Positions 1 through 32,546 of a stretch of DNA of 32,546 nt are shown here, one piece after another. Source of the stretch: Aneurinibacillus terranovensis DSM 18919. Lineage in GTDB: Bacteria > Bacillota > Bacilli > Aneurinibacillales > Aneurinibacillaceae. Every line of letters begins with the position of its first letter. Position 1 is the first letter of the stretch. A model generated the notes under the pieces. The model made no database searches. It saw only the letters and a list, made by a program, of their open reading frames with translations, and was not told the origin of the DNA. Where the stretch lies: assembly GCF_000430625.1 (NCBI RefSeq), contig NZ_AUMJ01000064.1:1-32546 (forward strand), read 5' to 3'. Made by a program: the position numbers and the translations under genes.

Positions 1-253
<253 letters not shown>

Positions 254-359
254 CAATACTATACAACGTGAACAACATGATTTTTCCATACAAAGCGCAA
301 TGTTTTTTCTGATTCAGTTTTCAAGGTATAATATATAAGCCTATTTTTATGTTGTCTAT

Positions 360-448
360 GGAGAGTTACCCAAGAGGCTATAAGGGGCTCCCCTGCTAAG
401 GGAGTAGACGGGTCAAACTGTGCGAGGGTTCGAATCCCTCACTCTCCG
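360..448 (+). tRNA. tRNA-Ser (GCT)
   Basis: The acceptor stem GGAGAGT/ACTCTCC closes an 89-nt class II tRNA with a long variable arm, as expected for serine. The anticodon loop reads CTGCTAA, giving anticodon GCT (reads AGC/AGU). The 3' CCA is not encoded (G is followed by TCA), unlike the other tRNAs of the cluster, so CCA must be added after transcription. It is the first gene after the 23S rRNA. Confidence 0.95.
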
Positions 449-493
449 TCAGTTTTTATTTGACTTTGGAATACTTTTTTAAATGATAATAAT

Positions 494-570
494 GGCGGTG
501 TAGCTCAGCTGGCTAGAGCGTACGGTTCATACCCGTAAGGTCGGGGGTTCGATCCCCTCCGCCGCTACCA
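494..570 (+). tRNA. tRNA-Met (CAT), elongator type
   Basis: A 77-nt cloverleaf with anticodon CAT (loop TTCATAC) and encoded CCA. It is nearly identical to the B. subtilis elongator tRNA-Met as I remember it. The acceptor stem is fully paired at position 1 by a G-U wobble, which argues against an initiator tRNA, where positions 1 and 72 are mismatched. Confidence 0.93.
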
Positions 571-602
571 GCCTATTCATTATGGATAGAATGGAAGAAT
601 AA

Positions 603-676
603 AGGGGCATAGTTTAACGGTAGAACAGAGGTCTCCAAAACCTCCAGTGTGGGTTCGATTCCTACTGCCCCTGCCA
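603..676 (+). tRNA. tRNA-Trp (CCA)
   Basis: A 74-nt cloverleaf with acceptor stem AGGGGCA/TGCCCCT, anticodon loop CTCCAAA (anticodon CCA) and encoded 3' CCA. Third member of the tRNA array after the rRNA. Confidence 0.95.
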
Positions 677-694
677 AATTTAAATAAATACAAT

Positions 695-771
695 GGCGGT
701 CGTGGCGAAGTGGTTAACGCATCGGATTGTGGCTCCGACATTCGTGGGTTCGATTCCCATCGATCGCCCCA
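695..771 (+). tRNA. tRNA-His (GTG)
   Basis: A 77-nt cloverleaf with anticodon GTG (ATTGTGGC) and encoded CCA. The acceptor stem has eight base pairs because of the extra 5' G opposite C73. This G-1 is the identity element of histidine tRNA, so the gene starts at the first G of GGCGGTCG. Confidence 0.95.
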
Positions 772-775
772 TAAG

Positions 776-852
776 GTCCCAGTAGCTCAGTTGGATAGAG
801 CAACGGCCTTCTAAGCCGTGTGTCGGGAGTTCGAATCTCTTCTGGGACGCCA
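776..852 (+). tRNA. tRNA-Arg (TCT), copy 1
   Basis: A 77-nt cloverleaf with acceptor stem GTCCCAG/CTGGGAC, anticodon loop CTTCTAA (anticodon TCT, reads AGA/AGG) and encoded CCA. It is identical to the isolated copy at 16153-16229 except for one base: T at 841 where the other copy has C. This turns a G-C pair of the T-stem into G-U. Confidence 0.95.
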
Positions 853-873
853 TTTTTATAATGTTTTTAGTAC

Positions 874-962
874 GGAGGGATACCGAAGTGGTCATAACGG
901 GGCGGTCTTGAAAACCGTTAGGGTGCAAGCCCACGCGGGTTCGAATCCTGCTCCCTCCGCCA
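874..962 (+). tRNA. tRNA-Ser (TGA)
   Basis: An 89-nt class II tRNA with acceptor stem GGAGGGA/TCCCTCC, long variable arm, anticodon loop CTTGAAA (anticodon TGA, reads UCA) and encoded CCA. Last gene of the rRNA/tRNA unit. A strong intrinsic terminator follows about 60 bases downstream. Confidence 0.95.
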
Positions 963-1020
963 TTTTTTACGTTTAATACCGATAATATCGGCTACTTACA
1001 TAAACATCAGCCACACAACG

Positions 1021-1066
1021 AAAACCTCTTGCCTTTATACGCATAAAAGGCAAGAGGTTTTCTTAT
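1021..1066 (+). terminator. Terminator of the rRNA-tRNA operon
   Basis: A perfect 16-bp stem (1021-1036 with 1046-1061) encloses a 9-nt loop and runs into a T-rich tail (TTTTCTTATTT). It lies just after the last tRNA and before the DUF2953 gene, so it separates the stable-RNA operon from the next protein genes. Confidence 0.9.
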
Positions 1067-1143
1067 TTACATAACAGGGCAACAAGGCGATCACCAGCGC
1101 ATGCGGTTTGTTGCTAGCCAGGTTTCTATATAATTCATTGTGT

Positions 1144-1172
1144 TTTTATGCGGCATGACGAGAGGTAAATAT
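1144..1172 (+). promoter_or_regulatory. Possible sigma-F/G-like promoter for the ytfI-ytfJ pair
   Basis: TTTTA (1144-1148), a 15-base spacer and GGTAAATAT (1164-1172) resemble the forespore sigma-F consensus GYWTA-N15-GGHRARAHTW with a few mismatches. The placement is suitable, about 33 bases before the start codon at 1205. It is plausible because ytfJ relatives are forespore genes in B. subtilis. A sigma-A-like TATAAT also occurs at 1129-1134 with only a weak -35 box, so the assignment is tentative. Confidence 0.3.
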
Positions 1173-1204
1173 GTCCATACTAAAGGTGAGAAGGGTGGAA
1201 AACC

Positions 1205-1876
1205 ATGAACGGGTGGACAATTACTTTCATCATCATTTTATGTATGCTGATCATTTTGCTGATCATTTTATGGACAACCTCCATTCGAATTCAAATTGTT
1301 TATAAAAGAGAAAATGAAAACGACCGTTTTGAAGTTGAAATTTCGATATGGAGAGGCTTACTGCGCTATCATTTAAACATCCCTCTTTTGGATCTGCAAA
1401 GCTTAACCAAGGGAGTTACTATGTCCCATCGAGCCAAGAGTGCTGACGGTGATAATATAAGCCGGAAAAGAAAGGAGAGAATAACTCCGCACACGGTATA
1501 TAGACTTCGGGAGCGTTTTTTGGGATTGTTGGATAACATTCATGATTTCAGTGAAATTTTAAAACGTACACTTAAAACCATACGCTGTGAAAGGCTTGAA
1601 TGGACAACCCGGGTTGGAATAAGGGAAGCCTCAGCTACCGGTACCTTGACGGGGCTGGTGTGGGGAGTAAAAAGTGGGATTATTGCAGTAATTGCTCATT
1701 ATATTAGTATGTACGCTATTCCACGCCTTCAGGTGATTCCGGACTTTAACAATGAGCAGTTTAATACGCAGTTTTTGTGCATAGTTAAATTTAGGCTCGG
1801 GAATGCTATTATCGCAGGTATTCGTCTTCTTCTCAATTTACGTAAAGGGCGTGAGAGTTATGGATCATCCGATTGA
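1205..1876 (+). CDS. ytfI: DUF2953 family membrane-anchored protein (YtfI-like)
   Basis: A 223-aa protein of unknown function. One strongly hydrophobic N-terminal segment (about residues 5-25, rich in I and L) should act as a membrane anchor or uncleaved signal. The rest is soluble and contains a basic linker around residues 75-100. The family assignment (DUF2953) rests on this architecture and on the neighbour: in B. subtilis ytfI lies directly before ytfJ, as here. The start ATG follows AAGGGTGG. The 3' end overlaps the next gene by 17 bases, so the two are almost certainly cotranscribed and translationally coupled. A forespore role is inferred from the partner only. Confidence 0.75.
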   Translation: MNGWTITFIIILCMLIILLIILWTTSIRIQIVYKRENENDRFEVEISIWRGLLRYHLNIPLLDLQSLTKGVTMSHRAKSADGDNISRKRKERITPHTVYRLRERFLGLLDNIHDFSEILKRTLKTIRCERLEWTTRVGIREASATGTLTGLVWGVKSGIIAVIAHYISMYAIPRLQVIPDFNNEQFNTQFLCIVKFRLGNAIIAGIRLLLNLRKGRESYGSSD

Positions 1877-2282
1877 AAATTTAATGAAAACTGCGATGGA
1901 AAACATTAAAGAGATGGTTGATGTGAATACAATTGTTGGCGAACCCGTGGAAACTCCAGACGGAAGTGTCATTCTACCGGTTTCAAAAGTTGGATTCGGT
2001 TTTGCCGCCGGCGGAAGCCAGTTCGAAGGCGGAAATGACGGGACGAAACTAAATGGCACGGATGCGAAAGGCAAATCAGAAATGCCTTTTGGCGGAGGAA
2101 GCGGCGGAGGCATTTCCATAACACCGGTTGCGTTTTTAGTCGTAAGTAAAGATGGTATCCGGTCGATTTCCCTTCAGGGCCAATCGCATTTGTATGAACG
2201 TATGTTGGATTTGGCACCAACCGTGATTGAAAAAATACAGTCTATGATAGGCAATGAAAAAAGCGGAGACGTGATTCAGTAG
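1860..2282 (+). CDS. ytfJ: GerW family sporulation protein (YtfJ)
   Basis: A 140-aa protein of the GerW/YtfJ family, which B. subtilis makes in the forespore and which is needed for normal spore germination. The N-terminus MDHPIENLMKTAMENIKEMV, the motif VGEPVETPDGSVILPVSKVG (residues 22-41) and the Gly-rich stretch after it (about 45-85) are typical of the family. The start was set at ATG 1860 because AAAGGGCG lies just upstream and the family N-terminus begins there, although the frame stays open further upstream. It overlaps the DUF2953 gene. A bidirectional terminator follows. Confidence 0.92.
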   Translation: MDHPIENLMKTAMENIKEMVDVNTIVGEPVETPDGSVILPVSKVGFGFAAGGSQFEGGNDGTKLNGTDAKGKSEMPFGGGSGGGISITPVAFLVVSKDGIRSISLQGQSHLYERMLDLAPTVIEKIQSMIGNEKSGDVIQ

Positions 2283-2323
2283 ACGGCAAAGAGAACTTTT
2301 TAAAATTAGGATAAAGGAATGGC

Positions 2324-2356
2324 AAAAAGAGCACCTTTCCAGTGCTCTTTTTGTTT
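2324..2356. terminator. Bidirectional terminator between ytfJ and pyc
   Basis: An 11-bp stem AAAAAGAGCAC/GTGCTCTTTTT (2324-2334 with 2342-2352) with a 7-nt loop has A-rich and T-rich flanks. It can end transcription from both convergent genes. Confidence 0.88.
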
Positions 2357-2370
2357 TAAATAAGCTTGAA

Positions 2371-5300
2371 TTATTTCTTACTAATGGTAAGCAGCAAGTC
2401 ATTCGTTTCGATTGAATCACCGGCGGCTACGTGGATTTCCTGAACAACTCCGTCAAAAGGAGCCTGCATGGTTGTTTCCATTTTCATCGCTTCTGTTACC
2501 ATGACGTGCTCGCCTTTTTTAACTTTGTCGCCTTTTTCGACCATAACTTTCAGGACTTTACCCGGCATTGAGGCACCGATTTGCCCCGGATTTGCCGGAT
2601 CGGCTTTGGCACGCTTCAGAACGGTAACTTCGGCGGAGGCGTCACGTATGTTAATTTCCCGTGGTTGGCCGTTTAACTCAAAATAAATCGTTCGCATGCC
2701 ATCAGGACCGCTCTCACCTATTGAAACAAGCTTTACGATAAGTGTTTTTCCCTTCTCAATGTTGACGGCAATTTCTTCTCCCAGACGCAGTCCGTAGAAA
2801 AACGTTGGTGTGTCAATAACCGATACATCACTGAATTCGTCCTGACGCTTTTTCATATCCAGGAACACCTGCGGGTACATAATGTAGGACAATACATCAA
2901 ATTCAGTGACTTTTCTATCCAATTTTTCTTCAAGCATAGCTTGAACTTCTTCAAAATTAACCGGCGGAAGCAGTTCGCCCGGACGGCTTGTGAAAAAGTC
3001 GCGTCCTTTCAAAATAATCTGCTGCAATTTTTCCGGAAAACCGCCATAAGGTTGGCCAAGGTAGCCCTGGAAAAAGGTAATGACGGACTCAGGGAAATTA
3101 ATATGTTCACCCTTTGTATATACGTCCTCTTCCGTCAGGTTATTTTGAACCATGAAAAGAGCCATATCTCCAACTACTTTAGAGGATGGAGTCACTTTAA
3201 CAATATCGCCAAACATATGGTTGACAATGGTATACATTTTTTTGACTTCATCCCAGCGATCTCCCAGACCGACCGCTTTGGCCTGCTGTTGCAGGTTCGT
3301 ATATTGCCCGCCTGGCATTTCATGTTTATACACTTCGGCATTGCTTGCTTTCATTCCTGTTTCAAACCCGGCATAATACTGACGGACATCTTCCCAATAA
3401 TCGGCAAGCTGCTGGTAATGGTCCTGATTAAACCCGGTTGCCCGTTCATTATGTTCCAGAGCGGAAACAAGGGAATTCAGGCTCGGCTGGGAGGTGAGGC
3501 CGGACATGGAGCTAAGCGCCGTATCCACGATATCAACTCCTGCCTCAGCCGCTTTCACTAACAAAGCGGCTCCATTTCCGCTCGTATCGTGCGTATGCAA
3601 ATGAATAGGAATTCCTATTTCTTCTTTGAGCGCTTTAATCAGCGTATAGCCTGCGTACGGCTTAAGTAATCCGGCCATGTCTTTAATGGCAAGGATGTGA
3701 GCTCCGGACTTCTCCAGTTCTTTCGCGAGATTTATATAATACTGCAAATTATATTTATCGCGCTTTGGATCAAATATATCCCCTGTGTAGCAAATGGCTG
3801 CTTCCGCAATCGCATTCGCTTCACGGACAGATTCGATAGCAAGTCGCATTCCTTCCACCCAGTTGAGGCTGTCAAAAATTCGGAATACATCAATCCCTGC
3901 CTCAGCTGATTTTTGAATGAATTTTTTTATGACATTATCGGGATAATTCGTATATCCGACCGCATTGGCTCCGCGGAATAACATTTGAAACAGGACATTA
4001 GGAATTTTTTCGCGAAGCTGGATCAAACGCTCCCATGGGTCTTCATTTAAAAACCGCATGCTTGTATCAAAGGTGGCCCCGCCCCACAGTTCAAGGGAAA
4101 ATAAGTCGGGGGCCAATTTTCCGGTAGCTTCCGCGATTTGCAGCAGGTCATACGTTCTTACCCGGGTTGCAAACAAAGATTGGTGAGCGTCGCGGAACGT
4201 TGTATCTGTAATAAGCAGTTTTTTCTGCTCTTTAATCCATTTCACCACACCTTCAGGTCCGCGTTCGGATAAAATTTGTTTGGTTCCTGAAGGATATGAT
4301 TGCTTGATAGAAGTAACGGGAATACGCGGTTCATTAAAGGCCGGTTTTTTATCCGATTTGGGCAGTCCCGGGTGGCCGTTGACAATCGTTTGCCCGATGT
4401 AGGTCAGAATTTTTGTTCCCCGGTTGTGTTTCGTTGGGAATACAAAAAGCTCTTTATTTGTATCAATGAAAGACGTATCGTATTCACCGCTTAAAAAGTC
4501 GGGATGCTGCACCACATTTTCCAGAAATGGAATGTTCGTCTTAACGCCGCGAATCCGAAATTCCTTAAGCGTGCGAAGCATTTTGCTGGCTGCCCGCTCA
4601 AATGTAAGCGCATGGGTTGACACTTTTACGAGCAGCGAATCATAGTGTGGCGTGATGCTCGCACCCGGTGCCCCAATCCCGGCATCCAGACGGACACCGA
4701 ATCCGCTGGCTGAACGGTAGGCGAGAAGGCGGCCTGTATCCGGAAGGAAATTTTTTTCCGGGTCCTCAGTAGTGACTCGGCATTGGATCGCATAGCCCCG
4801 CATCTGAATGCTTGACTGGGACGGAATATTTAATTCCTTATCTTCCAATGCATACCCTTCCGCAATCCGGATCTGTGATTGCACAATGTCAATGCCTGTG
4901 ATCATCTCGGTAATGGTGTGTTCAACCTGAACACGTGGATTTACCTCAATAAAATAAAATTTCCCATCTGGCGTAACAAGGAATTCAACGGTGCCCGCGT
5001 TCACATATCCACATGAACGGCAAAGACGCAGGGCAGCGTCGCATATATCTTCGCGCTGTCTTTCTGTAAGAGACAGGCTCGGCGCAACCTCTACCACTTT
5101 CTGGTGGCGCCGTTGAATCGAACAGTCCCGCTCAAACAGGTGGACAACATGTCCGTATTGGTCAGCGAGAATCTGAACTTCGATATGCTTGGGCTTCTCA
5201 AGGTACTTTTCCAGGTATACGGCCGTATTACCGAAAGAGGATTTCGCTTCCGAACGAGCCCGGTCAAGCGCTTCCTGCAGTTCACTGGCTTTGCGGACGA

Positions 5301-5826
5301 TACGCATCCCGCGCCCACCGCCTCCGGATGCAGCTTTTATGATGATCGGATAGCCGTTTTCTTTTACAAAACGCAGGGCATCCTCTAATTTACTAATCGG
5401 TTCCGCCGTTCCCGGAATAACGGGGATGTCCGCTTCAATCGCCATCTGGCGGGCGATTACTTTATCGCCAAACATTTGAATATGACGGGAGTTCGGTCCG
5501 ATAAAAACAATATTTTCTTCTTCACAGCGTGTAGCGAATTGTTCATTTTCAGATAAGAAACCGTATCCGGGATGGATGGCATCTACATCATGGCGTTTTG
5601 CCATTTCAATGATCGCTTCAATGTCCAGATAAGCTTCAATCGGCCCTTTACCGAGCCCGATCTGGTACGCTTCATCTGCCTTAAAGCGGTGCAGGGCAAC
5701 ATTATCCTGTTCAGAATAAATGGCAACCGTACGAATTCCTAATTCGGTACAGGCACGGAAAATTCGAATGGCAATTTCTCCACGGTTTGCCACAAGTACT
5801 TTCCTGAACTTTTTTATTTCTGGCAT
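2371..5826 (-). CDS. pyc: Pyruvate carboxylase
   Basis: A 1151-aa biotin enzyme that carboxylates pyruvate to oxaloacetate with ATP and bicarbonate, refilling the TCA cycle; the B. subtilis enzyme is about 1148 aa. Domain order: biotin carboxylase (about 1-450, with VLVANRGEIAIR, the ATP-grasp loop KAASGGGGRGMR and EVNPRVQVEHT), carboxyltransferase (about 520-800, with DTTFRDAHQSL and the metal motif HLHTHDT), the conserved PC/tetramerisation region, and the C-terminal biotinyl domain with AMKMET, where the biotinylated lysine is about residue 1115. The start was set at ATG 5826, with GGGAGAGG a few bases upstream. A TTG 24 bases further up would place the ribosome site inside the gene. It is a single gene, not split into pycA/pycB, and all catalytic motifs look intact. 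Confidence 0.98.
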   Translation of the reverse strand: MPEIKKFRKVLVANRGEIAIRIFRACTELGIRTVAIYSEQDNVALHRFKADEAYQIGLGKGPIEAYLDIEAIIEMAKRHDVDAIHPGYGFLSENEQFATRCEEENIVFIGPNSRHIQMFGDKVIARQMAIEADIPVIPGTAEPISKLEDALRFVKENGYPIIIKAASGGGGRGMRIVRKASELQEALDRARSEAKSSFGNTAVYLEKYLEKPKHIEVQILADQYGHVVHLFERDCSIQRRHQKVVEVAPSLSLTERQREDICDAALRLCRSCGYVNAGTVEFLVTPDGKFYFIEVNPRVQVEHTITEMITGIDIVQSQIRIAEGYALEDKELNIPSQSSIQMRGYAIQCRVTTEDPEKNFLPDTGRLLAYRSASGFGVRLDAGIGAPGASITPHYDSLLVKVSTHALTFERAASKMLRTLKEFRIRGVKTNIPFLENVVQHPDFLSGEYDTSFIDTNKELFVFPTKHNRGTKILTYIGQTIVNGHPGLPKSDKKPAFNEPRIPVTSIKQSYPSGTKQILSERGPEGVVKWIKEQKKLLITDTTFRDAHQSLFATRVRTYDLLQIAEATGKLAPDLFSLELWGGATFDTSMRFLNEDPWERLIQLREKIPNVLFQMLFRGANAVGYTNYPDNVIKKFIQKSAEAGIDVFRIFDSLNWVEGMRLAIESVREANAIAEAAICYTGDIFDPKRDKYNLQYYINLAKELEKSGAHILAIKDMAGLLKPYAGYTLIKALKEEIGIPIHLHTHDTSGNGAALLVKAAEAGVDIVDTALSSMSGLTSQPSLNSLVSALEHNERATGFNQDHYQQLADYWEDVRQYYAGFETGMKASNAEVYKHEMPGGQYTNLQQQAKAVGLGDRWDEVKKMYTIVNHMFGDIVKVTPSSKVVGDMALFMVQNNLTEEDVYTKGEHINFPESVITFFQGYLGQPYGGFPEKLQQIILKGRDFFTSRPGELLPPVNFEEVQAMLEEKLDRKVTEFDVLSYIMYPQVFLDMKKRQDEFSDVSVIDTPTFFYGLRLGEEIAVNIEKGKTLIVKLVSIGESGPDGMRTIYFELNGQPREINIRDASAEVTVLKRAKADPANPGQIGASMPGKVLKVMVEKGDKVKKGEHVMVTEAMKMETTMQAPFDGVVQEIHVAAGDSIETNDLLLTISKK

Positions 5827-5999
5827 TGACCTCTCCCTTTCTATCTCCAAGTACTAGCATACTATATGTTAACTATAATAACACAGATAATTGAATATTT
5901 ATAACACATAAAATTATGATAATAGAACCCAAATGATTCTGTCGGATTTTTTCTTGTATAATAGAATGATGTGAATGGTAGAGAGGTGTAAAAAAAACT

Positions 6000-6902
6000 A
6001 TGAAAGAGAAACAGCCTGCCAGAACCGCCCAGGTACTAACGTTTGCAGCCACCGGCGGGGAAGGGGAAGAGAATATACGTAATTTGCTTCGACAAAAGCA
6101 CGGTATTTCACGCAGTTTGCTCGTAGAATTAAAACATGTGAAAGGCATTCGCTTGAACGGAAAATCGACGTATCTGGATCATCCGCTGGTGGCGGGAGAT
6201 ACTGTGGAACTTTATCTTCCGGAAGAAGAGTCGGAAAATATTGTGCCCGAGCCGATTCCTTTCGCGATTGTTTATGAAGACGAGGACGTTCTCGTTGTAA
6301 ACAAACCTCCTGCTATGTGTGTCCATCCGACAATGCTCCATGGACAGGGAACATTGGGTAATGGCGTCGTGTATTATTGGCAGCAGCAGGGGATTTCACG
6401 CAAATTCAGGCCTGTCAACCGGTTAGATAAGGATACATCCGGACTGATTATTATTGCAAAAAGCCAGTTTTCTCACCAACAGTTGGCCATAAGCCAGCAG
6501 CAGAATCAATTGGTCCGGCACTATGAAGCGCTCGTTCATGGCCGTCCGGCCCATAATGAAGGAACGATAGAGGCACCGATCGCACGCAAAAATGATTCGC
6601 TGATGGAACGCATGGTAAGTGAGAACGGGCAGTGGGCCCGTACGCACTACCGGGTACTCGCGTATTATGAGGCGTTTACCCATGTTTCGCTTACATTGGA
6701 TACGGGTCGTACCCACCAAATCCGCGTCCATATGAGCCATATCGGCCATCCACTTCTAGGTGACGACCTTTATGGCGGGAGTAAAGTCATGATAAAACGT
6801 CAAGCGCTCCATGCAAAAAAATTATCTTTTCCACATCCGCGCCATAAAGAAATGATGTCGTTTGAAACACTGCTTCCGGACGATATGAACAGTTTGTTTT
6901 AA
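6000..6902 (+). CDS. RluA/RluD family pseudouridine synthase
   Basis: A 300-aa RNA pseudouridine synthase that isomerises uridine in rRNA or tRNA. The N-terminal part (about 20-80) looks like an S4 RNA-binding domain (SRSLLVELKHVKGIRLNGK). The catalytic domain carries the signature RPVNRLDKDTSGLIIIAK (about residues 138-155), with the catalytic Asp in RLDKDTSG, and the later RTHQIRVHMSHIGHPLLGD motif. The length fits B. subtilis YhcT, YjbO and YlyB, and I cannot tell which of these is the true ortholog, so the RNA target is unknown. GAGAGGTG precedes ATG 6000. A TATAAT at 5957-5962 may be the -10 box. Confidence 0.9.
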   Translation: MKEKQPARTAQVLTFAATGGEGEENIRNLLRQKHGISRSLLVELKHVKGIRLNGKSTYLDHPLVAGDTVELYLPEEESENIVPEPIPFAIVYEDEDVLVVNKPPAMCVHPTMLHGQGTLGNGVVYYWQQQGISRKFRPVNRLDKDTSGLIIIAKSQFSHQQLAISQQQNQLVRHYEALVHGRPAHNEGTIEAPIARKNDSLMERMVSENGQWARTHYRVLAYYEAFTHVSLTLDTGRTHQIRVHMSHIGHPLLGDDLYGGSKVMIKRQALHAKKLSFPHPRHKEMMSFETLLPDDMNSLF

Positions 6903-6970
6903 AGAAACGCCGCTTTACCTTTCCATCAAAAAAGAAGTAAGATCAAGTGGGATGGAGAGGGGGGAATTCA

Positions 6971-7249
6971 TTGAAAACGGCGATAAAATTGAGCCCATTT
7001 ATTTTGCTTATTCTTGGGTTGGCGATGTATAACTTTTCGATTTCGCATCAGGCGCTGAACGGGGGGAATGAGCGGGTAAAAACATTGTTTATAACATTGG
7101 AAATTATTATTCCGCTTATCGCGAGCGCTGCGGCCCAACAATTTAAGAGAGCCCAAAATAACCGATTTCTATTTGGGATGTTTGGCTTATTTGCAGGATT
7201 TTTAATTTCGCTCGATCTGTTTGTTGTTGCTATGTACAGAGAAGTATAG
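6971..7249 (+). CDS. Small integral membrane protein, unknown function
   Basis: A 92-aa protein with three hydrophobic segments (about residues 8-23, 40-58 and 69-88) and short polar loops. I recognise no family. The most likely start is TTG 6971, because the purine-rich ribosome site GGAGAGGGGGG lies 5-15 bases upstream. The GTG at 6947 would put that site inside the gene. It follows the pseudouridine synthase by about 70 bases in the same direction and may be cotranscribed with it. It ends before a GC-rich hairpin. Confidence 0.6.
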   Translation: MKTAIKLSPFILLILGLAMYNFSISHQALNGGNERVKTLFITLEIIIPLIASAAAQQFKRAQNNRFLFGMFGLFAGFLISLDLFVVAMYREV

Positions 7250-7267
7250 AGTTTCGAGATGCGGAAG

Positions 7268-7310
7268 GCTAGCGCCGGCACCTGCTGCTTGGCGCTAGCC
7301 AGTTTTCTTT
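7268..7310 (+). terminator. Terminator hairpin, member of a hairpin-repeat family
   Basis: GGCTAGCGCC (7268-7277) pairs perfectly with GGCGCTAGCC (7291-7300) and is followed by AGTTTTCTTT, a plausible intrinsic terminator for the small membrane protein gene. The same layout, including the loop portion CGCCAAGC read on the minus strand and the AGTTTTCTTT tail, recurs at 18587-18630. It therefore appears to be one copy of a dispersed hairpin element used here as a terminator. Confidence 0.75.
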
Positions 7311-7367
7311 ATGAGCAAACTTATCAGATAATTTTTATTTAAATGTAATTTTTTGTTGCGATTAGGC

Positions 7368-7395
7368 TTTAAAGTATAGGAGAACATGCTATAAT
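7368..7395 (+). promoter_or_regulatory. Sigma-A promoter of the ABC importer operon
   Basis: An extended -10 box TGCTATAAT (7387-7395) is preceded by TTTAAA (7368-7373) at a 16-base spacing. It lies about 80 bases before the lipoprotein start. I saw no T-box specifier stem, riboswitch or leader terminator between it and the gene. Confidence 0.6.
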
Positions 7396-7473
7396 AAACC
7401 TATTTAGTAGGCTGTATAAATCAGAAGCTAAAATCCGTAGAGGAAATCGGAGAAGAAAAATAGGGGGTTGCGT

Positions 7474-8523
7474 ATGAAAAAGAAGTTGATAGGTATTTTT
7501 CTTGCCGCACTGATGATGATGTTAAGCGCGTGTGGAGCAGGTTCACAACAAGCGTCCAAAACATCCACGGACGGAAAAACGGACACGGGAAAAAGTACAG
7601 AAAAAGTGTATAATATTGGAATAAGCCAGATTTTGGAACACCCTGCTTTGAATGATGCGCGGGACGGATTTATCAAAGCGCTAAAAGATAACGGATTCGA
7701 GGAAGGCAAGAATCTGAAAATCGATTATAAAAACGCGCAAAACGACATGTCGGCAAATAATACCATCGCCCAGGGATTTGTGGCCGATAAAAAAGATTTG
7801 ATTCTCGGTATATCCACACCAAGTGCGCAGGCTGCTCTGCAGAATACAAAAGATATTCCGATCATATTCACCGCGGTATCGGATCCGGTTGGAGCAAAAT
7901 TGGTTACTAATTTAGAAAAACCGGGGAAAAATGTGACGGGGAATTCCGATACTCCTCCAAAAGCTATTACGGATATTGTCCAGTCAATGAAAGATTTCTT
8001 TCCGAAGGCAAAAACAGTCGGTATCATCTACAACAGCGGAGAAGCGAACTCTGTTGCCAATGTTAAAAAAGCGAATGAAGCGCTGAAAAGTGTCGGCCTT
8101 CAGTCAAAAGAAGCAACCGTCACGAATACGAATGAAGTCAAACAAGCGGCGGAATCGCTTGTCAGTAAAGTGGACTTGATTTACGTACCGCAGGACAATA
8201 CGGCAGTATCTGCCATTAAATCCATTATTGCTGTGGCGGAAAAGAATAAAATCCCGCTTTTTGTCGGGGAAAAGGATTCGGTGCGGAGTGGAGGCTTCGC
8301 CGGTATGGGATTTGAATATTCCGATCTTGGATACGCAGCCGGTTTAATGGCTGTTAAAATTCTGAAAGACGGGGCTAAACCGGGTGATTTAGCAGTTGAA
8401 TACCCGAAAGATTTAAAACTTGTAATTAACAAAAGTGCAGCCAAGGCGATGGGAATAGATATAAACAAGCTTCCAAAAACCGCGATGGATAAGTGGAAGC
8501 CTGAAATGCTGGACGGGAAATAA
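7474..8523 (+). CDS. ABC transporter substrate-binding lipoprotein (TrpX-like)
   Basis: A 349-aa lipoprotein: basic N-terminus MKKK, hydrophobic stretch, and lipobox LSAC with the lipidated Cys at residue 19, then a Ser/Thr/Lys-rich linker. The mature part is a periplasmic-binding fold of the ABC_sub_bind type (KVYNIGISQILEHPALNDA; IIFTAVSDPVGAKLV; GVI-like segments). It should capture a small solute outside the cell and pass it to the permease encoded next. Streptococcal relatives (TrpX) bind tryptophan; the substrate here is not proven. The start was set at ATG 7474, which follows AGGGGG by 6 bases. A TTG at 7468 abuts that site and is less likely. Confidence 0.88.
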   Translation: MKKKLIGIFLAALMMMLSACGAGSQQASKTSTDGKTDTGKSTEKVYNIGISQILEHPALNDARDGFIKALKDNGFEEGKNLKIDYKNAQNDMSANNTIAQGFVADKKDLILGISTPSAQAALQNTKDIPIIFTAVSDPVGAKLVTNLEKPGKNVTGNSDTPPKAITDIVQSMKDFFPKAKTVGIIYNSGEANSVANVKKANEALKSVGLQSKEATVTNTNEVKQAAESLVSKVDLIYVPQDNTAVSAIKSIIAVAEKNKIPLFVGEKDSVRSGGFAGMGFEYSDLGYAAGLMAVKILKDGAKPGDLAVEYPKDLKLVINKSAAKAMGIDINKLPKTAMDKWKPEMLDGK

Positions 8524-8557
8524 AGCTGTAAGAAAAACGGATAGAGCAGGAAGACTT

Positions 8558-8585
8558 GAGAAAGGGGGCGTCGGCCTCCTTTCTC
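8558..8585 (+). promoter_or_regulatory. Intercistronic hairpin after the binding-protein gene
   Basis: GAGAAAGGGGG (8558-8568) pairs with CCTCCTTTCTC (8575-8585) through 11 pairs including one G-U, with a 6-nt loop and no T-tract. Such hairpins between a binding-protein gene and its permease commonly stabilise the 5' mRNA segment or reduce read-through, giving excess binding protein. That role is inferred here. Confidence 0.55.
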
Positions 8586-8634
8586 CTCCCTCCTCACATT
8601 ACAGAACATCAGCGAGGATTGAAAGGAGGATCTC

Positions 8635-9594
8635 ATGAGTGTAGCCATTATGGGTTCAGTCGAATCCGGTTTAATTTTTGCCATCCTGGCAATTGGTGTG
8701 TACATTACATTTCGTATTCTTGATTTCCCCGATTTGACGGTGGACGGGAGTTTTGCGACGGGAGGAGCTTTAGCCGCCACGATGATTTCATCCGGCTATT
8801 CGCCGCTGCTTTCTACGCTGGCTGCTCTTATTATTGGGTGTGTGGTAGGCGCCCTGACAGGTCTCCTTCACACAAAAGGAAAAATTAATGCGTTGCTTTC
8901 CGGTATTTTATCGATGATTGCTCTTTACTCGATTAATTTACGCATTATGCTGGATAGAGCGAACGTGCCGCTTCTGGGAGATGATACGATTACGTCCCAG
9001 ATTCAGGACCATTTATCAAAGTTGGGCGTTTTTTCTTTGTTTACCGTTCTTGCTATCATTGTGTTGATTATTAAACTTTTGATTGACTGGTTTTTGCATA
9101 CGGAAATTGGCCTCTCTATCCGGGCAACGGGAAACAATGCCCGCATGATTCGCAGCTTTTCGACGAACACGGACAATACCATTATTGTGGGGCTCAGCCT
9201 TTCAAACGGACTGGTTGCCCTCTCAGGTGCGATATATGCGCAATACCAGGGATTTGCTGATATTTCGATGGGAATTGGGATGATTATTATCGGCCTTGCT
9301 TCAGTTATCATCGGTGAAGCCATATTCGGGGATCGTTCCATTCGCCGCGCCACTCTTTCAGTCATTGGCGGCGCAATTGTTTACCGTCTTGTCGTGGCAC
9401 TGGCCATGCAAATCGGTCTTAAACCTTCCGACATGAAATTAATGACGGCGCTCATTGTCATCGTAGCCCTGATTATGCCTAAAATTTCTGCTTCCATGCG
9501 TGAACGAAGGCGCCGCGCTGAACGGAGGAAGACGTTATCGGCACGTGGCGGTTCCGTACCTCTTGAAAATGGTGAGGTGAACAGCAATGCTTAA
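8635..9594 (+). CDS. ABC transporter permease (TrpY-like, BPD_transp_2 family)
   Basis: A 319-aa integral membrane protein with about eight hydrophobic segments, of the branched-chain-amino-acid/sugar permease superfamily (LivH/RbsC type). It has the features LDFPDLTVDGSFATGGA near the N-terminus and ATGNNARMIRSF in a cytoplasmic loop (about residues 163-174), which fit the permease partner of ABC_sub_bind proteins. The C-terminus is very basic (MRERRRRAERRK) and likely cytoplasmic. ATG 8635 follows an ideal AAAGGAGG. The gene overlaps the ATPase gene by 8 bases, indicating translational coupling. Confidence 0.9.
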   Translation: MSVAIMGSVESGLIFAILAIGVYITFRILDFPDLTVDGSFATGGALAATMISSGYSPLLSTLAALIIGCVVGALTGLLHTKGKINALLSGILSMIALYSINLRIMLDRANVPLLGDDTITSQIQDHLSKLGVFSLFTVLAIIVLIIKLLIDWFLHTEIGLSIRATGNNARMIRSFSTNTDNTIIVGLSLSNGLVALSGAIYAQYQGFADISMGIGMIIIGLASVIIGEAIFGDRSIRRATLSVIGGAIVYRLVVALAMQIGLKPSDMKLMTALIVIVALIMPKISASMRERRRRAERRKTLSARGGSVPLENGEVNSNA

Positions 9595-10381
9595 ATTAAC
9601 GAATATTTATAAGGTGTTTAATGAGGGGACCGTAGATGAAAAGGTATCGTTAGATCGCGTAAACCTTGAATTGAAGCCCGGGGATTTTGTCACCATTATC
9701 GGCAGTAACGGAGCGGGAAAATCGACGTTAATGAATATTATTTCGGGTGTGCTGCTTCCCGACTACGGAACCGTTGAGATCGACGGCAATATGGTGAATC
9801 ATCTTCCGGAGTATAGGCGAGCCCCTATGATTGGGCGGGTTTTCCAGGATCCGATGGCGGGGACGGCACCGGCGATGACTATTGAGGAGAACCTTGCGTT
9901 AGCCTACTCCCGTGATAAAAAACGTGGATTGCGCCGGGGAGTTACGGCGAAGCGGCGGGATGAATTCCGCACGTATCTTCAATCCCTTCATCTTGGACTG
10001 GAGGATCGGTTGAATGCCAAAGTAGGGCTTCTATCCGGCGGGGAGCGTCAGGCTTTAAGTTTGCTGATGGCTACGTTTACCGAGCCGAAGGTGCTTTTGC
10101 TTGATGAGCATACGGCGGCGCTTGACCCGGCACGGGCCCAGCGTATTACCGAGCTAACCGAAGAGATTGTGAGCAGGCAGAAGCTGACAACCCTTATGGT
10201 TACGCATAATATGCAGCAGGCGCTTGACCTTGGGAATCGCTTAATCATGATGGATAAAGGCAATATTATTTTGGATGTTCCCGAATCTGAGAAACAACAC
10301 CTCACAATCGAGCGATTGCTTGATGAATTTCAGCGTCTGCGCGGTGAAAAGTTCGCCAGCGACCGGGCGGTGCTGGCATAA
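9587..10381 (+). CDS. ABC transporter ATP-binding protein (TrpZ-like)
   Basis: A 264-aa ATPase that powers the importer formed with the two preceding genes. Walker A is GSNGAGKST (about residues 39-47), the ABC signature is LSGGERQ (about 148-154), Walker B is VLLLDEHTA (about 167-175), and the switch His lies in MVTHNMQQAL. Length and motifs are normal and no extra domain is fused. It is the last gene of the operon and is followed by a very strong terminator. Confidence 0.93.
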   Translation: MLKLTNIYKVFNEGTVDEKVSLDRVNLELKPGDFVTIIGSNGAGKSTLMNIISGVLLPDYGTVEIDGNMVNHLPEYRRAPMIGRVFQDPMAGTAPAMTIEENLALAYSRDKKRGLRRGVTAKRRDEFRTYLQSLHLGLEDRLNAKVGLLSGGERQALSLLMATFTEPKVLLLDEHTAALDPARAQRITELTEEIVSRQKLTTLMVTHNMQQALDLGNRLIMMDKGNIILDVPESEKQHLTIERLLDEFQRLRGEKFASDRAVLA

Positions 10382-10410
10382 CTCACACAGGCAGTGTTCT
10401 TATCAACTAA

Positions 10411-10453
10411 AGAAAACCCGCCAGCCGATAACATATCGGCTGGCGGGTTTTCT
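10411..10453. terminator. Bidirectional terminator, 20-bp perfect stem
   Basis: Bases 10411-10430 pair perfectly with 10434-10453 around a 3-nt loop. The AGAAAA and TTTTCT ends serve as U-tracts in either direction. It ends the importer operon and abuts the stop codon of the convergent DUF2062 gene. Confidence 0.92.
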
Positions 10454-10942
10454 TTACGATTTCTTCAATTGCAAGGACCGGCGTGCTTGTTTCTTTTTTC
10501 TGTAAAGATGAAGTCCATAAAATACAAGTGTATAACATAAAACAGACATAACCAGTCCGTTGGTGGCACTACCGATAAAAAAGGCGATCCCTTTTTCCTT
10601 GACTAAAGTCCACAGAGCAAGTAAATTAAAATCACTCGCATGGCGGGCCTGCTGTTCAAGAGTACGGCCGATTAACCTGTTGCCTACACTTAAATTGATG
10701 ACAAAGAAAAGAGGAAGCATAAACTTTCCCATAATAAACCCAATGAGTGACGCGGTAAAATTACCGCGCAATAAAAGGTTTAACGGATAAAGGAGTAAAA
10801 AAGCGATCCCTAGCGTAGGAAGAGTGATAAATTCAATAAAAATACCGAGTGAAAAACTCCGGGCCACAATAGAGGGAGCACCTTTCGAACGGAGCAATTT
10901 TAAATACTGGAGTTTTAGCTTCCTATACACGTTTTTCCACAT
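10454..10942 (-). CDS. DUF2062 domain membrane protein
   Basis: A 162-aa protein with a basic N-terminus (KNVYRKLKLQYLKLLR), hydrophobic segments around residues 30-60, 65-90 and 125-150, and a Lys/Arg-rich C-terminus. The segment SPxxVARSFSLGIFIEF-like with TLGIAFLLLYPLN and GNFTASLIGFIMG matches the DUF2062 pattern (small inner-membrane proteins of unknown function). ATG 10942 is preceded by GAGGAAG. A TTG 24 bases upstream is also in frame but has no ribosome site. It is transcribed alone, convergent with the importer operon. Confidence 0.75.
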   Translation of the reverse strand: MWKNVYRKLKLQYLKLLRSKGAPSIVARSFSLGIFIEFITLPTLGIAFLLLYPLNLLLRGNFTASLIGFIMGKFMLPLFFVINLSVGNRLIGRTLEQQARHASDFNLLALWTLVKEKGIAFFIGSATNGLVMSVLCYTLVFYGLHLYRKKKQARRSLQLKKS

Positions 10943-11042
10943 TTTTCTTCCTCGCTTTTTTAACAAACTGTTGTTGCCTTACTATATATTATTATAGCGA
11001 AAAAAATTCATGATTGTTAGCTAATATTGCTTTTTATTTTGA

Positions 11043-11068
11043 GTTTTGTTACGCATAATGAAGGGTAG
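11043..11068 (+). promoter_or_regulatory. Sigma-B-like promoter of the RsbT-like gene
   Basis: GTTTTG (11043-11048), a 14-base spacer and GGGTAG (11063-11068) fit the B. subtilis sigma-B consensus GTTTAA-N12-15-GGGTAT in its most conserved positions. It is about 60 bases from the start codon of a gene whose family acts in sigma-B control. No sigma-A promoter with proper spacing overlaps it. Confidence 0.5.
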
Positions 11069-11082
11069 TGATAAAACAAATG

Positions 11083-11097
11083 ATTACCCTTGGTAAT
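11083..11097. repeat. Inverted repeat in the leader of the RsbT-like gene
   Basis: ATTACC (11083-11088) and GGTAAT (11092-11097) form a perfect 6-bp inverted repeat around CTT, just downstream of the sigma-B-like promoter. It could be an operator or a short leader hairpin; no T-tract follows. Confidence 0.35.
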
Positions 11098-11126
11098 GCT
11101 TAGAAGCAGCATGGGGGAGAGGTGCA

Positions 11127-11525
11127 ATGGTTCAACTGTCCATTGAAACGGAAGAGGACGTCATTATGGCGGCAACGCTTGGAAAAACAATTGCCTGTGA
11201 AATGGGATTTTCCCCTGTTGACCAAACAAAAATCGCCGTCGGCATATCAGAAATAACGCGTAATATTATTAATTATGCTTATCACGGGCGGATTTATTTT
11301 CACAAAGGGGAAGATTATATAGAAATAACGGTGCAGGATCGGGGACCGGGTATTGAAAACTTGGCGGAAGCTTTGAAGGATGGCGTTACAACAGGGAAGG
11401 GTCTCGGCCTTGGTCTATCCGGAACGAAACGGCTTATGGATGAATTTCACATTGAAACGAAGGTAGGGGTCGGTACAACAGTCCGGATTCGAAAATGGAT
11501 GGAAAGAGAAAAAAGAAACGAGTAA
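11127..11525 (+). CDS. RsbT-like anti-sigma regulatory serine kinase
   Basis: A 132-aa GHKL-fold ATPase/kinase; B. subtilis RsbT is 133 aa. The N-box is EITRNIINYA (about residues 47-56), the G1 box is DRGPGIENL (about 72-80) and the G2 box is GLGLGLSGTKRLMDEF (about 92-107). The GLGLGLSGTKRLMD pattern is closer to RsbT than to RsbW or SpoIIAB. RsbT phosphorylates STAS-domain partners in the stressosome and activates the PP2C phosphatase RsbU. No RsbR/RsbS partner is adjacent. ATG 11127 follows GGGGGAGAGG. A sigma-B-like promoter lies upstream, and a LOV-PP2C phosphatase elsewhere in the window is a possible but unproven partner. Confidence 0.85.
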   Translation: MVQLSIETEEDVIMAATLGKTIACEMGFSPVDQTKIAVGISEITRNIINYAYHGRIYFHKGEDYIEITVQDRGPGIENLAEALKDGVTTGKGLGLGLSGTKRLMDEFHIETKVGVGTTVRIRKWMEREKRNE

Positions 11526-11592
11526 GGCTGTCGTTAGATAAACCATTAAATAGGGTAAGATAACGTATGAAGATTTGAAGGAGTCGATTGTA

Positions 11593-12663
11593 ATGAACAT
11601 ACCTGAAAAAATCTTAAATGCTGTTGTCGTTCCACGGTTAAATCAACTTTCACCCGACATCCATTTTCACCACCTTCGCTGTAAAGCAGGCTACTTGATC
11701 ATAGAAGCGACCATCCGATCGCGTGCCGAGTGGTATGATTGTTTTTATACCGTGAGCGTGATTGATGTTCGTTTTGATGTAAATGGACGCTATTTGGTGC
11801 TTAATTATATTGAGGACTTCTATCATCAAACGGTTCCGCTGGGGAAAAAGTTATTCCGTGAAGCCGAAAGATTTTTTAACAAAAGCATTGGCGGCAGCAC
11901 TTTGTTGATGAATAAGTTAAAAAACACAAAGGACGTTCATATTTCGGAAAATCGTATCACGATTCAGCTCAGCCGTCTCGTTGAGATGTACCCGATGCTG
12001 CAGAAGGTCACGGTTACCGGTATTCAACCGCAAAACGGTTATCTGTCGCTTGAATTACAGGTTCCGCCCGATGTTTCACTTCCGGATATGGACTGGCTGC
12101 AGCAGTTACCGGATGAAGATGACGAGACGGTAGAGGCCGAACCGAACGCAAAAGATGCTCGGCAAGGGGATGGATTTGGTTTTGCAGGTGGCGGAGAACT
12201 CATCGTTCTTGAACGGGAGCATCAGCGTTTTTATGACCGGCTGCGCAGAAAAATAGAGGAGTACCTGCGCGACAGGATAGGGGATGCCAAGTCCGAAAAA
12301 TTGGCGCCGTATCTTTTATTAGCACCTGACTTATTTGTATTGTTAGCACGTTTACTAAAAGACGACCGGGTCTCACCAAAGTCTAAATCCATTGCCATGC
12401 TGGCCGTTGCATACTTTATTTCCCCGCTGGACATTATTCCTGAAATATTTCTCGGTCCATTGGGATTTGCCGACGATGTGGTGGTCAGTGTGATGGCGCT
12501 CAATAAAATACTTGGGGATACGGATAAAGAAATCATTGCTGAACACTGGAACGGCAAGGAAAACATTATTGAGGTAATCCGGGACGTGCTGGCGAAGGCA
12601 GATTCACTGATTGGCAGCGGCCGCCTGAAAATGATAAAAAATTTATTTACATCAAAGAAATAA
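11593..12663 (+). CDS. YkvA/DUF1232 domain protein with a novel N-terminal region
   Basis: A 356-aa protein. The C-terminal part (about residues 225-345) is a YkvA-like DUF1232 domain with the hallmark SPKSKSIAMLAVAYFISPLD followed by IIPEIF and GFADDVVV, a short membrane-associated motif of unknown function. The first 180 residues are soluble, mixed alpha/beta, and match nothing I recognise. An acidic linker (DEDDETVEAE, about 177-187) joins the two. The start is ATG 11593, since AAGGAG lies 9 bases upstream. It follows the RsbT-like gene by about 70 bases in the same direction and may share its transcript. Confidence 0.7.
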   Translation: MNIPEKILNAVVVPRLNQLSPDIHFHHLRCKAGYLIIEATIRSRAEWYDCFYTVSVIDVRFDVNGRYLVLNYIEDFYHQTVPLGKKLFREAERFFNKSIGGSTLLMNKLKNTKDVHISENRITIQLSRLVEMYPMLQKVTVTGIQPQNGYLSLELQVPPDVSLPDMDWLQQLPDEDDETVEAEPNAKDARQGDGFGFAGGGELIVLEREHQRFYDRLRRKIEEYLRDRIGDAKSEKLAPYLLLAPDLFVLLARLLKDDRVSPKSKSIAMLAVAYFISPLDIIPEIFLGPLGFADDVVVSVMALNKILGDTDKEIIAEHWNGKENIIEVIRDVLAKADSLIGSGRLKMIKNLFTSKK

Positions 12664-12665
12664 AG

Positions 12666-12695
12666 GTAGCTATCTCTTACCCAAGAGGTAGCTAC
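12666..12695 (-). terminator. Terminator of the acetyltransferase gene
   Basis: A 12-bp stem with one G-U pair (12666-12677 with 12684-12695) and a 6-nt loop. Read on the minus strand it is followed by TTTATTTCTTT, so it mainly serves the minus-strand acetyltransferase gene. It may also slow transcription of the convergent YkvA-domain gene. Confidence 0.7.
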
Positions 12696-12706
12696 GCCAG
12701 AGTTTG

Positions 12707-13210
12707 TCAATTTCCGTTTGAAACTGCCGCAACAGGTGTAAGCTCCTTTATCACTGCAATTTCATCACAGCTCGGAAATTTAGAGCAGTTGATGCAATCT
12801 TTCCAAACTTTATGGGGAAGTGTTTCTTTTTCCACCACTGTAAACCCGCATTTATCAAAGAAGGTCATCTGGTATGTTAACGCCATGATACGGTTAAGCC
12901 CAAGGGATTGTCCCTCTTCCACGAGATGGGCTACTAATTTTTTCCCCAAGCCTTTTCCGACCGCTTTCTGCGAAATGGCGAGTGAACGAATTTCGGCTAA
13001 ATCTTCCCATAGAATATGGAGCCCTCCCACCCCGAGGATGCCTTCTTTTTCCGACACTTCTCCCGTATCATCCACTACCACTGAAAAACAATGAAGCGTC
13101 TCGCAGAGTGATAGCTTGGAACGCGGCAGCATTAATCCCTGCTGCGCGTATTCGTTAATCAATGCCATCATTCCGTCAAGGTCCTGTATTTTTGCCTTTC
13201 GAATTACCAT
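12707..13210 (-). CDS. GNAT N-acetyltransferase, ArgA-like
   Basis: A 167-aa GCN5-related acetyltransferase. The acetyl-CoA loop is seen as SLAISQKAVGKGLGKKLVAHL (about 85-105, with the Q/R-x-x-G-x-G/A signature KAVGKGLGK). The segment GVGGLHILWEDLAEIRSLAI resembles short actinobacterial ArgA-type N-acetylglutamate synthases (COG1246), so glutamate acetylation is a reasonable but unproven activity. The C-terminal Cys cluster DCINCSKFPSCDE is a group feature. The start was set at ATG 13210, preceded by GGAGGGG. It is transcribed away from an 88-bp gap upstream. Confidence 0.8.
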   Translation of the reverse strand: MVIRKAKIQDLDGMMALINEYAQQGLMLPRSKLSLCETLHCFSVVVDDTGEVSEKEGILGVGGLHILWEDLAEIRSLAISQKAVGKGLGKKLVAHLVEEGQSLGLNRIMALTYQMTFFDKCGFTVVEKETLPHKVWKDCINCSKFPSCDEIAVIKELTPVAAVSNGN

Positions 13211-13315
13211 GCCGTTACCCCTCCACATAAAGTTGTTGCATATTTATTCATTGTATGAATTAAATATACATCCCTTGTATGTCGGTGTCCAGAGGTAATT
13301 TTAGCGGATGTGTGG

Positions 13316-14011
13316 TTACGTTAGCCAGCGAGCTAAAAAAAATGCGGCGGCTGCGGCGAGACTACCGACCATAGTGGTTTGAAATGCACTTTTAACCGGG
13401 GATGTTCCGGTGAATTTTCCTTTTATATAGCCGAAGATGAACAGGACAAGCAACGTGATAATAATAGAAACGTTTAAAGCGGCGGCGGGCTTTGCCATTA
13501 AGATGTAAGGAGATAAGGGAATAACGCCGCCAGCTATGTAGGATAGGGCGATGGTCAGGGCGCTTTTACGCCCCCGGCCCGGATCCGGCGGTTCTAAGCC
13601 GAGTTCGAATTTCATCATGAAATCAACCCATTTATCAGGATGTTTACGCATAGTGGAAACGATCGACTGAATTTGCTCCTCTTCTAAAGCATATTCCCGG
13701 AAAATTTCCGCGACTTCCTCGGCCTCACGCTCCGGCAGTTCAATGACTTCATGATGCTCGCGTTTTAACTCAGATTCATAATGTTCTGCATCCGTCCGGG
13801 CGGCGAGATATCCACCCAGCCCCATCGCAATGGAACCGGCGGCAATTTCCGCTGCTCCGGCTGTCAGGATGAGCGTAGTGGAATCGACCGCGCCGGACAG
13901 GCCGGCCGCCATAGCGAACGGAACAGTCAGCCCATCTGCCATCCCGATGACTATGTCTCTCACGGTCTCGGACGCGGTGAAATGCTTTTCAACGTGTGGG
14001 GTGTTGGCCAT
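13316..14011 (-). CDS. VIT/CCC1 family Fe2+/Mn2+ transporter
   Basis: A 231-aa membrane protein of the vacuolar iron transporter family. The N-terminal signature ETVRDIVIGMADGLTVPFAM (about residues 14-33) and the Gly/Ala-rich helix with AAGSIAMGLGGYLAAR (about 56-71) are diagnostic. An acidic cytoplasmic helical hairpin (about 75-125, Glu-rich) corresponds to the metal-binding region, and three further membrane helices follow. It probably exports or sequesters Fe(II) or Mn(II). ATG 14011 is preceded by AGAGGAGA. Confidence 0.9.
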   Translation of the reverse strand: MANTPHVEKHFTASETVRDIVIGMADGLTVPFAMAAGLSGAVDSTTLILTAGAAEIAAGSIAMGLGGYLAARTDAEHYESELKREHHEVIELPEREAEEVAEIFREYALEEEQIQSIVSTMRKHPDKWVDFMMKFELGLEPPDPGRGRKSALTIALSYIAGGVIPLSPYILMAKPAAALNVSIIITLLVLFIFGYIKGKFTGTSPVKSAFQTTMVGSLAAAAAFFLARWLT

Positions 14012-14329
14012 CGTTTCATATCTCCTCTATAAAGTGGTAGTTATGTCTTTACTTTCTACTATACCAAGTTTTCGCGCGTATATATTCTCCCTTTTTTAAA
14101 ACACAGCCAGTCTCCACTTCCCCGTAAGGGAAGACTCCTGCAAAAAATAAAATGGTTTATTCCAGTGCCGCACCATTTTTTGGGCTTACGTTCGGCTGCG
14201 CTCACGTTGCAGAATGTAAAACGTAAGTAAACCTATTAAAAATGTACAAAAAAGTAAATTGACCGCCCATGGTGCCAGAGAACATGGTATTATATACGAG
14301 ATGAGACTAAGATGCAAAGGAGTCTTGGA
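14012..14329. other. Intergenic region with several inverted repeats
   Basis: No gene is visible between the divergent VIT and coiled-coil genes. The region holds a small hairpin CTTCCC/GGGAAG (14117-14122 with 14128-14133), AAAATGGT/ACCATTTT (14149-14156 with 14172-14179) ending in a T-run, and a longer-range inverted repeat CTTACGTT/AACGTAAG (14185-14192 with 14220-14227). CATGGT occurs twice, at 14268-14273 and 14283-14288, just before the next gene. The function of these is unknown. Confidence 0.5.
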
Positions 14330-15241
14330 ATGGAAGGGTTAGTCTACACGCCAAGCAGCATGTTAAAAAAGGTATTTCGGGAAGGGGAGAGATCCCTCTC
14401 CAGGCAGGAATTGCAAAATCGACTGCAGAATACACATGAGACAAGCCTTATTACACTGCAATTATCTGCTGAACAGGTGATTGAACAGGCGGTCGCCGAT
14501 GAATTGTCCCCCTTTCATATTGGAGGTTCACATGCCGTTATTGAGATAGATGGGGTGTATCGCGACCATATAGCGGACGAGCTTGTGCGATATTTTTTAG
14601 AAACGAAGGCTCCGCTGACCAGAGAACAATGCCTCAAAAAACTTCGGCGAAATAATCTTGTATCCTACAGCTATGATGGAAATAAACTGCCGCTTTTCCA
14701 TGATGCCCGTTTTGTTCAGTTTAACGGTTCTGATCTGTGGTATCTTTCGCGCTGGAATGTAGCCAATGATGAGATTTACAGCTACTTGACAGACCGCGGG
14801 ATTAAGCAGCTTCCGATTGCTCAACTCCATATGATTGTCGAGCACGAATTGGGTCTATCGCGCCGGGAATTTGTTTTTGTGCCCGAGGGGGATCCCCGGT
14901 TTCGCGTAATCGATGGTTTGGTTATCGTTTCGTACACGGATGAAATCAATCATGATGAAAATAAAGAGAAATCAGCCGTACAAATCAATCAACACGAAGA
15001 GGAGGTTGCTGTTACAATGGCAAACGATGTGAAAACAGCAAGTATATGGGAGGATATTTTGTGCAACGCACAGGACTCGATTGAGAAGGTCGAACAGCGC
15101 ATTAAAGAAATGGAAGAAGAAGTATTGGATCATTTTAAACAAAACAACATGGCAGCTATATCCCAACTTGTAGCGGAAAAGGAAAAAAACGAATCGATTG
15201 TAAAAGCTCTTGAGAAGGTTATGGAACTTGTAAACGCATAA
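14330..15241 (+). CDS. Uncharacterised protein: tandem winged-helix-like repeats plus coiled coil
   Basis: A 303-aa protein I do not recognise. The first 200 residues look like three related units, each a helix pair beginning with a short LSRQEL/LTREQC/LPIAQL-type helix and ending in a strand with a DxRF motif (HDARFVQFNGSDLWYLS; GDPRFRVIDGLVIVSY). This pattern recalls HARE-HTH or winged-helix modules. After an acidic linker, about residues 235-303 form a coiled coil. That tail shares the motif F-x-x-N-(N/D)-M-x-x-I-x-Q-L with the next gene's product. The start is ATG 14330, preceded by AAAGGAG; the ATG at 14312 overlaps that site. A DNA- or polymerase-related role is inference only. Confidence 0.65.
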   Translation: MEGLVYTPSSMLKKVFREGERSLSRQELQNRLQNTHETSLITLQLSAEQVIEQAVADELSPFHIGGSHAVIEIDGVYRDHIADELVRYFLETKAPLTREQCLKKLRRNNLVSYSYDGNKLPLFHDARFVQFNGSDLWYLSRWNVANDEIYSYLTDRGIKQLPIAQLHMIVEHELGLSRREFVFVPEGDPRFRVIDGLVIVSYTDEINHDENKEKSAVQINQHEEEVAVTMANDVKTASIWEDILCNAQDSIEKVEQRIKEMEEEVLDHFKQNNMAAISQLVAEKEKNESIVKALEKVMELVNA

Positions 15242-15268
15242 CGGGAGGAACTGACTATAAGATTAAGG

Positions 15269-15574
15269 ATGGCGCTGAGGATGGACATTATCGAAGGCCT
15301 TGACTTATTGGAACGTCGTTTTGACAGATTGCGGTCACTTATTGATCATAAACGGCTGCAGATTGAATGTATGGAAGAGGACGTGCGCCTATGTTTTCAG
15401 GAAAATGATATGGATCGAATCGCTCAGCTTGCCCTCGAACGAAGACAGTTGCTTGCCTTTATATCCGCGTTGGAAGGCTTCATAAAGAAATGGGAAGTAC
15501 GCTGGCAGGACCATGAAGTGTCAGACTGGCTTTCGGATATTGGTCTGCCCACCGAACGGACAACAGTTTTATAG
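15269..15574 (+). CDS. Small coiled-coil protein, paralog of the upstream gene's C-terminus
   Basis: A 101-aa, almost fully helical protein with heptad-like Leu/Ile spacing over residues 5-75 and a Trp-rich end (KKWEVRWQDHEVSDW). The core FQENDMDRIAQLALERRQLL aligns with FKQNNMAAISQLVAEKEKNE of the preceding protein, so the two share a module and may interact. The start is uncertain: ATG 15269 has only AAGG close by, ATG 15281 is an alternative, and the strong GGGAGGAA at 15243-15250 lies rather far upstream. It lies 27 bases after the previous gene and is surely in the same operon. No function is assigned. Confidence 0.6.
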   Translation: MALRMDIIEGLDLLERRFDRLRSLIDHKRLQIECMEEDVRLCFQENDMDRIAQLALERRQLLAFISALEGFIKKWEVRWQDHEVSDWLSDIGLPTERTTVL

Positions 15575-15613
15575 CGTTATCTTCCGGTTGGCGGAAAATT
15601 TCCTCAGGAATAG

Positions 15614-15656
15614 AAAAGGACAGAGCCGGTGCAGAACACGGCAACTGTCCTTTTTT
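15614..15656. terminator. Bidirectional terminator after the coiled-coil pair
   Basis: AAAAGGACAG (15614-15623) pairs with CTGTCCTTTT (15645-15654), with an inner GCCG/CGGC helix and a T-run. It sits between the convergent coiled-coil gene and the small minus-strand gene. Confidence 0.88.
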
Positions 15657-15684
15657 CTGCGATAAGCAACCGATAGAAAACGAT

Positions 15685-15924
15685 TCACGTTGATAGTAAG
15701 GAGGTGTAAGCATCGATTCCGTATTTATGGGCCAGCATGTTGTCGTATGTGTCGTCCATCCACTGATTTTCTTCCTGATAAGAATGACTGGTTGCTTTAC
15801 GTTCCTTCCGCATCGAACTTGTTCTTTCTTCGGATAAGGATTGGGGCCTGAGATCAGCTGAGGTTTTTATCGAACAGCTGATACACGTTTCTACGATTTC
15901 ATCCCAGTTGGCAAAACTCATCAT
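15685..15924 (-). CDS. Small hypothetical protein
   Basis: A 79-aa hydrophilic protein without membrane segments or recognised domain. It has a CISC motif near the N-terminus (residues 14-17) and many Ser, Glu and Lys residues in the middle. I regard it as a real gene because ATG 15924 (or the adjacent ATG 15921) is preceded at good spacing by AAGGGAGG and because a terminator lies just downstream. A second, unexplained AAAGGAGG site is seen about 80 bases upstream on the same strand. Confidence 0.55.
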   Translation of the reverse strand: MMSFANWDEIVETCISCSIKTSADLRPQSLSEERTSSMRKERKATSHSYQEENQWMDDTYDNMLAHKYGIDAYTSLLST

Positions 15925-16152
15925 TTTTGCCTCCCTTCTTTTTTAAATTCGCCAGGCTGGTACACGTGTGCATAACCCTTGGTAAGAAATCGGAATACAT
16001 CCTCCTTTCTCTTTATTACATCAATTATATAAGAAATAAAGAAAATCGTACAGGATAACACAAAATATTCAGATTTATTATCAACGCAGATAAAACAGCA
16101 GCAGTTGAAACAGTAATGGAATGTATGATAAGATAGTTACTGTCTTCATATA

Positions 16153-16229
16153 GTCCCAGTAGCTCAGTTGGATAGAGCAACGGCCTTCTAAGCCGTGTGT
16201 CGGGAGTTCGAATCTCTCCTGGGACGCCA
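16153..16229 (+). tRNA. tRNA-Arg (TCT), copy 2
   Basis: A 77-nt cloverleaf identical to the copy at 776-852 except C at 16218, which restores a G-C pair in the T-stem. It has anticodon TCT and encoded CCA. It stands alone, about 100 bases upstream of rnpB, and could be cotranscribed with it. Confidence 0.95.
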
Positions 16230-16332
16230 CTTTGTAAAGTTTATCCACTTTACTTTTTGCGATGGATGATATAAAATACATCTTGTGCGTATCGATGGAT
16301 AAAACACACGAATGATACTAAAAATGAAAATA

Positions 16333-16730
16333 TAAGAAGTGTGGGCAGTCGCTGTTCGTGTTACGCGGGCAGAGGAAAGTCCAGGCTCGCCCGGGCTGTG
16401 ATGCCCGGAGTGTTTATGCCTATTGCAAGGTAGGGCAGCCGCGAAATCGGCTGACGGCGGTGAAATCAGCTACGTCCTTTTGCGGGATATGCTGAGACTA
16501 GCCTGAAAGTGCCACAGTGACGAAGCTCAATTGGAAACGGTTGAGGTGGAACGAGGTAAACCCCATAAGCGAGCAACCCAAATTTTGGTAGGGGCACTAT
16601 CCTGAGGGAACTGAACCGTACGGATAGACAGAAAGTGATTTCTGTAGATAGATGACTGTCCCTTCTTCGTACCAGGCTGGCAGCCGTTATGAGTACAGAA
16701 GGACAAAACCTGGCTTACAGCACTTCTTAT
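16333..16730 (+). ncRNA. rnpB: RNase P RNA (B-type)
   Basis: The catalytic RNA of RNase P, which trims tRNA 5' ends. Conserved elements are visible in order: GAGGAAAGTCC (P4 5' side, about 16371), GAAAGTGCCACAGTGACGAAG (about 16505), GGTGGAACGAGGTAAACCCC (about 16544), AACCCAAATTTTGGTAGGGG (about 16576), ACAGAAAGTGATTTCTGTAGATAGATGA (about 16628) and ACAAAACCTGGCTTACAG near the 3' end. The termini were set by the closing helix TAAGAAGTG/CACTTCTTA. The overall layout matches the Bacillus (B) class, as in B. subtilis. The ends could be off by a few nucleotides. Confidence 0.96.
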
Positions 16731-16745
16731 AGCCATATATTATCG

Positions 16746-16776
16746 AAAACCGCTTCTGTATACGAAGCGGTTTTTT
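16746..16776 (+). terminator. rnpB terminator
   Basis: AAAACCGCTTC (16746-16756) pairs with GAAGCGGTTTT (16764-16774) around a 7-nt loop and continues into further T residues. Confidence 0.92.
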
Positions 16777-16794
16777 GCATAGGGAAGGGGTTGA

Positions 16795-16955
16795 ATGGTA
16801 CGTGAGCATTCAAGTAATTTTGCAGACTTTGCGCAGGAGGTACAGAGATTAGTAGCGATTGATAAATTGGACAGCTTTATTGGCATGAAGGATATAAAAA
16901 AGCGCATATATGAGTGTTAATGACGATTGAGCAAGCTGATGTTGACCGCGAATAA
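16795..16955 (+). pseudogene. spoVK: Internally deleted spoVK remnant
   Basis: A 41-codon frame starts at ATG 16795 behind GGGAAGGGG and ends at TAA 16918. Its end, LDSFIGMKDIKKRIYE, resembles the region of SpoVK just before the AAA+ core (B. subtilis ALVGMEEMKRNIKEIY). The shifted frame right after it (16914-16955) reads VLMTIEQADVDRE and then stops, resembling the SpoVK C-terminal tail (DLMTIKSQDLSIKEE in B. subtilis). The whole ATPase core (Walker A and B, sensors; roughly 250 codons) is missing, and the two ends are out of frame. This looks like an internal deletion of a sporulation AAA+ ATPase gene. The B. subtilis sequences are quoted from memory, and both matches are short. Confidence 0.55.
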
Positions 16956-16961
16956 CAATTG

Positions 16962-17009
16962 AAAAGCACAAAGACACATGCTTCGATCGATGCGTCTTTG
17001 TGCTTTTTT
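16962..17009. terminator. Bidirectional terminator
   Basis: AAAAGCACAAAGAC (16962-16975) pairs with GTCTTTGTGCTTTT (16994-17007), with T-runs on both strands. It serves the former spoVK gene and the convergent secreted-protein gene, whose stop is at 17019. Its retention fits a once functional gene. Confidence 0.92.
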
Positions 17010-17018
17010 CCGGTTATT

Positions 17019-18641
17019 TTAGTTAGATCCTTTGGCAGCTCGTTGCACATTAAGCTGTTCCTCAATCCATTTGTTCTTTTCATCAATTAAATATTGAAGG
17101 ACCTCACTCTTTTCTCCGCGCACTTCCAGAAGTAAATCTTGCGCGGTCAACAAATCGTCGCGGGTTAGCTCGAAATAATCGTTTGAAGAGGTTGGATTGA
17201 GCTTGCGGTCGAGTGAATAATACAAATTATGATTCGGCATGACCCAGCGTTTGCTTGTTTCTTCAATTCCGGATAGCAATTGTAAAGCTAAGTCTTTTTT
17301 AACGGGGTCACCGTCAAAAAGGTAAGCCTCTAGTATGTAGTTCATGTTGGCTGTCTGATGGTTTAGAGACGTATGAGAGACATGAGTACCGTCCGTGTAA
17401 TCCGGAATTAAAATCCCATGTTTGCCTGTACGAATGCCGTATTTACGAATATAACCTGTCTGGTATGTATCCCATTTTTTTAGGGCCTGCTTTACATCCG
17501 GGTCGTTTGTTTGTTTGGCATAGTTTAGCAGAAACGTGACATTGTCGGCATTTCTTCGATTATCCATATACTCGTAGCCAATTTTGTATGTTTTATATAA
17601 CCAGCCCTCCGAGCGCGGGTAGGTCGGCCAAAAGCCCTCAGGATTCTGGGTGTTGACCGAACTGTAGGCCAGATGAGTGGCGATATCATAAAAAAGATTT
17701 CCATTTTCTCCAGAAAAATATGACAGCGCCTGGAGCCCATCCAGGTTGGCCGGATTGCGATAAAAAGAATGGGGAGTATATGGATTGTAGGTTGAATCCG
17801 GTGTTGGGTAGTACTGCCCATCCACACCTAATTTTTTAGTCGTTTCGAATTCCATAGCGGCAGCAGCACCGGAAACCGTCTTATCTTCCCAATTGATCAG
17901 CGGCTGGCCGGACAAAATCCCCCAGGTGTCTGATAAATAAGAAGCTTCGGCTGGCAAAGGAATGAGATAAGAAGCGGACTCCCCGTTCGATTTAATGGTA
18001 ATCGGCCGCTCCTTGTTGATGACCTCATCATATGTTGTATAGCCCAACGGTTTAAAAGCCGTGACATTGCCAATTCGATAGTGCAGAAACGTTCCATCTA
18101 TATATAAAGAGGAAGAACTTGATGAAGGCAGCCCGATCGAACGCCATTTACCGGAAGACAGTATTGCGGTTTTCGTAGAGCTATCAAAAACTGTGATTTT
18201 CAGCGTGATTTGATTGGATTGTTTGCCGGGGTAGTTTCGGACAAAGTACATAACGTCCCCATTTTTCAATTGGATAAAGGTGATCCGAAAGTTTTTCTCT
18301 CCCTGTTTATAAAAATACTGGGTGTAGACAGCCTGATCGTGCTTTTCGACAGTTACAGACGGTTTGACAGTGGATGTCCATCCTATTGCTTCAACCGTAT
18401 AGTCTATCATTTGATCGTGGTTGATATCATAGGAAAAAAATGAAGCCGAACGCTCATGGGCCTCAGCGCGCACAGGAGAAGTGAGTACGGTAAGAGAAGA
18501 GAGTAAGGAGAAAATGAACAAGCGGGTGAGCCCTTTTTTTGGTGTATAGGAAAGTGTACCTTTCCTACACGCATAAGTGCAACTAAGGCTATCGCCTGGC
18601 CTTTGGCTTGGCGATAGCCAAGTTTTCTTTATTAGATTCAT
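17019..18641 (-). CDS. Secreted protein of unknown function with an interrupted signal peptide
   Basis: A 540-aa protein. The N-terminus MNLIKK is separated from a typical hydrophobic signal core and cleavage region (KKGLTRLFIFSLLSSLTVLT, then SPVRAEA, about residues 36-62) by a 28-residue stretch encoded by a hairpin repeat. The start at ATG 18641 is well supported by AGAAAGAGG 7 bases upstream. The mature part has a beta-rich N-terminal half (about 65-250) and an aromatic-rich, helical C-terminal half (about 270-520) that may be an alpha/alpha toroid like those of carbohydrate-active enzymes. I do not recognise the family. If the insert spoils export, the protein would be mislocalised. An internal TTG at about 18509 behind AAAGGG could give a shorter product but would lack the basic N-region. 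Confidence 0.7.
   Translation of the reverse strand: MNLIKKTWLSPSQRPGDSLSCTYACRKGTLSYTPKKGLTRLFIFSLLSSLTVLTSPVRAEAHERSASFFSYDINHDQMIDYTVEAIGWTSTVKPSVTVEKHDQAVYTQYFYKQGEKNFRITFIQLKNGDVMYFVRNYPGKQSNQITLKITVFDSSTKTAILSSGKWRSIGLPSSSSSSLYIDGTFLHYRIGNVTAFKPLGYTTYDEVINKERPITIKSNGESASYLIPLPAEASYLSDTWGILSGQPLINWEDKTVSGAAAAMEFETTKKLGVDGQYYPTPDSTYNPYTPHSFYRNPANLDGLQALSYFSGENGNLFYDIATHLAYSSVNTQNPEGFWPTYPRSEGWLYKTYKIGYEYMDNRRNADNVTFLLNYAKQTNDPDVKQALKKWDTYQTGYIRKYGIRTGKHGILIPDYTDGTHVSHTSLNHQTANMNYILEAYLFDGDPVKKDLALQLLSGIEETSKRWVMPNHNLYYSLDRKLNPTSSNDYFELTRDDLLTAQDLLLEVRGEKSEVLQYLIDEKNKWIEEQLNVQRAAKGSN
18541..18632. repeat. Hairpin repeat inserted in a signal-peptide coding region
   Basis: The element has two hairpins. 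GGCTATCGCC/GGCGATAGCC (18587-18596 with 18610-18619) is followed on the plus strand by AAGTTTTCTTT. A second, GTGTATAGGAAAG/CTTTCCTACAC (18542-18554 with 18560-18570), has a 2-nt bulge. The first is a close relative of the terminator hairpin at 7268-7310 in stem, loop and tail. On the minus strand CTTGGC/GCCAAG can form an alternative helix that excludes the main stem. The whole unit lies in frame inside the secreted-protein gene and has no stop codon in that frame. Confidence 0.7.
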
Positions 18642-18712
18642 AGGGTGGCCTCTTTCTAAACGGGATTACTCCATAATTTTTACATCAAGCAGAAAAATCC
18701 TTCTTTGTTACC

Positions 18713-18721
18713 TGATATAAT
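18713..18721 (+). promoter_or_regulatory. Possible extended -10 promoter for yhaO-yhaN
   Basis: TGATATAAT is a perfect extended -10 box 60 bases before the yhaO start. No good -35 box is present at 16-18 bases, so the call depends on the extended element. Confidence 0.4.
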
Positions 18722-18780
18722 GATAGAGAAAGAGAAAAGGGAAAACTTCCCTCTATACGGATGAGAAAGGATTGCCGCTA

Positions 18781-20055
18781 ATGAGTTCATTTACCTTTGT
18801 CCACGCTGCGGATTTGCATTTGGATACGCCGTTTGTCGGAATGCACCGGCTGCCTGATCCGATTAGGAAAACGGTTCGGGAATCTACGTTTATGGCGTTT
18901 GACCATTTAATAGAGTTATGTATTAACGAAAAAGCGGACTTTCTAGTTATTGCAGGGGATGTTTATGACGCAGCTGACCGCAGCCTGCGCGCCCAGTTGT
19001 ATTTTAAAGCAGGCATGGAACGCTTGGCGACCCATGGTATTTTTGTTTATGTCGTTCACGGAAATCACGACCCGGATGATGGGCAGCAGGCGAGGTTGAA
19101 CTGGCCGGAACATGTTGTTTTCTTTCCAGCCGGTGAAGTGGCTTCCGCCGTTTTTTGCAAGGATGGGATGGAGGCGGCACGTATTTACGGCATTAGTTAT
19201 CCGAGTGCCCGTATCGAAGACAATTACGCCTCACGCTTTAAACGGGCGGATGAGCTCTATGCGATTGGACTTTTACATACCAATGTCGACGGAAATGAAG
19301 GGCATGCCAATTACGCGCCATGCGCGAAGCAGGATCTGGTGTCGAGCGGTTTCGATTACTGGGCGCTGGGCCATGTCCATACACGAGCCGTTCTCCATGA
19401 AGCATCCCCATCGATTGTATACCCGGGAAATATCCAGGGACGCAGCGTTCGCGAAACGGGGGAGCGCGGCTGTTATGTCGTTCGCGTAACCGGTAAGCAA
19501 ACAGACCTCACGTTTCGCTCGCTGGAGGCCGTCCGCTGGCAGGAGACTTCACTCGATGCGGGCGGATGTGAAAGCGAACAGGAACTGATGGACCGGCTGG
19601 AGCTACACAAACAAACAATACGGGAGGCAGCAGGAGGAAAACCTGTACTGGTTCGCCTCCTGCTGACAGGACAGACGTCCCTTCACACCTTTCTTAAAAA
19701 CAATGACCGTCTTGCAGAACTGAGGGAAATTGTAAATCAAGGGGAAGAGCAAAGAAGCGACTTTGTTTTTGTCGATTCCGTTATCCGGCAGACGTCCATG
19801 CCCATTGACCGGGAGAGATTAGTGCAGGAGGATGATTTGCTTGGTGACTATTTACGCATGGCCCGGGCAATAGGGGATGATGATGAGAAATGGCAGCAGC
19901 TTTATTCCGGTGCACTAACCGGCCTCCTGGAACATTATCAGGTAAAAAAGCATATGACGCTTACGGACAGTGAAGTAAAGGATTGGATAAAAGAAGCAGA
20001 GGACCTGGCGATTGACTTGCTGGCCGTGACAAAGGGGGATACGGATGAAAATTAA
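18781..20055 (+). CDS. yhaO: YhaO-like metallophosphoesterase / DNA repair exonuclease subunit
   Basis: A 424-aa protein of the Mre11/SbcD superfamily; B. subtilis YhaO is about 408 aa. The metal-binding motifs are in order: ADLHLD (about residues 9-14), GDVYD (about 58-62), GNHD (about 93-96), LLHTN (about 163) and GHVHTR (about 199). It likely acts as the nuclease partner of the SMC-like ATPase YhaN encoded next; the pair resembles SbcCD/Rad50-Mre11. The start was set at ATG 18781, 9 bases after AAAGGA; a TTG at 18772 abuts that site. It overlaps yhaN by 11 bases. Confidence 0.9.
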   Translation: MSSFTFVHAADLHLDTPFVGMHRLPDPIRKTVRESTFMAFDHLIELCINEKADFLVIAGDVYDAADRSLRAQLYFKAGMERLATHGIFVYVVHGNHDPDDGQQARLNWPEHVVFFPAGEVASAVFCKDGMEAARIYGISYPSARIEDNYASRFKRADELYAIGLLHTNVDGNEGHANYAPCAKQDLVSSGFDYWALGHVHTRAVLHEASPSIVYPGNIQGRSVRETGERGCYVVRVTGKQTDLTFRSLEAVRWQETSLDAGGCESEQELMDRLELHKQTIREAAGGKPVLVRLLLTGQTSLHTFLKNNDRLAELREIVNQGEEQRSDFVFVDSVIRQTSMPIDRERLVQEDDLLGDYLRMARAIGDDDEKWQQLYSGALTGLLEHYQVKKHMTLTDSEVKDWIKEAEDLAIDLLAVTKGDTDEN

Positions 20056-23000
20056 ATCACTATATGTAAAAGGGTTCGGCACGCTGCGTGATTATACGAT
20101 TCCCGAACTTTCTCCGGGCATTACTGTATTCGAAGGACGGAATGAGGCGGGGAAAACCACGCTAATGTCATTTATACGCGCCATCCTGTTCGGATTTGCC
20201 GGTCGTGCCAAACATACGGTATATGATCGATATGAACCTGTTAACGGTGGCCAGCACGGCGGCTCCCTCACGCTTGTTGACGAGTCGGGGCAGGAATATG
20301 TCATTGAACGGGCAGGTTCGGGCAAGGGGCGAGTTACCGTTTATTTACCGGACGGGAGACAGGAAGGGGAATTGTATTTACAAGAGATGCTCGGCGGCAT
20401 TTCCCCGATGTTGTTTCGAAACATATTTGCCTTTAGCCTAACAGAAATTCAACAGCTCGAATTTATGGACAGCGATGAAGTCAGCGGATATATTTACAGC
20501 GCCGGGATGGGCGCGTCCGTTATTCAGGCCGAGAAGAAGCTTGATGATAGGATGAATGGTTTATTTAAAAAAAATGGACAGACGCCGATTATCAATGCGC
20601 TGCTGCGCCGGATAAAAGAAACGGAAAGCGAGATTGCCCGCCTGAAAAATCTGGCCCAGGGTTATAATCAGATGAGCCGTCAGTGCGAACAGTTTACCGA
20701 ACGAATTCGCACGGAAGAAACAGAGCTGGACGATTTGCGGCAGCAAATCTCATGGCTGGAACTCGTACAAAAGGCAAGAGAAGAGGCGGGAAGGGTGAGG
20801 GCGCTTCAGCTTGAACTGGAAGATTTACCTGAGATTGACACCTTTCCGGCGAACGGGATTTCCCGACTGGAGGCGCTTCAGGCCCAGTTGCGGGAGGTCG
20901 AACTAACGAGTCGTACGCTGCAGGAGAAAAAACAAAGGCTGCTGGATGAAAAGGACTCGTTATCCAGTCAGGAGAACGTGCTTGCCTATCAAACACAGAT
21001 TAATCGTCTTATCGAACAGGCGGGCACTTATCTGGACCGCCGGCAGGCTTTGGCCGAAAACAGCGTCCGTCTTGCACAGTTGCGAGAGGAGTTGACGAAA
21101 AGACTGGAGCAGCTTGGCAGTGAATGGACAGAGGAGAAGATCTTGCGGTTTGACCTGTCGATCCCCCGCCGTGAAGAGGTGCGAGCGTTCCGTGACCGCC
21201 TCCGTACGTTAGAGATGAGGGTCAATGCACTCAGCCAGGAAATGGAGCACCTTAAGCGCGACTTCGATAACCAATTTACGGAACTTGAGGCACTCCCCGC
21301 CGAACTTCCGGCTTCGCTTGAACAGAAATGGCAAAAATTAACCCGGAGAGAGGCTGCTTTACGGGAAGTGCGAGAACTTTCTGCCAGGATGCAGCTTATT
21401 GCCAACAAACAGGAGCATACGAAAGAGCGGATCAACGATCTCCTCGCTCAAGCGGACGCCATGGACGCGATGCAAAGCGAGAAAAACAGTGAATCACCCC
21501 GCTGGCTGATCGTTGTTTTTTTCCTTGTCGGGCTAGTTCTTTCCGCTATCGTATGGTACTTGAATCCTCCGGCCGGGATGGCCGCAGTCTTTATCGTTTT
21601 GCTGGCAGTCGGGATATGGTTCTCTATGCAGCAAAAAGCCGGGTCTTCCAACCGGCATACACAGCGGGTAAGGGATGAGCGGGCGCGCATCCAAACGAAA
21701 ATAAACCAGCTTAAAACGATGATGGATACTTATAAACATGAGGAGGAAGAGCTCCGTGGGCAGGCGGGGGAACATGCCCGGATACTGGGTTTGCCGGGTG
21801 GTGGTCAAATATCGCCCGACATGCTCCTCCGGCTGGAACTTGAAATCGCTGCGGAGTATAAGCAATTCGACAGCTCCCGGCAGCTGATGGAAAAAAGAAA
21901 GGATAAAGAAAAAAACGCTCACATCATTCAGCAGCAGTTGGAAGAAGTAACGCAGCTGGCGAATGAAAAAAATCGGGAGTTGGCAGCAGAGCATGCGGCC
22001 TGGATGAAATGGCTGGAGGAACGGGGGCTAGCGACTTCTTTATCGGCAGAAGGTGTGCTTGATATGTTTCGGCTGGTTGAATCGGGGCGGGACACCTTAC
22101 AGCAGATTCGCTCGCTATTAGCGGCCCGAACGTTGCATGAGCAAGAAATGGAGAGTTTTGAAAAGGAAATTATCGGAATATGCAGCAGTATCCAAACACC
22201 ACATCCGCCATCGTCGGATGTGGTGAGGAAGCTTCGTGAACTGAAAAAAAGGCTTGAACAATCCTTAATGGATACGGCCCGCTCCGCACAGCTGGAGGGG
22301 GAAATCACCCGGATTCTGGAAGATATTCGTTCGGCTGAAGCCCACCGGTTGGCTTTCTGTGAAGAAATGGAGCATCTATTGAACAAAGGGGGAGCCGGTG
22401 AAGAAGAGACGTTTCGCTTGCGGAGCGCCCAGTTTGACCGCCGCCGTGCCATTAAGGAAGAAATCAGGCGTATGGATACGTCGCTCCTTCTCCTGGCAGG
22501 GACGGAGGAACGAAAAAAACAGCTGGAACAGGATGTTTTCCGGATAAATGACGCAGAGGCGAATGAACGGCTTGCACAGCTTGCCGGAACAATCAGGCAG
22601 CGGCAGGAAAAAATCAATGAGTGGCGGGATCAAGTGGGCCGCCTGCGTCAGCAGTTGATATCACTTGAAAAGGAAGGGTCACTTGCGGAGCGCCTGCAAG
22701 ACTATGAAGAACTGCTGACCGAACTTCGTGATCATGCCCGCGTCTGGGGGGTTCACGCGATCACCCGCCATTTGCTGAAGCAGGCGCGTGAACGCTATGA
22801 ACGGGAACGGCAGCCAGGCGTTCTCCGCAGCGCTTCCCGTTATTTTGAACATATCACGGAAGGTACATACAAAACTGTTATGGCTCCGTTTGGAGAACGC
22901 AGACTGCTCGTGGAACGTCATGACGGGGAAAGAATTGAACCGGGGTATTTAAGCAGAGGAACAAAAGAACAGCTTTACCTTTCCGTCCGCTTTGCCCTGG

Positions 23001-23209
23001 CAGGTGAATATGCGCGAAAGTGCTCCCTTCCCATCATCATGGATGATATTTTCGTAAACTTTGATTTGCCCCGCCTGCGCACTACAATAGAAACGCTGGA
23101 AGTGGTCGCCGAGACCCACCAGATTCTGCTGTTTACCTGCCATCCACACGTCACAGCGGCCTTCCCGGGAAAGCATACGGTCATTCGTATGGGGGAACCA
23201 GAGGTATAG
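20045..23209 (+). CDS. yhaN: YhaN-like SMC/Rad50-type ATPase
   Basis: A 1054-aa AAA/ABC-type ATPase split by long coiled coils. The N-terminal Walker A is EGRNEAGKTTLM (about residues 32-43). The C-terminal signature is LSRGTKEQLYLSVRFAL (about 980-996) and Walker B is PIIMDDIFVNFD (about 1008-1019). Between them are Leu/Glu/Arg-rich coiled coils, interrupted around residues 485-530 by two adjacent hydrophobic segments (WLIVVFFLVGLVLSAIVWYL; AAVFIVLLAVGIWFSM), suggesting a membrane-embedded hinge as in other YhaN proteins. No zinc-hook CxxC is seen. ATG 20045 follows AAAGGGGG. It should work with YhaO in DNA end processing, probably at the membrane. Confidence 0.9.
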   Translation: MKIKSLYVKGFGTLRDYTIPELSPGITVFEGRNEAGKTTLMSFIRAILFGFAGRAKHTVYDRYEPVNGGQHGGSLTLVDESGQEYVIERAGSGKGRVTVYLPDGRQEGELYLQEMLGGISPMLFRNIFAFSLTEIQQLEFMDSDEVSGYIYSAGMGASVIQAEKKLDDRMNGLFKKNGQTPIINALLRRIKETESEIARLKNLAQGYNQMSRQCEQFTERIRTEETELDDLRQQISWLELVQKAREEAGRVRALQLELEDLPEIDTFPANGISRLEALQAQLREVELTSRTLQEKKQRLLDEKDSLSSQENVLAYQTQINRLIEQAGTYLDRRQALAENSVRLAQLREELTKRLEQLGSEWTEEKILRFDLSIPRREEVRAFRDRLRTLEMRVNALSQEMEHLKRDFDNQFTELEALPAELPASLEQKWQKLTRREAALREVRELSARMQLIANKQEHTKERINDLLAQADAMDAMQSEKNSESPRWLIVVFFLVGLVLSAIVWYLNPPAGMAAVFIVLLAVGIWFSMQQKAGSSNRHTQRVRDERARIQTKINQLKTMMDTYKHEEEELRGQAGEHARILGLPGGGQISPDMLLRLELEIAAEYKQFDSSRQLMEKRKDKEKNAHIIQQQLEEVTQLANEKNRELAAEHAAWMKWLEERGLATSLSAEGVLDMFRLVESGRDTLQQIRSLLAARTLHEQEMESFEKEIIGICSSIQTPHPPSSDVVRKLRELKKRLEQSLMDTARSAQLEGEITRILEDIRSAEAHRLAFCEEMEHLLNKGGAGEEETFRLRSAQFDRRRAIKEEIRRMDTSLLLLAGTEERKKQLEQDVFRINDAEANERLAQLAGTIRQRQEKINEWRDQVGRLRQQLISLEKEGSLAERLQDYEELLTELRDHARVWGVHAITRHLLKQARERYERERQPGVLRSASRYFEHITEGTYKTVMAPFGERRLLVERHDGERIEPGYLSRGTKEQLYLSVRFALAGEYARKCSLPIIMDDIFVNFDLPRLRTTIETLEVVAETHQILLFTCHPHVTAAFPGKHTVIRMGEPEV

Positions 23210-23224
23210 AAAAGGGGGAAGACC

Positions 23225-24673
23225 ATGATCATTCATCGCGGCGGCTGGGTTCATCGATTCCTACAAACGCTTGCCAATCGGTTAAAAATCATAGAAAAAG
23301 AAAAGGATATGCTCCAGGCTGCACTCGATCACGCGTATAACGGGGTCGTGATTGTTGATGAAGCTGGATATGTATTGATGGCCAACGAATTGTATGCCAA
23401 TTTTTTAGGCACAACGATAGATGGATTGGTTGGAAAGCATGTAACGGAAGTCATTGAAAATACACGTATGCATATTGTTGGGCGGACGGGTGTGCCGGAA
23501 ATCGCGCAGATGCAGAAAATTAACGGACATACGATGATTGCCAACCGGATTCCTGTATTCAATCAAGGCAAAGTTGTTGCGGTAGTGGGAACGGTGATAT
23601 TTAAAGAAGTCGATGATTTATTTGAATTGACGGCGCGTTTTGAAAAATTAAAAAAAGAACTTGAATATTATAAAGGAGAGTTAAATAAACGCCTTCACGC
23701 CAAGTATTCGTTTGATACCATCCTCGGCAACAGCAAGGAGTTAGAACATGTGAAAACACTTGCCCGTCGGGTTGCCAAAAATGATACGACCATCCTATTA
23801 AAAGGGGAGAGCGGGACCGGCAAAGAATTATTTGCTCATGCGATCCACCGCGACAGCAGCCGGAGCTTTGGGCCGTTGATTAAAGTAAATTGTTCAGCCA
23901 TTCCGGAATCGTTATTTGAATCGGAACTGTTTGGCTATAAGGAAGGGGCGTTTACCGGCGCGAAAAAGTCCGGCAAAAAGGGGAAGTTCGCTTCGGCCCA
24001 TAATGGTACGCTGTTTCTTGATGAAATTAGTGAAATGCCTCTCATGATGCAGGCCAAGCTGCTTAGGGTGCTGCAAGAAAAAGAAATCGAACCAATTGGA
24101 TCGGAAACACCGGAACCAGTCGATGTGCGGATCATCGCGGCAACGAATAAAGATTTGAAGACACTCGTGGACGAGGGGAAATTCCGGCATGATCTATACT
24201 ACCGCCTGAATGTGGTGATGCTTGAAATTCCGCCTCTCAGAGAAAGGGTAGCGGATATTCCGCTCCTTATCTCCTATTTTCTTAAAAAACTTGAGAAGGA
24301 AACCGGGATACCGGTGGAAGGGATTGATAGAGAAGCGGAAGAACTGCTCGTTGCGTATTCGTGGCCCGGCAACATTCGTGAACTGCGGAATGTTCTTGAG
24401 CGGGCGCTATACGTTAAAAACGGGAGCATGATTCGCAAACACGACCTTCCTCACAGCATTACGGAAAGCAGGGTGGACAGCGAACCATTCGAACACCGGT
24501 ACAAACATCAATTGACCCTGAAATATGCCGTGGAACAGGTGGAGGAGGAAATGATTCGGCGCGCGCTCAAAGAAGAGAGAGGAAACAAGCTTGCTGCTGC
24601 CAGACGGTTGGGCATCAGCAAATCGACACTCTACGAAAAAATTGCCCGTTACGAGATTTCTGAACAAGACTAA
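23225..24673 (+). CDS. PAS-domain sigma-54-dependent transcriptional activator
   Basis: A 482-aa enhancer-binding protein. Order: short basic N-terminus and helix (1-35), PAS sensor domain (about 35-115, ALDHAYNGVVIVDEAGYVLM), linker helix, AAA+ domain (about 165-395) with Walker A GESGTGKE, the sigma-54 contact loop GAFTGA, Walker B GTLFLDEIS and R-finger region, then a Fis-type HTH (about 445-475, NKLAAARRLGISKSTLYEKI). It starts 15 bases after yhaN behind AAAAGGGGGAAG, so it may be read from the upstream operon. The next gene has a consensus -24/-12 promoter and a palindrome about 140 bases upstream of it, so this protein most likely activates the ketone-body operon. The PAS ligand is unknown. 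Confidence 0.95.
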   Translation: MIIHRGGWVHRFLQTLANRLKIIEKEKDMLQAALDHAYNGVVIVDEAGYVLMANELYANFLGTTIDGLVGKHVTEVIENTRMHIVGRTGVPEIAQMQKINGHTMIANRIPVFNQGKVVAVVGTVIFKEVDDLFELTARFEKLKKELEYYKGELNKRLHAKYSFDTILGNSKELEHVKTLARRVAKNDTTILLKGESGTGKELFAHAIHRDSSRSFGPLIKVNCSAIPESLFESELFGYKEGAFTGAKKSGKKGKFASAHNGTLFLDEISEMPLMMQAKLLRVLQEKEIEPIGSETPEPVDVRIIAATNKDLKTLVDEGKFRHDLYYRLNVVMLEIPPLRERVADIPLLISYFLKKLEKETGIPVEGIDREAEELLVAYSWPGNIRELRNVLERALYVKNGSMIRKHDLPHSITESRVDSEPFEHRYKHQLTLKYAVEQVEEEMIRRALKEERGNKLAAARRLGISKSTLYEKIARYEISEQD

Positions 24674-24755
24674 AGGAGCTCACCGGGGGCGCTGCCTCCA
24701 AAATAAATAGCAACGCATTTTATCAATAACGGACTTTTGTCAAATATCCGGATTT

Positions 24756-24771
24756 TCGGAAAATTTTCCGA
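24756..24771. promoter_or_regulatory. 16-bp perfect palindrome, candidate activator binding site
   Basis: TCGGAAAATTTTCCGA is a perfect palindrome centred about 140 bases upstream of the -24 GG, a usual distance for an upstream activating sequence bound by a sigma-54 activator. A second, 8-bp palindrome ATCCGGAT lies next to it at 24746-24753, and ACCG/CGGT (24842-24855) is a third, weaker dyad. Binding is inferred from position and symmetry. Confidence 0.6.
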
Positions 24772-24902
24772 TTGTTTGGAAACTCCCCCTGTTATTTTGG
24801 CTTTCCGCAGACGTTTATCTTACAGAACAAGCATAAATAGTACCGTTCAATCGGTTGATTTCATGCTATTTGTTAGAAAATCGTGAAATTAACTGACCTA
24901 TT

Positions 24903-24918
24903 TGGCATGCAAATTGCT
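24903..24918 (+). promoter_or_regulatory. Sigma-54 (-24/-12) promoter
   Basis: TGGCATG-N4-TTGCT agrees with the consensus TGGCACG-N4-TTGCW at 11 of 12 positions, including the invariant GG and GC at the correct spacing. It is about 55 bases before the permease start and directly downstream of the activator gene. Confidence 0.92.
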
Positions 24919-24971
24919 TGAAAGGTTAATGAGGGAGCCAAAAAAACTTTTCGTTAAGGGGGTTCGACTGA

Positions 24972-26366
24972 ATGGAAGTCGTCATTATTTTACTGGCTTT
25001 GTTTTTTCTCATGTTTGTCGCGTACCGCGGGTTTAGCGTGATTTTATTTGCTCCGATTGCCGCGCTGTTTGCCGTACTGCTAACCAATCCGTCTCACGTG
25101 CTTCCTTTTTTCTCAGGCGTGTTTATGGATAAGATGGTCGGATTCGTAAAATCCTACTTTCCGGTGTTTTTATTAGGCGCAATTTTTGGTAAAGTAATAG
25201 AGATGTCGGGTTTTGCCAAATCGATCACCAACGCGGTTATTCGAGTCATCGGTCCCAGCCGGGCGATCCTTGCTATCGTACTGGTGGGAGCTATCCTTAC
25301 GTATGGCGGTGTCTCCCTGTTCGTTGTCGCGTTCGCTGTGTATCCGTTTGCGGCGGAACTGTTTAAAGCGGCGGATATCCCTAAAAGACTGATTCCAGGG
25401 GCCATTGCGCTCGGTGCTTTTACGTTTACGATGGACGCATTTCCCGGAACACCTCAGATTCAAAATATTATTCCAACCACATTTTTTAAAACAGATACGT
25501 GGGCGGCACCATGGCTTGGCTTTCTTGGGGGGCTTTTTGTCCTCATCATCGGTCTTATCTATTTAGAATACCGGAGAAAGAAAGCGTTTGCAGCTGGAGA
25601 AGGATACGGCACCGGACACATAAATGAACCGGATCTCGTCGAAACAGAGCGTCTTCCGAACGCGTTTATTTCCATTCTGCCGCTGATTGTTGTAGGCGTT
25701 TTCAATAAAATTTTTACCGGCTTGATTCCTAAAGCTTATGATAAAACGTTTAATTTCGAGGCCATCGGAATTAAAAAGATAGCAGCCGTCGATATTTCGA
25801 AAGAAGCCGCCGTATGGGCTGTTGAATGTGCGCTGCTGCTCGGCATTCTAACCGTTTTCCTGTTTGCGTTTAGAAGTATCAAACAAAATTTCACAAAAGG
25901 AATCAATATGTCTATTGGCGGCGCCCTGCTCGCCACATTGAATACGGCCTCCGAATACGGATTTGGCGGAGTGATTGCTTTATTACCCGGTTTTAAAGTG
26001 GTGAATGGCGTGATGTCCCACGCGATTACGAACCCGCTCGTTAACGAAGCCGTAACGACCACGACGCTGGCTGGTATCACGGGTTCGGCTTCCGGAGGAA
26101 TGAGCATTGCGCTGGCGGCGATGGGCCAGAAGTATATGGAACAGGCAGAGAAAGTAGGAATCGATCCCCAGGTGCTGCATCGTGTCGCAGCTATGGCTTC
26201 GGGAGGGATGGATACATTGCCGCATAACGGAGCGGTTATCACTCTTCTTGCGGTCACCGGGCTTACACATAAGCAATCGTATCTCGATATTTTTGCGATG
26301 ACTGTGATTAAAACGCTCGCTGTATTTTTCATTATTGCATTGTACTATGTATTCGGCATCGTTTAA
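24972..26366 (+). CDS. yxjC: GntP family permease (YxjC-like), probable hydroxybutyrate/acetoacetate importer
   Basis: A 464-aa polytopic protein of the GntP (gluconate:H+ symporter) family with about 12 hydrophobic segments. Characteristic pieces are VAYRGFSVILFAPIAALFA near the N-terminus, TYGGVSLFVVAFAVYPFA (about 112-129) and SGGMDTLPHNGAVITLL (about 412-428). In B. subtilis the homologous yxjC heads the operon yxjC-scoA-scoB-yxjF, the same order as here, so the substrate is more likely a ketone body or related hydroxy acid than gluconate. ATG 24972 follows AAGGGGG. It is the first gene under the sigma-54 promoter. Confidence 0.9.
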   Translation: MEVVIILLALFFLMFVAYRGFSVILFAPIAALFAVLLTNPSHVLPFFSGVFMDKMVGFVKSYFPVFLLGAIFGKVIEMSGFAKSITNAVIRVIGPSRAILAIVLVGAILTYGGVSLFVVAFAVYPFAAELFKAADIPKRLIPGAIALGAFTFTMDAFPGTPQIQNIIPTTFFKTDTWAAPWLGFLGGLFVLIIGLIYLEYRRKKAFAAGEGYGTGHINEPDLVETERLPNAFISILPLIVVGVFNKIFTGLIPKAYDKTFNFEAIGIKKIAAVDISKEAAVWAVECALLLGILTVFLFAFRSIKQNFTKGINMSIGGALLATLNTASEYGFGGVIALLPGFKVVNGVMSHAITNPLVNEAVTTTTLAGITGSASGGMSIALAAMGQKYMEQAEKVGIDPQVLHRVAAMASGGMDTLPHNGAVITLLAVTGLTHKQSYLDIFAMTVIKTLAVFFIIALYYVFGIV

Positions 26367-26435
26367 TCCATCGTTTTTGCAAGCGGTTACAGTAGGTTAA
26401 TAGTCCTTATAAAAACAGGGTGAGGAGTGAAATGA

Positions 26436-27125
26436 ATGAGTGTCTATTCAACAATTACGGATGTCCTTGAGGGAATAGAGGACGGGGCAACCCTTATGGT
26501 GGGTGGATTTGGACTTGTCGGTATCCCGGAAAAACTGATTTTAGGATTGCGGGAAAAAGGGGTAAAAAACCTGACGATCATCTCCAACAACTGTGGAGTG
26601 GATGACTGGGGGCTTGGTCTCTTGCTCCAGAATAAGCAAATTAAAAAAATGATATCGTCTTATGTTGGTGAGAATAAGGAGTTTGAGCGCCAGTTCCTCT
26701 CCGGTGAACTGGAAGTCGAGCTTGTTCCCCAGGGGACGCTTGCAGAGCGAATTCGTGCGGGCGGGGCGGGCATACCGGCTTTTTACACACCCGCCGGCGT
26801 GGGAACTCCGCTCGCCGAGGGGCGTGAAACCCGTGTGTTTAACGGCAAAGAATACTTGCTGGAAACGGGCTTGGTGGCCGATTTCGCCCTGATAAAAGCC
26901 TGGAAGGGCGATACTTTAGGCAATCTTATTTACTACAGGACAGCGCGAAACTTTAATCCTATGATGGCTGCCGCGGGTAAAGTAACCATTGCGGAAGTGG
27001 AGGAGATCGTGCAGCCCGGTGAGCTGGATCCGGATTCCATTCATACGCCAAGCATTTATGTGCAGCGAATTATCCAGTGTGATAACTACGAAAAACGTGT
27101 GGAACGCAAAACGGTCCGGGGATAA
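26436..27125 (+). CDS. scoA: 3-oxoacid CoA-transferase subunit A
   Basis: A 229-aa subunit of succinyl-CoA:3-ketoacid (acetoacetate) CoA-transferase. The family signature [13 protein letters not shown] (about residues 23-35) and the motif [18 protein letters not shown] (about 48-65) are present, as is the conserved GTPLAEGRE (about 123-131). With ScoB it transfers CoA from succinyl-CoA to acetoacetate. ATG 26436 follows GTGAGGAG. It is 69 bases after the permease gene with no terminator in between. Confidence 0.95.
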
Positions 27126-27144
27126 CGGAAAGGAGGAAAAAAAC

Positions 27145-27798
27145 ATGGCATTAACACGCGAACAGATTGCTAAGCGCGCAGCGCAGGAAATCGAAAATGG
27201 TTTCTATGTAAATTTAGGGATTGGAATTCCAACCCTGGTCGCAAACTATATTCCTGCCGACAAGCATGTTGTTCTCCAGTCTGAGAACGGTCTGCTCGGC
27301 ATCGGGCCTTATCCGACGGAGAATGAGGTGGATCCGGAGTGCATCAATGCCGGAAAGGAAACCATTACGATGATCCCTGGCGCCAGCATCTTCAGCAGTG
27401 CGGAATCGTTTGGGATGATTCGCGGCGGACACATCGATCTTGCCATTCTCGGAGGCATGGAAGTTTCGGCGAGCGGGGATCTGGCGAACTGGATGATTCC
27501 GGGCAAAATGGTCAAAGGCATGGGCGGAGCGATGGACCTTGTGCATGGAGCCAAACGGATCATTGTGATTATGGAGCACTGCAACAAGCACGGCGAGCCG
27601 AAGATTCTCAGAGAATGCACCCTGCCGCTCACAGGTAAAGGGGTGGTAAACCGAATCATTACGGATCGCGCCGTAATCGATGTAACAGATAAAGGGCTTC
27701 TCCTGGTTGAAGTCGTACCGGGTTATACGATTGACGATATCAGGAATTGCACCGAGCCTGAATTGATTATTTCTCCAGCGTTAGTGGAAAATGAATAA
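27145..27798 (+). CDS. scoB: 3-oxoacid CoA-transferase subunit B
   Basis: A 217-aa catalytic subunit. The motif [14 protein letters not shown] (about residues 23-36) is followed by [12 protein letters not shown], which carries the active-site Glu that forms the CoA thioester (in the S-ENG-LLG signature, about residues 49-55). The start was set at ATG 27145, directly behind AAAGGAGG and 19 bases after scoA. An in-frame region extends upstream inside scoA but lacks the family N-terminus. It forms the heteromeric transferase with ScoA. Confidence 0.95.
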
Positions 27799-27832
27799 AG
27801 AGAGCATGGCGTAAGGTAGGAGGGGTTGTATA

Positions 27833-28618
27833 ATGGGTAACCTCGTAAAAGAGAAAGTCGTTTTTATTACAGGAGCTGCGAGCGGCATCGGGCTGGAAAT
27901 TGCCCGCGAATTTGCCAAGGAAGGGGCCAGCGTTGCCTTAAGTGATTTGCATAAGCAAGCGGCGGAAGAGGCCGCGGCCGCTCTCCTGTCCGAGGGGCAC
28001 GAAACGATTGGGCTCGGCTGTGATGTCGCTCAAGAAGCGGAGCTGACAGCTGCGCTGGATCAAACTGTCGACAAATTTGGCCGCCTGGATGTGGTCATTA
28101 ATAATGCCGGGCTGCAGTTTGTTTCTCCGCTCGAAGAGTTTCCAACGGAAAAGTTCGAACAGCTTGTGAAAGTGATGCTGACGGCCCCGTTTATCGCAAT
28201 TAAACATGTTTTTCCATTGATGAAGAAGCAGAAATTCGGGCGGATTATCAATATGGCATCCATTAACGGGCTGGTCGGCTTTGCGGGAAAAGCCGCGTAT
28301 AACTCCGCAAAGCATGGGGTCATCGGCCTAACGAAGGTGGCAGCACTAGAGGGGGCGGGCTACGGCATCACCGTGAATGCGCTGTGCCCGGGCTATGTGG
28401 ATACGCCGCTTGTCCAAAATCAGCTCGGCGATTTGGCGAAAACGAGAAATGTACCGCTCGAAAAAGTGCTCGAAGAGGTGATATATCCGCTCGTACCGCA
28501 GAAACGTTTGCTGACGGTACAGGAAATTGCCGATTATGCGCTGTTTATTGCCAGCGATAAAGCCGCGAGCATAACCGGCCAGGCGCTTGTTATTGATGGA
28601 GGCTATACCGCCCAGTAA
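27833..28618 (+). CDS. bdhA: 3-hydroxybutyrate dehydrogenase (SDR family)
   Basis: A 261-aa short-chain dehydrogenase that oxidises (R)-3-hydroxybutyrate to acetoacetate with NAD+. The NAD-binding TGAASGIG is at about residues 14-21, NNAG at about 90-93, catalytic Ser in NMASINGLVG (about 139-148), and Tyr/Lys in YNSAKHG (about 157-163). The C-terminal QKRLLTVQEIADYALFIAS and final GGYTAQ are typical of BdhA rather than of other SDRs. B. subtilis YxjF holds the same operon position. It supplies acetoacetate for ScoAB, completing the pathway. AGGAGGGG precedes ATG 27833, and a terminator follows. Confidence 0.93.
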   Translation: MGNLVKEKVVFITGAASGIGLEIAREFAKEGASVALSDLHKQAAEEAAAALLSEGHETIGLGCDVAQEAELTAALDQTVDKFGRLDVVINNAGLQFVSPLEEFPTEKFEQLVKVMLTAPFIAIKHVFPLMKKQKFGRIINMASINGLVGFAGKAAYNSAKHGVIGLTKVAALEGAGYGITVNALCPGYVDTPLVQNQLGDLAKTRNVPLEKVLEEVIYPLVPQKRLLTVQEIADYALFIASDKAASITGQALVIDGGYTAQ

Positions 28619-28625
28619 CGAATAG

Positions 28626-28674
28626 AAAAAACGGATGTGTTCACCTGTGTATTTGGCGAGTGCATCCGTTTTTT
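28626..28674 (+). terminator. Terminator of the ketone-body operon
   Basis: AAAAAACGGATG (28626-28637) pairs with CATCCGTTTTTT (28663-28674), a 12-bp stem with a 25-nt loop, followed by TGTCGTT. It closes the sigma-54 operon. Confidence 0.88.
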
Positions 28675-28731
28675 GTCGTTAAGGAAAGTTTAAGTTCGTT
28701 AAAGTGTTAACGTAGATAATCTTTCTTCTAA

Positions 28732-28890
28732 AAATATGTAGCCAAGTATTCGACTAAAATCGCCGATTTTTTGGAACAGCTTAATAATTGGCAGGAAGCT
28801 CCTATCATTTATGGGTTAGTAAAAATGGGCGTACCGCCAGACGTTGCAGCTGAAATTGCAAAAACGATAGTATTGATTGCAGGTCTCTAA
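28732..28890 (+). pseudogene. Start-less small peptide frame (possible decayed small gene)
   Basis: After an in-frame TAA at 28729-28731 an open frame of 52 codons runs to TAA 28888. It encodes an amphipathic sequence beginning KYVAKYSTKIADFLEQLNNW and ending PDVAAEIAKTIVLIAGL. No ATG or GTG with a ribosome site exists before residue 12; a TTG at 28771 would give 39 aa but has no Shine-Dalgarno sequence. The residue pattern is protein-like and a good terminator follows at 28928, so this was probably a real small gene that lost its start. The size and helix-rich composition recall small leaderless bacteriocins, but this is only a resemblance. The other sequence in the 28675-28997 gap is AT-rich and shows no gene. 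Confidence 0.35.
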
Positions 28891-28927
28891 TATTCTGACC
28901 ATGGTTATAAAACTCAAACTCTATATT

Positions 28928-28964
28928 GAAAGGTCAAACTTCTTTGGCCTTTCTTTATTCTTTT
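28928..28964 (+). terminator. Terminator after the small peptide frame
   Basis: GAAAGGTCAAA (28928-28938) pairs with TTTGGCCTTTC (28943-28953) over 11 bp with one G-U pair and a CTTC loop, followed by TTTATTCTTTT. It would separate the small frame from the membrane protein gene downstream. Confidence 0.8.
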
Positions 28965-28997
28965 GAATACTAAAAATAAAACAAAAGGATTGTTTAC

Positions 28998-29537
28998 ATG
29001 AATACCTTCTGGATATCCCTTATTATTGTGTTTTTTGCGATCATGTGGCTTGTTAATTTGATTATAAATAAGGATGAAGAGCAGGAAGAACGTCCGAGAT
29101 TACTTGTAAAACTTTGGCTTGTCCCTCTTCTTTCATTACTTATATTTTTCCCAATCTTGGCTGGAACAGCCATTTATTATTCAGTGGTAAAAGGAACCAG
29201 TTCCCTTTTCCCCAACTTTCTACACTTTGCAGGGGAAGGAAGTATCCTTACTACAAGCGTGTGGATTTTGATAGCGCTTCTCCTATGTGAGTTTGTTTTG
29301 CATCCTGTTATCTATGGGGTAGGACAATACATCTTTGGCCCAGGGTCCAGTCGTTTTCTGCAATTTGCTACTATCCTTATTGATGCTTGCTTTATTTATC
29401 TCATCATGGTTTTAATGCCCGGCGTAAAAATTCAAGGTTTTTTTACGGCTTTTATCATATCTTTATGCTTATTCACTTTGAATGTAGTTATTGAAGATGG
29501 AACAGCACTTTTTAAAAAGATACGTAGAAAGGGGTAA
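28998..29537 (+). CDS. Orphan integral membrane protein, unknown function
   Basis: A 179-aa protein with four to five hydrophobic segments (about residues 5-23, 38-61, 83-110, 120-140, 143-162) and a basic C-terminus (KKIRRKG). No family is recognised. ATG 28998 follows AAAAGGA. It stands alone, is visibly more AT-rich than the neighbouring ketone-body genes, and follows the remnant small peptide frame, so it may have arrived with it. A role in immunity or transport for a lost peptide is possible but unsupported by any motif. Confidence 0.6.
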   Translation: MNTFWISLIIVFFAIMWLVNLIINKDEEQEERPRLLVKLWLVPLLSLLIFFPILAGTAIYYSVVKGTSSLFPNFLHFAGEGSILTTSVWILIALLLCEFVLHPVIYGVGQYIFGPGSSRFLQFATILIDACFIYLIMVLMPGVKIQGFFTAFIISLCLFTLNVVIEDGTALFKKIRRKG

Positions 29538-29552
29538 GGACTACTGAATCGT

Positions 29553-29587
29553 AAAAAACCTTAGCCCGGTTAATTTCCGAACTAAGG
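29553..29587 (-). terminator. Terminator of the NiaP-like transporter gene
   Basis: Read on the minus strand, CCTTAGTTCGG (29587-29577) pairs with CCGGGCTAAGG (29569-29559), including two G-U pairs, around a 7-nt loop. It is followed by TTTTTT (29558-29553). Confidence 0.75.
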
Positions 29588-29647
29588 CATTTACCAGAGT
29601 GAAGAGGACATTATTTCCTATTGTTTTCTTAGACGTTTTTTCGCTGA

Positions 29648-30832
29648 CTACGCCGATTGAGGTTCTTTTCCAAGCCAGGCGACCACGATAGCGGCAATCG
29701 ACGTGACAAAGAAGAACATGGTAAAAATCGACGTAAAACCAACGTGCATTCCAATAAGCATACCCACCAGATATGGGGCAATAATCCCGGCAATTCGCCC
29801 GAATCCTGCTGCCCATCCGGTTCCGGTTGCCCGAAACTCGCTCGGATATTGCTCGGCCGTATAGGCGTATGTTGCTCCCCATGCGCCAAGGTTGAAGAAG
29901 GAAAGGAAGGCCCCTGTTAAAAGCAGCATAGCCACGCTGTTGGAAAATCCAAAGAGCAGAGAGAAGACGGCCGAGCACGCGGTAAACGTAACGAGCGTCT
30001 TCTTCTTCCCCCAGTTTTCTACCAGATGCGCGGCAGCAAAATACCCTGGAATTTGAATGACGGTCATAAAGAGAACATATTGAAAACTCTTAATTAACGT
30101 GAATCCTTTTAGTACCAAAATGGAGGGTATCCATAAAAACATGCCATAGTATGAGAAAACAGAAGTAAACCACAGCAACCATAGCACGAATGACGTGCGG
30201 CGATAGTCACGTGACCAGATCTGTTTGATCTTTTTTCCAATAGTCGGTTGATTTTCTATACGAAAAACAGGTGTTTCCGGTAAAGCGCGGCGCAGATAGA
30301 GTGCGTACAGAGCAGGGACGGCTCCTATACAAAGGCCGATGCGCCAGCCGAAATGAGGGATAATAAAATAAGAAATAACTGCAGCTACAAGCGCTCCAAC
30401 CGCGTAGAAACTCTCCAGCCACACGACCCATTTTGCTCGTTCTTTTTGTGGTGAAGCTTCTAATACGTAGGTAGTGACAACCGGCAGCTCACCCCCAAGG
30501 CCGAACCCTACAAAAAACCTTAGAACAAAAAACATTCCAAGTGTGGTAACTAGTGCATTTAATCCTGTTGCTATACTATAGATGAGCAGCGTGACCACGA
30601 ATAAATTCTTCCGTCCGTACCTATCCGCCCAGAGCCCTGCAATGGCGGCACCGAGCGCCATTCCGATAAAGTTGATCGTGCCGACAAGCCCCTGCTGCAC
30701 CGGTGTTAATCCCCATTCTCCTTTCAGGGCGGCGAGCACGAAAGACAGAATGCTTAAATCCATGGAGTCAAACAACAGTCCGATTCCCGATAAACCGAGA
30801 AGCTTGAGCGCGCCATCATGTCCTTTTTTCAT
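29648..30832 (-). CDS. niaP: MFS transporter, NiaP-like (niacin/aromatic acid uptake)
   Basis: A 394-aa major facilitator with 12 predicted membrane helices. MFS signature motifs: GLWADRYGRKNLFVV after helix 2 (about residues 66-80), RFFVGFGLGGELPVVTTYV around helix 4 (about 104-122), and FNLGAWGATYAYTAEQYPSE (about 318-337). From memory it resembles B. subtilis NiaP (YceI), for example GLGGELPV, YYGMFLW and SFFNLGAWG, so nicotinate or a related aromatic acid is the likely substrate; the exact substrate is unproven. ATG 30832 follows AGAGGGTG. It is divergent from the LOV phosphatase gene. Confidence 0.82.
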   Translation of the reverse strand: MKKGHDGALKLLGLSGIGLLFDSMDLSILSFVLAALKGEWGLTPVQQGLVGTINFIGMALGAAIAGLWADRYGRKNLFVVTLLIYSIATGLNALVTTLGMFFVLRFFVGFGLGGELPVVTTYVLEASPQKERAKWVVWLESFYAVGALVAAVISYFIIPHFGWRIGLCIGAVPALYALYLRRALPETPVFRIENQPTIGKKIKQIWSRDYRRTSFVLWLLWFTSVFSYYGMFLWIPSILVLKGFTLIKSFQYVLFMTVIQIPGYFAAAHLVENWGKKKTLVTFTACSAVFSLLFGFSNSVAMLLLTGAFLSFFNLGAWGATYAYTAEQYPSEFRATGTGWAAGFGRIAGIIAPYLVGMLIGMHVGFTSIFTMFFFVTSIAAIVVAWLGKEPQSA

Positions 30833-30927
30833 TTTATTTTCACCCTCTCATGTTCTTGCTATTACACTGTATTCGTATCAGGGCAAATGTGCTTATGATG
30901 GTGCCGGGGAGTTTTTTTACATTCATT

Positions 30928-30962
30928 TTCACGCGGTTTTCTTGTAAAATATAATAGGGTAA
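30928..30962 (+). promoter_or_regulatory. Overlapping sigma-A and sigma-B-like promoters of the LOV phosphatase gene
   Basis: GTTTTC (30936-30941), 15 bases and GGGTAA (30957-30962) resemble a sigma-B promoter. Interleaved with it, TTCACG (30928-30933), 16 bases and TATAAT (30950-30955) form a good sigma-A promoter. The two would start transcription within a few bases of each other, about 20 bases before the GTG start. Dual control by housekeeping and stress sigma factors is inferred. Confidence 0.5.
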
Positions 30963-30989
30963 GTACAGGTTGCGAGAGGAGAAGGTGGG

Positions 30990-32189
30990 GTGGCTGAAAA
31001 AAACGAAAAGATACAAAACTCGGCACTGCAGGCCGCATACATACATGAGGAGTTAATCAAGGCGCTGGAAAAGAATTCAGAGCTGGTGGCTGCGATCTCA
31101 GATACAGCGACGGGTGTCACCATCTCCAATCCCCGCCTCCCGGATAATCCGGTTATTTATGCGAATCAGGGGTTTGTGACGTTAACTGGATACTCCCTGG
31201 ATGAGGTTCTGCACCGCAACTGCCGTTTTCTGCAGGGGGAGGGGACGGATAAGCAGACAATCAAAGAAATCGAAGCCGCGATTCAAAGCCATAAACCTAT
31301 TTCTGTTGAACTGCTTAACTATCGAAAAGATGGCACTCCCTTTTGGAACGAACTCTCGATTACACCGGTTTTCGATGAGGCAGGCGAAATTCTTTACTTC
31401 GTCGGATTGCAGCAGGATGTAACAAGGCGAAAACGAGCCGAACAGCAGCTACAGAACGAGATAACGTTTGCCAAGCGCATACAACAAAGTGTGCTGACTC
31501 CGCCCATCCACAGGGAACGGATTATGATTGACGCGGCGTATATTCCTTCCGAGCAGCTGGCGGGGGACATGTATGGCTGGTACGAAATTGATGAGAATCG
31601 ATATGGTATTCTTCTGTTGGATGTTGTTGGTCACGGAATTGGTGCTTCCCTGATAAGTATGTCGATTTGTTCCCTGCTGCACGGCCTGATTACCCGCCTT
31701 ATCGACCCGATAAAGGTGGCCAGGGAGTTAAACCGGCATATGCGCAATTTATACCGCGAAGAAGCACAAATCATTCCTAACTATTTTACGGCGCTTTACG
31801 CTGTTATCGACCTGAAAAAGAAAGAAATCGAATACGTGAATGCCGGACATCCGCCGGGGATTATTCTGACAGCAGGCGGGAGGGCAGAAAAGCTGGTAGA
31901 GGGGACGATCCCGCTCGGCCTGCTTTCGTCCATTAATATAAAAAAAGGCAGATTCACGTATCGCGGGATGGATGCGGTGGAGCCGTTGCGCCTGATTCTG
32001 TACACGGACGGACTCGTTGAAAAAGAAGGGAAATCCACCGATGAAACGATTGCAAAACTAATCGCTTTTCTGAGGGACCACAGGCATGCCGATAATGGAG
32101 CGCTTATTGAACGGGTCGTTGCAGAATTTAATCAACAATCCGATACATCGGACGATATTTGCCTGATTTCGGCTACCATCTATCCTTGA
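30990..32189 (+). CDS. LOV-domain PP2C-type serine phosphatase (RsbU/RsbP-like)
   Basis: A 399-aa protein. The N-terminal helix (1-35) leads into a LOV blue-light domain (about 35-145) with the flavin-binding motif NCRFLQG, whose Cys78 would form the photoadduct. Asn110 (LLNYRKDG), Asn120 (FWNEL) and Gln141 (VGLQQD) match the flavin-contacting residues of B. subtilis YtvA. A linker helix (about 146-165) joins a PP2C/SpoIIE phosphatase domain (about 170-399) with metal-binding Asp in GDMYG, LDVVGHGIGA, YTDGLVE and SDDICLI. RsbP/RsbU phosphatases dephosphorylate RsbV to free sigma-B, so light-controlled stress response is the likely role. The start is GTG 30990 behind GAGAGGAGAAGG. An IS element begins 10 bases after the stop. 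Confidence 0.93.
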   Translation: MAEKNEKIQNSALQAAYIHEELIKALEKNSELVAAISDTATGVTISNPRLPDNPVIYANQGFVTLTGYSLDEVLHRNCRFLQGEGTDKQTIKEIEAAIQSHKPISVELLNYRKDGTPFWNELSITPVFDEAGEILYFVGLQQDVTRRKRAEQQLQNEITFAKRIQQSVLTPPIHRERIMIDAAYIPSEQLAGDMYGWYEIDENRYGILLLDVVGHGIGASLISMSICSLLHGLITRLIDPIKVARELNRHMRNLYREEAQIIPNYFTALYAVIDLKKKEIEYVNAGHPPGIILTAGGRAEKLVEGTIPLGLLSSINIKKGRFTYRGMDAVEPLRLILYTDGLVEKEGKSTDETIAKLIAFLRDHRHADNGALIERVVAEFNQQSDTSDDICLISATIYP

Positions 32190-32199
32190 GGTGATCTCC

Positions 32200-32330
32200 T
32201 TTGAACCTCTCATGGCTAAAGCCACGAGATTCTTGGGTAGTCCGCTCTACTGAGCAGAATTAGTACATGATGTACCACCAAGCTATCCCCGCAGTTCCTG
32301 CGGTTACTGCGATTATGCAGATAGTAGTCT
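32200..32330 (-). ncRNA. Probable TnpB right-end guide RNA (omega-RNA/reRNA) scaffold
   Basis: In known TnpB systems the 3' end of the tnpB transcript and the right end form a structured RNA whose last bases are the guide, taken from DNA flanking the element. Here the scaffold would run on the minus strand from inside the tnpB end to about 32200, and the guide would continue into 32199-32180, just after the LOV phosphatase stop. The 5' limit is approximate. The call rests on the hairpin-rich right end and the known family architecture. Confidence 0.55.
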
Positions 32331-32546
32331 TTTGCCTTCGGCAAGAATATTCAAACTTGCGTTTACATCCCTGTCCCATTCACTATGACAAGAAGGACAC
32401 TTCCATTGTCGCAAGTTAAGATCTTTAACCTCTTTGTTTTGGTATCCACAACACGAACAGAGCTGAGAGGAAGCAAAGGTTTTACCTACGGCAACGACAG
32501 TACGTCCATACCACTTTGCTTTGTATTCAAGCATCGTTCTGAATTG
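32313..32546 (-). CDS. tnpB: TnpB-family RNA-guided nuclease, C-terminal part (partial)
   Basis: The frame is open to the right edge, so only the last 77 residues are present. They hold the zinc-ribbon CSCCGYQ...[11 protein letters not shown] and the final RuvC segment [11 protein letters not shown], whose Asp is catalytic in Tnp[21 protein letters not shown] is typical of the strand before the zinc finger. The reading frame looks intact. TnpB cuts DNA at sites matching its guide next to a target-adjacent motif and helps keep the transposon. Confidence 0.92.

Follow-up and report, generated by a model that had tools for sequence, protein, structure and literature searches.

A LOV-PP2C phosphatase in the family of Aneurinibacillus terranovensis is associated with a partner-switching cassette beside a HemAT-type chemoreceptor

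Introduction

The joining of a LOV domain to a SpoIIE phosphatase domain is an architecture that has already been described, including in other phyla (review PMC4844311). Activation through a linker and dimer is described for RsbU and has been proposed for RsbP-type phosphatases (eLife 2025, PMC12143880). It is also known in outline that motility or chemotaxis loci can encode partner switches whose targets are unknown, and the HmpU/HmpV/HmpW switch of Nostoc sits in the hmp motility locus (PMC8256260). A 2026 review of aerotaxis makes no mention of STAS proteins or partner switching (PMC13401364).

Here we analyze a LOV-PP2C gene in a 32,546-nucleotide stretch of A. terranovensis DNA (the window), which is the entire contig C46. 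Its product shares with Bacillus subtilis RsbP (PAS-PP2C) and RsbU an N-terminal sensor, a helical linker, a PP2C/PPM domain and a presumed phosphorylated STAS substrate. With YtvA, the LOV-STAS protein of the stressosome and the closest solved LOV domain, it has in common a blue-light input to a partner switch, which for LOV-PP2C is a prediction. The obvious guess for the substrate of such a protein in the Bacillota is RsbV of the sigma-B pathway, but comparison of genomes parts the gene from sigma-B.

Results

The LOV-PP2C gene

The open reading frame and the LOV-phosphatase fusion claimed in an earlier note on this DNA are both real. The frame has exactly the claimed extent, strand and length (Table 1), and its GTG start is preceded by a Shine-Dalgarno-like sequence, GGAGAAGG, which makes a good ribosome-binding site. 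The evidence for the fusion is far beyond chance. The phosphatase domain matches PF07228 with an E value of 5e-39, the best PDB matches of the LOV domain are the YtvA structures 2mwg and 2pr5 (E 1e-36), and the AlphaFold2 model (pLDDT 85) consists of a LOV fold, one linker helix and a PP2C fold. Foldseek matches of the model are to LOV domains and to the RssB and Rv1364c phosphatases. The metal-ligand motifs of the PP2C domain are complete: AGD (191-193), LLLDVVGHG (208-216), YTDGL (338-342) and SDD (387-389).

Table 1. Features of the LOV-PP2C gene and its immediate surroundings (coordinates in the window)
Feature	Coordinates	Strand	Basis
MFS transporter, divergent; conserved left neighbour in the family (synteny marker)	29648..30832	-	ORF, Pfam, gene order in relatives
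LOV-PP2C gene, 399 aa, GTG start	30990..32189	+	ORF, Pfam and PDB matches
LOV domain core, residues 42-143	31113..31418	+	PF13426, YtvA match, AlphaFold2 secondary structure
His75, replacing Gly of GxNCRFLQ	31212..31214	+	LOV alignment
Photoactive Cys78 codon (NCRFLQ)	31221..31223	+	PDB match, LOV alignment
Glu95, replacing the second FMN-phosphate Arg (YtvA R79)	31272..31274	+	LOV alignment
Single-helix linker, residues 145-167	31422..31490	+	AlphaFold2; length equal in orthologues
PP2C/SpoIIE phosphatase domain, residues 201-396 by Pfam	31590..32177	+	PF07228, E 5e-39
IS200/IS605-like (TnpB) insertion-sequence end; starts directly behind the stop codon and is cut off by the contig end	32190..32546		Repeat copies, zinc-ribbon TnpB 3' end on the - strand, subterminal hairpin

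The flavin site and the light input

The earlier note credited the LOV domain with every key flavin residue, which is too strong, because two of the sites are substituted. In an alignment of 91 LOV and LOV-like rows, the photoactive Cys78 as well as R79, Q82, N110, N120 and Q141 are conserved, but the Gly of the photoactive motif is His75 and Glu95 occupies the site of the second FMN-phosphate Arg (R79 in YtvA numbering). Arg is found at this site in 75 of the 91 rows, against 4 rows with Lys and 2 with Glu, and in the family orthologues the residue is Arg, with Lys in one. Control of LOV-PP2C by blue light is plausible from the sequence. The seven other orthologues carry an extra N-terminal PAS domain (PAS-LOV-PP2C, ~490 aa) that is absent from the A. 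terranovensis copy, and the loss of this domain, together with Glu95 at the flavin-phosphate site, may have weakened the light input in this strain.

In the congener G009 the photoactive Cys of the LOV domain is replaced by Ser. In addition to this change in the LOV motif, the reading frame of the G009 orthologue (L137 4570-4596) is broken by 1 nt at the AGDMY motif; the break falls within a run of G and may be a sequencing error. The LOV domain is drifting in the host genus, as judged by E95 and H75 in A. terranovensis and by the Ser that replaces Cys in G009.

Lineage of the phosphatase domain

The protein had been called RsbP-like, and this holds for its domain order only. In a PP2C-domain tree that took in the host RsbU and left out B. 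subtilis RsbP, the phosphatase domain falls within a Bacilli clade of 29 rows (support 100/99) that includes REC-PP2C (RsbY-like) proteins, away from the host RsbU and away from the LOV-PP2C proteins of Bacteroidota, Planctomycetota and Acidobacteriota. A single LOV-PP2C clade, representing one origin, was rejected (p-AU 1.7e-36), and the PP2C domain of another LOV-PP2C, from the Bacilli family f30, scores weakly against the profile of the host clade. Because the one-clade tree is rejected and the f30 protein is separate, we conclude that the LOV-PP2C fusion arose more than once. A separate LOV-PP2C of another Bacilli family was noted at L227 2267-3319 and L228 2719-3951, with the photoactive Cys lost in one copy (NGRFLQ).

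A cassette conserved in gene order

An orthologue of LOV-PP2C is present in 8 of 11 genomes of the family, the host included; this is a small sample, in which the eight carriers come from two genera. In all seven of the other carriers the orthologue converges, across a gap of ~30-60 nt, on a cassette that encodes a HemAT-type protoglobin-MCP, an orphan protein of ~105 aa, an RsbW-like HATPase_c_2 protein of ~133 aa and an RsbV-like STAS protein of ~99 aa. To the left, each relative has one and the same MFS transporter in divergent orientation and beyond it SDR and CoA-transferase genes, an arrangement that the window shares. The phosphatase accompanies the cassette in every family genome that has it (8/8) and occurs in none of the family genomes without it (0/3).

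The cassette recurs in families f37 and f29 (genomes G263, G281 and G228), where the adjoining PP2C has a receiver-like or other N-terminal sensor region. In f37 it carries a REC-PP2C that is convergent exactly as in A. terranovensis. In f13, only the globin-MCP and the small gene were found together. The inputs of the cassette may be exchangeable, with PAS-LOV in the host family and a receiver domain in another.

The globin-MCP, which combines a protoglobin domain with an MCP signalling domain, matches HemAT (1or4, E 3e-20) and keeps the proximal His, and the host genome has 14 CheW-domain matches; an output to chemotaxis is therefore feasible. The HATPase conserves the N box and the G2 box. 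At the Asp position of the G1 box, family members have D, N or H (A. terranovensis has H), so that ATP binding by the kinase is uncertain. The STAS protein keeps the phosphorylatable Ser in a DSTG or DSSG motif and has a shared DINFET-type motif; its identity is 52-63% within the family (to the host copy or across genera), 31-45% to other families and 17-22% to RsbV. A PP2C phosphatase, a GHKL kinase and a Ser-bearing STAS protein are thus encoded together, as in a partner-switching module. No sigma-factor gene was recognised near the cassette, of which the constant neighbours are the small orphan protein and the globin-MCP.

For the ~105-aa protein, Pfam and NCBIfam gave no match above the cut-off. 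Profile comparison showed a weak likeness to two CotJB-like proteins (57% probability), and we did not rely on this assignment. Members of the family, with the core YNSLWSQLYRLEH, also occur as lone genes that have a CBS-domain-like protein, an MCP or a STAS gene as neighbour (L212-L220, L222).

The cassette in A. terranovensis

In A. terranovensis the cassette and LOV-PP2C lie on different contigs. The window ends 357 nt past the phosphatase gene in an IS-like end (Table 1) that has nine copies in the host genome, each of at least 300 nt and with 99-100% identity. The cassette occupies the extreme end of contig C29, where the gene order is SOD, AEC transporter, globin-MCP, small gene, HATPase and STAS. 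About 40 nt past the last of these genes the contig stops in a further IS-like end that is repeated, its terminal sequence recurring at contig ends. The order on C46 is LOV-PP2C, MFS, SDR and CoA transferases. Because both contigs break at repeated IS-like ends, and because the order from C29 to C46 is the unbroken order of the relatives, they very probably abut via an insertion sequence. The adjacency of cassette and LOV-PP2C in this genome is thus very probable, across an assembly break. No complete insertion-sequence copy that would join C29 and C46 was found, each copy retrieved from the host genome running off its contig.

In the small gene of A. terranovensis, an in-frame TGA takes the place of an invariant Trp codon. 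Together with the lost PAS domain, E95 and the Cys-to-Ser change of G009, this suggests relaxed constraint in the host genus. Taken further, these observations could mean that light sensing in A. terranovensis has been weakened or lost and that the switch is non-functional. The H75 substitution, the insertion sequence in the convergent gap and the frame break of G009 would fit such a decay, which is compatible with the family-level explanation that we prefer. We nevertheless regard it as rather doubtful: the LOV-PP2C frame is intact with all catalytic motifs, the STAS, HATPase and MCP genes are likewise intact, and the break in the G run of G009 is the one that may come from sequencing.

Relation to sigma-B

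The earlier note proposed that light is wired directly to a sigma-factor phosphatase and named sigB-rsbVW as the genes to look for. A complete rsbS-T-U-V-W-sigB-rsbX operon is indeed present, on contig C6, which makes sigma-B a possible target. In that case LOV-PP2C would dephosphorylate RsbV-P and, in parallel with RsbU, connect blue light to sigma-B through a single protein. Consistent with such a role, no second YtvA-like LOV protein was found in the host genome (the next-best PAS match has 33% identity), and the phosphatase domain shares its clade with REC-PP2C proteins resembling RsbY of B. cereus, a phosphatase with RsbV as its substrate. Upstream of the gene, at window positions 30936-30962, is a sigma-B-promoter-like GTTTTC-N15-GGGTAA that overlaps a TATAAT. 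As a conserved sigma-B promoter this site was rejected, since the match in A. terranovensis is not conserved in the relatives.

The distribution of genes across the family points elsewhere. Two complete genomes, G004 and G007, carry an intact LOV-PP2C and cassette but neither sigB (best match 37%, SigF-like) nor RsbW (best matches 25-27%, SpoIIAB-like); the loss of sigB in these two is probably one event. Conversely, G006 and G008 have sigB at 78-80% identity and neither LOV-PP2C nor the cassette. With sigB counted as present at 78% identity or more, six of the eight LOV-PP2C carriers have it, and the presence of LOV-PP2C does not track sigB/RsbVW across the family genomes. Outside the family, a search for RsbW in G263 and G281 gave SpoIIAB-like matches only. 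These patterns, and the dedicated STAS/HATPase pair next door, make RsbV an unlikely substrate. What stands of the earlier proposal is a LOV domain fused to a partner-switching phosphatase in a genome with a sigB operon; its sigma-B target is not supported, the gene being tied to the cassette by position and co-occurrence. Because LOV-PP2C adjoins its own switch by an oxygen chemoreceptor, and is retained or lost jointly with it, we conclude that it probably does not feed sigma-B. The earlier note had itself stated that it would be refuted if the phosphatase acted on some unrelated STAS protein, and genomics, rather than biochemistry, indicates this outcome, the cassette STAS having 17-22% identity to RsbV.

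Both substrates might also be served in sigB strains, so that the phosphatase would couple the general stress response with the switch at the oxygen receptor. The DSTG Ser is found in both STAS proteins, and most carriers have sigB as noted above. However, the two STAS proteins are only ~20% identical and partner-switch phosphatases are usually specific, and we consider such dual specificity quite improbable.

Other candidate STAS substrates in the host genome are RsbV, SpoIIAA and a STAS protein on contig C31. On the latter contig (L026 3459-6188) a multi-pass membrane protein of 629 aa, which has a PP2C domain at its C terminus, is encoded convergently with its own STAS/HATPase pair, and no sigma-factor gene was recognised near this switch. 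The window also contains, at 11127-11525, an orphan RsbT-like HATPase of 132 aa with 43% identity to the host RsbT; no RsbS or RsbU was recognised beside it.

Discussion

We propose that LOV-PP2C is the input of a dedicated, sigma-B-independent partner switch beside a HemAT-type chemoreceptor, with the phosphorylated cassette STAS as its most likely substrate (probability roughly 0.62). The pairing of the phosphatase with the cassette STAS is likely, and an output of the switch to chemotaxis is plausible, the link being suggested by gene neighbourhood. What the analysis shows directly is the domain anatomy, the catalytic motifs, the Ser of the STAS protein, the gene neighbourhood, the co-occurrence and the dissociation from sigB; we infer the direction of light control, the identity of the substrate and the output.

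In the proposed mechanism, blue light would form a flavin-Cys adduct in the LOV domain, the helix linker would rearrange in the dimer and the PP2C domain would be switched. The anatomy of the phosphatase and its one-helix linker agree with the activation through linker and dimer that is described for RsbU (PMC12143880). LOV-PP2C would then remove the phosphate from the Ser of the convergently encoded RsbV-like STAS. The unphosphorylated STAS would sequester the HATPase, and the partner of the HATPase, which may be the small protein or the chemoreceptor pathway, would change state. In this way light, together with the second PAS domain in the relatives, could adjust oxygen-guided behaviour.

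A second set of switch genes, unrelated to the cassette, is present in the sigB-free G004 and G007. There, MCP, HATPase, STAS and PAS-PP2C genes lie in a row with a CheA-like gene adjoining (L138 3971-9000, L139), which makes a link between switch and chemoreceptor more plausible in the host family. We tentatively raise the possibility that light resets aerotaxis, with the phosphatase, the kinase, the STAS protein and the new ~105-aa family regulating a HemAT-type receptor independently of a sigma factor and through exchangeable inputs.

If the output is the chemoreceptor, Ser phosphorylation and light would feed into chemotaxis by a route of which we found no prior description. The cassette also points to the uncharacterised ~105-aa family as a likely missing partner, and the sigB-free relatives offer a clean strain background for testing the switch. 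In a body of literature that lacks most subscription journals, we found no account of a LOV-PP2C accompanied by a HemAT-type cassette, and searches on Aneurinibacillus LOV proteins and on HemAT with SpoIIE returned nothing relevant.

The LOV-SpoIIE proteins of other phyla (L051-L069) have the same domain order and belong to different PP2C lineages; among the screened LOV-SpoIIE loci, one only has a HATPase neighbour, and its ORF is without the LOV Cys motif. Compared with RsbP, LOV-PP2C has a LOV domain instead of the RsbQ-linked PAS, with no RsbQ-like hydrolase adjoining. Its neighbours are a dedicated STAS/HATPase pair and a globin-MCP and, unlike RsbP and RsbU, it is not tied to sigB. It differs from YtvA in that its output is a phosphatase and not a STAS domain, that one flavin-phosphate Arg is replaced and that no link to a stressosome is shown. 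HmpU/V/W, SypE/SypA and SiaABC are likewise partner switches of which the output is no classical stress sigma factor, or is unknown; by their descriptions they are without a light domain or globin chemoreceptor, and they come from different organisms. HemAT, the aerotaxis transducer of B. subtilis, has in common with the cassette MCP a protoglobin joined to an MCP and the proximal His, and in contrast is described with a standard CheA route. B. cereus RsbY and other REC-PP2C proteins have a phosphatase domain of the same Bacilli clade, and it is a REC-PP2C that the same cassette carries in f37. In the LOV-PP2C orthologues, however, the sensor is PAS-LOV rather than a receiver, and the neighbour is the globin-MCP cassette rather than sigB.
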